64,000 nucleotides of DNA from Plasmopara viticola (Eukaryota; Oomycota; Peronosporomycetes; Peronosporales; Peronosporaceae), in NCBI GenBank assembly GCA_001695595.3, contig MBPM02000109.1, forward strand, positions 121,882-185,881. Reading direction: 5' to 3'. Numbering within the stretch: position 1 is the first letter of the stretch; each line of letters opens with the position of its first letter. Positions 1 through 64,000 of the stretch are shown one piece after another. The notes under the pieces were generated by a model. That model was given only the letters and a program-made list of their open reading frames with translations, made no database searches and was not told the origin of the DNA. The position numbers were made by a program, and so were the translations under genes.

Positions 1-2172
1 CTTTGTGTTTATTGCTTTCTGCCAGGCATGAGCATCGTAGCTATTCATCGCTTGTCGATATGTAGTTGGAGCGTCGTCCGCCTCGCCAACACTAGCAGCA
101 TAAGCTAACACAGCTTCAGCAATTAGTCCTTCATCATCGATCCTGGCCCGCTTGGCACTTGGTGGATTGTCACTTTCTTCCACCTTCTGCTCTTCATTAC
201 TTAGGCCATCTGTAAGAAGAAAGACAGGCTCTCGCGAACGTCTTGTCCGTCCTGGCTCCGCCTGAAAAACAATACGATCTTCACCGTAAGCTTGCGGAGG
301 AGGGTGATAAGGGGCCAGATCCAAGATCAGTGGGACCGGAGTAGGAGGTTGAGGAAGTTGTGGCATCTGGTACAGCTCCACTTCATGCTCTGGCCCAACC
401 TCATCCATTTCCCCGTCGGGAGCATGATCCTCAACACCTTCTATTGGTTTTTTTGTAGAAGGCTGTCGTGTGTCCTTGTTCTGGATATGTGCACCATTCT
501 CGATCTTGGTAACGAAGGTGATTGTTTCAATTTGTGGTGAGTCCATAGTGTATATTCCACCCACTTCGCGCTCGTCAAGTCGAACTGATCGTACCACCTT
601 GAGCTTGGAATTCTCCAAATTAAACACACAATACCCTTTCGCACTATCTGCATACCCAAGAAATAAGCATCGAAAACTCTTGGGATCGAGCTTTGTCCTC
701 TTTGCATCATTGACGTGAGCGAAACCTTGGGACCCAAATACTCGTAGATGCCCCAGCCCCGGCTTCTGCTTAAACGCCAATTCATACGGCGTATTCCTCG
801 AGTTCGCCGTGTTCGTTGAGCGATTAATCAAGTATACCGCTAAACTTACTGCTTCTGCCCACCATTCAGGCGGGACCCCCTTGTAATGCACCATGCTTCG
901 CGCCTTTTCCATTATTGTGCGGTTCATTCGCTCAGCGACACCGTTCTGTTGCGGGCTGTATGGCACTGTGCGTTGATGCATAACTCCATTCCAGGCACAG
1001 ATTCTGGCAACTTTCTTGTTCACGAACTCCGTCCCGTTGTCCGATCGCAGACACTTCAAGCGATGTCCCCATTGGTTTTCGTAGAACGCTTTGAACTCGA
1101 TCGGCTTACTTGCCACCTCACTCTTGTTCTTCATGAAGTACGCTACCACAAACCGCGAGAAATCATCCACAAAAGTAGGCACATATCGCGCGCCACCCTT
1201 CGAGACCGTTTTCATTGGTCCCATCACGTCCGTGTGCACGAGCTCCAGGACACGTGATGTCTTAGTAAGCGACCGTGACAAGAATGAATCAACCGTCTGC
1301 TTACCCTTCAGGCATCCCCCACACAGCTTTTCAATGCCCTGCCTTACCGCCGGCACACCACTTGTTGCAAGCTGTATCTTCACCATGTCGCTCTTCCCGG
1401 GATGTCCCAAGCGAGCATGCCAAAGCTCCCATTCAGTATCAACCCCTGCGTACTCCACTAACCGAGCCTCTTCTTGCTCGCAGTCCAGGATGTACGCCTT
1501 ACCGACTTTCTTGCCCTTAGCAATCGCTCGTTGCGTACTCCAAATGATACAGGAGGAGCTCTCAAACTCCACCTTCATACCACGCTCAGCTAGCTTGCCA
1601 ACCGACAAAAGGCGTCTGTCGAGTCCTGGAATGTGTAGGACTTCGACCATCTTGATACACAACCCGTCCAATCCAGTAAGCCTGACCGTACCCTTGCCAG
1701 TCACCGGCAGCTTCTTGCCGTCCGCAATGGTGACCTCTGGACCAGCGTCCAATGCCTCGTAATCAAAGAGATCACTCCGATGAGGTGTCATGTGCGAGGT
1801 AGCCCCGCTGTCGATAAGCCAGTCGTCACAGTGCTGCTCACCGGCAGCAAAAACAGCATCATCAACCTCGAAGCCGTTCTTCTTCTGACAATCCCGCTTC
1901 AAATGTCCGACTTGGCCACACTTAAAACACTTGCCCGTGAATCCACCTCCGTTCTTCCGCGGACCGTTTCCTTTACGGCCATTGCCTTGGCCTCCCTTGA
2001 AACGTCCTGCATTCACCTTGAACGCGCGCTCCGTAGACTCTTTCTTCTCAAGTCGCTCGTACTCCTTCAGAAGCTTCTCTTTTTCTCGATCAAAGACACG
2101 TCCTTGGAGTTCTCCACAATTGACAAGAGATTTTCGTATTCCTCTGAGAGACTGCTCAGAAGAATCACTAGT
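1..2172 (-). CDS. pol: Copia-1 pol polyprotein (zinc knuckle, protease, integrase), partial
   Basis: One frame stays open from base 2172 to the window edge (724 codons) and lacks an in-window end. Domains in order: a CX2CX4HX4C zinc knuckle at about 1883-1936; a copia protease site D-S-G-A-T-S-H near 1795-1820; a GAG-pre-integrase stretch with W-H-A-R-L-G-H-P near 1400-1420; and the integrase core with catalytic D in H-T-D-V-M-G (about 1223-1240), D in R-S-D-N-G-T-E-F (about 1031-1052) and E in N-G-V-A-E-R (about 931-945). A Pro-rich linker follows, then the start of RT near base 20-50. The polyprotein would make cDNA and integrate it. The pol frame is intact here while gag is not, so the element is probably dead or depends on others for Gag. 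Confidence 0.88.
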
Positions 2173-2562
2173 TTAACGAGCATCGTCAAGTAGTTCTCAC
2201 AACGTCTGCAGCCCCACGATCAGCTCATCGAAGCTGTCTAGGTGCTTCGACATCGCCACCCCATCAGCCATCTTAAATTCGTGGAGGCGACGGGTCATCG
2301 ACACACGATTGTGCATCGTCGAGCGGTTGTAGAAGTCGCGCAGCGTATTCCACGCCATGATTGCCGTCGTGGCCGTCCGAATCTTCGTATGATGCTCAAT
2401 TGCCACTCCCTGGGCGATAAGCCCAAGTGCCTTCATGTCGTTGAGCACCCACGTCTCGGTCCATGTCGTTGAGCACCCACGTCTCGGTCCTCTCCGCTTC
2501 AGGCTTGACCAGTGGAAGTAAGTTCCACTACCCAGGAGGACTTCACTTCTTGTCGTCGGCAT
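2093..2562 (-). pseudogene. gag: Copia-1 gag (UBN2-like), broken
   Basis: A 121-residue piece (2562-2197) resembles copia Gag: after an M-P-T-T start it has Y-F-H-W-S, then K-A-L-G-L-I, then A-W-N-T-L-R-D-F-Y, and ends at a TGA at 2197-2199. Downstream sequence continues the normal Gag pattern (L-D-D-A-R, then L-V-I-L-L-S-S-L-S-E-E-Y) only after switching frame near 2175, and switches back near 2090. There is also an in-frame TAA at 2173-2175. A 28-bp tandem duplication lies at 2434-2489. Gag would form the nucleocapsid, but this copy cannot make a full one. Confidence 0.8.
2434..2489. repeat. 28-bp tandem duplication inside Copia-1 gag
   Basis: Bases 2434-2461 and 2462-2489 are the same 28-mer (starting CATGTCGTTGAGCACCC), back to back. 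The unit is not a multiple of three, so it shifts the gag frame and helps explain why the N-terminus of the Gag piece does not match the family. Confidence 0.9.
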
Positions 2563-2609
2563 TGGGATGGAGGGGAGGTTTGGCGAGAGTCTTGTGCGGC
2601 TGTTAACCT

Positions 2610-2837
2610 GTTGAGTTGTTGTGCGCAGGAGAAGGCAAAAAGCAAAGTGAATATATTTAGGTCCTTAGTTCGCTATCCTGTGCTACCTCTAAGCCTATCC
2701 GTCTAGATCCTTCTAGAAGGTTCGTCGTGACGTCATTTAATGACGTCATCATCATACCAGTACCCAACCGGTATTTTCCGTAATCCCTCTAAGCCTATCC
2801 TTCTAGATCCTTCTAGAAGGTTCGTCGTGACGTCACA
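2610..2837 (-). repeat. Probable 5' LTR of Copia-1 with internal direct repeats and CRE-like sites
   Basis: Read on the minus strand it would start TGTGACGTCACGACG and end near ...ACAACTCAACA, followed by GGTTAACAGCC as a possible primer binding site. It holds two near-identical ~47-bp direct repeats (about 2689-2736 and 2790-2837), each containing a TTCTAGAA palindrome and TGACGTCA. A further GACGTCA-TTTAA-TGACGTC palindrome sits at 2729-2748. TGACGTCA is the classic CRE/ATF bZIP site, so these may be LTR enhancer elements. Exact ends are uncertain without the 3' LTR. Confidence 0.55.
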
Positions 2838-2841
2838 TCAA

Positions 2842-3470
2842 CAGCGGCGTCATATTAATAACAAGATCGTACAAGATCTCTTGGTTCTTAAGCTGGCGAA
2901 GAACTTCGGAGATTGCGTTGTCAGACCAATTAGTCCCATGCAGTGTAGTTGGCATAAATCTGACGAAGCCCACGCTTACTATTCCGGCAGTCGCCTAATC
3001 ATAAAGCAGGTTTCACAGAAATGCATTGTTGTTGAACCCTTCAACAGGACCCAGAATTTTCGAAAACGCTCTGCATCTTCTTTCCACGACTCATCGCTAT
3101 GAAACATTTCCAAAAGAATGGTATGAATTGAAAAAAAAGATGGTTTCGAGATCGAAACCCCATTTTATGTGAGGATCTTTGTCCGGCACGGAGTTTTGCA
3201 TTAAACCATGATAGAGCACATAACACATTGAATCCTTTTCCTCCTTAAATTTTTTTGTTTTCCATGCCGTTCGACAAAGTGTTAAAGCAGCAGGTCCTCA
3301 AAGTGGAGTCCTGAACGACACGTCTTGTCACTTTTACATCAAGCCTGGCAGGTAAAATAATGGATAAGGAAATGTCGGTGATCACAAATTGCTTCACTAT
3401 CTGAGCACAAGGAACCGTGCTGATGTATTGATTATACAATTCGACATCTTGAACTCTTTCACGGGATCAG
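2842..3470 (-). pseudogene. WY effector family remnant (E1)
   Basis: Minus-strand traces of the effector family are visible. There is a degraded copy of the box F-N-N-N-A-F near 3020-3050, a trace of the R-Y-A-L-Y-R segment near 3190-3215, and the conserved upstream module (GCACAAGG..CGTGCTGAT) near 3401-3430. The signal-peptide and first WY regions are deleted between about 3290 and 3330. Several stops and frameshifts are present. Copia-1 abuts its 3' end. Confidence 0.6.
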
Positions 3471-4364
3471 ATGAACTCTAAACTTTTTAAACAGGTTTGC
3501 TAGCAAAACAACCCCTAATTCTCATTAAATGTCCGATGATGACACAAGCTAATCGCCTCACAACTCTGCGGATGGCGAACTCTTTGCACCTGCCACATAA
3601 TTGCTAAGAAATATTCAAACAGAAGCACCACGCACTACTGTGTTTTGCTAACTCCATACGCACTTTGTGAGCTTACCACGACAACCTTTTAGAGAGCTGT
3701 GAACGCTGCACCATCCTTTTTTCAAGGTCACCTACAATAACAATGATATAGGCTTTTTTGCTAAATTTTTCGTATGTTTAATAGCCTGCACTGCCGCTCA
3801 AAGTGGTTCACCATCGCGTGTTCAGAAAGTCGCATTCTTTTCGGTCCACGCAGGCTAGCTGCCGACCCTCTTCACGCTCATAGGCGACATTTTATTTATG
3901 TCACCTGGCTGCTGGTTTCAGTTTTTGTCTGTTTATGTATTTTTGTATGCAGAGACTCCACACATTTGACGATGGCGCATTGATAGCCAGCTACTGTCCA
4001 TCGCCGTAAAAACATAAGATGATTATGGATGAATACCAGAACTATTACTAGACACAGAGTCATGAGACATAGCTTTACTCTAATACCTCAAACGAGAAAC
4101 GTTGACACGCAAGCCTTGTGCTCAAGCACAATCTTGCTACGCTGACAAGACAGGCGTCATTACACGAGTCAAGTCTTTTTTATTTTGACGGAACCTTCTT
4201 CAGGCACGCTTCCATTCACTTCAATGTACAAAGTACAGGCAAGACATAACGTCAGGGCGAGAGATTGTTCGCCATGTGTAAATCATATGCCTACGTACCG
4301 ATTGATCCTAAAAAATGTACTGTTACGCTTGACCGGATGCTAACAACTAAGTCATCGCCTTGAT
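3471..4364. other. Effector intergenic DNA, no gene
   Basis: No supported gene. The stretch holds the far 5' flank of E1 (3530-3720; related to 22120-22260 and 43990-44160). From 4080 it holds the 3' flank of E2, with the family's CAAGCCTTGTG...TTGCTAC.CTGACAAG block at about 4110-4150 and the repeated AACGTCAGGGCGAGAGATTG block near 4240-4270. Confidence 0.5.
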
Positions 4365-5335
4365 TATTGGATCTAAATCGACACCATCTTTTCATTCTCA
4401 AGCTCGGAATAAATTGCGAAGATTTTTTTGTCAGACCATTTTGCTAAACGCATCGCGATCAGCATGACTCCGGCGGAGTTCACGTTTGACTGTGAGTATG
4501 TCGCCTCATTGGAAAGCAATTTCAACATGAAGGCATTGTTGTTGTATCCTTTCACTGATACCAAATTTTCCAAAACGTCCGTTATCTTTATTCCGCGACT
4601 GATAATCGAGAAATATTTTCCGAAGTTTTGAATAGGAGTGTGTGGATTAAGTCCAAGCCCTTTTACAAAATGTAGAATCCGCTCATGAAGATCATCTTTG
4701 CCCACTCGCATACACAGCATCTCGCGCCGGACCACGATAGAGCGCATAACGCACAAAATTCCTTACATCATTATGAATGTTGTTTCTCGCGCCGTCGACC
4801 CATTTTTGTAGCAGCAGATTCTCATAACGGACACCCACAGCATGCGTGTTTGGGTCCGTCAAAACCTGCGCGACTAATGCTTCGACTCCGCCGTTGTCAT
4901 GTGCATTCAACTTCTCAAATAGTGTTGACAACATCAATTTCTCAGAGTCGCGTCCGAATCTTGCTTTGACTTTTTGTTTCCACATCACATACGGCGTACT
5001 CTCGAAAAAATTCTGTGCATTCACTTCTTTGATATTGTTAAGGTTAAATAGTTCAGCCCCAATTTGCTCCTGTTTGTCAAGTGACATTTGTCGCGCAAAT
5101 AACTATTCCACTGACATTGCAGTATTTTTTGCAATCGATATATTTGAGAGCGAGCTTAAGAGACGTGCAGGTCAACGCCGCCGCGAATTAGGTATAGGCT
5201 GCATTTTGAGGCCATGGGATTGGGGCTCCGCAGCATCAGAGGCACTTGCCGCCACCTTGGCACTCTCAGTGTTAGTAGAGCGACCACCGTCAGCGTCACG
5301 ACACATTGTAGACGCACTGAGACCATCAGCTTTGA
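4365..5335 (-). pseudogene. WY effector family pseudogene (E2), frameshifted
   Basis: All family parts are present but in three frames. A signal peptide beginning M-V-S-V-R-L-Q-C-V-V-T-L-T starts near 5326. The first WY module runs from M-S-L-D-K-Q-E at 5087 to about 4735. The second module and C-terminus run from about 4730 to 4373. Breaks lie near 5240 and 5095-5150 (the basic RXLR-like box is lost) and near 4735, where roughly 15 bases are missing after D-A-V-Y-A. It resembles E4 and E6 most closely. Not expected to make a working effector. Confidence 0.85.
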
Positions 5336-5430
5336 TGACGTGAAGTTGGAATGATTGAGGGGATATCGGTTACCGCACATTGATGCACGTTCTTGGCACA
5401 AGGAAACGTGCTGATCTGTATATTTCATGA
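5336..5430 (-). promoter_or_regulatory. Conserved 5' module of effector pseudogene E2
   Basis: Just upstream of the broken gene (minus strand) lie the initiator-like GGGATATC..CAATCATTCC area and the family module CAGCACGTTTCCTTGTGCCA at about 5393-5415. The same module sits upstream of copies E1, E3, E4, E8, E10 and E11. Confidence 0.5.
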
Positions 5431-6550
5431 TTTGACGATGAATCTGGTCTTGAAATAGCTAGCTGCTGGTCCTTAACACGCATAAAGTCGACATGTTATT
5501 GATGTCTAATTTGAGGTTTTACTGCTTTAGTATATACAGACTCCACACTTTTACAGAAAGCGCGTTAGTAGTCAGCTAATGTCCATCGCCGTAGAAACAT
5601 AGAAGATGATTATATGCACCGAACGCTCTCGTATTCTTCATGCTTCAGTATACACACTCCACACGTCGTGTCAATAGCCAGTCGTGGCTGTAACGTAAAA
5701 AAGCACCGAATCACGAAATTCTAATTAAATGATTCGGCCCGCAAAGGGAGACCGCGCGGTATCTACTTTGCCCCGAGTTTAACAATGAGCCGCTCGTTTC
5801 ACTTTTGAAATAATTTATCGTTAAGACGTGAGCAGAGCCGATCGCGACGATGACGAAGCGGCGCCCAGAAGCGCAGCGCGGCGGCTAGTCAAAAATATTG
5901 TGAAAGACAGTCGATAAGAAAAATCCAAAATAGTCTGACACTGTACCGTAAAAGCTTTCTTTACGATTATATAAGTGTGGATAAACTTAGTCGTCGGCAT
6001 AATATCGGCCGTGATTAACTTTAAGCGACACTGTAGCAAGCCAGTCGCAATTAGATTTACGGGAAAGAAACGATTTTCATTGGCTGATGTTTCTTTTATG
6101 AACTAATGGAGGCCTCAAGCTCGACATCAGCATAATAGAAGTGTTAGTCGCAAAGCGCACAACATCGCAACGAATATGAAGCTGACAAATTTGATGCCTC
6201 TTCGACAAGGTAAGTCATGTATCGCGAGAATTGCTAAATGGAATTCTTTACTTACACGAGAGATATGTGTGGACGCGGCGTGGGCATCCGTGTCACGCTC
6301 TCGCTCGATATTCTCGAGTGTGTAAAGACACGCCCTGGAAAATTTTCAGCCAATAAAGTCTCTTATTTATTTATAATTATGGTACAACAAAAAGCTCTTC
6401 GGGATTAAAACTGATAGTCGCCACTTTGGCGACTTTGGAGATATTCAGTTATATTGGGGACAATGAAACTAATATACCTTTTTTCAAATCAAATGAAAAA
6501 AATACTCCTCCAAAACAAAGAAGGAAAAAATGTATATATACCTAGCAATA
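5431..6550. other. Effector intergenic DNA with two repeated blocks
   Basis: No supported gene. Bases 5725-5890 match a repeated block with GAGCCGCTC and GCGCAGCGC signatures (also near 22670-22830, 29490-29620, 40600-40760 and 45400-45560). Bases 5990-6240 match a second block (CGGCCGT.. GTAGCAAGC .. GCGCACA) seen again near 23040-23180, 49195-49350 and 59650-59900. The function of either block is unknown. Confidence 0.45.
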
Positions 6551-6879
6551 TTTACGGAAAAGGTTGGGGTGACGCCCTCCTTCCAAGCGCGGGGGCTAAA
6601 TGCCCGCGCGCTTCGGGCAGGTGCTCTCGGGCATCTGCAGGTCTCTAACGAGTCTCACCCTCGACGCGACGGTCTCCAGCACCAGAGCGCCACCTGGGCT
6701 CTTGCCAAGTCAGAGATAAACAAAATAATGGAAGACCCTCACGACCTCGGTGCTGGCAGCACTGCCCGCCGAACGAGACTTGACGTATGCGGACACCACT
6801 CTATGCCGTGGACTAGCCGGACTGAGCCTAGCACGTGCATAACTTGGCAACGCGATAACGTAATACAATACAATACAAT
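6551..6879 (+). mobile_element. SINE-like internally deleted LINE derivative, copy A
   Basis: This is a ~329-bp element starting TTTACGGAAAAGGTTGGGG and ending in a (TACAA)n tail. It is flanked by an 11-bp target site duplication, ACCTAGCAATA, at 6540-6550 and 6880-6890. Its first ~165 bp match the 5' leader, and its last ~170 bp the 3' end, of the longer LINE derivative at 41609-42757. There is no protein-coding capacity of its own. It was presumably moved by a LINE reverse transcriptase. Confidence 0.88.
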
Positions 6880-6890
6880 ACCTAGCAATA

Positions 6891-7589
6891 ATACTTTGGC
6901 AACAATAGCAAAAATATACATGTAAAAATAGAGAATCTAGACATTTAAATCGCATACAACCTTTGAATAGATAGTTAACATGCAATGCAACGGCGCGGGT
7001 TCAAATCTACTTGTTATAAAGTGGCTCGAATTTGCTGGACAGACCAAACAATGGGGTGTAATTACGTGTTATGCTGCCAGTTGCATCACTTAAATGTAAA
7101 GAATGTGTAAACAAATCGAGTATGTCCAAATTCAACTTCATCATTTGTTGTGTCGGTTCGAATTTGAACAAACGAACCAATGGAGTATGCTGTTGAGGTA
7201 AACAGTGCCAGTGGTACTTGCACATTGGGTCATGTGTAGGATATGAATGCTCCATATCGACACCTCATAGCATTAGAAGCCATTGTGACAAAAAGTGAAC
7301 TGGTAAAAAGTGAGCTTCTTCAAACAAATCCGTCTAAAAGAAAAGATCGACCTAAAAAGAGGCGAATCGAATCACAGCATGCTACATTCGAATGGATGTT
7401 GGCGCGCCAAAAAGTGTTTATCGATGCGGCAGCTGGTCAAGTGGGACACAACAAGCAGAATAAAATAATATCTTCTTTAGTGACTTAGGTATATATATAT
7501 ATATTCAATAGTTTTTCAACTTCGTGGGCAGATTTTTTTATTTAAGTGGGTAAATGTTTTCCACTTAAATATCTTTTTTTCCATTGAAT
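6891..7589. other. No supported gene
   Basis: This is AT-rich sequence with a short (TA)n run near 7490-7503. An 81-codon open frame (7243-7488 +) is Lys/Arg-rich (K-R-K-D-R-P-K-K-R-R-I) and not recognised. It has no visible promoter and could be chance. Confidence 0.4.
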
Positions 7590-7679
7590 TGGGATATATA
7601 AGGTATATTTTATCCATTCTTCGGTTATATTGCGTAATAGTTTTACCGCAATTCTGCCGATGACAACGGTTACGTCACA
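7590..7679 (-). repeat. Truncated 3' LTR of Gypsy-1
   Basis: Ends (plus strand) in CCGATGACAACGGTTACGTCACA, which pairs with the 5' LTR edge CCGATGACGACGGTTACGTCTCA at 13340-13362. Only the outer ~90 bp align clearly; the rest has been replaced or has diverged. Confidence 0.6.
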
Positions 7680-8843
7680 TTACCACGATGCCTATTAATA
7701 AGATAGGTCTCATCCAGCAGAGGTCGATAGTCCGTGAGTCTGCTTCAGATCCACATGCTCTTATGTGGCTTCCTTTTTGATTTCACCAAGCCACCAAAGT
7801 TGTACTGAAAGTTTCCCTTGTACTTACGATATGAAACCTGTGATCAATTCGAGTTTGATTTCCAAAATTACGGCTTCAACGAGTTGTTCCTCGGAGCTAT
7901 CGACTAAATTGATCTCATTCACCTTTTGCCGACGCTCAGGGTCCTTGCGTTACGGCTTCAACAGTGAAGTGTGAAACACGGGATGCAGCGCCAAACCCTT
8001 CGATAATCCTAACTCATGCGAATATCGCAAAACTTTCTTTAGGATCGAATATAGGCAATATATCTTGGCGCGAGTTTGTTTGACTGAGCAAAACCTTTGT
8101 GACGGACATCCAAATTCTTGCCGTCCGAAAACATCCTATCGCCAGCTTGAAAGTCTTAAACAAGTCTATTCTTGTCATAATAGTACTACATGTGCTCTTG
8201 TGCTTCGCTCATCCAGTCTTGTACGACTTTGAGAAACGGCTTTTGACGTAGTAGAGAACCAAGAGCTGGTTTTTAGGTTGTGTATATAAGAATCTGATGC
8301 CACATCATCCGTCAGGTAAGGAACATATTCTGGATCCACTTCAAATACAGTGGCAACCCAGTTATAAATGGTTCGCGTCAATTATAGGCTATATCAGTTA
8401 AATGCAAAAAGTCATCCTAATTATGCTGTGTTGGGTTGACGACACCTCGGTGATAATCCCCAGTGAATAATAAGTTCTTTCTTCAATCGTCCGTCCGTAT
8501 GTGGCCTAAAAGCCAAAGCCAAAATTCGTTGTGTTCCCACAGCAGACACGATTGCTAGCAACAATTTATATGTCAACTTGGTATTTTCGTTAGACACAAC
8601 GGGGTTTGGTATGCCACCGAACTTCCATATTTATATATCTTCATACATTCAAGCAATTTCTGCGGTTTCGCTCGTTGTCTTCGTAAACATAGCCGTTTTC
8701 GTCAAGCGCTCAACAATTACCATGACGGCATTGAAATCAATCCTGATTTTCGTTTGAGAGACACGATAAAGTCCATTAAGATATCGGTTTATCGGTCTCT
8801 GGAGAATTCCAGATACTGAGGGAAACCTAGTAATTTATTTTGC

Positions 8844-9053
8844 CTAGCCTTGTTGCGCTGAAACATTTTGTAAGTGTTGACATAGCGCTGGATGTATTTC
8901 ATCATTTTTTGCCAGGTGTAGCTTCGGTATACGACAAGATAGGTCGTTTAAAGTCCTGGGTGGTCCGCTGATACAGAATAGTGGGTTTTGCAGATGATGC
9001 AACCTATCAGATCTTCGTCGTTTGAAATATACAGTCACGGACTCTCCCCTCAC
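8844..9053 (-). pseudogene. Gypsy-1 integrase zinc-binding region, broken
   Basis: The minus strand contains D-R-L-H-H-L-Q-N-P and nearby residues that match, in shifted frames, the region just before the integrase core in the sister element (54848-54621). It is too damaged to define residues. Confidence 0.45.
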
Positions 9054-9552
9054 CTATTTAAAATACAAATAACTATTCGGCAAGGAGTTAATTGGCACGT
9101 CATCTCTTTTTGTCGGCTTCTTGATGAGACTTTAGGTGTCACAATTCCACGCATATATTGTCTGTGCGGACTAAGCAAATGTAACCGTATTCGCCCTAAT
9201 GTTGCCACGAGATCGCGCTCTTATGTCACTTTTAGCAGCTCTTGCAATCTAACTGGAAAGCTTTTCTCTCGATTTCTAGATTGCCTCAGCCACGGTATCA
9301 ATTCCACCGAGAATCCAACTGAACAAAGGCTGAAACTGGGAAAACTCATTTAATCATCAAGCTACTCTGCGGTTTGTAGACTTCTGCGTTAGGATCCCTT
9401 CCATACTTTTTGTAATCTATTTCGACCGTGAACGGTCGTTCAAGAAGGTACACACGCCATACTTTTAGTGCATGCATAGTAGTTCTGCTCACAAACAGGG
9501 TAGTTCAACTCGTTTAGCTTTATCTTACGACCAGCAAAAGCAATTGAATGGT

Positions 9553-9849
9553 CTAGCTCGCCCTCCTTTCAGAACAAGACTCCCCGATTGCAAAATATGA
9601 GGCGTCCATTCGTATACCAAATGATTTCAAAATGATTGGAAGACTTGAAACAGGTGGAAGCGTCAAGCGACCATTAAGTTCGGAAAAGTAGTGTAGCTGA
9701 TCGTCCGAAAGCTCGATCGTTTCTCGAGGACATTTTTTCTTGGTGCTTTCGTGGAGTGGTCCTGCAAATTGCGCAAACTCTTTGCAGAACCTTGAGACGT
9801 AGACTGTAGTGCCTTTGAAACACTCCATTTGCTTCTTTGTCTTGGGCAC
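9553..9849 (-). pseudogene. pol: Gypsy-1 RT / RNase H fragment
   Basis: A 98-residue open piece with the Ty3/gypsy RT-connection pattern: P-K-T-K-K-Q-M-E-C-F-K-G-T, Y-V-S-R-F-C-K-E-F-A, P-L-H-E-S-T-K, then L-T-L-P-P-V and G-I-R-M-D-A-S, where the Asp begins the RNase H active site. It then runs into a frameshift. This is the clearest coding evidence for the family of the element. Confidence 0.85.
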
Positions 9850-12069
9850 AGTCTCTTATTACATGGGATCTCAATTAACCTTTTCACTTAATTGAGCACG
9901 TACATGTCGTCAAAGTGGATGCTCTTGAATCTATATAATCTTTCTGCAAGAGTCGGTCGAACGTATCATGGCTTCCACACAGTCACAAGGGAGTGACTAG
10001 ATGCTCAAATAGCCCATCTGGAGCTAAAAAAGCGGAAAATGGGATATCCGATTCACGCAATTTACCCGACAGTAACCCCAAAGTAGGTCTATGCACGAAA
10101 ATTAATAAGTTCTGAGCATGGCGTCAAAGATGTCTTCCTTACACCGCATTGGTATCGCCGGCAACATCGTCGCTAGATTCAGCTTACGATGATCGTGCAC
10201 CATAAGCAACATTACAGACTTCTTGACATAAAGCGCTGGCAGCGGAAAGGCCGACGTACTTGGTCGAATAATGCCTGCTTAAGCCATCTCTTTGGTTCAT
10301 CGTTGGGTTGTCCTGCGCTGTTCAGGCCTCTAACGCCATTGATTGACGGGTATCAGTTTGGTACCAGGCTTGAGCAAAAGTCTCTGCTCAATTTCTTTCG
10401 TTCTGGAGGTGTCTCGCTAGGAAGCTCGGTTTGAGATGCTGTGTTCGCATACTTGCGTAGCGTTTTATACGCCAGATCGACCTCAAGCAATTCACATCCT
10501 TGATTCTTGAAGCACTAACTCTTCTAAGAATCGTGCGGGTTGGCGACGAAGACAGCTCTAAAGTCTCCGTCGCGACGCAAATTCTCAAAAATTGGTGAGA
10601 GCAAATTAGCTGGGTTGGACGGCCACTATGGCCTTGTTGTCGACATTAATTGCAAATCTCACGGCTCTGATTGACTCGAGCTTTGCGTTGTCCAGTAGTC
10701 CATCTGGACGGGTATTGCTTAGTTAAACTGTTACGTGGTGCTACGTGGTGCTCCGTGTTGATACGATAAGTGATGCGCCTTGTACCCAATAAATATCTAT
10801 GTTCGCTTCTGGTGCCACACCATGCCGAAGATAACATCCTTATTTCAAAATCAAGCATGACTTGGAGCTTTGATGATGCTTAGGAAGAACCAGGTATCTA
10901 CACATTCATGTAAATATTTTGTCGGGGGCGATGAATAACCTGGTCGTGATCACGTTCGACATGATAATCTCACACTTGATCACTTCGAGCACAAGTTGCT
11001 CCACTGAGTCTTCGGATACACCATAAAGACTGCATCTAATGTCGATGAAATCGGTGACAGGTCCCTGTTGACCATCGTCTTTGTGAGCTTGAGTTTCTGC
11101 TTCAAAAGTTAGCAGATAGTGCACCGACAATATAGCGATCGGCTTCCTTACGTTTAAAGGCCGACAACACCACAATTTTTACATGTTGCCCGTTTTGTGC
11201 AATCGTCATTCCTGTCATCTCTCCTTCAAAATGCTTTTAGTTTCCGAGTTTGGCGCTCGTTCGCGCGATTTCCTGATTCACAAGGCACCGTCGTGATCGA
11301 CTTAGCCGATATACGATTCGGTCTGCCCAAATAATGGACAAACATGAAATTGGAGGCAGCTTTGATGGCCACCTGGAAAAATCATGGACTCTCTTCCTTG
11401 CTCTTCTTTGCATTTTCCATTTTGAGGAGAGAACCAGTTTCCAATTCACTGATTTTCATTTTGGTTTGATACATTTAGTCCTGGAATTTCGAGACGTACC
11501 CATGAATACTTTTTCTTCATTTCGGGTGAAATATTCGCTCTTGAAGATCATTCTCGAGATACTTAGTTTTTTCTGAAGCGCGTGCTCAATCGAGTTTTAG
11601 ATAGTGCCCATCTCTTGTGCACTTCATGCGCTAGCAGTCGGCGATAAAGGCACGCTACCATTCTAGTACGGGTGAGACTTAATTACTCGAGATAGGCATC
11701 ACAATGTCTGACGACTCTGTTGTCATCAAGTGGCGCTAATTGGCATTGTACTTATCCATTGCAAAGATCCGTTATTCAATGTCTGCCCAACCTTTATTCG
11801 TAAACAGAATAATCTTTTTTCTTCTACTCGCCTCTTGACGCGACGAGGAAATCGAAGCGCTCGTTAGCCTATTGCATTTGGGATTTCTTTGAGATTGCAC
11901 CAGGACTTTATATTGCTGCTGTAATTGAGAGGGATACGACAGTAGATGCTGTATAAACAATGTGTCTTATCCTGTCGCTGCGAAGAGCATCACATTAGCC
12001 TGAGCGGTTGTACCCGCTTGGCCATTGGCACTTGCCACATCTCGGGGAGCCGGCGCTCACGAGCACCGG

Positions 12070-12113
12070 CTGTACGGCCAATGTCGCACTCAAGCGCAAC
12101 ATTGGCCGTACAG
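12070..12113. repeat. Perfect 15-bp inverted repeat inside Gypsy-1
   Basis: Arms CTGTACGGCCAATGT (12070-12084) and its exact reverse complement (12099-12113) are separated by 14 bases. The sister element has no such hairpin at the corresponding place (about 57840). Confidence 0.85.
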
Positions 12114-12949
12114 TTTTATCGTCGTCGGAACCACTTATTTGGCTCTATTGACAAGGCACTGGGTTTGGATATGGGCGCTCAGCCCATCTCCGTTCAGCCA
12201 TACGGCCCTTTTGTTGGCCACAACTGCTGGACTTCTTAGCGCTCTTTGTATGATCTACTTGACCCTAATTAAACTTTAAGAATAAAAAACGCAACTGAAT
12301 AAATATTAATTTACTGTCTTCGCTTATTGGATAAATAGATAGAGTTGTCTAATGAACCTTTCAAAAGCTGTTGGGATTGATAGATACGGCGTTTTAGGCT
12401 TTCATTGATGCCGTGCACTAAATTCCTAGCACCTGAGAAATTAACAATCCGAAATCTTGTTTCGGTTAAGTTTGACAAGCGTTGTTTAATGGTTGGTCAT
12501 CATAAGTCTTCTCGCAGCTTGTCGAGCTCCTTGTTACGGCTCATTATGAGCTCAGTGGTATTCATTTATAAGTTTGTGGGCTCATGAGTTTTAAGTTTTT
12601 CCATACAACGAAGTCGAACGAAACAATTCAGTAGTGTTAACTGTAGACTAAGCAAAGCGAAGTGGGCAAAAAATTTGGATGTTTTTCGCCTGTGTTTATA
12701 GTAGCGGCACAGAAATTTGCCGAAAGGCAAAAGCATTGAATCACAGACCAGCTGAAAGAGTTTCAGATGTTTGTACCAAACTGCATCCACATTTGAACGT
12801 TAAGTTCGTGCTGAGAGACAACCCTTTATCAAGAACTTCCCACTATGTGGCTCGCACTAAAAATTACAGGATTACTCGCTTCTCACCAGGTGACCACAAG
12901 CACCCTTGCTTTTACTCGTGGACTCGACAGGACAAGTGCTACTAATTTT

Positions 12950-13362
12950 TGAGCACAGTGGCAGACGAAGCTTTTTTAAACTCGGTTGTCGGACGAGGCT
13001 TGGGCAGCAAGCGGGGCGAAGTCGGTGAGGAAGAGAAGTTGAAGTTGCTAAAACAAAATGGAGAAGAGATATCAAATGGCGAGCCATTACGATTGCTTCT
13101 CTTGCTACACTTAAAGCGGTGGCTGTCAGCCATCTACTGCTACCATCCTAAATGCTATCTTTTTCTCTACTCCATTTAGCTTTTTACACATTCAAGATTA
13201 TATTTAGTTAGAAACGCCTCTTAATTCCCATTGATTATGGGATATCTGAGATATTTTTTTGTTCTGAAACTGCATATCCGCCTATAGTACTAATGCATAT
13301 GTATTTTGGAATATTGGATTACGATTACCGACAGAACTGCCGATGACGACGGTTACGTCTCA
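12950..13362 (-). repeat. 5' LTR of Gypsy-1
   Basis: About 410 bp. It aligns end to end with 58676-59108 and, more loosely, with 53205-53612. Shared landmarks are GTCGGACGAGGCTTG, AGCCATC.ACTGCTACCA, TTATGGGA.ATCT and ACTGCCGATGACGACGG. The inner edge lies next to AAGTGCTACTA, also conserved in the sister, which may be part of the primer binding region. Confidence 0.7.
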
Positions 13363-13905
13363 CTAAAGCAAGCTAATGGTTAAGATACGTGAAATTATAC
13401 TCTAAATCCTTACTAGGTGAGCTAAAAGATAACTAAGTTACCTTCTGAAGTGAAATTGAGTCCTGCGATGAAGTAATAAATTTTTCAGTGAAACCGGAAG
13501 TCCGAGACTTTGTGGAGAGCGTTCGAGTCGTAACTTAAGGTAAGAGTAAAAATTATTTTACACCGACGTGTTGTTGTGCGGGGAGGGTGCTGCGCCAGTC
13601 ACAGAGCTGGTCTTACTCGAACTAACATCACGCCTTTCGGGGCGTCAGCGCACTTTTAAATACCACTTTGTGGTATAAAAACAAAGCATGCGACGATTTC
13701 GCGTGGTGGGAAGCCGTTTACCTGACCAGTTTACGTGGCTCCACTGTTTGCGTGATAAAGTCTGCTTTATTTAGCCAAGCGGAGTTATCTCCTGTCAACA
13801 CTCGGGCTCCAATGGTTATGACGAAGAATTTCGTTTTGGTAGAAAAAGTTGGTATGGATTTGGGATAACTTGAAAGCGCGGAAGTCAATAGCCTATCGAT
13901 AGCTA
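13363..13905. other. No supported gene
   Basis: A GC-rich patch at 13560-13650 holds ACGCC-TTTC-GGGGCGT, an imperfect hairpin. A 66-codon plus frame at 13668-13868 resembles nothing known. Confidence 0.35.
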
Positions 13906-14390
13906 AGTGTCTCGAAAGACGACAAGCATGTATCGCTTAAGCGGTCACCCCCAAAAAACTAAAACAACTTTCCGACCGCGCAAGGAAAATAATAAAATCA
14001 ATTCCCCGTTCAAACAAGACACAAAAGGCTTGAAGTGCAATAAAGTGTGAAAAGCCCGCCGGTCTCGAAAGTTGACTAGCATGTATCGCGAAAGCGGTCA
14101 CCCCAAAATACATGTAACCTTGCGACCGCGCGAGAAAAGAGCTGAAATAGTTCCGTATGTCTATCAAGGAATAAAAGTGAAAAGCGCAATAGAGCGTGAA
14201 AAAGGTAATAAAGCGTGATAAAGCTTATAAATTCATGGAGCATAAAAGCGCGGTAGAGTTGATAAATCTTGAAACGATTTAGCATCGTGATACAGCTTAT
14301 AAAACTCGTAAAGCGTAAAAACCGTAAAGCGTGCAAACGCTTAAAAGGCTGTTAAAGCAATAAAGTGTGTATCGTGTAAATAATAACTCC
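13906..14390. repeat. Diverged ~155-bp tandem pair plus AAAGCGTG-rich array
   Basis: Two related segments (about 13910-14002 and 14062-14148) share TCTCGAAAG, AGCATGTATCGC, AGCGGTCACCCC and CGACCGCGC. They are followed from 14160 to about 14380 by many short variants of (A/G)TAAAGCGTGA(A/T)AAAG. This looks like a decayed satellite. No coding sequence fits. Confidence 0.65.
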
Positions 14391-14520
14391 ACATTCGCGT
14401 GAAGTAAAACTGACGCAGTTTCGCATTATTAGTGAAGAAAATAATAATGGTCAAAACCAATAATAAAGGGCTTGAATTTCAATGAAATTAAGTAAAAGAA
14501 ACCAAAAGTTAGGTGCCAGT

Positions 14521-14847
14521 ATTGTATTGTATTGTATTACGTTATCGCGTTGCCAAGTTGTGCACGTGCTAGGCTCTATGGCTAGTCCACGGCATAGAGT
14601 GGTGTCCGCATACGTCGAGTCTCGTTCGGCGGGCAGTGCAGCCAGCACCGAGGCCGTGAGGGTCTTCCATTATTTTGTGTACTTCTGACTTGGTAAGAGC
14701 CCAGGTGGCGCCCTAGTGCTGGAGACCGTCGCGTCGAGGGTGAGACTCGTTAGAGACCTGCAGATTCCCGAGAGCACCTGCCCGAAGCGCGCGAGCATTT
14801 AGCCCCCGCGCTTGGAAGGAGGGCGTCACCCCAACCTTTTCCGAAAA
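14521..14847 (-). mobile_element. SINE-like LINE derivative, copy B
   Basis: The same ~328-bp unit as copy A, inverted, with a (TTGTA)n tail at its left end. It is flanked by an exact 11-bp duplication TAGGTGCCAGT at 14510-14520 and 14848-14858, so this insertion is well preserved. Confidence 0.9.
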
Positions 14848-15083
14848 TAGGTGCCAGTGAGCATGATAAATGGGTCTTCAAAAAAATGCTGGTTCCATTC
14901 ATGGTTGTATGAAGTTAGCTGAAACTTGTACCGGTGCGAGTTTGCGAGCCGAAAAGGCGTAAGCACATAAAATAGCCGCTGTAAATGAAGGCGTATGATT
15001 GTTAAGCACTGTCGAAAAGCGCCCATAACTTTGAGACAAGGTGCATCGGAGAGTACCTAGTTACGGTTTATCCATAATGTCCG

Positions 15084-15360
15084 GAGAATACAGCATCGAA
15101 ATATATGGAAGATTCAAATAGGCAGATTGAGGCCATAAATATGCTCGCGATAATATGGCACAATCAAGTCGATGCAAAATAGCTCGTGTTCCCAGCGAAT
15201 CGTAACGGGAAGGAATAGTCGCCAAATACGTTTTGCTGTATAACAATCCCATAGTAATTGTTTAAAAGTTTCATTTTCGAAACAGCCGCATTGTATGTCT
15301 TGAGCATGCCAGCCAAATTTGTAGCGAAATCCCAAAATATTATGTTTAAGTCGAAACAGG
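15084..15360 (-). pseudogene. LINE reverse-transcriptase zinc-finger (zf-RVT-like) fragment
   Basis: A minus-strand frame reads R-L-K-H-N-I-L-G-F-R-Y-K-F-G-W, then Q-C-G-C-F-E-N-E-T, then L-L-W-D-C-Y-T-A-K-R-I-W. The C..C..(H/L)..W-D-C..A-K-R-I-W pattern is typical of the zinc-binding domain after a LINE-type reverse transcriptase. No RT core lies nearby, so it is an isolated relic unrelated to the short elements. Confidence 0.65.
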
Positions 15361-17014
15361 AATCTGAAAAAGGGGAGAATATCACGTTAAAGCTATCGTT
15401 CTGTAGACCAGTGATTACTGAGTAGCTCGAAATTGGCAAGCCCCAGGGACTGTATTGGATGTTGAGTAGGTATATTCGCGTTAAGAAGGCGGCGAATCAA
15501 GTCGTTGTCCGCATGAACAATGTCGTACTCGTCAAACTTACATATATGGAAAGCGAACAGCATGGTTGCCGGGGGAGCCGGGAAGATAGCAAACGTGCCA
15601 TAGTGAGAAGGAATTCGAGGCTTAACGCTAAAGTTTCATCCACTTAAGTAAGAGAGCGAGCTGATGAAATAGAGGACCCGGATCAAGCTTCTCAAAGCGT
15701 TACGGTGTCAAGAATATAGCCCCTGCTTGTATGGAGTCACGCGCAAGACAAGCGAAAACATTGCAGAAGATATGGTGGTAGCAAGGGGCTTTTTAGCAAC
15801 ATGATCTAAGGAGGCAATGCGATTGTATTCATAAGCGGTTACTTTTTTCTGAGGCCGCGACACGTAACGTCAACATGGACCTTGTGACCTTTGCACAAAC
15901 CAAGTAAGTACCAGGCGTCTCTGGACGATTTAATGTCCTCGCCTTCGCTGCATCGACAAATGTTCGACAACAATTGCTATCTATGCCTGAACTGTAAGTG
16001 CGGTCATCATTGCTGAGCTCACCGCACAAAAATACCGTGCGGCTCTTCGTTGCGTATATTAATATCGGTTATTTGAATCGTACTGATCTACTTGTCAAGG
16101 ATTCAGATGATCTAAGCCAGTCATCTTATATGTGGTTGATAAAGGTAGCGCTAGTGGCGCACTTTCTTCGAATGTGTTATGTCTTTACATACGGAAATTT
16201 TGGATTTGTCCGGCTTCTTTAGCAAAGTGAGTGGTGTAAACATGACTTCTGCGACAGTAGCAGCACAACTGCCCCTTAAGGCTAAATCCTGCGACGTGGA
16301 GTGAATTAAAAGTACAATGCTAGCAAAACACGTGGTGCTCATCGCGTCACAGGTTTTTCTTGCATATGTGGTGAGCGCCCTTTTCCAAAAATACCGCATG
16401 GTCCAGCTTTGTGGGATTTGGGATCAGGGCGACAGGCACAGTACCGGTACTACAACTTGTAGCCTATATTCGGACAGCTGTACAATATCGCACCGTGTTT
16501 TACATGTCCCACAGATGATGAAAGTCACCATTAAGCCGCTTGTTTACTCTTAAGTATACAAGTTTAGAACGCAAGCAAAGCCAACGCTGATGGCTCATTA
16601 CTTTTTTTACAATAGATTCTGGACGAAATTCAATCCAGACATCGTCAGTGGACGCTACCATCTGTTCTTTCGCTGGTAAGTTATAGTCCTCGTCCTTCGA
16701 ATATCCTTCTCCATTGCAAAAATTCATGCAGCCACAATAAATTTTTGCATTGGAGGAGGACGCAATCTAGGCAGGCTGTTATCGACTTACACGACAGAGC
16801 AGCAAGCAAAGGCTATCTGGTCGTTGCAGTTACATCCACCGAGAAAGCAACGATCCCCACAGGGCCTTACATCCGTGTCTGAAGAGAGAAGAATAAGTAC
16901 AAGTATTAAAAAGTAAAGGTTGTTTTGCAAATTGCTGAGCTCAGTACTCTTTTTTGAAACATTGCAATTGCAATCGTACTCCAGAAGAATCCAAGACCAG
17001 CTTTATTGTCAAAT
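15361..17014. other. No supported gene; effector 5' flank at the right
   Basis: Short frames only. Bases 16740-16870 carry the repeated intergenic block with GGAGGAGGA, GCAGCAAGCAAAGG and TACATCCACCGAGAAAGCAAC (also near 49195-49280). The rest is unassigned. Confidence 0.4.
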
Positions 17015-17053
17015 CGTGGAATCGACAGATCAGCACGATCCCTGTGCCAAGAT
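17015..17053 (+). promoter_or_regulatory. Conserved 5' module of effector E3
   Basis: GTGGAATCGACAGATCAGCACG followed by CTGTGCCAAG matches the module upstream of E8 (42857-42891), E10 (46304-46340) and, inverted, E2, E4 and E11. Its distance to the ATG is about 65-105 bp. It lies upstream of the initiator, so it is a candidate shared promoter element. Confidence 0.55.
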
Positions 17054-17082
17054 TGTGGACAATTAAGGCTTCACCAAGATTC

Positions 17083-17116
17083 TCTCATTCTTCGTTTTAC
17101 CTGCCAACTTCGAAGT
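17083..17116 (+). promoter_or_regulatory. Oomycete initiator-type core promoter of E3
   Basis: TCTCATTCTTCGTTTTACC fits the known oomycete initiator pattern (TCATTYYNCAWTTT). It is followed by TGCCAACTTCGAAG. It predicts transcription starting about 30 bases before the ATG. Confidence 0.6.
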
Positions 17117-17117
17117 C

Positions 17118-18197
17118 ATGGTCTCAATGCTTCTGAACCGTGTCGCGACGCTGACGGTGGTCGCGCTGTCAATCATTTGTAAGACGGGTAAAGTGACGGC
17201 AAGGGCCTCGGGTGTTGCAAAGTCCCAAACCCAAGCCTTTGACTCAATGCCTATTTTGACTCAACTCCGTTCACGACGGCGGTTGCCGGGCGAACCTACA
17301 TCAATCCTATCGGCCTTCACACATTCATCGGTTGAAAAGTCGCTATTCCCGGAGCACGACCTTTATCAGAAGCAAATTGTGACTGATCTTTTTGACTCTC
17401 ACGAAGTCAAAAGAGCGAATGCCCAAACTTTTTTTAAAAGTCGTCAGTTCATGAAGTGGGAATCGGAAGTCAAGGCAGGATACGGGAGTCGCACTGAAGA
17501 GTTGTTGTTCTCAGCAATGTATGATAACTATAATGCACGCGACAACGGCGGAGTCGTAGCAATTATTGCGCAGGCCATGAAGGGTTCGGACACGCATAAG
17601 TTGGGATCCCGCTTCGAGGACCTGCTTCTAGACAAGTTGGCCCCCGGCGTGGAAAGGGCGGTGGCCGGTAGCAATGAAGATGCCGACTTTGGTGATTTGT
17701 TGAAGTATCTGCGGTATTCGTACTATCGTGATTCGGAGGACATGTCCGTGCATCAGAAAATGATGGAAAAGCTGCATGATCCTGGTTTTCCGGAGTGGAT
17801 CCGTCATTTCAAAGGGTATCTTAGAGAGAAATCAAAGACTCCTTTTGTACATTTAGACTACACTTTCGAGATAATCAGCGGTGGCAGGGGGGTAGCAGAC
17901 GTTTTTAATGAACTGAGTCATGTTGAAGGATTCAACAACAATGCCTATCTGCTTCGCAAGCTTTACGAACAGGCAGATACTAGAGAAATCAACGTACACC
18001 TGGCCGATTATATGCTGACTAGACTGCGTGAGGCTGGATGGACTAACTTCCACCTTTCCGATCGTCTTCTTGTTCTCATCGAAGATCATTTTTCGCCTGA
18101 TCTTAGTCAAATATTGCTGAAACCACTGATCGGGGAGTTTTTGTCACAAAGCCTTCATTGGGACGCACTGGTTCGTATGCGCACGGTTTACAAATGA
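17118..18197 (+). CDS. Secreted WY-type, RXLR-like effector (E3)
   Basis: An intact 359-residue protein and the most divergent of the five open copies. A hydrophobic signal peptide covers about residues 1-28; the start could also be Met4 at 17127. The HG-L-D-T-L box has become A-F-D-S-M-P (40-45). The basic box is R-S-R-R-R-L-P-G, without the W-P-x-R-L-L core. The first WY-like module has F-F-K-S-R-Q-F-M-K-W and D-N-G-G-V-V-A-I-I-A-Q-A. The second contains G-F-N-N-N-A-Y-L-L and the C-terminal helices. Effectors of this class are secreted into the plant to disturb immunity; the target here is unknown. It has the initiator and conserved 3' flank (GTATGCGCACGG.., GTGGAAACAT) of the family. The family call is firm; the host activity is inference. 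Confidence 0.88.
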   Translation: MVSMLLNRVATLTVVALSIICKTGKVTARASGVAKSQTQAFDSMPILTQLRSRRRLPGEPTSILSAFTHSSVEKSLFPEHDLYQKQIVTDLFDSHEVKRANAQTFFKSRQFMKWESEVKAGYGSRTEELLFSAMYDNYNARDNGGVVAIIAQAMKGSDTHKLGSRFEDLLLDKLAPGVERAVAGSNEDADFGDLLKYLRYSYYRDSEDMSVHQKMMEKLHDPGFPEWIRHFKGYLREKSKTPFVHLDYTFEIISGGRGVADVFNELSHVEGFNNNAYLLRKLYEQADTREINVHLADYMLTRLREAGWTNFHLSDRLLVLIEDHFSPDLSQILLKPLIGEFLSQSLHWDALVRMRTVYK

Positions 18198-18562
18198 CGT
18201 ACAATCTCTCACGCTGATTTTGTGTGTTGCTCTTGTGTTGATATACTGTTTGTAGCCAAAGCGGGTGGAAACATAGTTGGAGAAAGTCCTTTGTCGATTG
18301 GCGTGCGAGGGGAGGGGAGCAACTGGGTCATCTGAGCTCACGATAGATATCAACGGCATATAAATATATGAACACACTCGCATTGCATTCGTTTGTTTAC
18401 AGAGCTGGCAAAAATACGAGACATAAATCACTAAGAGTGAGCGGCATTTAGGCTATTTAGTTCTTTTGACTTTTCTTCTTTTCATTAAATCGAATGTTTA
18501 AGAATTGTTCCTACGTTGCGTAGGTGAATATTCTCTTACATTGCAAATTTCAATATAGCACA
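18198..18562. other. Conserved 3' flank of E3, no gene
   Basis: Bases 18198-18280 hold the family 3' region: ACGTACAATCTCTC, GTGTTGCTCTTGTG, and TGTAGCCAAAGCGGGTGGAAACAT. The same order follows E5, E6, E7 and E10, so it is probably 3' UTR and polyadenylation region. Confidence 0.55.
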
Positions 18563-18890
18563 TGTAATGTAATGTAATGTATTACGTTATCGCGTTGCCA
18601 AGTTATGCACTTGCTAGGCTCAGTCTGGCTAGTCCACGGCATAGAGTGGTGTCCGCATACGTCGAGTCTCGATCGGCGGGCAGTGCAGCCAGCACCGAGG
18701 TCGTGAGGGTCTTCCATTATTTTGTGTACTTCTGACTTGGTAAGAGCCCAGGTGGCGCCCGGTGCTGGAGACCGTCGCGTCGAGGGTGAGACTCGTTAGA
18801 GACCTGCAGATGCCCGAGAGCACCTGCCCGAAGCGCGCGAGCATTTAGCCCCCGCGCTTGGAAGGAGGGCGTCACCCCAACCTTTTCCAA
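18563..18890 (-). mobile_element. SINE-like LINE derivative, copy C
   Basis: A full-length ~328-bp unit, inverted, with the alternative (TGTAA)n tail like copy G. No clear target site duplication was found, so its flanks may have changed after insertion. Confidence 0.85.
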
Positions 18891-19999
18891 GCTTACTTAA
18901 AATTTGTTGACACAAAATGAGTCTAGTCTGCAGGAGACAAGACGTTATAGGATCGGTATACAGTGTAAATGTACTAATCCACGAAAATTCAGATTAATTT
19001 ATTTGAAATGGGACTTTGTGGCTGATGACATCTCGAGTAAACAAACGATGGACGACATATTCAATAGTATTGCTCATAGAACCAAGAATAATGACAGTAA
19101 TGGATGCCATCGCTCTACATTTTATTTATCGAGGGGAAATAATTAGGGTGCTTCACAGTACAAGCCTAATTAATCAAATGGGAATTTAATTGTCTACAAA
19201 ATAGAATAAAGGTACGAATAACAGAGCCGTGTTCATTCAAATGCCTCTAATTAAAATTTTAGTAAAAGAAATTCAATAGAAGTGTCGTTTCCACAATTAT
19301 TTATCACCTCCGAACGTGAATTGTTGACATGCAAGCCTTGTGTTTGAATCACAACATCCTTGCTACCCTGACAAGTCTAGTAGCTGCCAAACGTCGCTCT
19401 GCTATTGACGCAAGTCCTTTTCCATATAAGCTTTGGCAAACACACAAGCAACACGTAACGTCATTGTACGACACGGGAACCTATGTATATGCATTGACCC
19501 TTATAGTTGAATATTTACGCTAAATAATGTCTAGAACTTGGCTCCCCTTTCATTCTGCCTATACCCTTGAGATTCAATTATCTGAGTGGTGCTCAGGCTC
19601 GTATTTGCGTCGAAAGTGAGCGATTCGACTTATTCTTTGCCTAAGATCATGTCTGTGTCCTTTGTGACGAGGAAAACGAACCTCGTTCTTCTATCGCTGT
19701 GTTCGTGAACCTACGGTAAAGTGCCGTTTGTGTTTGGCGATGCTTCACTTCCGATTGATTCTCATTATCTATCAAGATGTCGTCGACATTGTGATTAAAC
19801 TTGAAGCGATTGCCGTTGCGTTTCGACTTGTAGTGGCACAATTACAGTTATGTTCAATATTCTTGGCAATTGTGTGATACTATCCGGCCTCGGCAGAAAA
19901 CGAGTTGTTTGATTTCTATCGTGACATGAGCGTTTAGCTGTGATCGAGTCCGCCTTTTGTGATTTTTTTTTTATATACGCAAAAAGAATCAAGAAGGTG
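18891..19999. other. No intact gene; orphan effector 3' flank
   Basis: Bases 19310-19525 match the 3' flank of minus-strand effectors (TTGTTGACATGCAAGCCTTGTG, CTTGCTACCCTGACAAG; compare 4100-4280 and 63540-63620), but no effector follows on the right. An effector copy was probably deleted here. Confidence 0.45.
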
Positions 20000-20470
20000 A
20001 TCTGCGAGTCTTCGGGGGTTTGTGTGAATCCTTGTGCCTATGCAGTTATAACGTTGAAGTCGGACCCATTAAGGTTGGCTTTTATGTTCGCGGCATTAAG
20101 ATGACGTGATGCACCGTAAGCGAATTGTTCGGCGCGCTTTGGCACGTTCTCGAGGCTCGTGTAGTTTTTCCAAGTGCATACCGCTGGTTTAACGTGATTA
20201 AGCGGATTGGTCGCGTTGAATGATATTTGATGGACCGCGCTGATGCCGCTGAAAGGCCGCAGCTTTTCTCACGCTTTGGATGTGAACCTGCTGAGCAGGG
20301 TTCACAGGGCAAGGGTGTGCACCGAAAACACAGGCAAGCCTTACTTTTACAGGTCCGCGGTGCCATCGCTTTCTAAGACGAAGTTTTATAGTATTTACAG
20401 ACAGGAGGAGTACGCGTTATTCGGGAAACCTTTGTTGACAAGAAACAGGATTTCGACCTGTAAAAGTTAA
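20000..20470 (-). repeat. Repeated block X, copy 1 (unrecognised)
   Basis: The minus strand shares a stretch with 34140-34540 (+), 50450-51060 (-) and 62390-63010 (-). Shared translated signature: L-E-N-V-x-x-R-x-E, then N-A-A-N-I-x-A-N-L. Also shared is C-G-L-x-A-A-S-A-x-S-I-K-x-H-S-T with the 34-kb copy. The signatures fall in different frames in different copies, so coding status is doubtful. Confidence 0.5.
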
Positions 20471-20933
20471 TTTCGCAGTATTACAGATTCGGTCCACAAT
20501 GTAAACGAACAAACCGAGCTGGTGCTTTAATCTTTACCCCTTATATTTTCCCTCGATAATAAAGTATATAAATTCGGCCTACATACATTATTACATATGC
20601 TTGTGTTAATAATACATTCAATTATGTCGTTCATGGTTTTTAGTGACGTCTTGCCACCAGCCTTAAAAAAAAAATATGGTGCATCACTCATATTCACGTG
20701 CCAAGTGAGAACCAAGTGTCGCACTCTCAAGTGATATGAGTCAAGTTTCTTATACTTTTGTTGCAGAACCTTGTTTTGTCAACTTACCACTGCTCTGGCT
20801 ACGTAAAATATACAAAACACTAGCAACACATAACGTCAACGCGAGAGATTGCACGTCATGTTTGAACCACTCATATGCATACGTACTGGTCGCGCCTTGT
20901 ATATACATATGTATCTTGGCCAAATGCTTACAA
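20471..20933. other. 3' flank of effector E4
   Basis: No gene. Bases 20815-20910 hold the inverted family 3' region (AGCAACACATAACGTCAACGCGAGAGATTG, then ACGTACTGG), ending next to the E4 stop codon. Confidence 0.5.
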
Positions 20934-21926
20934 CTAAGCCATTGCCTTGACTAATGGGTCCAAATCAGCCGAGATCTTTTCATTCTCGAGCTTGGAAAGA
21001 GCCGTGGAGATTTTGGCGTCAGACCAATCTGCTAAGCGCATTGCAATCAGAATGTATCCGGCGAAGTTCACATTAATTTTTGGGTCAGTCGTCTTGTCGT
21101 AAAGCAATTTCAACATGAAGGCATTGTTGTTGAACCCTCTAACAGGTACCAGATTTTCCAAAACGTCCGTTATCTTCATTCCGCGACTGATGATCAGGAA
21201 GTATTTCTCTAAATTGTGGAAAGGAGTACGTGGATGGAGAGCAAGCCCTTTTTCGAAATTAAGAATCCGCTCATGGAGATCAGCTTCGCCCAGCAACTTC
21301 TGCATTTTCGCATACACAGCGTCTCGCGCCGGACCACGATAAAGCGCATAACGCACAAAATCTCTTACATCCTCATAGTTTTCGCTTTTCACGCCGTCGA
21401 CCCACTTTTGTAGCAGCAGATTCTCATAACGGACGCCCAAAGCGTGCGTGTTCGGATCTGTCAAAGCCTGCGAGACTATTGCTTCGACTCCGCCGTTGTC
21501 ATTTGCATCTAACTCCTTATACAGGGTTGATAATATCAACGTTTCATAGTGGCGTCCGACTCTTGCTTTGAGTTCTTGTTTCCACATCACATACGGCGTA
21601 CTCTCGAAAAAATTCTGTGCATTTGCTTCTTTGACATTGTGAATGTTGAAAAGTTTAGTCACAAAATGCTCCTGTTTGTCAAGTGACATTTGTCGCGTAA
21701 ATAACTTTCCGACTGGTGAATGCGCGAGTGTTTTTGCAAATGACGAAGATGAGAACGGGCTCAAGAGACGTACAGGCCATTGTCGTCGCGCATTATTAAC
21801 AGGCAGCGTGTCGAGGCCATGAGATTGGGGCTCCGCAGCACCAAAGGCTCTTGCCATCACCTTGGTACTTTTGCTGAGTGTTGACAGAGCGACCAACGTC
21901 AGCGTCACGACACACTGTAGACGCAT
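20934..21926 (-). CDS. Secreted WY-type, RXLR-like effector (E4)
   Basis: An intact 330-residue protein. The start was set at M-R-L-Q-C-V-V because that Met is conserved across paralogs and sits behind the initiator; the frame is open further upstream to 22028, which would bury the signal peptide. Signal peptide about 1-25; H-G-L-D-T-L-P at 36-42; W-P-V-R-L-L-S at 50-56, where the RXLR position reads R-L-L-S. First WY-like module about 98-180 (W115, then D-N-G-G-V-E-A-I, then L-L-L-Q-K-W). Linker R-Y-A-L-Y-R-G-P. Second module about 240-312 (G-F-N-N-N-A-F-M-L-K-L-L-Y). Close to E6 and E5, so the copies are recent. Predicted role: effector delivered to plant cells; target unknown. Confidence 0.9.
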   Translation of the reverse strand: MRLQCVVTLTLVALSTLSKSTKVMARAFGAAEPQSHGLDTLPVNNARRQWPVRLLSPFSSSSFAKTLAHSPVGKLFTRQMSLDKQEHFVTKLFNIHNVKEANAQNFFESTPYVMWKQELKARVGRHYETLILSTLYKELDANDNGGVEAIVSQALTDPNTHALGVRYENLLLQKWVDGVKSENYEDVRDFVRYALYRGPARDAVYAKMQKLLGEADLHERILNFEKGLALHPRTPFHNLEKYFLIISRGMKITDVLENLVPVRGFNNNAFMLKLLYDKTTDPKINVNFAGYILIAMRLADWSDAKISTALSKLENEKISADLDPLVKAMA

Positions 21927-21954
21927 TGAGATTATGAGCTTTGTTGACTTCGGA

Positions 21955-22020
21955 GCTTGCAGGTAAGTTAAAGAATAAGTGAGGCATATTGGCACAAGAA
22001 AACGTGCGGATTTTGTTGTT
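21955..22020 (-). promoter_or_regulatory. 5' region of E4: initiator-like leader and conserved module
   Basis: On the minus strand, CCTCACTTATTCTTTAACTTACCTGC (two pieces: 21984-21973 and 21972-21955) is a diverged initiator. Further upstream, CGCACGTTTTCTTGTGCCAA (about 22009-21990) is the family module. Confidence 0.5.
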
Positions 22021-22027
22021 TTGACCA

Positions 22028-23379
22028 TTCGACATTTAACCTAGTCCTCAAGCCTTTTAGGGGATCGCAAGTTGGTACCTACTGATTACAAAATAATCTC
22101 TCATTTATATTTATTGTCTGGCAACGACACGATCTAGTCGCTGCGTGCGGATAACGAGATTCTTGCTCGCACCTACATCCTACCGAGGATGGCTGGTGTA
22201 AAGCATACTACCTAACACCACCATAATTAGCTCGTTCCTTGCATTAACGCTATTTGTATCTCTTACCGCGACAATTTGCGCTATCCTTACTTTATCAAGA
22301 CTTATGGCTATTGATTCATGGGCTAAACGTGGCCCATGAGCTTTTTCTGGAAATGTATGGAAATTCTACAGAATGTGCTGCACGACGTCACAATGTCTAG
22401 ATTCCTATGACACCTGCACATTCTTGTCATCCCACGCTCCGCGCGCTCAAACCCGTTCGCATCGTGCCGAGACACGGATTAGGTGAATGTACATAATTGC
22501 CGCCTTGCCATGTATTGTGCTGGGCTTAATATTTTTCATCTTTTTTGTGCTGAATAATTTTCCTTCATACAGACTCCAAACATATCCGGTGAAAGTGCGT
22601 TAGTAGCACTTCTACTGTCAGACGCAAAGATACAATCCTGGGCATCAAACACCGTATATTTGTGTGAAGTAAGACCCGCAAAGCAAGGCCGCGCAGTAGT
22701 TTTAGGGGAACTTAGCATTGAGCTTATCAACGAGCCGCTCATTTCACGCAAAAGATATAGGACGCGAGCAAAGCGAATCGTGAAGGTGTCGGAGCGGCGT
22801 CCACAAGCGCAGCACGACTGATTAATATCCGTTGTGGAAGATAGCTGGGACATTATGAAAGGAAATTTCCTTATCGTCGGTGATCATCGATTAGCGCCAT
22901 ACATTATTTCGCCCGCTACCGTCCACTCAAATTATTCTAGCGTTACTCAGTCTCAGCTGGTCAAGATTTTGCTGTTGTAGGTGAACTCTTTCTTCCTTGC
23001 TTACGTTGCATTGACGATGTCCTCCTCCATTGCAATTTATAATTCAATTGTCGACATCACTTCGACCGTCATTGCTTTTGTGCGACAGTGCAGCAAGCGG
23101 AGGCCTCAAGATTAACATCAACATCATTGAGGTATAAAAATGCAATATTGCTTTGACAAGGTAAGTCTCCTGAAAACTTTGCCTGCGGAAAGAGGTTTTT
23201 CTTCGACAAACTTTTGCTTTGAAACGCAAGACGCGCAAACATTACAATCTAGGATGAAGCTGATGTATATTGTAGCGTCATTCTTACACTACTATAAACT
23301 AAGCAATTTCCTAGTACCTCCTTCTCCATCAACGTGTTGTGGGTGCCGTAGATCTTTATTATTATACAAGTAAAACACG
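22028..23379. other. Effector upstream intergenic DNA
   Basis: No supported gene. It contains the far 5' flank (GCGGATAACGAGATTCTTGCTCGCAC near 22145-22170), the GAGCCGCTC/GCAAAGCAAGGCCGCGCAG block at 22670-22830, and the block with GCAGCAAGCGGAGGCCTCAAG at 23040-23180. The order matches flanks at 5.7-6.2 kb and, inverted, 40.2-40.8 kb. Confidence 0.45.
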
Positions 23380-23709
23380 TTTTCGGAAAAGGTTGGGGTG
23401 ACGCCCTCCTTCCAAGCGCGGGGGCTGAATGCTCGCGCGCTTCGGGCAGGTGCTCTCGGGCATCTGCAGGTCTCTAGCGAGTCTCACCCTCGACGCGACG
23501 GTCTCCAGCACCAGGGCGCCACCTGGGCTCTTACCAAGTCAATTCTACACAAAATAATGGAAGACCCTCACGGCCTCGGTGCTGGCTGCACTGCCCGCCG
23601 AACGAGACCCGACGTATGCGGACACCACTCTATGCCGTGGATTAGCCATAGAGCCTAGCACGTGCATAACTTGGCAACGCGATAACGTAATACAATACAA
23701 TACAATACA
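23380..23709 (+). mobile_element. SINE-like LINE derivative, copy D
   Basis: A full-length ~330-bp unit with a (TACAA)n tail and the longest target site duplication of the set: ATACAAGTAAAACACG at 23364-23379 and 23710-23725 (its first few bases may belong to the tail). It starts TTTTCGGAAAAGG, the same as copy B. Confidence 0.9.
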
Positions 23710-24079
23710 ATACAAGTAAAACACGCTAGGGAAAGCTGTCCAATCAGAAGCCAATCCTAGATTAACTGATTGGATATACCGGAGACTCTGCATGGCTTTG
23801 AATGAATGTTAAGTAACATAAATAAAGAAGCAGTATTCACGCAATTTACTGCCACAAATTGTCATCGCTGGGCTTGTTTGCCACCCTTGCTACTTGAACA
23901 CGACAAGAACAAAGCGTTTCTTTGAACACAAGGCGAGTCTGCTTTGGTACTGACAAAGGACATCCTTTGTTTCATGGGTTCACTCGCTTTGCTACAAAAC
24001 TCATACAAATTACATAACGTAATGTGTATACCATCCACATACGTACCCGTCCATTCCACTATTGTATCGTTCCGCCTGA

Positions 24080-25039
24080 CCAAATGCCAAGGCTCGGACT
24101 TCGTTGGTGCATCGGATATCGGATCCAGCAACTTTTTAACAAGATCGTAAGAGATGTTTTGATTTTTAAGCTCAGGAAGAAGTTTGAATTATTTGTTGTC
24201 CGTCCACTTTGCATTTTGCGGTGTTGTCACATTTACTTGAACGTCAATTATCTTAGCATTGAACAATTACAACGAGAAGACACTGTTGTTTCGCTCGTTG
24301 TACTTTATTTATCTGATCATCATAATATCAGCCTTTGATTTTTCAGTTGGGCATCGTATCGGGGAAAGCCTATCAAGCGAGACTGGAAACCACGCAGGGT
24401 GAGGCGATAAGACCATCCTTTGCTGTATTGCCAAACACACGAGGTCTTGCGCCAAACCACGGGAGAGCGCATATCGCACAAAATTCTTTTCAGCATTATA
24501 AATATTGTTTTTTATGCCATCGATCCACTTTTGTAGCAACAATTCCCAAAGCGGAGTCACAATTGACCCGTCTTGTCGTTGTCAATAGCATGCACAACAA
24601 TCGCTTCGACTCCACTCTTGCCGTTTTGACGGAACGCATTACACATCGTAGAAAATACTAACGGTTCAAAGTCGTCTCCATATGCTGTTAAGACATCTTT
24701 TTTTCACGTCTGGTACTGCTTGCTTAAAAAAAAAGATCTGGATTCACGGCTTTAATATTGTGATGGCTGAAAAGTACAGTCACAGCAGCCTGTCGATCAA
24801 TAACGCGTATTAAAATTGATACAAATCAAGCCAAATTTCCGCTACCACACGTTTGAAATCTCTTTATGAATGAAAAAGGTGGAAGTACTTCCAAGAGACG
24901 AGCAGGCCTTCGCCAACGTAGATGGAGTTGGTCAGGAAGAGGCATTGTGTCGAGGCCATGGTTTAGGCTTCGCAGCATCCAGTGTGAAGATAGCGACTAC
25001 CGTCAGCGTCACGACGCACCGTAGACACATTGAGACCAT
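24080..25039 (-). pseudogene. WY effector family pseudogene (E16)
   Basis: A signal peptide of family type (M-V-S-M-C-L-R-C-V-V-T-L-T-V-V-A) starts at 25039 and breaks soon after T-L. The middle survives as L-L-L-Q-K-W-I-D-G and R-Y-A-L-S-R-G near 24560-24440. The C-terminal end survives near 24131 (L-D-P-I). Several frameshifts, and the second WY module is nearly lost. Confidence 0.75.
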
Positions 25040-26298
25040 GGGTTTTGTTGACTTGGAAGTTGGGAAAAATAGGACTGAGCGTACCGTAATCATGCATTGT
25101 TCCTCAAACATGGCGCAAGGAAAAAGATTTTCATTCATCCTTACAGGGATCAATTACAAAAGACCTCCAATATTTAATAATTGTCTGGCGGCGACACATC
25201 TAATCCTGACGAGTCTGCCACGTGATTGCTAATTAGTGCCCTTCGTATAAAGCATAGGTATCGCGCATCACCATATTTTGCTCGTTTTTTGCACGTACGC
25301 AATTACCACGACGATCTTTATTAGAGCTAAAAACGGTGTGCTCTCCATTTTACATAAGTTATCTAGCTACGTTTACAACGACAAGGAATCTCTGGCTCTC
25401 AAATGTGCCTCATATCTTAAGTGTTGCTTGACGTGGCCAATGTTTAAAGAGTTGTGCTTTAAAATTGCGAATAGATGTTTCATCTTTCCCTACGAAAATT
25501 CTTAATTGGCACAATTATTGTCTGTTGATAGTGAGATGTCCTCATCCATAAAATAATGTGTGGGAGTATTAGACTGAATACTTCATTAACAGTACATCTT
25601 TTATACTATCTAATTGTATATAATCGGGCTAATTACATTTAAATTAGGTACTCACCTCTGAGCAGACAGCTCTCGATTTTTGTCACATTGCCTTCGTCTT
25701 AAAAAGAATCTACCATTCGAAGTCTCCGGGCGCTTGGTAGATCTATCATAAAATTGCTCAAAATATATATTTTCTAAGAATAGAGTTACAATATACGCGA
25801 GGTTGGTCCTTGTTTGTAAGCTTTGTGGATTTTTTAAGCGCCTTGCGTTTTCAACATACAGAAAAAACCATATGATTCGATAATGGGCTTTCCAGGCAAA
25901 TTGTCACAGGGTTTTTTTCGTTCTGCTTTGAACGATTGGATGTCTCAAGAGCGGCTCATTCATTGTTGAGCGGACTCGCCTAGAAAAAAATACTGAGCGC
26001 AGGTTTAAATATTAGGGCTCTTTACATCACGTAAAGATGCGTATATATCTGCTACTTGCGTGCTTTTTTTTAGGGATATGAGAAATATGACGAATACGAG
26101 AAAAATGCTAACCAGCGTCGGGCGACATCAATAAGATTGCTCGAGTTTGTGTCCGACCCAGCACGATGCAAACGAGTGCGAATGGATGCGAACGCTTGTA
26201 GCTTGCGCGAAGGGGTGAAGGTTGACAAAGCTAGACAGACATCTCGGGGTTGTGTGGCTAGTTTTGTAGATTTCTATTAAAATAAGGAAGCATCAATT
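25040..26298. other. Effector upstream intergenic DNA
   Basis: No supported gene. Far 5' flank sequence is visible near 25150-25300, and the block with GAGCGGCTCATTCATTGTTGAGCGGACTCGCC at 25955-25985, related to 40690-40730. Confidence 0.4.
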
Positions 26299-26308
26299 CG
26301 CAGCCCAT

Positions 26309-26635
26309 TGTATTGTATTGTATTACGTTATCGCGTTGCCAAGTTATGCACGTGCTAGGCTCAGTCTGGCTAGTCCACGGCATAGAGTGGTGTCCGCATA
26401 CGTAGGATCTCGTTCGGCGGGCAATGCAGCCAGCACCGAGGTCGTGAGGGTCTTCCATTATTTTGATTAGCTCTGACTTGGTAAGAGCCCAGGTGGCGCT
26501 CTGGTGCTGGAAACCGTCGCGTCGAGGGTGAAACTCGTTAGAGACCTGCAGGTGCCCGAGAGCACCTGCCCGAAGCGCGCGAGCATTAGCCCCCGCGCTT
26601 GGAAGGAGGGCGTCACCCCAACCTTTTCCGAAGGT
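26309..26635 (-). mobile_element. SINE-like LINE derivative, copy E
   Basis: A ~327-bp unit, inverted, with a (TTGTA)n tail. It is flanked by a 10-bp duplication with one mismatch (CGCAGCCCAT at 26299-26308, CGCAGCACAT at 26636-26645). Confidence 0.88.
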
Positions 26636-26645
26636 CGCAGCACAT

Positions 26646-27060
26646 ATTCCCAGATAAAGACCACCTTAGGAAACACGGACCACGTATAGCGGCACAGATA
26701 AGCTGAGAAACATCCAAAGTATTTTATGCAAAGAAATTTTATAATGTTGTAGGAAACTTATCAAAACAGCATTTACACAGCATATGGTGATGCGCAATAG
26801 TTATACGAAGAGCACTGATTAACAGTCACGTGGCAAAAATGTGGTTGCGAGCAAAAACCTCGTCATGGATACAGTGTCGCCGTTAAGAATTGGAGGTCGT
26901 TTAATAAGCAGTTCCTATTTATGAAACACTGCGATGCCTCAAAATGTTAGGTGTCGAATTTTGAAATTAAGGTTTCTTGTGCCAACACACTAAATAATGT
27001 GTGGTCACCGATATCTTCATTCTCCATCTAACTTGCCGTCTTTGAAGTCAGAAAAGCTCA
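26646..27060. other. 5' flank of pseudogene E5
   Basis: No gene. TTCTTGTGCCAACACAC near 26972-26990 is a trace of the family module. ATATCTTCATTCTCCATCTAACTTGCC at 27012-27038 is a trace of the initiator. Confidence 0.45.
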
Positions 27061-28068
27061 ATACGTCTACGGTGTGTCGTGACGCTGACGTTGGTCACTG
27101 TGTTAACACTCTGCAAAAGTACCAAGGTGACGGCAAGAGCTTCTGGTGCTGCGGATCCCCAATCTCATGGCCTCGACACGCTGCCTGTTAATAATGCGGG
27201 ACGACAATGGCTTGTACGTCTCTTGAGCCCGTTCTCATCTTCATCATTCGCAAAAAACGCTCGCGCATTCACCAGTCAGAAAGTTGTTCACGCGACAGAT
27301 GTCACTTAACAAACAGGAGCATTTTGTGACTAAACTTTTCAACATTCACAATTTCAAAGAAGCAAATGCACAGAATGTTTTCGAGAGTACGCCGTATGTG
27401 ATGTGGAAACTTAAAGTCAAAGCAAGATTCTGACGCAACTCTGAAAAATTGAAATTTTCAACCCTGTACAAGGAGTTAGATGCAAATGACAACGGCGGAG
27501 TCGATGCAATTGTCTCGCAGGCTTTGACAGATCCAAACACTCACGCTTTGGGTGTCCGTTATGAGAATCTGCTGCTACAAAAGTGGGTCGACGGCGTGAA
27601 AAGCGAAAACTATGAGGATGTAAGGGATTTTGTGCGTTATGCGCTCTATCGTGGTCCGGCACGAGACGCTGTGTATGCGAAAATGCAGGAATTGCTGGGC
27701 GAAGCTGATCTCCATGAGCGGATTCATAATTTCGAAAAAGGGCTTGCTCTCCATTCGGATACTTCTTTTCAATATTTTGAGAAATGCTTCTTGATTATCA
27801 GTCGCGGCATCGAGATAACGGATTTTTGGAAAGTCTGGTACCTGTGGAGGGGTTTAACAACTATGCCTTCATGTTGAAATTGCTTTACGACAAGGCGACT
27901 GACCCAAAAATAAATTTGAACTTTGCCGGATACATCATGATTGCAATGCGCTTAGCAGACTGGTCCGACGACAAAATCTCCACAATTCTTTCCAAGCTCG
28001 AGATTAAAAAGATCTCGTCTGATTTGACCATTAATCGAGGCAATGGCTTAGTTATTATTGTCTGGTGA
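27061..28068 (+). pseudogene. WY effector family pseudogene (E5), start lost
   Basis: Nearly full length and very close to E4/E6, but broken in several ways. The start codon is ACG (CTCAATACG at about 27058-27066, where E6 has CTCAATGCG). There is a frameshift near 27265 before V-V-H-A-T-D. There is a TGA where paralogs have CGA, at about 27431. There is another frameshift near 27820 in the second module. The remaining pieces keep H-G-L-D-T-L-P, D-N-G-G-V-D-A-I, R-Y-A-L-Y-R-G-P and L-K-L-L-Y-D-K. Confidence 0.88.
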
Positions 28069-30410
28069 AGCGTAAATTTACAAGTATGACGGTTGACCGG
28101 TACGTATGCATATAGATGATTTACACATGTTGAACAATCTCTCGCGTTGACGTTCCATGTTGCTTGTGTGTTTGTATGGTTCATGTAGCCAGAGCAAGTG
28201 GAAACTTGACTAGAAAAGATCTTACGTCAAAAGGAGAAAGACTTGACTCGTGTCATCCGAGATACGGATGCTCGGTACTTACTTAACTCGCCACGGTCAA
28301 TAGGGTTTTTATCCGAGCACATTTGAAACTCAATCAGATGGATTTATTCGAGATGGCAGCATGAGTAATGTACCATCTAGATTTGCAGGCTGTTGTTCAA
28401 CAATCTGGACGACATGTACAGAAGTAATTCTCATAGAAGCATAAGTAAAGATAGATACGTATGACATCCTTCGACATTTAATTGATCAAGAGGAAAAAAG
28501 TAGTGAAAAAAAATTTAAGCGCCAGCTTAAGTTGTTATCTTGCATTGTGGATCAAATATATCATACCGGGAATCTTTCTCCTTCGTCAACTTCCTATGTG
28601 GCAACGACTTTTTTTCGTCAAAAAAGGGTTTTCGTATAATGCAAGGTCCGGTCTGTAAGTATTGTAGTAGTAAGCGATGGGATCTTGAAACCATAAACAG
28701 CTCTGACAACGCCTGGATAACGGAGCGTCGTTTTACTTGCCTCTTCACTTAAATGAGCATGTTCACGTCAGGCAACAACTTTTCTTTAAATGGGTACTTC
28801 TTAACGAGATCACTAAGGCTACAGAGATCGGTGCGTCCAACGAATTCAATGTCGCGACCAAAAACGTTCGCAGAGAATTCGTTTGTGCCTCATTCCACGT
28901 CAGTCACACAAAGTTATCTCTTCTTTGAGCATAGCGCCGATGTTACCTTAGACAAAGTTCCATATCGTTTACGCTGCTGCTTCTCAGTGAGCACGCCCTT
29001 TAAACTACCGTTTTCAATGACAATTCGCTTTTACTTGAAAGGATCAACCGCAGACCGTTGTCTAGCAGCAAATGGAACTGTGCGCACTCTACAGGCAATT
29101 ATTTAGAAGACTTTACTTGTTCAAAGTGATATCATATCTGTCGACTTTATACTGAATGCGATGCTGTGCGCTTTGCAACAAATGTGTTGATGTCGAGGTT
29201 CTCCGCTTGCTACACGGTGGAATGACGTACGTTGTCGTACGTCGACAACTGAGCCAAAATTTGCAGTGGAGGAGGACATTTGACAATGAGGCCAAAGAGT
29301 GAATTTACAAATGCTAGTTTTTGACTAATCGAAGCTAGATACCACGACGCGAAAAGAGTATGAAGCGGCAGTGCCAGACAATCTAACGAGATAAAACATG
29401 GTGCTGATCACCTACGGTAATAGATTATGCTCACATATTGTCCCAGGCTTTCTTTCGCAATGACTATTGAACAATTGGCTGAGTTTGAGGGCGCCGCTTT
29501 GGTCGCTTGACTTGCGTTTTGACGACCGGATATTCAAGCATAAATGAGCAGCTAATTGCCGAGCGCGGCACTAAGCTTGCTTATAAAAATACTGCGCGGT
29601 CTTGCTTTGCGGGCCTAGATTTCGGTGCTTTTAAATCACATAAGTATACGGTGTTTAATTCTGGATGGTAATCAAAAGCATCTTTTGGCCATTGACAGTA
29701 GAGGGTTGAAGCTGTGCTAATCACGCACTTTCTTTTAAATGTGTGGGTCAGAATAGAGAGAAATACTTTTGCAGAGACAAGACGGCTTGGCTATGCCAAT
29801 ACTAATATCGACTCAATGCGTGTCAAGGGCCAAGTCGGCATGACGGGACGGGTTCGAGTGCGCGCGCAGGACGTCACGATTAGAAATAGTCTCAAATCAA
29901 GACTAAAATCAAACCCTCCGTTGGGTGTGTATCTTTTCCATTATAAAGGATGTCTATACATTCCGACGTCGTGCAGCGAATTTTGTAGGTATTTCATAAA
30001 TTTCCATAAAAAGCGACTTGTTCAACATGGGCCACGTCTAGCGGCATCCATCAAAAGATATGCCATGAATTAACCAAATCGAAAGCTTTGTGCTGCGTGC
30101 GGATGACGAGTTTCTTGCTCGCATCCACACCCTACAAAAAGATTGCTGTCTAATGCTTCTGGTATAAAGCATACTTTTTTGCTTTTTTTACTGCCATGTT
30201 AAGCCAGAGCCTTGCATAAACGCATCCTAGATGGTTTACCACGAGGATAATAGAAAAAGCCGTGAATGTTGTACTATCCTTTTTCGAGTACGTCCTTGTG
30301 AGGCAATCTTTGCGAAAGAATAATTAAAAAGCTAAAGGTCGTTTTGTAAACAGTAAGTACCCTTTTTTGAAACTAGCGAACCTCTGAAAGGCTTAGGTCA
30401 TAGTCAAGTA
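28069..30410. other. Intergenic DNA; repeated effector-flank blocks
   Basis: No supported gene. 28080-28260 is the 3' flank of E5 (ACGTATGCATATAGATGATTTACAC, GTGTTTGTATGGTTCATGTAG). 29110-29290 is an inverted repeated block (GTCGACTTTATACTGAATGCGATGC, CCGCTTGCTACACGG, GGAGGAGGACATT). 29490-29650 carries GCGCGGTCTTGCTTTGCGGGCC. Short frames at 28540-28750 and 28753-29106 have no recognisable domain. Confidence 0.4.
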
Positions 30411-30510
30411 GTAAATTCACCAAACAGACACATTTTCTAACGCCAAGAAAGTGGAAAAAATGTGTTTGATCGATAACTACTCATTCTTCATCTTACCTGC
30501 AAGCTCCAAA
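30411..30510 (+). promoter_or_regulatory. Promoter region of effector E6
   Basis: A diverged family module (AATTCACCAAACAGACACATTTTCTAACGCCAAG, 30415-30447) is followed by an initiator TCATTCTTCATCTTACCTGC at 30481-30500 and AAGCTCCAAAG. The predicted start site is about 50 bases before the ATG. Confidence 0.55.
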
Positions 30511-30532
30511 GTCAACAAAGCTCGTAATCTCA

Positions 30533-31507
30533 ATGCGTCTGCAGTGTGTCGTGACGCTGACGTTGGTTACTCTATTCACCCTCTGCAAAACTGCCAAGGT
30601 GACGGCAAGAGCTTCTGGTGCTGCGGAGCCACAATCTCATGGCCTCGACACGCTGCCTGTTACTAACGCGCGACGACGGTGGCCTGTACGTCTCTTGAGC
30701 CCGTTCTCTTCTTCGTCATTCGCAAAAACACTCGCGCATTCACCAGTCGGAAAGTTATTTACGCGACAAATGTCACTTGACAAACAGGAGCACTTTGTGA
30801 CTAAACTTTACAACATTCACAATGTCAAAGAAGCAAATGCACAGAATTTTTTCGAGAGTACGCCGTATGTGATGTGGAAACAAGAAGTCAAAGCAAGAGT
30901 CGGACGCAACTATGAAAAGTTGATATTTTCAACCCTGTATAAGGAGTTAGATGCAAATGACAACGGCGGAGTCGAAGCAATAGTCTCGCAGGCTTTGACA
31001 GATCCAAACACGCACGCTTTGGGTGTCCGTTATGAGAATCTGCTGCTACAAAAGTGGGTCGACGGCGTGAAAAGCGAAAACTATGAGGATGTAAGGGATT
31101 TTGTGCGTTATGCGCTCTATCGTGGTCCGGCGCGAGACGCTGTGTATGCGAAAATGCAGGAATTGCTGGGCGAAGCTGATCTCCATGAGCGGATTCTTAA
31201 TTTCGAAAAAGGGCTTGCTCTCCATCCGGATACTCCTTTTCACAATTTAGAGAAATATTTCTTGATTATCAGTCGCGGAATGAAGATAACGGACGTTTTG
31301 GAAAATCTGGTACCTGTTAGAGGGTTCAACAACAATGCCTTCATGTTGAAATTGCTTTACGACAAGGCGACTGATCCCAAAATAAATGAGAACTTCGTCG
31401 GATTCGTTCTGACTGCAATGCGGTTGGCAACTTGGTCTGACGACAAAATCTCCACAATTCTTTCTAAGCTCGAGAACGAAGAGATCTTGTCTGTTTTAAA
31501 CCATTAG
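30533..31507 (+). CDS. Secreted WY-type, RXLR-like effector (E6)
   Basis: An open 324-residue protein, nearly identical to E4. The start M-R-L-Q-C-V-V is conserved. Signal peptide about 1-25; H-G-L-D-T-L-P at 36-42; R-R-R-W-P-V-R-L-L-S at about 47-56 (RXLR position R-L-L-S). The first WY-like module has V-M-W-K-Q-E-V-K-A-R and D-N-G-G-V-E-A-I; then R-Y-A-L-Y-R-G-P, then the second module with G-F-N-N-N-A-F-M-L. Compared with E4, one base is missing near 31490. The protein therefore ends E-I-L-S-V-L-N-H and loses the last residues, although the lost codons are still readable just downstream. Likely still functional because both WY modules are whole. Target unknown. Confidence 0.88.
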   Translation: MRLQCVVTLTLVTLFTLCKTAKVTARASGAAEPQSHGLDTLPVTNARRRWPVRLLSPFSSSSFAKTLAHSPVGKLFTRQMSLDKQEHFVTKLYNIHNVKEANAQNFFESTPYVMWKQEVKARVGRNYEKLIFSTLYKELDANDNGGVEAIVSQALTDPNTHALGVRYENLLLQKWVDGVKSENYEDVRDFVRYALYRGPARDAVYAKMQELLGEADLHERILNFEKGLALHPDTPFHNLEKYFLIISRGMKITDVLENLVPVRGFNNNAFMLKLLYDKATDPKINENFVGFVLTAMRLATWSDDKISTILSKLENEEILSVLNH

Positions 31508-32569
31508 TCAAGGCAATGGCTTAGGTGTAAGCATCTGGTCAAGCATGAATATCCAATTATAAATGTCGACCGGTACGTATTTATATAGATGATGTACACA
31601 TGACGTGCAATCTCTCGCGTTGGCGTTACGTGTTGCTTGTGTGTTTGTATGGTTTATGTAGTCAGAGCGAGTGCAAACTTGACAAGAGAAGGTCTTGCGT
31701 CAAAAGGAGAAAGACTTGACTCGTGTCATCCGGGATACGAATGCTCGGTACTTGCTTGACTCGCCACGGTTTATAGGTGCACATTTTAGATGAGTTAATT
31801 TAAAAAGCAATGTATAATCTAAACTTGATAAAAATTCTGGACGACATGTACAAAAGTACTTCTTGTAGAAGCATAAGTAATGATAGATGCGTATGACATC
31901 TTAACGAATTTAATTGATCAAAATGAAAAAAATAGAGGGGAAAAAAATTCAAGCACCAGCTTAAGTTGTTAATTTGTATTGTGGATCGACCGTGACTCCT
32001 ACATCGTCAAAGATGTTCCGACATTACGACGTCGTGCAGCGAATTTTGTAGGTATTTATATATTTCCAGAAAATGCGACATGGGCCACGCATCCATCAAA
32101 AGATATGCCATGATTTAACCAAATAAATGCTTTGTGACGTACTTGGAAAGGATAGTACAGCATTCACAGCTTTATCTATAATTGTAATGGTAAGCCATCT
32201 CGAGTGCATTTATGCAAGGCCTTGGCCAAACATGGTGATATAAAAGGCAAGATAAGTATGCTTTATACCAGAAGGATTAGCCAGCAATTTTTTTGTAGGG
32301 TGTTAATGCGAGCAAGAAACTCGTCGTCCACTCGCAGCCTTATGAGGCGATCTTTGCGAAAAAAGAATTGACAAAGCTAAAGGTCGTTTTGTGAACAGTA
32401 CCCTTTTTCGAAATCAGCGATCCCATGAAAGGCTTAAGTTATAGTCGAATGGTGAAATCAACAAATAAGCACGTTTTCTAATGCCAAGAAAGTGGAAAAT
32501 TCATGTCTAATCGATATCTACTCATTCTTCATCTTACCTGCAAGCTTCAAAGTCAACAAAGCTCTTTAT
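31508..32569. other. 3' flank of E6 and 5' flank of E7
   Basis: No gene. 31540-31760 is the conserved 3' flank (almost a copy of 28070-28290). 32440-32550 holds the E7 module (ATCAACAAATAAGCACGTTTTC) and initiator (CTCATTCTTCATCTTACCTGC, 32521-32541). Confidence 0.5.
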
Positions 32570-33592
32570 CATAACGCTTTTAAGGTGTCTCGTGATGCTG
32601 ATGGTGGTCACTCTATTTACACTCTACAAGTCTGCCAAGGTGACGGCGAGAGCTTCTGGAGCTCCGAAGCCCCAACCCCATGGCCTCGACGCGCTGCCTG
32701 TTACTAATGGTAACACGACGGCGATGGTCTGAGCGTCTCTTGATCTCGTTCTCATCTTCATCGTTTTCTCGCGCATTCACCAGTCGGAAAATTGTTAGCA
32801 CGACAAATGTCACTTGACAAACAGGAGCATCTTGTGACTAAACTTTCAACATTTACAATGTTAACGATGCAAATGCACTGAATTTTTTCGTGAGTACGCC
32901 GTATGTGATGTGGAAACAAGGAGTCAAAGCAAGATTCGGACGCGACACTGAGAACTTGATATTATCTACACTGTTTAAGGAGTTATATGCTAATGACAAC
33001 GATGGAGTCGAAATATAGTCGCGCAGGCTTTGACAGACCCAAACACGCACGCTTTGGGTGTCCGTTATGAGAATCTACCGCTGCAAAAGTGGATCGACGG
33101 CGTAAGAAACGAACTTCATGATAAGTTAAGAGATTTTGTGCGTTATGCGATTTATCGTGGTCCGGCGCGAGACGCTGTGCATGCAAAAATGCAAAAGTTG
33201 CCGGGCGAAGATGATCTTCATGAGCGTATTCTGAATTTTGAAAGAGGGCTTTCTTCTTTCTTTTCATCCGGATATTTCTTTATACAATTTAGAGAAATAC
33301 TTCCTGGATTATCAGTCGCGTAAAGATAACGGACGTTTTGGGAAATGTGATACCTGTCAAAGGGTTCAACGACAATGCTTATATGTTGAAATTGCTATAC
33401 GACAAGGCGACTGACCCAAAAATAAACGTGAATTTTGCCGGTTTCAAGCTGACTACAATGCGATTAGCAAAATGGTCAGACGCCAAAATCTCCACAATTC
33501 TTTCTGAGCTCGAAAAATATAAAACGTCGCCCCAATTACCAAGGCGAAGCTTGGTCGTTAGCATCTGGTCAAGCGTAACGACGCAGTTTTAA
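32570..33592 (+). pseudogene. WY effector family pseudogene (E7)
   Basis: Full-length relic. The family start region reads TATCATAACGCTTTT, so the Met is lost. The signal-peptide and H-G-L-D-T-L-like parts follow in shifted frames. There is a frameshift near 32705 and a stop in the linker. A broken first module includes a TAG near 33015. Then come open pieces from 33030 (A-L-G-V-R-Y-E-N, R-Y-A-I-Y-R-G-P) and from 33338 (G-F-N-D-N-A-Y-M-L-K-L-L-Y). About four separate lesions. Confidence 0.85.
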
Positions 33593-34127
33593 TTATTAAC
33601 CGGAAGGTATGGCAATTAGTAATGGGAGACGTTAATTCTCTCTCGTTGACGTTTTGTGTAGTTTGTGTGTTTGTATAGTTTCTAAAGCCAAAGCGATTGG
33701 AAACATGATTGGACAGGGTCCCGCATTAATAGCAGAAAAAACTTGACTCGTACTGTTCGAAAAAGAAAAGCTTGGTATCCACTCGGCTTGTCAGCGAAGC
33801 AAAGGGGTCTGTCATCTGAGTACAAGGCCTGGATCTCAACGCTTCACGTTTTGAGGCATTTAAGTTGCATTTTTAGATCATGTTACCAAAATTCCTGATC
33901 GAAGCTCCAATATCAGTACCGACATTCTGTTTTGTAGCCAATTAGCTTCCCATTTGGTAGAAGGTACATGGAGGAACATGAGTCATGCAACATATATATT
34001 TTAGGGCTAATGATAGCTCACGAAAGTACCACTCATAATGTAAGTAGTCGTATATGTATGCCGCATTTCATATACCAGGAAGAAAAAATTAGGGGGTGAA
34101 AGTTAAACACCTGCCCCGCGGAGTCTA
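33593..34127. other. 3' flank of E7, no gene
   Basis: The family 3' region is recognisable at 33600-33720 (TCTCTCTCGTTGACGTTTTGTG, AAAGCCAAAGCGATTGGAAACATG). The remainder is unassigned. Confidence 0.45.
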
Positions 34128-34560
34128 TTGTACCGTGAAACTGGACGTTCTGTCTCCTGCAGGCCAAACTCCTGCGAGTGTCATCACTTTTTTTGGTACC
34201 ATGGAGCTAGGCACGCCTGTGTTTATTGCGCACACCCTTGCCCTAAGAATCCTGCGCAGAAGTTTCACGTTATAAGCATGACAGAAGCTGTAAGGCTTCT
34301 CACAAAGTCTTTGCTATGTGTCAAGTGGTCGCCACTGGGAAACTTCTGCGGGCTTTTAGCTGCATCAGCGCAGTCCATCAAATGTCATTCAACGCCGCTT
34401 TATCGCGTTAGACCAGCGGATGTTTCTGTGCATCCACCCGGGACAACTGCAATGGCCTCGCACAATCGCGGGGATAAGCAAGCGCATCTTAAAAAGTGCC
34501 AGTACAAGTCAAAAGCGTTCCGGCGATTGCTGCAATATAAACCATAAAATTGTCTACCAC
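34128..34560 (+). repeat. Repeated block X, copy 2 (unrecognised, 139-codon frame)
   Basis: An open plus frame of 139 codons (34128-34547) contains H-A-C-V-Y-C-A-H-P and C-G-L-L-A-A-S-A-Q-S-I-K-C-H-S-T. Its end (AAGTGCCAGTACAAGTC..CGGCGATTGCTGCAAT) matches 50460-50500 and 62420-62470 inverted. I recognise no protein family. The frame is not kept between copies, so it may not be coding. Confidence 0.45.
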
Positions 34561-34810
34561 GAGCACCACAGAAATATATAAAGTAGAATAACATTGTCAA
34601 ATGTCTTGCGCGGTAAAAAACATATCTATAAATTGTTGTATATGACAGAACGATCGTACTTGGAGCGTGCGCTGGTTGTAGCCCTTTGCGCTGCATTAAA
34701 GAGCTCCTTGATAGCTTGGTGTTGCTCAAGTGAGGACGCTATATTAATAACATCATAGTTACCAGATTAGAAAAAAATAATTACGGCAGCTTGCCGCAGC
34801 AAGATTTAGC

Positions 34811-35290
34811 TTAATAACTTAACGGGGTAATAGATCGAGTGCTATGTCTAGCCACAGCACGCGCCATGTCCGAGTCGCGATTTAAAATACTAGCAAAATC
34901 ATGGTATCGTTCAATGCACTCACAAATCTCGCCATTTCCGCCATCATCTCGGATAAGCGGCAAATCATTTCTCAGCTTCAGACGCTTTACAAGATCTTGT
35001 AAACATGAAAGCTTCACCTCGGTACCAGAAGGCAACAATTGTGCCAGTAGCGTCCGATGCTTTGCCTGGCTCCTTGATGATCGCTTTAACAACCGTCCCC
35101 TTAGAATTTAGGAAAATTTCCATCTTCTTGAAGCGTTGTAGGGCTCCATGTGCATCGCATTTTAAGGGTGCGCCAGCCTCAACAAGTGTCACACCTGCCC
35201 CTTCCAGTCATAAATCGGACGCCGCCTTCGCCAGGAAGAGCTGCAGGTCCTTCGCATTACATGTAATTGCGTTTGAGTTTATTATTGTGA
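34811..35290 (-). pseudogene. Crinkler (CRN) effector remnant with LFLAK motif
   Basis: The minus strand reads I-N-S-N-A-I-T-C-N-A-K-D-L-Q-L-F-L-A-K at about 35280-35224, the hallmark N-terminal motif of oomycete Crinkler effectors. A stop follows after A-A-S-D-L. The frame then resumes G-V-T-L-V-E-A-G-A-P-L-K and H-G-A-L-Q-R-F-K-K-M (35192-35100), consistent with the linker after LFLAK. An upstream TAG and a frameshift make it non-functional. A 93-codon frame (35092-34811) with [12 protein letters not shown] may be more of the same protein. Crinklers enter host cells and act in the nucleus; this copy is dead. Confidence 0.75.
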
Positions 35291-35677
35291 CCGCACTCTA
35301 CAAATTTCCCACCGACTCGCGTCGACGTTAAAGATAAAGCCCTCCACTACATAAACAATCATACAGAAGAGCTACACCATCTTCTCTATTCCCTCAATTT
35401 TAACGTATTTAGATATCACATTGACGGTCCTCTTTATTGCATAATTGCATAACCTTTCAAGAGATTCAAGACCTTTAATAAAGATACCCACCTATGTTAA
35501 GACAGTTTCTATGATCGCCTGAAGAATCTCTTGAGTGTTTCAAGAACGAGTTTACCACCAAAAGTCTACGTGGAGCTATCAAGTATTTGCTTTTTATATA
35601 TTATTGTAAGAACGACGCTACAATATACATTTAACTTGGACCTCGATCACTCCAAAGGCCTTGCGATTCAAAGTCTT
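35291..35677. other. No supported gene
   Basis: AT-rich spacer between the Crinkler remnant and the Copia-2 target site. Nothing recognised. Confidence 0.4.
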
Positions 35678-35682
35678 CTTTC
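35678..35682. repeat. Target site duplication of Copia-2 (left)
   Basis: CTTTC, repeated exactly at 40185-40189 on the other side of the element. Confidence 0.85.
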
Positions 35683-35862
35683 TATAACAATGTGATTGTC
35701 GCAGTGCAAAATGGAAAGTAAATTCATAGGAATAAAGCAAACTATAGGCTCTTACTCACTTGTAGCCACGTGTTCTTCTGTCTCGATATTCTAGAATGTG
35801 ACTATTTCTCTTATATGTCAAGTTGGCACATACTGTGGGACACCCAATTAGAGGCCGTTACA
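35683..35862 (-). repeat. 3' LTR of Copia-2
   Basis: 180 bp. On the minus strand it starts TGTAACGGCCTCTAATTGGG and ends ...CACATTGTTATA (TG..TA ends). By eye it is identical to 40005-40184. The pol stop codon lies 13 to 15 bases inside it. Confidence 0.95.
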
Positions 35863-38244
35863 CTCCCCCTCAACTTGACAGTCCACAAGTCCGCATGCGT
35901 CACGAAGCTCCACAAAGCGCGGCGTCGGAATGGCCTTCGTTAACATATCCGCTAGCTGAGACTCCGATGGTACGTACTCCACCTTGATGGTGCCCTTCTC
36001 GACGTAGTCACGGACGAAGTGAGCTCGGAGGTCGATGTGCTTGGCGCGTGGGGTGTATCCGTGGTTAGTTGCCATACTAATCGCCGACTGGTTGTCCATG
36101 TAGATCGTCGACGCACTCGACACGTTTACACCCATCTCTGTGAGGAGGAAACGCAGCCACAGTACTTCTTGAGCGGTAAGTGCGAGAGCCATGTACTCGG
36201 CTTCAGCAGTTGATAATGCGACGGTCGCTTGACGCTTGCTCTTGTAGATGACCGGACCGTCAGCCATCTTCACCATCACACCAGACGTCGAGCGTCGCGT
36301 CTCCTTATCACCACCCCAGTTCGCGTCGCAGTATGTCACGATATTCTTGCCCTTTGCCGTGTAGTGGATGCCGATCGAAAGAGTGGCCTTGAGGTAGCGA
36401 AGTACACGTAGCGCAGCATTCCAATGCATCTCACGCGGCGTATCGAGGTACTGGGAGAGTATCGACAGCACGTAGCCAATGTCGGGACGTGTGGCATTGG
36501 CAACGTACAGCATTGATCCGATTAGTTCGCGGTACTTATTTTTGTCTGTGCATACACCGTGCTTGTCGGATGGGCTGAGATCTTGACCAATTACCATTGG
36601 GTTGCGGACACCATGAGCAGATACTTGACCAAAACGCTCGAGCAACTTGGTTATAAACTGAGATTGCTTCACCACCATTTCACCACGTTTCCGATCGTGA
36701 AGTACTTCCATCCCGAGAACGAAACGAGCATCACCGAGTGATTTGACCGTGAAGTGCGACGCGAGACCAGTACACACGGATCGCGCTTGTTCCTCTGTTT
36801 TGCAGCCAACAAGTAGATCGTCTACGTAGAGCACCACAAAAACCGCGGCCGCTGGGTCACTGTCATCTCGTCGAACGAAGAGACAAGGATCAGCTCGACA
36901 CTGTTTGAAACCGAGACGCTTGAACACGTCGCGGATGGTACGGTGCCACACAGCTGCAGCTTGCTTGAGTCCATAGAGGCTGCGGCGGAGTCTGCAAACC
37001 AATTCCGGCGCTACATTCACTCCTTCAGGGGGATTCATAAACACTGTTTCGTCAAGCTTTCCATTTAGAAATGCGGTCTCAATGTCAAACTGGCGAATCA
37101 TGAGGCGTCGAGAGCAGCACAATGCGAGAAAGACCCGGATCGTGTTCATGCTTGCCACTGGTGAGTATGTGTGGGTATAGTCTATGCCGCGAGTCTGGAG
37201 GAAACCTCGAGCGACTAGACGTGCCTTGTATCGCTTAACCGCTCCATTCTCGTCGTACTTCTTCGCGAATACCCATTTGCATCCGATCACCTTGTTTCCT
37301 TGAGGTCGTCGCACCATGTCCCACGTGTGGCTCCGCACATGCGACCGAATCTCAGCACGTATAGCTTCCTTCCATTGTGGAGCGTCAGGGGCCGCCATTG
37401 CTTCAGCGTATGATGTAGGCAGCTCAGACACCGCCAACGCAATTTCGTACTCATCCAGGCGTGGTCGCTTGCTTTCTGGTTCTGGCTCATCGTCATTTTC
37501 AGCGCCACCAAGATGCAAAGGCATACATTCATCAGTCAGTAGACGCGGTTGTTCGTACGTGATCGACCGAGGTCGAATGGAACTACCACTGAACACTATG
37601 CGATTCTCTGATGCATCGACGCCAACACCAACACCAACACCATGAGGGATAATTACTGACGGTGTGCTCGGACCACTTGCGGTAGCACGGACGAGATCAC
37701 GGCTCGGGTTGAGTTGCTGGACCATGATGGCGGGGTCATTAATCGATCGACTTGGATGTTGTGGATGCGGAGCGATATCGCAATCAGGACGCTGGGCGAG
37801 CTGCGTCTGTGGATATTCGGTAGCAGAAGCAGGAATAATGCGCTGGACAACTTGCACCTGGCTGTTACTCCCCCTGTCAAGAACATCAGTAGGAACGGGT
37901 GAGGCTTGAGCATCGGTAGGGGACACTTCTTCCATTTCAACGTCGGCGGCATCGTCGACACCCGCAGTTCCACCATTGGTATTCTCATTCACTGGTCGCG
38001 GTGGCGGGATATATATCACGCCATCGTGATCATCGATGCTAACCACCCATCGAGAGCAACTTGAGTCATCACTGACGGCATGGAACGTGTCTGGTGGTCG
38101 CTCATTCAGATGCACCGATCGCGAAATCACGATGCGCTCGTCGTCGTAGTCCCACACACGGTACGCTTTCGAATTATCAGCGTATCCAAGGAAGAGGCAA
38201 CGGTGAGCTCGAGGAACAAGTTTGCCTACTTTTGGTTTGCCAAC
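35848..38244 (-). CDS. pol: Copia-2 pol fragment: integrase tail, reverse transcriptase, RNase H
   Basis: Open for about 800 codons; the in-frame Met at 38292 lies within antisense RhoGAP sequence and is not a native start. The copia part begins V-H-V-G-K-P-K-V-G-K at about 38244, the segment just after the integrase core, then R-C-L-F-L-G-Y-A. An acidic Pro-rich linker follows. RT begins near 37400, with K-W-V-F-A-K-K, A-F-L-N-G and the catalytic Y-V-D-D-L-L near 36825. RNase H has Y-C-D-A-N-W-G-G near 36310, S-T-S-G and S-T-A-E-A-E-Y. It ends in the LTR. RT and RNase H look intact, but no Gag, protease or integrase core is present, and translation would need a start inside the antisense cargo. 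Confidence 0.9.
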   Translation of the reverse strand, partial: VGKPKVGKLVPRAHRCLFLGYADNSKAYRVWDYDDERIVISRSVHLNERPPDTFHAVSDDSSCSRWVVSIDDHDGVIYIPPPRPVNENTNGGTAGVDDAADVEMEEVSPTDAQASPVPTDVLDRGSNSQVQVVQRIIPASATEYPQTQLAQRPDCDIAPHPQHPSRSINDPAIMVQQLNPSRDLVRATASGPSTPSVIIPHGVGVGVGVDASENRIVFSGSSIRPRSITYEQPRLLTDECMPLHLGGAENDDEPEPESKRPRLDEYEIALAVSELPTSYAEAMAAPDAPQWKEAIRAEIRSHVRSHTWDMVRRPQGNKVIGCKWVFAKKYDENGAVKRYKARLVARGFLQTRGIDYTHTYSPVASMNTIRVFLALCCSRRLMIRQFDIETAFLNGKLDETVFMNPPEGVNVAPELVCRLRRSLYGLKQAAAVWHRTIRDVFKRLGFKQCRADPCLFVRRDDSDPAAAVFVVLYVDDLLVGCKTEEQARSVCTGLASHFTVKSLGDARFVLGMEVLHDRKRGEMVVKQSQFITKLLERFGQVSAHGVRNPMVIGQDLSPSDKHGVCTDKNKYRELIGSMLYVANATRPDIGYVLSILSQYLDTPREMHWNAALRVLRYLKATLSIGIHYTAKGKNIVTYCDANWGGDKETRRSTSGVMVKMADGPVIYKSKRQATVALSTAEAEYMALALTAQEVLWLRFLLTEMGVNVSSASTIYMDNQSAISMATNHGYTPRAKHIDLRAHFVRDYVEKGTIKVEYVPSESQLADMLTKAIPTPRFVELRDACGLVDCQVEGECNGL
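35863..35871 (-). promoter_or_regulatory. Polypurine tract of Copia-2
   Basis: GAGGGGGAG on the minus strand directly before the 3' LTR, the expected plus-strand primer site for reverse transcription. Confidence 0.75.
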
Positions 38245-40002
38245 ATGGACAGCCCGTCTCGGACACGGAATCCTCCCGTGTCTGATGGACAACCAAGAGA
38301 CTCGGTCCTTTCACCGGGGTTAAGCCACCCAAAGACGTCGATCTCGCCACCCGTTTCTCCTGTCGCTCCGTCATCCCGTTCGTCGATGGACGTCGACGAT
38401 CCGCTTGCAAGCATTGACACGATGGCGAGTTTTCGCGTAAACCGCCTCTTGTCGTCCTTCTCTCCGTCCCCTTCAGCTTCGACGCTCATGGCTGCCTTGC
38501 ACGCCCCCAATGGTCACGTTGCCGCAGATGTACCCCCTCGCAGTCCCCAGCAACGGCAAAGCTTCAATTGGCGGTCCGTTGAGGCGGCACTACCGGCCAA
38601 CAGTGTCTCCTATCGCTCGAAATCTCCGCGGGAAGGGGGCAAGATCTCGGTCGGGGACCCGTTTCGAGCTTCGCACGACGTTTGTGTAAAGTACAACTCT
38701 GTGCAAGCTCAATACGAGGGCGCACCCTTGTCGAGTGAGTGGACGGCCCTCCATCAGCAATTTGGGATCGCGCTAGTCCACATGCGCTGTCGAAGCACGG
38801 CGTCCCACCCGGTCGATCACGTCCCGGCACTGGTTCGAATGTTGCGTCGCGAACTCCTTCGTCTCAATGGACTTTGCGCCACGTTTGTTTACCGCGTCTC
38901 GCCGGTGCAGGAGGACGTGCAGCGGGCAAAAGCAGCCATTGATGGCGGCTCCTTTGTCCCCTCGCACGTCGCGGACCCGCACGTTTACGCCAGTCTTTTG
39001 AAACTGTGGCTACGGGAGCTCCCCGTGCGTCTATTCGATCCTTTGACCATAAACGACTTGACTGCCGTCACTCGGTTAACAGGGTCGGGAAGCCGGGACG
39101 ATGACGAAGATTTGCAGCTCGTCACCCGTGCAAATGTCCACCTTGTCGAAGCTCAACTCCACCGTACGCTGCAGAAACTGGGGACGCGAGAGGCTGCGGT
39201 CTTGCAGTGGCTTTTGGACCACTTGCTCGAAGTGAATGCCCATCGCAGTGTGAATCAAATGACGACGCCGGCGCTCGCGACGGTCGTGGCTCCCAATCTC
39301 TATTCATGCTCGAGCACGGAGCAACTGACGGTTGAACAGGCAGGAACAATGATGACACAGGTGGTGCTCTTTGTCCGTGTCTTGCTCGCGTGGCGTCGCG
39401 GGAGTCCACTGACGATGCTGGACGAGCACGAGGCCAAGGACCTTGCCCCGCCGTTGGCAGCCACAACGTCAGTGGACAGCCACGCGATGCAACAGCGAGT
39501 ACGGGCGTCCATCACGAACCACGCGAGCAATGGCGACGCGGAAGTAGAGGATGAACACGCCTTGGTGTCGTTGGAATCTGCGCTTTGCCACCACGTTGAT
39601 CGACTTTGGTGCCAAGTCGAGCAGAGCGACGTCACTCGTGGCGAGTTGAAACATCGAGAGCAAGAGTTGCGGCGCCTCTTTTGCGCGTTTCAAGCGTCGA
39701 CACTGGCGCTCATTGCTCGGGATTCTAAACGAAAAGACGAACGGAAGTGGGCAAGGGCGCTGCTTGATCTACAACAGACTGGTCAAGAGGTAAAGAGGAC
39801 GCGTTTAGAGTCTTTCAAGAGGATGAGCGAGTGGGTGGACGCTGCCTTGTCGTTTGAAGCGTTTTGTCGACTTGTCGATCGAGAGCACTCGGTGTTTGAG
39901 AAAGTGAAGCGACTGCAGACTCGATTTGGGTACTCTACGAGTTGCGGAAACCAGGAGTTTGCTGGAAGTGCTGCGTCTAGTCGAAGTGTTTTGGGCTCAT
40001 AA
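38245..40002 (+). CDS. CRIB-RhoGAP (Rho/Rac GTPase-activating protein), captured inside Copia-2
   Basis: 585 residues, uninterrupted, on the strand opposite to the element. Residues 1-130 are Ser/Pro-rich and disordered. A CRIB-like motif follows at 134-150 (I-S-V-G-D-P-F-R-A-S-H-D-V-C-V); the second His of the consensus is Cys. The RhoGAP domain is about 185-385, with Y-R-V-S-P at 216-220 (R217 as candidate arginine finger), L-L-K-L-W-L-R-E-L-P at 251-260, and N-Q-M-T-T-P-A-L-A-T-V-V-A-P-N-L at 337-352. A helical, charged tail follows. Such proteins switch off Rac/Rho GTPases and so shape actin and polarity. The longer frame from 38080 is rejected because its first 55 codons are antisense pol. 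The last codons (G-S-stop) are made by the primer binding site, so the native C-terminus may be cut. It is clearly more GC-rich than the surroundings. No promoter is seen. Confidence 0.9.
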   Translation: MDSPSRTRNPPVSDGQPRDSVLSPGLSHPKTSISPPVSPVAPSSRSSMDVDDPLASIDTMASFRVNRLLSSFSPSPSASTLMAALHAPNGHVAADVPPRSPQQRQSFNWRSVEAALPANSVSYRSKSPREGGKISVGDPFRASHDVCVKYNSVQAQYEGAPLSSEWTALHQQFGIALVHMRCRSTASHPVDHVPALVRMLRRELLRLNGLCATFVYRVSPVQEDVQRAKAAIDGGSFVPSHVADPHVYASLLKLWLRELPVRLFDPLTINDLTAVTRLTGSGSRDDDEDLQLVTRANVHLVEAQLHRTLQKLGTREAAVLQWLLDHLLEVNAHRSVNQMTTPALATVVAPNLYSCSSTEQLTVEQAGTMMTQVVLFVRVLLAWRRGSPLTMLDEHEAKDLAPPLAATTSVDSHAMQQRVRASITNHASNGDAEVEDEHALVSLESALCHHVDRLWCQVEQSDVTRGELKHREQELRRLFCAFQASTLALIARDSKRKDERKWARALLDLQQTGQEVKRTRLESFKRMSEWVDAALSFEAFCRLVDREHSVFEKVKRLQTRFGYSTSCGNQEFAGSAASSRSVLGS

Positions 40003-40004
40003 CC
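39993..40004 (-). other. Copia-2 primer binding site (half-tRNA type)
   Basis: GGTTATGAGCCC on the minus strand directly after the 5' LTR. It is complementary to the anticodon part of an initiator tRNA-Met (GGGCTCATAACC, with anticodon CAT), as in Drosophila copia, rather than to the tRNA 3' end. On the plus strand it supplies the stop codon of the RhoGAP frame. Confidence 0.75.
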
Positions 40005-40184
40005 TATAACAATGTGATTGTCGCAGTGCAAAATGGAAAGTAAATTCATAGGAATAAAGCAAACTATAGGCTCTTACTCACTTGTAGCCACGTGTTCTTC
40101 TGTCTCGATATTCTAGAATGTGACTATTTCTCTTATATGTCAAGTTGGCACATACTGTGGGACACCCAATTAGAGGCCGTTACA
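40005..40184 (-). repeat. 5' LTR of Copia-2
   Basis: 180 bp, identical to 35683-35862. Transcription from here would run leftward, first through the antisense RhoGAP cargo and then pol. Confidence 0.95.
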
Positions 40185-41054
40185 CTTTCCATCTGGATAC
40201 AATTTGCCTAAAAAAGATTCTTGTCTCAGGCAAGTTTTCTTTGTCAATAGCGATAACATATTTGTCGACTTTATACTAGAGGCGATGCTGTGCGCTTTGC
40301 AACTAACACTTCTGTGATGTTAATGTTGAGCTTGAGGCCTCCGTTGATTGATAACCGACCCAATTGCTAATAAAGTCGTTTTTTCGTCGGTGGATTTTAT
40401 TCCGAGCTACATTGTCGCACGAAATCGACAGCTGAATCAAAACTTGCCATGGAGGAGGAGATTCGTCCATGAAAAACTAGAGTATATCCATAAGTGACCA
40501 ACGTGGAAAAATATATTTAGGTACGGTGCCAGGCTAACCAGCTAATTACCCACAATAATGGATTTTCCTTGCATTCTATACTCACCGCGATAGATATTGG
40601 CCATCCGCGCTGCGCTTGTGGGCACCGCTTCAGAACCCCCACGGTCCGCTTTGCTCGCGTCTCCACCATTGGATATTTTTAAAGTAATGAGCGGCTCATT
40701 GTTGAGCTCGGCGCTGGATTCGCCTCAATAGTATTGCGCGGCCTTGCTTTGCGAGATTCACATCAATTTACGGTGTTCACTTCCGTAGTTTGGTGCACAC
40801 AATCATCCAGCTTCTGTCTAGTAGACAGAAGCTGGCTGCAAATGCACCTTCCTTAAATATGTGGAGTCTCATACACAGATATATGCGAGAATACCTAGAG
40901 CCAGGCGACATCAATAAAAGTCGATGTGAAAGGACATATGTTCAGTTGCACGTGGCGCGCGCGAGAATAAGAGAAAATTTTATTTGCACCGCACTTTTTG
41001 AACATGTGTTGGTGGACCACACCATATAAAAGCTTTTGTACATTCTCAGCTTTT
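40185..41054. other. Effector upstream intergenic DNA (inverted) with a hairpin
   Basis: 40185-40189 is the right Copia-2 target duplication. 40240-40460 is the repeated block with GTCGACTTTATACTAGAGGCGATGC and GGAGGAGGAG (compare 29130). 40600-40760 is the GCTGCGCTTGTGGGCACC / GAGCGGCTCATTGTTGAGC block. A perfect 14-bp inverted repeat (CCAGCTTCTGTCTA, one-base loop) lies at 40807-40835. A 79-codon frame over it is not recognised. Confidence 0.5.
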
Positions 41055-41358
41055 ATTGTATTGTATTACGTTATCGCGTTGCCAAGTTATGCACGTGCTA
41101 GGCTCTATGGCTAGTCCACGGCATAGAGTGGTGTCCGCATACGTCGGGTCTCGTTCGGCGGGCAGTGCAGCCAGCACCGAGGTCGTGAAGGTCTGCCATT
41201 GTTTTGTTTAGCTCTGACTTGGTTAGAGCGCAGGTGGCGCCCTGGTGCTGGAGGCCGTCGCGTCGAGGGTGAGACTCGTTAGAGACCTGCAGATGCCCGA
41301 GAGCACCTGCCCGAAGCGCGCGAGCATTTAGCCCCCGCGCTTGGAAGGAGGTTTTCCG
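41055..41358 (-). mobile_element. SINE-like LINE derivative, copy F
   Basis: The same unit, inverted, with a (TTGTA)n tail. Its 5' end lacks about 17 bases (GGGCGTCACCCCAACC) present in the other copies, so only GGAAAAC remains of the leader start. No clear target duplication. Confidence 0.85.
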
Positions 41359-41623
41359 AAGCTAGTGACCAAATGTGTGAAAAAAATCGCTAAAAGGTAG
41401 GTCACTAAATGCACCCTTTTAACCGAGGAATTAATCAAGCAAGAATTCCCGTGATAGCAAAGAAAGAAAAAAAATCTTGTTACAGGCTTGGTGTAGTAAG
41501 CCGTATGAGAGGAATGAACTAAACATGGTAACTATGCCTTATGAAGTTACAAATTAGTAGAAGGGTGTGAGTTGCTAGTCATTTGCAGACTAAATAAAAG
41601 CAGGCACAATGTAATGTAATGTA

Positions 41624-42330
41624 TTACGTTATCGCGCTGCCAAGGTATGCACGTGCTAGGCTCAGTCTGGCTAGTCCACGGCATAGAGTGGTGTCCGCAT
41701 ACGTCGAGTCTCGTTCGGCGGGCAGTGCATCCAGCACCGAGGTCGTATGGGTCTTCCATTTCTTTCGGTCTTGTGCAAGGGTACGTACCACTTCGAGGTC
41801 TTGTGCTGTCCGGAGTCGAAAGCCGGAGCCACGGGAAACAAGATTGTGGTCGAGTGTCGAGGGGAGCGTGGTGCGGGGACGTCCGCGCCATTTTGCTGCG
41901 GTGGAGAAGAAGTAGGCACGCATCTGGAGGTTAGCTGGAATGTCGGGATAGCGGCGAAGTACATGGCCAAACAGGCGCCAGCGAGCTTGTGTCAGTCGTA
42001 GTCTCAGCGGCCGCTCATCACAGAGGTCGTAGAGTCTTGCATTCGAAATATGTCGGGGGTAGCGATAGCCAAGAGCGTAGCGAAGCTGGCGGCGATGGAA
42101 ACTCTCGAGGCCGTGGAGCTCTGACTTGGTAAGAGCCCAGTTGTACAGCAAAATCGGTAGAACGTAGGTGTTGTACAATCGAATGCGTGTCTTGGGTGAG
42201 ATGAACGTGGGGCGGAGCCAGACGGACCAGAGGCGGTGGAGCGCGAGGGTGGCCAGGGACTTGCGTCGGGATAGATCTTTAATATCGCCGAGGAGTGTTC
42301 CGAGCTTCTTAGTGTGGTGCCAGGTTTCTT
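41624..42330 (-). pseudogene. LINE reverse transcriptase C-terminal region (copy G)
   Basis: Minus-strand frame with K-L-G-T-L-L-G-D-I, then T-R-I-R-L-Y-N-T-Y-V-L-P-I-L-L-Y-N-W-A-L-T, F-H-R-R-Q-L-R-Y-A-L-G-Y, and W-R-L-F-G-H-V-L-R-R-Y-P-D. This is the maturase-like tail found after the RT domain of many LINEs. The 184-codon frame from 42178 is open to 41624. The RT palm with its F-x-D-D box is absent. Confidence 0.85.
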
Positions 42331-42423
42331 CTCGGGATCGGGCGTGTCATGTGGCGCCCGACGGGTTGCAGTGGCGGCGGATTTCGGTGACTTCGGTCTT
42401 GGCTTCGTTTTTTTTTTTTTTCA

Positions 42424-42609
42424 GGGTTAGAAGGAAGTCATCAATGCGGTGCTCACCTCTATCGTAGATCTTGGTTTCTCGGAGGCCAAGGATATCGACG
42501 CGGTAGCGCCGGAGATCTTCGGGGAGTGTTACGTGCTTCTTGCGCTTCGAACCTAGAGAATTCACATTAAAGGAGCCAATCCGGATGCGGTTGGCGCGAT
42601 TAAGGGCGT
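42424..42609 (-). pseudogene. LINE endonuclease N-terminal fragment (copy G)
   Basis: Reads R-I-R-I-G-S-F-N-V-N-S-L-G-S, then V-D-I-L-G-L-R-E-T-K-I, matching the start of APE-type endonucleases (the N and E are metal-site positions). It stops at an A-rich deletion junction before the rest of the domain. Confidence 0.8.
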
Positions 42610-42850
42610 GGAAGGGGTTTGGCCTGGTGCTGGAGACCGTCGCGTCGAGGGTGAGACTCGTTAGAGACCTGCAGATGCCCGAGAGCACCTGCCCGAAGCG
42701 CGCGAGCACTAAGCCCCCGCGCTTGGAAGGAGGGCGTCACCCCAACCTTTTCCAAAAAAAAGCAGGCACAGTAATGTATAAATAAAAGATCGTTTTGGAA
42801 AAGGTATCCGTATTAGATCTCTCAAAGATTGTAAGACCAGATTAATTGTC

Positions 42851-42893
42851 TAATCGTGGAATCAACAAATGAGCACGTTTCCTTGTGCCAAGA
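42851..42893 (+). promoter_or_regulatory. Conserved 5' module of effector remnant E8
   Basis: GTGGAATCAACAAATGAGCACG followed by TTTCCTTGTGCCAAG is the best-preserved version of the family module. The initiator-like CCTCATTCTCCATTTTACC follows at 42927-42945. Confidence 0.55.
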
Positions 42894-42965
42894 TGGTGAT
42901 ACAGTTTGGGCCCTAGCAGATATCCCCTCATTCTCCATTTTACCTCCTAACTTCGAAGTCGATAA

Positions 42966-43565
42966 AGCGCATACTCTTAAAGCGTCTACAATGTGTCGTG
43001 ACGCTGACAGTGGTCACTTTTTTTAACACTCTGTAAGACTGCCAAGGTGATAGCGAGAGCCTCTGGTGCCGCGGAGCCCCTAGCGCATGGCCTAGACTCG
43101 CTGCCTTTCACGAATCTTTCATCCGCGTCGGCTATGGCCTGCACGTCCCTTGGAGTCGTTTGCAACACTATTCATCCCAACAAATTGTACGCGTACGCCA
43201 GTGGTAAAGTGGGATCACTTACTATAGAGGAAGGGAAGGCCACGCCACGACCAATTCTTGGAACGCGCCATCGATCAGGAATGTGTCGTATTTGCCCTTC
43301 TTGACTCTTACGATGCCAAAACCGTCAATACGAATGTTTTTTTCCTTTATGTGAGCGGCTGAGGGGGTGGGTAAGGATAGTCAAAGCAGCTAACGGTGAC
43401 GACGCTAAAGAGATAATGGATTTAATATTGTACCATGAGTCGGAAGCGTACGACGACGGAGTCGACGCATCAATAGCGCTGGCTGTGGATTGCACCGACT
43501 TGCGTGACCTGCTGCGCCAAGAGTTGGCCGGCAATACAATTCAATTCGATTTTTGGGATACAAGG
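42966..43565 (+). pseudogene. WY effector family remnant (E8)
   Basis: The start has mutated (ACTCTTAAAGCG in place of ATG-containing sequence). The signal peptide continues at 42995-43030 in a shifted frame. W-Y module traces follow from 43380: A-N-G-D-D-A-K-E-I-M, D-D-G-V-D-A-S-I-A and L-R-Q-E-L-A. It ends tail to tail with E9. Confidence 0.7.
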
Positions 43566-43604
43566 ACGTAAAACGTCACAGTTTTCTCTCGGTCGATGGC
43601 GTGT

Positions 43605-43856
43605 TCAAGAGTATTTTTGAAAAATGCGCCTTCCCACTGGTGTACGTGGGATATATATGATTGATGAAATTGTAAACGATTTCAAGCGACGTGCAGGCCA
43701 TCGCCGACGTGGACAAAGTTGATTCGTTATAGACGGCGTATCTAGGCCATGTGCTTGGGGTTCCGCAGCACCAGAGGCTCTTGCTGTCACCTTGGTAGTC
43801 TTACAGAGTGTTACAAGAGCGACTACCGTCAGCGTCACTACGCGCCGTAAACGCAT
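43605..43856 (-). pseudogene. WY effector family N-terminal fragment (E9)
   Basis: The start M-R-L-R-R-V-V-T-L-T and signal peptide are intact. H-G-L-D-T-P is at about residues 37-42, and R-R-R-W-P-A-R-R-L-K follows, so the RXLR position reads R-R-L-K. It then runs to R-T-P-V-G-R-R-I-F and stops. Both WY modules are missing. It converges on E8, which suggests an inverted duplication with loss of both 3' halves. Confidence 0.75.
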
Positions 43857-43899
43857 CGAGACCGTAAACTTTGATCTTGCAGGCAAATTGAGAATGAGG

Positions 43900-46303
43900 G
43901 TACAAATTGCCGCTGATTTGTTGCTTTCAATGATATACAATTAATCTAGTTTTGACCTATAATTTCTAATATTTTTACATATAATTCTTGGTTGCGTCAC
44001 AAGTCTGCAAATGATGAGTCACTTGCTCGCACCTGCAGCCTGCCACATGCTTATCAGTGTTCGGTTCATAAAAATGTAATAATCACGCACTATCTTGATT
44101 GCATATACGTGGCCTACCGCGACTATTTTCGATAGAGCTGTGAATGCTGTACGATTCTTTCTGTAATATGCCATAAAAATTGATTTTTTAGTTGAGATTT
44201 TAGTATGCTTATTGCCTTCACGTGCCACTACTGTTCAATGTATAATGTGCAAATGAAAGTTTTTCTCATTTAAATACAAAAGTCGCTGCACAAAAGTTTC
44301 ATAAATAACTTTGACGACCTTTGCATTAGACTATAGTCTTTTCGTGCGCGCACGCACCCGCTCGCATCGTGCTGAGTTGGCCCCTAACACGCATATAGTC
44401 GATGTTTTTATCAATGTCGTCAGGTGCTGATTCGCGAATGTTTGAAGCAACAATCATACTTTTTCAGCTTAAGTATTTCCGCTAGTACAGGCTTCGCACG
44501 TGAGTAGCGCGGCTTCTAAAAACGAAGAAGATGATAATTATGTGTACCAAGCTACACTATACTCTTATGTCTCTAGATCATAAGATGTAGCATTGTCGCA
44601 TTAGCTCGTTTTTTCAAGGTTGAAATCACAAATAACTATTCTTAAATATGACAGCTTCAAAAGTGCAGTGTATTGCATCCCCATTCGTAGTGCACTAGTT
44701 GTAGAAGCTTCAGCTCGATCTTTTAGGATAGTGCTGGCCTCTTTTTAGTCACCAGTAAGCCCGCGCTGATTAATCGTCTGCTTTCTCTACCTTTGATCCT
44801 CTGACTGACTCGATCGCATACATGTCTAATCAAGTAATTAATATTTCTCGGGTAAAATAAGCTTGATATAATCATAGATGACGATAACTGATTTCAAAGA
44901 GGGTGAACGCATAGCTTCTTTTAGCGCTCACCAGAAGTTGCATTCGCCTTCACGTTCCATGAAAAAGGATGTTATCATTCAAAGCATAAAGCCTTGATGA
45001 ACTATTAAAAGCTTGCTCAATAATTAGTATTCAAAGGATGACGCCACTGTAAGTTTGCAGAAGCGCCTTGCGTTTTAAAGCCTTCCTTCTATTTACTTAC
45101 GATTTGCCGAAATTTCTTCTAAGTCTTGACACTACCCTGATGAGCGTCTGCGCTTGGATCTAAACTACGCCGGCGAAAGCTTATGGCTAACTTGATATCT
45201 GACAAGTAGAAGAACATTCGTCGATGCAACGTAGGCTAGAAGTAAAGTTCTGATTTGCATTCCACCACAACTGATTATTTGAAGAAAGTCTGAAAAAAAG
45301 GCGTTAGACGGACCAACAAAAAAGCATTTGGTGATGGAAGCTCACATTAACGAATGTCAAGCATTCTCTCTTGCACATCGTCCAGGTCGACTCTACAGAG
45401 ATTAATGAATAGCCGCGCTGCGCTTGTGGACACCATATCGTTTCACGTTGCTCCAGTTTTAACGATTGAATTGTTTGAGAGTGAATAAGCGTCTCAAGGG
45501 TGAAGTCGGCACTGGAACCGCCTCCAAAATACTGTTTTGCAGACTTAATGTGGGAGCTTCTGATTCACAAATAAGTATGCGGAGATCACTTCCTTGTAAT
45601 CTGATCGTGTCTATCTTGTCACAGAAGCTGTGCACTTTTTAAGAACATGTGGATCCTATGCCTACTGCAACAATAATTGAAGGACACAAAAATCGGTGAC
45701 CTGCACAGTTAACGGCAGTGCTTCATCGATGATCTTGCTCGACTTTGATGAGAAGATCATTTTCAATGTAAAGTTTGTCAATGATACTAAAATATCTTGT
45801 GGTCGTGCAATAAATGTTGAAAATTTTTTTGGGGGGTAACAGGCAAAACGAGAAAATATTGATTCGTAGCAGTAAAAATATTGCCGGTTCGTCAGATGTT
45901 TCCAGTTTTTCCAGTCCTCAGCGATTGACGATAGTGATTACAAATCACTTAAATCCTGATTCAAATGCTCTGTAGCTGAGGAATTAGCTAAAAGATCTTA
46001 GCAGGTGACATTTTTGAAAGGAGGCCGATAGTACAGCAATCCCAGCTCCATTCAGAATGCTGTCAAAGATTGTCGCGGCAGGGGCCATATGCAACAAACG
46101 ACTTAAGTGTGGTGGTGCACGATCATTAAGCTCTATATAAAAAACACTTGGTTGGGTGTGAATGCAAACAAGGAACCTGTCATCCGCAGACTTGTGGGAC
46201 AATTACTTACTGCATCGAGTTGAGGATAATGGGTGCAATTATCAAAAGCTAGAGGTCGTTCCATACGTCGTACTCTTTTTCAAGACATGATTAAATGTCA
46301 CAA
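43900..46303. other. Long effector upstream intergenic region
   Basis: No supported gene in about 2.4 kb. 43990-44160 is far 5' flank (GATGAGTCACTTGCTCGCACCTGCAGCC). 45180-45250 carries TTCGTCGATGCAACGTAGG, also at 51470 and 63410. 45400-45560 carries the GCGCTGCGCTTGTGGACACC block. Remaining frames are short and unrecognised. Confidence 0.45.
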
Positions 46304-46400
46304 TGTGGAATCAGGAAATCAGCACGTTTCTTTGTGCGAAGATGTGGGGCGATTTGTAGGTCACAGACAACCTCTCATTCTTTAATTTCCCTATATTCTT
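46304..46400 (+). promoter_or_regulatory. Promoter region of effector E10
   Basis: Module GTGGAATCAGGAAATCAGCACG (46305-46326) with TTTCTTTGTGCGAAG, then an initiator CTCTCATTCTTTAATTTCCC at 46372-46391, about 40 bases before the ATG. Confidence 0.55.
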
Positions 46401-46417
46401 CAAAGTTGACAAAGCCC

Positions 46418-47563
46418 ATGGTCACTATGCGAGTACGGAGTGCCGTAACGCTGATAGTAGTCGCTCTGCTAGCACACTGGAAGACTGCCAACGTGACGGC
46501 GAGAGTTTCTGGAGCTGTAGACCCTTCAACACATGGCTTAGACACGCTGCCATTTCCGGGGCAACTCCGTCCACGTCAGCGATGGCCTGCACGTCTCTTG
46601 ATAGCAGTCGCAACTCCAACATTTATCACGGACTTTGCACATACTTCGGTGGGAAAGCTGTTTTTCTCACAAAGTTTCTTGAACAAACACCCCGTCGATC
46701 CTAAGAGTGCTGTGCTTAAGCTTTTCAAGTCTTACAAAGTCAAAGGCGCGAGTGTAAATGGTTTTTTTGAGAGTAAGCGATTCAAAAAGTGGGATCGAAA
46801 AGTCAAGGCAAGATTCGGTGACGACTCTGAACGCTTAATGTTTTCAACGCTGTATACGACGCTCACTCCACACGACAACGGGGGAATCGAAGCAATAATC
46901 GCGCACGCTATTGAGGACACAACTACAAGTGACGTGGGACTTCGCTTTGAGGACTTGATGCTACAAGAGTTGGCCAAGGGCATGCAAAAAAAGTTGGTCG
47001 ACGACATGATGATGATCGATTTTAAGGCTATGCGGAAGTATATGCGGTATGCGCACTATCGTGGTCCGAATAAAATGTCCGTACATGAGAAAATGGACCA
47101 AAAGCTGGGCGATGGTGATTTCATTTCGCAAGTCGATCTTTTCGAAGGGGCCCTAAAGAAGGCATCACCAACTCCTTATATACACTTAGACGAAACCTTC
47201 ATGATGATCAGTGGTGGAAGGAAGGTAGCTGACGTTTTCAAGGAACTGCGTCCTGTTAAAGGATTTAACAACGATGCCTTCCTGCTTCAAAAGCTTTACG
47301 AACAGGCAAATGACCCTAATATAAACGCGCACTTGGCTGATTTTATGCTGACTACACTGCGTAACGCGAAGTGGAACGAAGACGGCATTGCTGATCGCCT
47401 TTTGAAGCTCTCTGACATGGTGTTTACGCCCAACCTTCGAGATAGCTTGGTGCAGCCAATGATAGACGAGTTGGCTTCGTCGTTGGTACCACCTCCTATT
47501 CCGCTACACTTCCTGGATGAAAATGCACCGGTACGTATGCGGATAATTATATACGACGTATGA
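46418..47563 (+). CDS. Secreted WY-type, RXLR-like effector (E10)
   Basis: An intact 381-residue protein and the longest family member. The start M-V-T-M-R-V at 46418 was chosen over the frame's first Met (46295) because the initiator lies between them and the signal peptide follows directly. Signal peptide about 1-28; H-G-L-D-T-L-P at 39-45; R-P-R-Q-R-W-P-A-R-L-L-I at 51-62 (RXLR position R-L-L-I). The first WY-like module has F-F-E-S-K-R-F-K-K-W and D-N-G-G-I-E-A-I-I-A. The second has G-F-N-N-D-A-F-L-L-Q-K-L-Y. An extra tail (about 25 residues, Pro-rich, then V-R-M-R) runs into sequence that in paralogs is 3' flank. This suggests extension past an older stop, as also seen in E3. Confidence 0.9.
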   Translation: MVTMRVRSAVTLIVVALLAHWKTANVTARVSGAVDPSTHGLDTLPFPGQLRPRQRWPARLLIAVATPTFITDFAHTSVGKLFFSQSFLNKHPVDPKSAVLKLFKSYKVKGASVNGFFESKRFKKWDRKVKARFGDDSERLMFSTLYTTLTPHDNGGIEAIIAHAIEDTTTSDVGLRFEDLMLQELAKGMQKKLVDDMMMIDFKAMRKYMRYAHYRGPNKMSVHEKMDQKLGDGDFISQVDLFEGALKKASPTPYIHLDETFMMISGGRKVADVFKELRPVKGFNNDAFLLQKLYEQANDPNINAHLADFMLTTLRNAKWNEDGIADRLLKLSDMVFTPNLRDSLVQPMIDELASSLVPPPIPLHFLDENAPVRMRIIIYDV

Positions 47564-47865
47564 TCTCTCGCGTTGACGTTCTGTGTTGCTTATAGATTGT
47601 GTAGCCAAGCGAGTGGAAACATGGTTGGAGTAGCTTGCGATTAAACGAGTATAAATCATTATTAAGACATCAGCCTTCAAACTGCAGACTGTTGTCTCGT
47701 CTTTTGTGCTGCACCACTTGCAAGCTTCATTGAACGCTACATGCTGTATCTCTGTAGTCACCGATATACCCACGCGGCTGTGTACCTTATCCTCTGGACA
47801 TCTGCCGCGTAAAAGTTCAACGATACGCTATGACATTAATTCACCCGGCAATTTACCCTGGGGTC
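47564..47865. other. 3' flank of E10, no gene
   Basis: Family 3' region at 47560-47630: GTATGATCTCTCGCGTTGACG, TGTGTTGCTTATAG, GTGTAGCCAAGCGAGTGGAAACATGG. Nothing recognised after it. Confidence 0.5.
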
Positions 47866-48670
47866 AGTCACCTTTTCGTATAGCAATTTGATCGTGAGGA
47901 GATGATCGAGCAGCCCTTTAACATGGCGTAGTTTAATGGTAACGTTTGCTACATTTATTTACAACTGATCATCATAAAGGAGCAATCTAGAACCACAGAA
48001 AGTGTCGCAGATACTTCCTCTAGAATCTGTTCGAAGAAATTAATAAAAAAGATAGCACCATCGCCCAGCTTTTGCTGCATTTCCTGCTGACGGCCTTTTG
48101 CTCTGAATCACGATAGTGCACGTACAGCGTGTAGGTCCACATAATAATATCGAATTCGAATTGAATCTTGCGGCCGACCGACTATTGTAACAGCAGGTCC
48201 CCAAAGCCGAGTTCCAAAGAGTTAAAACGCTTCTTGACCACAGCGTAGCACAAATAATTAAGCTTGTGCGATGATATTTATACCTAACTCATAAGGGAAG
48301 TCGTCTTCGAAGGCTGACTTGACGTATTTCATAGAGGCTGACTTGACTTATTTTAATGAAGTGCAGTCTTTTAGATAAAATTAATGTCTCCGCTTTGTAT
48401 TCACTAATAGCCACAGTTTGGTGTTGAATGATGGCGTTTTGTTGCGGATGCCACTTTATTACGCAGAGCTCTTTACTATCGACTGAATTGCCTATTGACT
48501 AAATTGCCGAAAGACTTGCAGGCTATCGCCGCCGCAGACCAGTAAAAGGCAATGTGTCTGGCCATTAATGTGCGGCTCTGCACCATCAGAGCTCTTACCG
48601 AGTCTTACTTTGTTTTAAATAGCGATTCCGGTTTGCGGCAAGACGCACCGTAGACGCGTTGAGCCCATAA
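47866..48670 (-). pseudogene. WY effector family pseudogene (E11)
   Basis: Traces in order on the minus strand: a start M-G-S-T-R-L near 48670 with a damaged signal peptide; remains of the mid-region near 48100-48230; and a second-module trace L-L-Y-E-K-V-T-D-P near 47866-47900. Heavily frameshifted, and the RXLR-like box is not preserved. Confidence 0.65.
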
Positions 48671-48790
48671 GCTTTTTTTTCGACTTCGAAGTTAGCACGT
48701 AAAACAGAGAATGAGGGGATTTGCTACATAAATGGATTCCACAAGGAAACGTGCTGACTTGTTGATTTTTCGAGTCGACAATTGACCACT
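48671..48790 (-). promoter_or_regulatory. Conserved 5' region of pseudogene E11
   Basis: Initiator-like CCCCTCATTCTCTGTTTTACG (48718-48698) and the module CAACAAGTCAGCACGTTTCCTTGTGG (about 48774-48749, two adjoining parts) are still clear although the gene is dead. Confidence 0.5.
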
Positions 48791-48792
48791 TT

Positions 48793-48870
48793 AAAACATA
48801 CGCTTCAAGATAGCAATATTCAAGGAAACTGCAATTCTCATGTAAACCGCAATCTTGAAGCGAATGTTTT
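48793..48870. repeat. Imperfect 22-bp inverted repeat
   Basis: AAAACATACGCTTCAAGATA at 48793-48812, and its near reverse complement ending at 48870, with two mismatches over 22 bases and a ~34-base loop. It can fold into a hairpin just upstream of E11. Confidence 0.75.
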
Positions 48871-49079
48871 GAGTTGCTTATTCACCACGACAATCTTCGA
48901 CAACATTCTAGGAATGGTGTACTGATGGCTTTCTTTCTATAGAAAGTTACCTACCATTACTTTAATTGACTTTACCGACCCTGGAGGAAAGTCCCGAACA
49001 TACACTTTTGTAAGTAGATGATTATCCTAGCACCGTACTTATAAATGTTCTTCATTCTATAAGTATTTGTCTCGAATAA

Positions 49080-49339
49080 TTAAAGTTTACAATTGTGGAG
49101 GAACGGGCTACAGGACTTTACCTCTTGCCTACTTTGCATCTTTCAATGTCCTACATTGCAAAAATGCATTAGGCCACGAAAATCTGTCGACATAATGTCG
49201 GCCGTCATTAATCTGTACGACAGTGTAGCAAGCAAAGACCATCTAATTACATCTACCGAGAAAGCAACACTCCATATCTCTTTCATAAACCAACACAAAT
49301 TTCTACCTCGACACCTACATCGTAAAAGTGATAGCTGCA
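49080..49339 (+). repeat. Repeated intergenic block in place of the E12 signal peptide
   Basis: ATTGTGGAGGAACGGGCTACAGGA, GTCGACATAATGTCGGCCGTCA, GTAGCAAGCAAAGACCATC and TACATCTACCGAGAAAGCAAC match the block near 59540-59730 and in part 16740-16870. It joins effector-coding sequence near 49345. Confidence 0.6.
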
Positions 49340-50233
49340 AAGCGCACAACAATGGTCTTGAAACGATGCCTTTTACGAATAAAGTACTACCACGGCCGCG
49401 ATGGCCTGCACGTCTCTTGCGACTTGTGCGACCTTCATCAAAGCTTCACAAGTTCATGCTTGGAGAAAGGTTTTTCCCACGCAATTTTCTCAAACACGCA
49501 CTGATCGAAAGCATTATGTGATTAAAGTTTCTGACTCTTACAAAGTCGAAAACTTGAACGCAGACTAGTTATTTCTAAACAGGGACTTCAATGAAGGTGT
49601 CCGGGAATATTTCGGTGACGACACTCTAAAGCTAATGCTTTCGACCATGTCGAAGAAGTTACATAGTGACATTAACGGTGGAGTCGAAGCCATAATTGTG
49701 CAAGTTCTAAAAAAAGAAACGTGATTTGGCATTCCGCTTTGAAATCTTGCGGCTACAAAAAATGCTCGACGGCGTAAAGAAGAGCAATTTTGATGTGATA
49801 AGTAATTCAAAAAAAAAAGACCCTGTGTTCACGAATTTGCAGAAATTACTGGGCGGTGACGATAATCTCGTTACGCATGTAAATAAGATCAAAAGTGCAA
49901 TAGGGAAATGCTCACACAATCTGATCGAAACGTTGGAAAATTACTTCGTCATCCAGCCGTGGACAGAGAATAACGAAAATTTTTAAATTCTAGTTCCTTT
50001 GAAAAGTCCAACAATAATGCTTTTTGAAAATTTACTTCAAAGAAAATTCGACTGACCCTGTGTATTTCGTGCTGTCTACACTGCGTGAGGCAAAGAAAAC
50101 TAATGACAAAATCGCCAAAACTCTTTGCCAGCTCGAGAAACACAACATTTCGTTTGATATCGATGAAAAGTGGCTGGATTCGATTTCCAAAGCATTAACA
50201 AAATCGAAGCCGTTGCCAACCGGTCAAGTGTGA
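49340..50233 (+). pseudogene. WY effector family pseudogene (E12)
   Basis: Close to E13. A 142-codon frame (49093-49521) joins the block upstream to N-G-L-E-T-M-P-F and R-P-R-W-P-A-R-L-L-R (a true R-x-L-R), but the signal peptide is gone. It stops at about 49519. A TAG near 49567 and frameshifts near 49720 and 49985 break the first and second modules. The C-terminus (50024-50233) keeps T-L-R-E-A-K-K-T-N-D and K-P-L-P-T-G-Q-V. Confidence 0.85.
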
Positions 50234-50289
50234 CGATTCAACGATGGGATGCACCGGTACGTACGTCTTGATAAATTTAGATAAACGCA

Positions 50290-51260
50290 TATCAATACAT
50301 TTGGCATTTTCCAATACTTGGGTTAATTTCTTTTGTCTGGTGCTCGGGTTCGTGTTTCGGCGTGCTTACGCCACTGCTTTAGGTTTCGAGTTAAAAGTAT
50401 TTGTTTTCTATAAGATGCCGACACGGGGGGCGATCTCAAAAACATCGTAATTCAAATTGCAGCAAACGCCGAAGCGTTTTCAACTTGTACTGGCACTTTT
50501 GACTTTGTGCTTGCTTTTCCCGACAATTATGCAAAAAGAGTCTCGCCGCGTGAAAACTCTTTGAAGCCGCTTAAGGGTTCCTTGTGCCAATGCAGTAGTA
50601 ACGGTAAATTTGGACCACTTCAGGTTTGCACTGATGTTTGCGGCATTGGGATGAAGTGATGCAGCGTGAGCGAGATGTTCGTCGCGCTCCAACACATTCT
50701 CGAGGCCCTTGTAGCTCTCCCAAGTGATTGCACAGGTACATCCGCTGGTCAAACGTGATGTAGCGCATTGACCGAAAATTGATCGATTGCGCTCAAAGCC
50801 CCCAGAAGTTCTGTGGGCTAGCAAATATTTCAAGCCCGCACTTGACTTGAGGACCGCAGGGATTCTGGTGGTGAGAAGTAAGATTGCACAGTAAGAGATG
50901 GCGGGGGCACGAAAGAGAACTTTCTTTGATCTGTCGTTGAACACAAACCCAGTAGCTCGGTCAACGGCAAACGAAGCCTTATAAATTCTGTCACGCTGTG
51001 AACGTGAAGCTGTTGGGCAAGATTTACATGGCAAGGGTGTACGCAATATACACAGGCGTGCCTAGCGTTATGGTTCCATCGCGTACCTGATTTTTTACAG
51101 ATTCATGGCACTATCGTTTACTACTTTAAAGGAGCACACGTGATACGATGAAACTTTGCTGAGAGAGAAAATCGTTGACACACGCAGGAGTTTGGTTTGC
51201 AGGAGATAAGAAATCAAATTATAATTTCACTTCACAACGTCAATGAACAAACTTAAAATA
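50290..51260 (-). repeat. Repeated block X, copy 3, with 188-codon frame
   Basis: Part of a duplication shared with 62250-63230. The minus strand has an uninterrupted 188-codon frame (51046-50480) with F-A-V-D-R-A-T-G-F-V-F-N and A-A-N-I-S-A-N-L-K-W-S-K-F. In the sister block the same residues are split over two frames. I recognise no family. Confidence 0.5.
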
Positions 51261-51581
51261 TGAAGCACATGCTTTAATCTTTTACCTGATGAGCTATCGA
51301 AGCTTTGCTCAATATGTAGGATTGAAAAGATGACTCCAAAAGATTAGGTCTTAAACTATGAACTTTGTATTACCAGAAACGATCGGAATGAGAATATGCG
51401 GTTGGTTTCAAATTATTTTGTCGAATGCCAACGACGAAATTAAATTTTGAAATGTAGGATACTTTCGTCGATGCAACGTAGGCAAGAAGTGAAGTTCTGA
51501 TCTGCCTTCAACCACAAATGACTAAGAAAAGTGATCTAAGAACGCAATGCGAAAGTACACATTTGTATTAATTTTATTTTA

Positions 51582-52274
51582 GGAAGCGCCTATAGCTACC
51601 CCCCCTGCCTAGAGCTAAACCCCCTCTTTATGCTGACCAATTAAAGTACAGCTTCATGTCTTCAGCCAGTTATGCAATTATTGGAATGCTGATGGATATG
51701 GGCAGGTACGCGTGTTGTGTCCATCTTCTCGAAGACAACATAGGCATTTACTTTTTGCTTGCGAGGTTTGTGATGCCGCAACATGCTCGAATAGAGATGA
51801 CTCTCGGCGTGTGGGACTCTGTGCAACAACCCCACAGGGCGACCACGAGTGTGTACCGTAAAAGAAAGTATTCATTGACATTGAGATAAGCAATATCATC
51901 TTCCACTGTATATACTTGAGCTAGTAACGACGTCTCGCAGTCCGTGGGGCACGATGTCCACCTTGTTGAATTCCCGCATATATTGCCCTACTGCAGTGCT
52001 CACTCTTTGCTCTTTGTGCAGCTTTATCTCTATAATGTCAGACTTGTCCATTCACTGTGACTTTAAGTACAGACTAAATGTAGCGATTAATAATAGTGGT
52101 GACGTGGTAAAGCAATGGCAAATAATCTGAGGAATTGGTTTGGCAGAAATATCTGCCGGTGCTTAAAAATTTGTGAAAACGTGTTGGCTGAAGATATGAA
52201 GCTGTACTTTGATTGGTCAGCATAAAGAGGGGGGTGTAGCTCTAGGCAGGGGGTATGTAGCTATAGGCGCTCCC
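51582..52274. mobile_element. Mutator-like (MULE) non-autonomous DNA transposon
   Basis: About 693 bp with long terminal inverted repeats: 51582-51668 (GGAAGCGCCTATAGCTACC..) pairs with 52185-52274 (GG-GAGCGCCTATAGCTAC on the minus strand), some 85-90 bp each. It interrupts sequence that is continuous in the paralogous block at 63515-63535. The flanks TTATTTTA (left) and TCATTTTA (right) are an 8-9 bp duplication, matching the 8-9 bp typical of MULEs. It carries only a scrap of coding sequence, so it depends on a transposase elsewhere. Confidence 0.9.
51678..51899 (-). pseudogene. MULE transposase C-terminal zinc-knuckle scrap
   Basis: A 73-codon minus frame ends K-C-L-C-C-L-R-E-D-G-H-N-T-R-T-C-P. 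The C..C..G-H-N-x-R-T-C pattern is the zinc knuckle found at the C-terminus of MULE transposases; here there is one extra residue between the second Cys and His. No DDE domain is present. Confidence 0.6.
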
Positions 52275-52276
52275 TC

Positions 52277-52559
52277 ATTTTAATGTCCTGATCGTGATTC
52301 GTTAACATGCAGTTTTTTACACAGAGAATTTCCTCGCTACCCTGGCAAATCAAGTAATTATCAAGCGTCGCTTTCTCAATCAAAACAAATCAAGTCTTCT
52401 CTCTTTTAACTTGGATCTTTTCCGAAAAAAGATTGGTTACAGAAACTGCTTAAACACATGAACAGTACGCAATGGATATGGTACGTCATAAGTACATCAT
52501 CCGCATATATACCGGTTCCATCCCATCGTTGCACACTTACACTTGACCATCCGGCCACG
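52277..52559. other. 3' flank of pseudogene E14
   Basis: Matches 63520-63800 almost base for base (CTTGCTACCCTGGCAAATCAAGTAATTATCAAGCGTCGC; ACCGGTTCCATCCCATCGTTGCACAC). No gene. Confidence 0.5.
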
Positions 52560-53200
52560 GCTTAGACTTTATTGGCACCTCGGGCATTATTTTTAGCACT
52601 CTATTGAAGATCAAACGGCTTTCAAGCCGGCGAAAAAAATCTGGAGATAAATTGGCATCCTATTTCGCATCACGCAGTGCTGTCAGCATGTTATTGATAT
52701 GGTCCGCGTTTGCATTATCGTCAGTCGCCTAATTATACAGCAAAATTAAAATGGAGGTATTTCTGTTAAGCTCTTTAACATGAGCAAGATTACAGAAGAC
52801 TTCATTTACCATCTTTTCACGACCGAGCATTATTGAGTGAAATTTTAACGGAGAAAGAGAGTTAAGATCAAACCATTTTTCGAGATTAAAGAACCATGAA
52901 CGTTTAAGGTCTTTTTAAGGTCTTCTCCCAACAATTTCTGCATTTGCAAAATCACGACCTCATGAGCCAAGCCACGACAAAGCACACAGCGAACAAAATC
53001 TCGTTTACATGTGAAATCTCATTTTATCACGCCGTCGATCATCTCTTGTAGCAGCAGGTTTCCAAAGCAGGGTGCCAATTCACGCGTATTGTCGTTTCCA
53101 ATAGAGTGCGAATAGATTGCTTTGACTCCGTCGTTGTCGTTACATTAAATGCCTTAGGCAACGTTGAAAGCATCAGCTCTTTAGGGCAGTGTTCTGTAGC
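52560..53200 (-). pseudogene. WY effector family pseudogene (E14), cut by Gypsy-2
   Basis: C-terminal two thirds of an effector on the minus strand. Traces of T-L-R-D-A near 52680, the F-I-L-L-Y region near 52730, C-F-V-R-C-V-L-C-R-G near 52980, and L-L-L-Q-E-M-I-D-G-V near 53045 are visible with stops and shifts. It ends where the Gypsy-2 LTR begins (about 53205). Its N-terminal part is not found on the far side of Gypsy-2. Confidence 0.7.
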
Positions 53201-53204
53201 ACAG

Positions 53205-53612
53205 TCGCGAAAGAAGCCGATGATAGTTGGCCGGTGGACAAGGCTGAGGCGCGGGTGAGGTGAAGTCGTAATAGAAGAGAAGTGTCTATTAAATAAAGCA
53301 AATTGAGGAGTGCTATTAAATGTAGAGCTCTTACGCCTTTTTTCCTAGCTACAGCCTAACTCGAGGCTCCCAGCCATCTATTACTATCGCAAAGGCAATC
53401 ATTTATTTTTATTCCATCTGGCTATTTTAGCCAATGAGGTCTCTTGATCCTTAATGGTTTTGAGACATCTTAAACTGCCTTCTGTTTGGAAACTGTATAA
53501 TCGCCTATTCCTGTTATTAGCACTAATGCATACGTATTTTGGGAGTTTTTTTTAATTATTTTGCGTAGAAGCCTTTACCGGCAAAAGTGCCGGTGACGAC
53601 GGTTAAGTCACA
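53205..53612 (-). repeat. 3' LTR of Gypsy-2
   Basis: About 408 bp; aligns with the 5' LTR (AGCCATC.A.TACTA, TCGCCTATTCCT, AATGCATA, GACGACGGTTA.GTC). It is visibly diverged from its partner, so the insertion is old. Confidence 0.65.
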
Positions 53613-53869
53613 TGACCTCTCTTCAAGAAGATGTCTGCCTTGAAAGATAGGGCTCACCTTTTCTGATTCCCAGTAGAGGTCGATGAGCTCGGAAATATGC
53701 TTGAGATTCGCTACGAGCTCCCAAGTGGCTTCTTTCTTGGTGTCACCAGGCCACCAGACTTTAAGCTGTAATTCCCAATGCATCTACAACGTCCAATTCA
53801 GGCTTCAACGAGTTGCCCCTCGGAGCCACCGATCGACGTGACCTTGTGTATCTTTGGCCGGCGCTTGGA

Positions 53870-54088
53870 TTACTTGCGATACAGCTTTAAGAGTGAAATG
53901 GGAAACACAGGGTGCAGCTTTAATCTTTTCGACAATACTCTCTTCACGATTGAGAATGGACCGATATATTTTGGTGCGAATTTCTTCGATTGAGCAAAAT
54001 CCTTGTGGTGAGCATCCAAATTCTTGCCGTCTAAAAGCATTATATCGCCGACTCGGAAGTCTTGGACAGATCTTTCTTTTAATAGCAC
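53870..54088 (-). pseudogene. pol: Gypsy-2 integrase C-terminal region
   Basis: A 72-codon frame with V-G-D-I-M-L-L-D-G-K-N-L-D, K-K-F-A-P-K-Y-I-G-P-F and L-K-L-H-P-V-F-P-I-S-L-L-K. This is the conserved GPY/F-type module (G-P-F) at the end of Ty3/gypsy integrases. Confidence 0.85.
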
Positions 54089-54430
54089 TTCATGCGCTCT
54101 TGTGCTTCGCTCAATCAGTCCTGTCCGAGCTTGAGTAACATCTTTTGACGTAGTAGAAACTCTTTGTTCTAAACTTTTTTCACCTCAAAAATTTCTGGAC
54201 AGCATCCGGCATGTAAAGAACATATCCTGGATCCGCTATACTCAGTGCCATTTTAATTGTAGAGGATGCGCGTTGCTTATAGGCTATCTCAGCCAAATGC
54301 AAAAAGTCATTTTAATGCTTCTGTGATGGGTTGATAAAACCCAAGAGCTAGCCGTTTGTTCATCCGTTTGCGACCTAAAAGTCGAAGCCAAGACGTGATG
54401 CGTTCCCACACCAGACACGACTGCTTGCCA

Positions 54431-54661
54431 TCACTTGGATGTGAATTTGATGTCTCGGTCGGACACAATGGTCTTTGGACTGCCATGGTCCTTCATATAG
54501 TTCTGAATGAAGACCTTTGCCCTTTCTGCAGTATCGTCCGTTGTCTTCGTAGCGATGAAGATGGCTCTTTTTGTCAAGTAATCAACATTCACCATGACGG
54601 AACTAAAGACGTTTTTGGTGTCAGGTAAAGACACATGAAGTCCATTGAAATGCCGAGCCAT
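54431..54661 (-). pseudogene. pol: Gypsy-2 integrase core fragment
   Basis: Reads V-M-V-N-V-D-Y-L-T-K, then H-G-S-P-K-T-I-V-S-D-R-D-I-K-F-T-S-K. The two Asp residues (V-D-Y-L and S-D-R-D) are the first two of the catalytic D-D-E. The Glu region is lost to a frameshift. Confidence 0.85.
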
Positions 54662-57600
54662 CTACCTCTTGAAATATCCAAGGACTGATGTGATCCTGGT
54701 GGTTTGGTCTGCCTAGCCTTGATGCGCTTACACATTTCGCATACGTTGACATAGCGCTTGAATGTGCTTTGACATTTTTTGCCAGTACTCCTTGTGACAC
54801 ACGGCCAGGTACTTCTTGTAAAATTCTCGATACAGAATTATGGTTCAACAGATGATGCTACTTTTCAGATCTTCATCGGCTGGAATACACAGTCTTGGCG
54901 TCTCATCTTCGCCAGTTTGGCAATACAACGTAGTATCCTGAAATGAGTACTTTGGCACACCATCTTCTTTTTCCAGCCTCGTGACGATATACTAAGGTCT
55001 CGAAATCACTTATACATTGTCTTTGCAGATTGAGCAACTGGGACCGTATTCATCGTGGTTGTCGCCACGATCTCGCGGTTCTTTGCCGTTTTCAAAAGTT
55101 CTTGCAAGCTAACTTGGGCAGCTTTAATTCGCCTTCCGGATTGCGTGACAGTGCACGTTTGTTTCACCGAGAATTCCATCATTAAAAAAGACTCATATTT
55201 AGCAAGCGCATTAAATCATCGAGCGACTCTGTGATTTGTAGTTTTCAGCGTCAGGATCATCTCAATACTTTTGTGATCCGTTTCGACCGTGAATGGTCCG
55301 TCAAGAAAATACACACACCATACTTTAAGAGCATTCATAATTGCAAGTAGCTCTTGCTCACGAAAAGGGTAATTTAACTCGGCTGACTTTGTCATCCGGC
55401 CAGTAAAAACAATTCGATGCTCTTCCTCTCCCTTCTTTCAAAACTAGACGCAAATTTGAGGCGCCCATTCATAAACCGATTAATTTCAAGAAGTTTGGAA
55501 GACTTAAACGGGTGGAAGGGTCAAGCGACGATTGCGTTCTTTGCAAAACCTTGAGGCATAGACTGGATGCCAAAAAAACTCTCCTCTTGCTTCGTTGCCT
55601 TGCGGACGTATTATTTTTTGCGATAATTCAATTCTACCGGCGTCCATTCGGACGCCTTCTCGACCAACAAAGTCTCTTAAGGATGGGATCTCATTCACGC
55701 ATAACTGGGTTTTTTGACAACTTGGTGTAGAGTTGCTGCTCTTTACACCGTTAATTACACGGTCTAAAGTCGTAATGAGGTCTGTGCCATCTTCATTTTG
55801 GATAAGACGTGGATATTGTCAAAGTTAATTCTCAGTACATTCCTTAAATCTCGAAAGATTTATGCGAAAACCGGTTAAACGTACCGGGCTTTCATGAAAG
55901 TGACAAGGTATCAAATTGACCACCCGGGGTCAAAGCGGTAAATCAAATATTTGATTTTCGAAACCCAATCGGATAGTGCTACAAATGTATGTCCATGCAC
56001 GATAACCATTGACTTCCGGACATGGCGTCAAAGGTGTTTTCTTTACGCGGCATCGGTATCGCCGGCAAGATCATCGCTAGATAAAGCCAACAATAATCGT
56101 GCACAATGCGCTAGCTTTTAGACTTCTTGACACGAAGCGTTGGTGCCAAAAAAGCTGACGTACTTGGTCGAATAATGCCTTCTTGAACCTCTATTCTATA
56201 TTGTCCTGAGCTGTTTAGGACTCTGGCGCCAATGCATTGAAGATATCGGCTTGGTACCAGACTTGGGCAAAATTTCGTGGGCAATTCCTGCCCGAACTTG
56301 GGGTGCGAAATACTGTGTCCGCCTAATTTTCCTCAAGTGATTTTCATTCTCGATTCTTGAAGCGCCATCCTTTTCAGAACATTACGGGTTGACGACGAAC
56401 ACTTCTTCAATGCCTTTGTCGTGACGCAACATTCTCAGGAGCTAGTAAGAAGCAATTAGCTGCGCCATTCCTTGTGGCTTCAATGCCGATAGCAATACAA
56501 AAATTGCGGCTCGTATTCATGCGAGCCTTGCGTCGTCCAGCATCCCTGGCCAAACATTGATTTTGCAGATTAAGTTTATTTGTCGCGCGATGCTTCAAGT
56601 TGACTCGAGAAGTCATTCGCTCTGTAATTCAATTACTATCTTAATGTTGCTCACAGAGCCGCATCATGCCGATGATGACATTCTTATCATCTAAATCAGG
56701 CATGACTTTAAACGTTCTGATGCTAAAGGAATATCAGGTATCTACAAATTTATGGGCAAAGTTCGTTGCGGACGGTGACAACCTAGTCGTCATCAAGGTT
56801 GATTTACATCTTCACGTACTTGTTCACTTCGAGCTCAAGTCGCTTCACCAAGTCGTTTAGACTACATCCATCGTCGATAGAGACGGTAAAGGATGTCTTT
56901 TGACCAACGTTTCAATTCTGAGTTTCTTGTGCACCTTCAAGATATCAACTCGCTTCATTTCGTTTCGTTTTGTGGCCGACAATGCCACGGTTGTTGCAGG
57001 TTGCTAATGTTAATCCAATCGTCATTCTTGTCTTTTTTTCAAAGCTTTGGTTTCTGAGGTCGTGGCTTGTTTGCAAGATAGCTTGATTCTATGGGCACCG
57101 TCTTGAACGACTTGGTCCATATGCGGTTTGGTCTACCCGAGTAATGCAAGACTCGATGTTGGAAGCAACATTAATGGCCATCGTGAGAGTACTTGGACAC
57201 TATTTCCTACGGTCTCTTCCCGTATTCCATTTTGGAAATCGAATCGCGTTTACAATTTGATAATTGCCGATTTGGTATGGGGCATCAAGTCCTGGATTTT
57301 AAAGACGTACTCGTGGTCAATTTTCCTTTGTTAGGATAAAAATTACGCTTTCGGAGTTCATACTCGAATTTTCTAGGCTTGAAGCGTGTGCGCACTTGAG
57401 TTGTGAACAAAGCCGATTTCTGGTGCACGTTCATGCGCTCGCAGAGGCACGGTTCCAAGTTAGTACGGATTTGATTAAATTACCTGAGTGTCACAACAAG
57501 AAACGTTTATTGGCGTAGTGCGGTTGCGTTGCGAAGATCCACAATTCCATATCTTCACTAAATTTCCCTATGTATGCAGGAGGGTCTTTTTCTTCTATTC

Positions 57601-58675
57601 GTCTTTTCATGCAACGAGAAACTCAAAGCGTTCATTATCTTGTTACATTCGGGCTTGCATTTGAGCTTGCACCTCGTCTTGATATTGCTTTTGCTGCAGA
57701 GTGGGATACAACAGTTGTTGCTGCAAAGATAGTGTTCCTTACCCTATCGCTGCAAAAGGCGGTACGTTAGCGTGAGTGGCTGAGTCCGCTTGTCTATTAG
57801 CACTTGCCACATCTTACCGAGCCGACGCTCATAGACCTGAGTGCGACGTTGGCCGTATATTTATTGTCGTCGAGAGCGCTTATTCAAATCTATTAACAGG
57901 GTCTTGGCTTCGGAGATGGACGCTCAGCCGCACGGCCTTTTCGTTGGGCCATACTTGCTAAATCGCTTAGCGCGCTTTGTATAACCTACCAAACCTCACT
58001 GCAACCTCAAATTTAAGTATTAAACTGATAAAATCTTGTTTTCAAGTCTCCTTTTTTGTACAAAAGGTTAATAAACCTTTCAGAATTTCTTGAGTTTGGT
58101 GAATACGACGCCTTGGGTTCCCAGTGATTTCGTGAACTAAGTTCCGGTCGGCTGAGTACTTACAATCTGGAATTTCGTTTCGACTAAGCTGAACAAGCTT
58201 CAGCTTTTGTACCGTTGTTGAACACAGCTCCTTTCAAAGCTTGTCGAGCTTATTGTTACGGCTCGTAAGAAGCTCAGTAGTATAAATAAACGGGTTGTGG
58301 GTTCACAAGACTTTCGTTTTCTATACAACGAAGCCGGACAAGACAGCGCTGCTAGAATAAATGTAGATCAAGCAAACCCAAATTGATACCTTGTCTGAAT
58401 GTTTTTTCTCGTGTTTTCAGCAGATCCAGGTTAAAGCAATAAGGCACGGACCAATTGAAGAAGCTCTAGACGTTTGTACCACACTAACGTGCAACCGCAC
58501 TAATCAATCGCCGAGCGTAAATTTCCTGGTGAGAAGACAACCCTTTGTAATCTTGTAGTTCCCACTGTGTGGTTCGTACTAATAATTTCCGGATGACTCG
58601 CTTCTTACAATTAGACCACGACCACCCTTGCTTTGAGCTCTTGAAATTGATACGTCAAGTGCTACTATGAAACAC

Positions 58676-59108
58676 GATCGCGGAGGAAGCTTATTAAAGG
58701 TCATTCGTCGGACGAGGCTTGAGCGGCCAGCGGAGCAAAGTCAGTAAGGAAAAAGGAGTCTCAATTGCTTGAAGCAAATTAAAAAAGTGATCTTGAATTG
58801 AGAATTCTTACGAAATGATTTTTTGCTCCAGCCTAACTGGTGGCTCTTAGCCATCCACTGCTACCACCCTAAAAGCTATCATTTTTCTTGACTCCGTCTT
58901 GCTTCTTACACATTTTGGACTCCTTTCATCCAGTGAGGTGTCTTGATCTCTGCTAATTATGGGACATCTCGACCCTGCTTCTGGTCTGGAAGCATGCAAT
59001 CGCCTATTCCTATGGATAGTATCAATGCATATACCCTTTTGGAGAAAATGTAATCATGGCGTAATAGCCATTACCGACAAACCTGCCGAAAATGACGGAT
59101 ACGTCTCA
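58676..59108 (-). repeat. 5' LTR of Gypsy-2
   Basis: About 433 bp; aligns with 12950-13362 and 53205-53612. It starts on the minus strand TGAGACGTATCCGTCATTTT. Confidence 0.7.
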
Positions 59109-60890
59109 CTATAATTTACGGCAGTCCGCAGCATTTAGCCACTCAAGTCTGCGAATGACAAGTCACCTGGCTGCATCCACACTTTCCGCATAATCTCTAA
59201 TTAGTGTACTTCGTATAGAGCATGATTTTTGCGCACGTTCATGTTTTGCTTAATTCTTGTATCCACGCACTTTATATGTTCTATAACCATGACTATCTCC
59301 GACAACATTCTAAAAAAATGTAGTTTTGGTTTTAATTTTTGCCTGTCAACACTTTAGTTACTGCAGCCTGGCTTGATGATTTTGGAAACTGCTTGCGCTG
59401 CGCTTTACTTAATACATACGACAAGTTGTCGTTACCCCTGGACGATCTCCATGGAAAATCACACTTCCGTGAGTAATTGAGTTTTCAATGATTATCCTAG
59501 CACTGTACTTATAGATTTTCTTTAGTTCATAAAACTTTGCCTCGAATGGTTAAGAGGTCACAGTTACGGAAAAACGGGCTACAGAAGTCTAGGCCTACGT
59601 TGCATCTTCAAAAAACCTCCTACTTGCAAAATTTAATGCGGCAACAAGCTTTTGTCGACAATATATCGGCCGTCAGTAATCTGAGCGAAAGAGTAGCAAG
59701 CAAAGGCCATGTAGTCACTGCAATTAAATATACCGAATGAACATTTATTCTTATAAGGTGATAGGTCCCTCAAGCACCAACTGGGGCCTCTAATCAGACA
59801 TCTACATCATCGGATAGTCAGCAGCTAAGCGCACAGTATCGCGATTAGCATGGAGCTGACAAATCAAGTATTTTATTCGACAAGCTTGCAACTAAAGTTT
59901 TTTTTGGCAAATCGCATCCGGGGCTTTAGAACGCGAGGTGCTTAAAGAATTACAATCACAGACCAAACATATGTATATTGTAGCGTTTACTTACAATATT
60001 ACATACTGAGCAATTTCTAAATGCCTCATTGAGACTTTAAATGGTAAAATATTGTTTATCGGGCGAGTAGGTGAAGGTATGAAAGAGTTAAAGGAGCTGT
60101 CCTTTTATACTAATCGTCACATGGGCCACAGCACATAAAACCGGTAAGGATACCGGTATTTCTCTGTCCAATGACTTTAATAGTAATATAAGAAGATGAC
60201 CTGAGCGATGCCATAAATTAACCTTGGATTAAAATGACGAAGCGGCGGAACTAGTAATTACCAGACACCAAAATTTTGATCTCTTAAAATGAGACAGACA
60301 TTCTGTGCCAAAAAAAGTCGGTGTACAGTAACTGTCAGCTTCCTCTTTAATATATTGTTTGACAATTCGAAATATATTTTTGCAGCATATTTTATAGATA
60401 TTTCTGTAAGTGATGAATCAACAGAAAAAAGCATTTGTTCAATGTTGCAGACAATGCCAATCGTCTCGTTGAAGTGCAGCGGAAGCACTTTCCAAATCTG
60501 CTAAGCAAGGCAGCAGGAATGGTAGTGGACCACAATAGTTCTTGTGGCAGCATAATGTAAAGGATTATTAATCAAATCAAAAAATTTCATCATTGTAATG
60601 GTAGGTAACTCATTAGGTAAAGGACAGTACAGCATTCATAAGCTATATCAATTGCGCGTATGCAAGGAAAGAGGACTTTGTGGTGGTGCGTGGCCATTAT
60701 GCCTTAAAAAGCTGACACTCACCTGCATTTCTGTAGCAAAATTAGGATGCGAGCAAAAAAGTTGTCACCCCAGACATGTGAGGCGACTTGTTGGTGCACT
60801 ACTATGTTGTTGCAAACAAACCCGAGTACACCATTCAAAAATTGAAGTAAGTCGCTTTTACGCAAAAACCTTTTTTGGCACTCTCTAGCT
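59109..60890. other. Effector E13 upstream intergenic DNA
   Basis: No supported gene. 59130-59320 is far 5' flank (CAAGTCTGCGAATGACAAGTCACCTGG). 59540-59900 is the repeated block (GTCGACAATATATCGGCCGTCAG, GTAGCAAGCAAAGGCC, AAGCGCACAGTATCGCGA). 60600-60800 resembles inverted parts of other flanks (compare 32150-32340). The usual module before the initiator is not seen here. Confidence 0.45.
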
Positions 60891-60918
60891 TCTTCACTCT
60901 CTATTTTGCCTGCCAACG
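60891..60918 (+). promoter_or_regulatory. Initiator-type core promoter of E13
   Basis: TCTTCACTCTCTATTTTGCC then TGCCAACG, a diverged form of the initiator pattern, about 20-45 bases before the ATG at 60938. Confidence 0.45.
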
Positions 60919-60937
60919 TCAAAAGTCGACAAAGCTC

Positions 60938-62005
60938 ATGATCTTAACGCGTCTACGGTGCGTCGTAACGCTGACGACAATTGCCATTTTATTTACATTC
61001 TGGAAGACTACTAAAGTGACGACGAGAGTTTCTGATGCTGCGGAGCTCCAAACCCATGGCGTAGACACGCTGTCTTTCACGAATCAAGTACGTCCACAGC
61101 GGCGATGGCCCGCTCGTCTCTTGCGAATCGTGCGAAGTTCATCATTGAAAGAGAGCCTTACAAATTCATCTGTGGGAAAGAGGTTTTTCCCACACAATTT
61201 TATCGAACACGCTACCAATAAGAAGCAATCTGTGGCTGAACTTTTTGACACTTTCAAAGTCGGAACCGTAGACGTAGACGGGTTTTTTTCAAACCGGCAC
61301 TTTAAGAAGTGGGAAAAAGCAGTCAGGGAATCCTTCGGTGACGACGCTGAAACGGTCATGCTTTCAACCATGTCGACGAAGTTACATGGTGACACCAATG
61401 GCGGAGTCGAAGCAATAATTGCGCAAGCTATTAAACACAAAGAGACGGAAAAATTGGCTCTCCGCTTTGAAACCTTGCTGCTACAAGGAATGGTCGACGG
61501 CGTAAAAAAAAACAATTTCGACGCGACAAGTGAATTTGTACGTTATGCGATCTATCGTGGTTCAGGACAAAGCGCCGTGATTAAAAAAATGCAGAAATTG
61601 ATGGGCAATGATAAAGTTACTACGCATATCAATACTTTTGAAGAAGCAGTTGCTAAAGCCTCACTAAATTCGATTGAAAGGTTAGAGAATTACTTCGTCA
61701 TCATCAGTCGCGGGCAGAGAATATCGGACGTTTTCGAAAATCTGGGTCCTGCTGAAAAGTTCAACAACAATGCTTTTCTGATGAATTTGCTACAAGAAAA
61801 AGCGGCTGACCCCAAAATAAAGGTGAATTTCGTCGAATTCATGCTGTCTCAACTGCGTGAGGCAAAACGGACTGACGATGAAATCGCCAAAACTCTTCAA
61901 CAGCTTAAGAAACAGGAAATTTCGTCTGATATCAAAGATAAGTTGCTGGATCCAATGACCGAAGCGTTGGCAAAGTCGAAGCCGTTGCCAACTGGTCAAG
62001 CGTAA
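60938..62005 (+). CDS. Secreted RXLR-WY effector (E13)
   Basis: An intact 355-residue protein and the only open copy with a literal R-x-L-R. The start M-I-L-T-R-L-R was chosen by paralog alignment; the frame is open 21 codons upstream. Signal peptide about 1-28; H-G-V-D-T-L at 40-45; R-R-W-P-A-R-L-L-R at 55-63, with R-L-L-R at 60-63. No E-E-R follows. The first WY-like module has F-F-S-N-R-H-F-K-K-W and T-N-G-G-V-E-A-I-I-A-Q-A. R-Y-A-I-Y-R-G-S is the linker. The second module has F-N-N-N-A-F-L-M-N-L-L-Q. The C-terminus is K-P-L-P-T-G-Q-A. RXLR proteins are delivered into plant cells; the target is unknown. Its broken twin is E12. Confidence 0.92.
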   Translation: MILTRLRCVVTLTTIAILFTFWKTTKVTTRVSDAAELQTHGVDTLSFTNQVRPQRRWPARLLRIVRSSSLKESLTNSSVGKRFFPHNFIEHATNKKQSVAELFDTFKVGTVDVDGFFSNRHFKKWEKAVRESFGDDAETVMLSTMSTKLHGDTNGGVEAIIAQAIKHKETEKLALRFETLLLQGMVDGVKKNNFDATSEFVRYAIYRGSGQSAVIKKMQKLMGNDKVTTHINTFEEAVAKASLNSIERLENYFVIISRGQRISDVFENLGPAEKFNNNAFLMNLLQEKAADPKIKVNFVEFMLSQLREAKRTDDEIAKTLQQLKKQEISSDIKDKLLDPMTEALAKSKPLPTGQA

Positions 62006-62249
62006 TGATAGAACCATGCGATGCACTGGTACGTACGCAGATGATTACACATGACGTACAGTCTCTCGCTTTGACATTTATACCCTTGTATAGGATCTTT
62101 TGTGGAAACATGATTAGAGAAGGTCCTGCAGCTGTAGCAGAGTAGATTTGACTCGTGTCGATTGAAAGAGTGACGACTTGGCTTGCTAAAGTAGTAAGAG
62201 TGTCATCTGAGCACGTAGTTTACGTCTTGACGACAAATGTTTTGATAAC
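62006..62249. other. 3' flank of E13
   Basis: The family 3' region is shortened: CACTGGTACGTACGCAGATG, GACGTACAGTCTCTCG, GTGGAAACATGATTAGAG. No gene. Confidence 0.5.
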
Positions 62250-63230
62250 ATTAGATAAACGCATATGGATACACTCGGCATTTTCCAATTGTTGGATTAA
62301 TTTGTTTTGTCTGGTGCTTGGGTTCGTGTTTCGGCGTGCTTACACCACTGCTTTTGGTTTCAGGTTATGGAAATTTTCTAGCTATAAGATGCTGACATGG
62401 GGGCGATCTCAAAAACTTCGTGGTTCAAATTGCAGCAAACGCCGAAGCATGTTCAATTTGCACTGGCATTTTTGACTTTGTGCTTGCATTTCCCGTTAAT
62501 TATGCAAAAAGAGTCTTGTCGCATGAAGACTCTTCGAAGCCGCTTTAAAGTTCCTGGTGCCAATGCAGTAGTAACGGTGAATTTGGACCACTTCAGGTTT
62601 GCACTGATGTTTGCGGCCTTGGGATGAAGGGATGCAGCGTAAGCGAGATGTTCGTCGCGCTCCAACACATTCTCAAGGCCCTTGTAGCTCTCCCAAGTGA
62701 TTGCACAGGTACATCCGCTGGCCGAACGTGATGTAGCGCATTGACCGAATTTTGATGAAGTGCGCTTGACGCAGAAGTTCTGTGGGCTAGCAAATATTTC
62801 AAGGCTGCAGTAGACTTATGGACCGCAGGGATTCTGGTGGTGAGAAGTAAGATTGAACAGTAAGAGATGGCGGGGCCCGAAAGAGCACTTTTCCCGGATC
62901 TTTCGTTGAACACAAACTCAGTTGCTCGGTCAACGGCAAACGAAGAAAGTAAAGCTGTTGGCAGTGGTAAGGGTGTGCGCAAAGTACACAGGTGTGCCTA
63001 GCGTTTTGGTACCATAGCGTATCTATTTTTTGACAGCTCCATGGCACCATCGCATACTACTATAGAGGAGCACACATCATACGATGAAACTTTGCTGACA
63101 AGAGAAAATCGTTGACACACGCAGGAGTTTGTCTGCAGATGACAACATGTAAAATTATAACATCGGTTCACAATGTCAATGCACAAACTTGAAATATGAA
63201 GCAGATGCTTTAATCTTTTACCTAAAGAGC
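62250..63230 (-). repeat. Repeated block X, copy 4
   Basis: Paralog of 50290-51260, kept in the same place between a plus-strand and a minus-strand effector. Minus frames 62982-62593 and 62668-62453 carry pieces of the 188-codon frame of copy 3 in two frames. Not recognised. Confidence 0.5.
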
Positions 63231-63859
63231 TGTCAAAACTTTGCTCAATATGTAGCATTGAAGAGATGACGTCAAAATATACATAAATGAGGTCCTCAAC
63301 TATAAACTTTGTATTTCCAGAAGCGATTGGACTGAGAATATGCGCCTAGTTTCACACCACTTCGTCAAAGGCTTACGCCTACATAAAATCTTGCAATGTA
63401 GGTACATTCGTCGATGCAACGTAGGCAAGAAGTGAAGTTCTGATGTGCCTTTAACCCCAACTGACTTAGGAAAGTGATCTAAGAACGCAATGCGAAAGTA
63501 CACATTTGTATTAATCTTATTTTAATGTCCTAATACGTAATTCGTTAAAATGCAGTTTTTTACCCAGAGGATTTCCTTGCTACCCTGGCAAATCAAGTAA
63601 TTATCAAGCGTCGCGCTCTCAACCAAAACAAATCAAGTTTTCTCTTTTTTAACTTGGATCTTTTCCAAAAAAGGATTGGCTACACAAACTGCTTAAGCAC
63701 ATGTACAGTACGCAATGGATATCGTACTCCATAAGTAAATCATCCGCATATACACCGGTTCCATCCCATCGTTGCACACTTACACTTGATCAGCTGGCCA
63801 CGGCTTAGACTTTATTGGCACCTCGGGAATTATTTTTAGCACTCTATTGAAGATCAAAC
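63231..63859. other. 3' flank of E15
   Basis: Matches 51300-52560 without the MULE. At 63515-63535 it shows the empty target site of that transposon (TTATTTTAATGTCC). No gene. Confidence 0.6.
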
Positions 63860-64000
63860 GGGATCTCTTGTCTTTTAAGCCGGCCAAAAAATCTGGAGGT
63901 AAACTCAGCCCATTTCGCATCACGCAGTGTTGTCAGCATGTTATTGATGACGTCCGCGTTTGCTTTATCGTCAGTCGACTTATTATAAAGCAAAATCAAA
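63860..64000 (-). pseudogene. WY effector family copy (E15), C-terminal end, cut by window edge
   Basis: Minus-strand effector C-terminus, paralog of E14 (CATCACGCAGTGTTGTCAGC, GCGTTTGCTTTATCGTCAGTCG shared with 52670-52730). A reading break is visible near 63885, so it is probably a pseudogene, but most of it lies beyond the window. Confidence 0.6.

Follow-up and report, generated by a model that had tools for sequence, protein, structure and literature searches.

A Young Non-Autonomous Copia Element of Plasmopara viticola Carries an Internal Piece of a Host Kinase-RhoGAP Gene in Antisense Orientation

Introduction

Host mRNA can enter the cDNA of LTR retrotransposons by template switching. 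For such LTR-mediated retrocopies, studied by Tan and co-workers, a review (PMC5408686) describes microsimilarities at the switch points, captured sequence that is often only part of an mRNA, and a switch during first cDNA synthesis, before the second strand is made. Host gene pieces within an LTR element are also described for maize Bs1, which holds pieces of three genes (PMC13317346, PMC7264820). In Pxyfem of Plutella xylostella, part of an mRNA is reported to be fused in reverse complement to LTR-element sequence, ATTT being shared at one joint; the same account presents it as a multicopy antisense fusion with unidentifiable LTRs that yields silencing RNAs (PMC9674220). Plant LTR elements such as Grande, RIRE2, and Retand carry an open frame antisense to gag-pol, which PMC7264820 places between pol and the 3' LTR and characterizes as family-conserved and without similar genes outside the elements.

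Here, we describe an element of the oomycete Plasmopara viticola located in a stretch of 64,000 nucleotides (contig MBPM02000109.1, positions 121,882 to 185,881; hereafter the window, to which positions given without a contig refer). Like the retrocopies of PMC5408686, it carries host sequence flanked by the LTRs of a single insertion and shows microsimilarity at the switch points; unlike those described there, its orientation and joints point to a start of plus-strand synthesis at the primer site. As in Bs1, the cargo is host gene sequence, here a single piece, and as in Pxyfem a partial host sequence is joined in reverse complement to the element, but with LTRs, target-site duplication, and both joints intact. 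In contrast to the antisense frames of Grande, RIRE2, and Retand, the frame is single-copy, lies between primer site and pol, and has a known donor. Within the open-licence literature, searched by titles and the starts of abstracts, no paper was found on this element or on capture by plus-strand strong-stop DNA.

Results

The stretch from 35683 to 40184 is one Copia-type LTR element on the minus strand, as judged from its sequence and from comparison with its family (Table 1). The features named in an initial annotation of this DNA, namely identical 180-bp LTRs, CTTTC duplicated outside both of them, and a primer site and a polypurine tract inside them, were all recovered, and CTCCCCCTCAACTTGAC, the complement of the polypurine tract, adjoins the inner edge of the 3' LTR. 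The inner boundaries of the element agree with those of its family. The LTRs are undiverged and the insertion is very young, as had been proposed. Pfam-A called an integrase-end SH3 domain (SH3_retrovirus, covering profile positions 19-69 of 73) followed by RVT_2 on the minus strand, which is the Copia order, and no gag or rve domain in the two chimera frames scanned. The element is a non-autonomous Copia derivative from which its own gag and integrase are absent. Gag and the integrase core are replaced, where the initial annotation had named gag, protease, and integrase; the integrase end is kept, and a protease domain by that name was uncalled in L027, a full-length relative, as well. The annotation's description of the remainder as the RT/RNase H half of pol is borne out for the reverse transcriptase, whereas RNase H was uncalled by Pfam-A in both the chimera and L027 and is assumed from position.

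Table 1. Features of the chimeric element and its flanks (positions in the window)
Feature	Positions	Strand	Evidence
Target-site duplication CTTTC (left)	35678..35682	.	flank comparison
3' LTR, TGTAACGG...TTGTTATA on minus strand	35683..35862	-	180/180 vs other LTR
Polypurine tract adjoining 3' LTR	35863..35879	-	sequence; CTCCC boundary same in relatives
Pol 3' part, young (A) subfamily	35863..37463	-	2 changes vs L033, 4 vs L027
Switch interval, subfamily A / subfamily B pol	37464..37526	-	site counts, L027 vs L063
Pol middle part, subfamily B (integrase-end SH3 domain towards RT)	37527..38233	-	nearest copy C7:1282498-1283253, 97%
Pol junction block	38234..38250	.	native GGTTTGCCAACATGGAC, elements GGCTTGTCAACATGTAC; chimera has native letters at 3/3 differing sites
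Cargo 5' part	38234..38999	+	766 bases identical to native gene on C13
Cargo 3' part	39000..39992	+	holds all 27 substitutions vs native (dS 0.050, dN 0.020)
Open frame, 585 codons plus stop	38245..40002	+	RhoGAP at 38824-39312
Primer-binding site GGTTATGAGCCCAA (minus strand), also second junction	39991..40004	-	complementary to anticodon arm of initiator-like tRNA-Met
5' LTR	40005..40184	-	180/180 vs 3' LTR
Target-site duplication CTTTC (right)	40185..40189	.	flank comparison

A similar but unoccupied paralogous site was found on contig C59, which matches both flanks (84% on the left side and 88% on the right, counting aligned bases without gaps), holds no element, and has the target region once. 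Around the native gene from which the cargo derives, no LTR or pol match was detected in 9.9 kb. Together, these two findings indicate that the LTRs did not land separately beside a resident gene. Outside the element, the minus strand of the window at 41624-42178 has an open frame that by eye resembles the end of a non-LTR reverse transcriptase.

The cargo (38234-39992) is plus-strand host coding sequence, about 1.76 kb in length. The 585-codon CRIB-RhoGAP frame on the opposite strand, as initially annotated, runs from an ATG at 38245 to a TAA inside the primer site (40000-40002), and its RhoGAP identity is confirmed by Pfam-A (E 1e-22, plus strand, residues 193-355 with the count starting at 38248); the likeness to CRIB is visible to the eye only, the motif being uncalled by Pfam-A at E<=5 and by a PDB sequence search at E<=10. 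Protein searches with the cargo used 38248-39999, which is the frame minus its first Met only. The frame continues upstream to an ATG at 38080, giving 640 codons. An arginine of the cargo aligns with the finger loop of p50RhoGAP, at what we take to be the finger position. A protein search with the cargo returned four matches, none of them this cargo.

The donor is a host Ste20/MST-kinase plus RhoGAP gene on contig C13 (C13:956518-959820, L002:193-3495; 1100 codons, CDS 3303 bases), whose protein has a kinase domain at residues 34-290 and RhoGAP at 629-788 (Pfam-A). A native RhoGAP locus, the first thing the initial annotation had proposed to look for, thus exists elsewhere in the genome, and the captured stretch is there a continuous frame without introns. 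The cargo is an internal piece of this gene, codons 432-1018, with its ATG at native Met436. Since it comes without the N-terminal kinase and the last 82 residues, it does not have the full domain set that had been attributed to it. Its open frame had also been called unusual, yet at such an age an open frame would be expected. Processed pseudogenes made by LINEs have a poly(A) tail and no LTRs; the cargo does not have this form, as it ends 82 codons before the native stop and lies inside LTRs.

In the assembly (92,937,831 bases, 358 contigs), the cargo has two DNA matches, itself and C13:957824-959577, and a protein search with the cargo added one distant match (33%). Further copies of the chimera, which the initial annotation had left as a matter to check, were therefore not seen beyond the element itself; because haplotype redundancy had been removed from the assembly, which was also polished, single copy holds for the sequence kept only, and the L025/L026 pair described below demonstrates that some duplicates were left.

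Kinase and RhoGAP domains were both precomputed in 22 of 24 homologues of the native protein, and the two others, without kinase, are basidiomycete matches. Named homologues with both domains belong to Plasmopara halstedii, Phytophthora, Nothophytophthora, Globisporangium, and Lagenidium, the nearest being that of Plasmopara halstedii (59%). The native protein unites RhoGAP with a kinase and, as judged by eye, a CRIB-like motif, an arrangement found across oomycetes. To our knowledge, a kinase carrying its own Rho GAP is an unusual pairing. The RhoGAP-only protein P0025 of Phytophthora cactorum was considered as a second capture and rejected: its RhoGAP part is by eye all but identical to that of P0017, which has the kinase, so that P0025 is probably a partial gene model.

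Counted from 38248, cargo and native gene show no difference in 752 bases and then 27 in 994; so long a difference-free gap was obtained in 1 of 200,000 shuffles. In the 3' part, dS exceeds dN (Fisher p 0.02; both branches summed), in keeping with a past spent for the most part as a working allele. P0001 matches the native protein at 98% and is probably another allele of the kinase-RhoGAP gene; its 23 residue differences fall into two blocks with an identical middle, suggesting intragenic recombination among alleles. Within the cargo range, six residues (445 to 648) distinguish P0001 from the native protein, and at these the cargo agrees with the native protein; at 985, 986, 1005, and 1012 the cargo agrees with P0001 and the native protein differs. 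In the range 713 to 959, 11 cargo residues match neither protein, and three of them carry the letter of most relatives compared (10 of the 24 homologues, namely P0001 and nine others). At residue 713, L is present in 9/9 relatives as in the cargo, and native and P0001 differ; at 790, C is shared with 7/9, one relative having G as native and one a gap; at 887, D is shared with 8/9, and the nearest relative, P0002 of Plasmopara halstedii, has N as native. The cargo letters at 832, 860, 900, 915, 923, and 959 occur in 0/9 relatives, which means that changes arose in the cargo line as well.

Decay of an old pseudogene was rejected as the sole source of the 27 differences, given that dS exceeds dN and that the cargo has the majority letter at 713, 790, and 887. 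The cargo is not a copy of the reference allele, and its template was probably another allele: on these comparisons, it was probably a third, recombined one, or the cargo was part-converted by the native gene. The LTRs carry no change and the A part of pol about two, which implies that the cargo differences predate the last copying round. The same variants bear on whether an assembly artefact joined element and gene reads. The assembly paper (PMC6660063) does report high heterozygosity, ad hoc removal of inter-haplotype redundancy, and Pilon polishing, yet 27 cargo-specific variants without a frame break, a perfect target-site duplication, the primer site, and the unoccupied C59 site make such a misjoin scarcely credible.

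The LTR search of the assembly gave 41 matches from the best 40 of 172 candidates, and among these listed matches at least 14 pairs of neighbors lie less than 5 kb apart: ten with spacings of 4512-4519 bases, the chimera with 4322, two on C17 with 2681 and 2879, and one on C7 with 179 (side by side). In eight (L025-L032) of 16 fetched loci, both LTRs are complete, none of them differs from the chimera LTR, and the 5-bp flanks match (8/8); full-length relatives sharing the chimera's LTR, of the kind sought in the initial annotation, are present. L025 and L026 have one duplication in common and flanks identical at 200/200 positions on both sides and are thus one insertion held twice, so that the eight full-length copies represent at most seven insertions. 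This insertion in two contigs (C150:82400-87800 and C64:100-5500) is either a segmental duplicate or a leftover haplotype. A single 1449-codon frame is found in 5/8 of the full-length copies, and a two-piece search of L027 called Retrotran_gag_2, Pol_BBD, gag_pre-integrs, and rve, then SH3 and RVT_2. Elsewhere, among the matches listed, C17:919361-928571 has three family LTRs at spacings of 4514 and 4518 bases and looks like a tandem LTR-internal-LTR-internal-LTR array.

The pol of the chimera is a mosaic of two subfamilies, A and B, on which the initial annotation was silent, as it was on the divergence of the cargo 3' part from the reference allele. The segment next to the cargo has about 74 changes in 707 bases (about 10.5%) compared with the young relatives, and the element holding its nearest copy has LTRs that are 90% alike. 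Left of 37483, a comparison of L027 with L063 gives 103 A-like sites (a single gap in L063 accounts for 17) against 2 B-like sites; to the right of it, 68 sites are B-like and 10 A-like, placing the switch in the interval given in Table 1.

This mosaic structure also allows that a subfamily-B chimera is older and was recently co-packaged with subfamily-A RNA, the switch giving it young A ends. Consistent with this scenario, the B-type pol and the cargo 3' part are both about 3% from anything in the assembly, while the A part and the LTRs are nearly or wholly unchanged. However, no older copy is present in the assembly, identity of the first 752 cargo bases with the native gene would require conversion by that gene as an additional event, and the excess of dS over dN, although summed over both branches, suits a working allele better than decay. 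We therefore regard an older chimera as improbable, if still worth serious consideration.

At the second junction, the primer site reads TTGGGCTCATAACC on the plus strand. Copia elements prime from an internal, half-tRNA-type site against the initiator tRNA, and GGTTATGAGCCCAA is the complement of what is presumably the anticodon arm of initiator tRNA-Met. The core of the site, GGGCTCATAACC, occurs once in the window and in 0/100 shuffles, and a 12-base core is found 759 times in the genome versus 3 times for the reversed control; three listed core places were read, and 3/3 show GGTTATGAGCCCAAG on one strand, like other primer sites. At C20:525983-558414 lies a tandem array of 57 units, every one about 550 bp long and containing GGGCTCATAACCCAAAGGT, with an anticodon arm like that of initiator tRNA-Met. 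The one unit read has a 14-nt match to the primer site and was recognized as tRNA by Rfam (E 5e-9), and ARAGORN gave no tRNA call; by eye, the first half of its acceptor stem is odd. Among the matches listed, at least 37 primer-site words, 36 in the same orientation, are spread over 250 kb at C8:2994-255353, which is probably a Copia-rich tract.

At the pol joint, native gene and elements share 14/17 bases. Where they differ, the chimera has the native letter at 3/3 sites, and the other letter is present in 36/36 element places (fetched loci, some representing one element in two loci). Similarity of this degree was found for 16 of 14.2 million same-orientation 17-mer pairs, and for 35 in the other orientation; not being unique, it supports homology-guided joining without singling out the place. 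At the primer-site joint, the native gene reads TTTTGGCTCAT, the elements have the primer site itself, and the chimera reads GTTTTGGGCTCATAACC. The microsimilarity here is TTGG/CTCAT plus one extra G, and the chimera keeps the GGG of the primer site where the native gene has GG. GGCTCAT occurs once in the native CDS, and this site is the best match in its 3303 bases to a 12-base primer-site probe, by a small margin (score 7, next 6). The primer-site letters are a weak test because the site is rewritten from the tRNA in every round.

A polymerase moving from the primer site through the gene into pol would leave the letters of the departing strand in both blocks, as is seen, whereas the opposite direction, from pol into the gene, would leave element letters at the pol block. 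Copying of a sense mRNA during plus-strand synthesis would moreover yield the antisense orientation without further steps. The junction letters and the reverse orientation thus point to plus-strand strong-stop DNA annealed to the host mRNA, not to the minus strand. A minus-strand template switch onto an antisense host transcript would agree with the timing given in PMC5408686, but it predicts element letters in the pol block and requires such a transcript, and we consider it very unlikely. Short-homology break repair could instead have put the gene piece or loose cDNA into an element at the DNA level, followed by retrotransposition. Both joints do show short similarities, and no intron is at hand to prove an RNA step; on the other hand, one joint coincides precisely with the primer site, where plus-strand transfer takes place, and orientation and the letters at both joints would be left to chance, which renders this origin distinctly doubtful.

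Discussion

At its core, the initial annotation holds: a very young, non-autonomous Copia element has captured a host gene piece, full-length relatives of the element exist in the assembly, and the native locus stands elsewhere. We propose that the chimera originated by plus-strand capture in one round of reverse transcription within the particle of an active relative, and assign this reading a probability of slightly under 60%. Minus-strand synthesis would have copied subfamily-A RNA, switched to subfamily-B RNA within 37464-37526, and halted within the integrase end or close to it. The plus-strand strong-stop DNA, with the primer-site copy GGTTATGAGCCC(AA) at its 3' end, would then have missed its usual partner and annealed to GGCTCAT in the host Ste20-kinase/RhoGAP mRNA. 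Copying of about 1.76 kb towards the mRNA 5' end would have reversed the gene, after which the new strand would have re-entered pol via the 14/17 similarity, run to the 3' LTR, and given a product that integrated with a 5-bp duplication.

The anatomy of the element, its donor gene, the letters at its junctions, and its youth are observed; we infer the order of these steps, their completion in a single round, and the mRNA template. An RNA template is not proven by intron loss, the captured native stretch being one open frame. Two further observations weigh against the one-round model: the junction similarities are short and imperfect, and the assembly contains neither the precise allele nor the precise B-type pol donor, the nearest sequences being about 3% off in each case. 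These gaps would also fit an older chimera remobilized by recombination. The initial annotation had assumed that the chimera formed first and then moved. Such a sequence of events is possible but not needed, as a single round could account for both capture and integration, and the assembly has no second copy.

As a protein, the cargo probably does nothing, considering that it has no known promoter and that both LTRs are oriented away from the frame. A transcript from the 5' LTR would be expected to include a stretch of about 1.76 kb that is antisense to the host mRNA and matches it perfectly over 766 bases. By analogy with Pxyfem, for which an antisense fusion giving silencing RNAs is described (PMC9674220), silencing of the host gene by such RNA is possible in principle.

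Captures of host genes by LTR elements are already known, and worn copies can lose their LTRs or joints, as reported for Pxyfem (PMC9674220). Owing to its youth, the chimera described here still reveals its donor gene, parent family, insertion site, and both joints, and its joint letters are informative about the strand in synthesis. It is tempting to speculate, although we hold the odds to be somewhat against it, that there is a distinct route of antisense capture, in which strong-stop DNA ending in the primer-site copy pairs with words in host mRNAs that resemble the primer site. If this route is general, capture would be aimed at words such as GGCTCAT, the cargo would lie antisense right after the primer site, and one step would lead to LTR-driven antisense RNA against a host gene, here the Ste20-kinase/RhoGAP gene with its 766-nt perfect match. 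A general plus-strand route would provide an explanation of antisense captures and a simple prediction of their start points.
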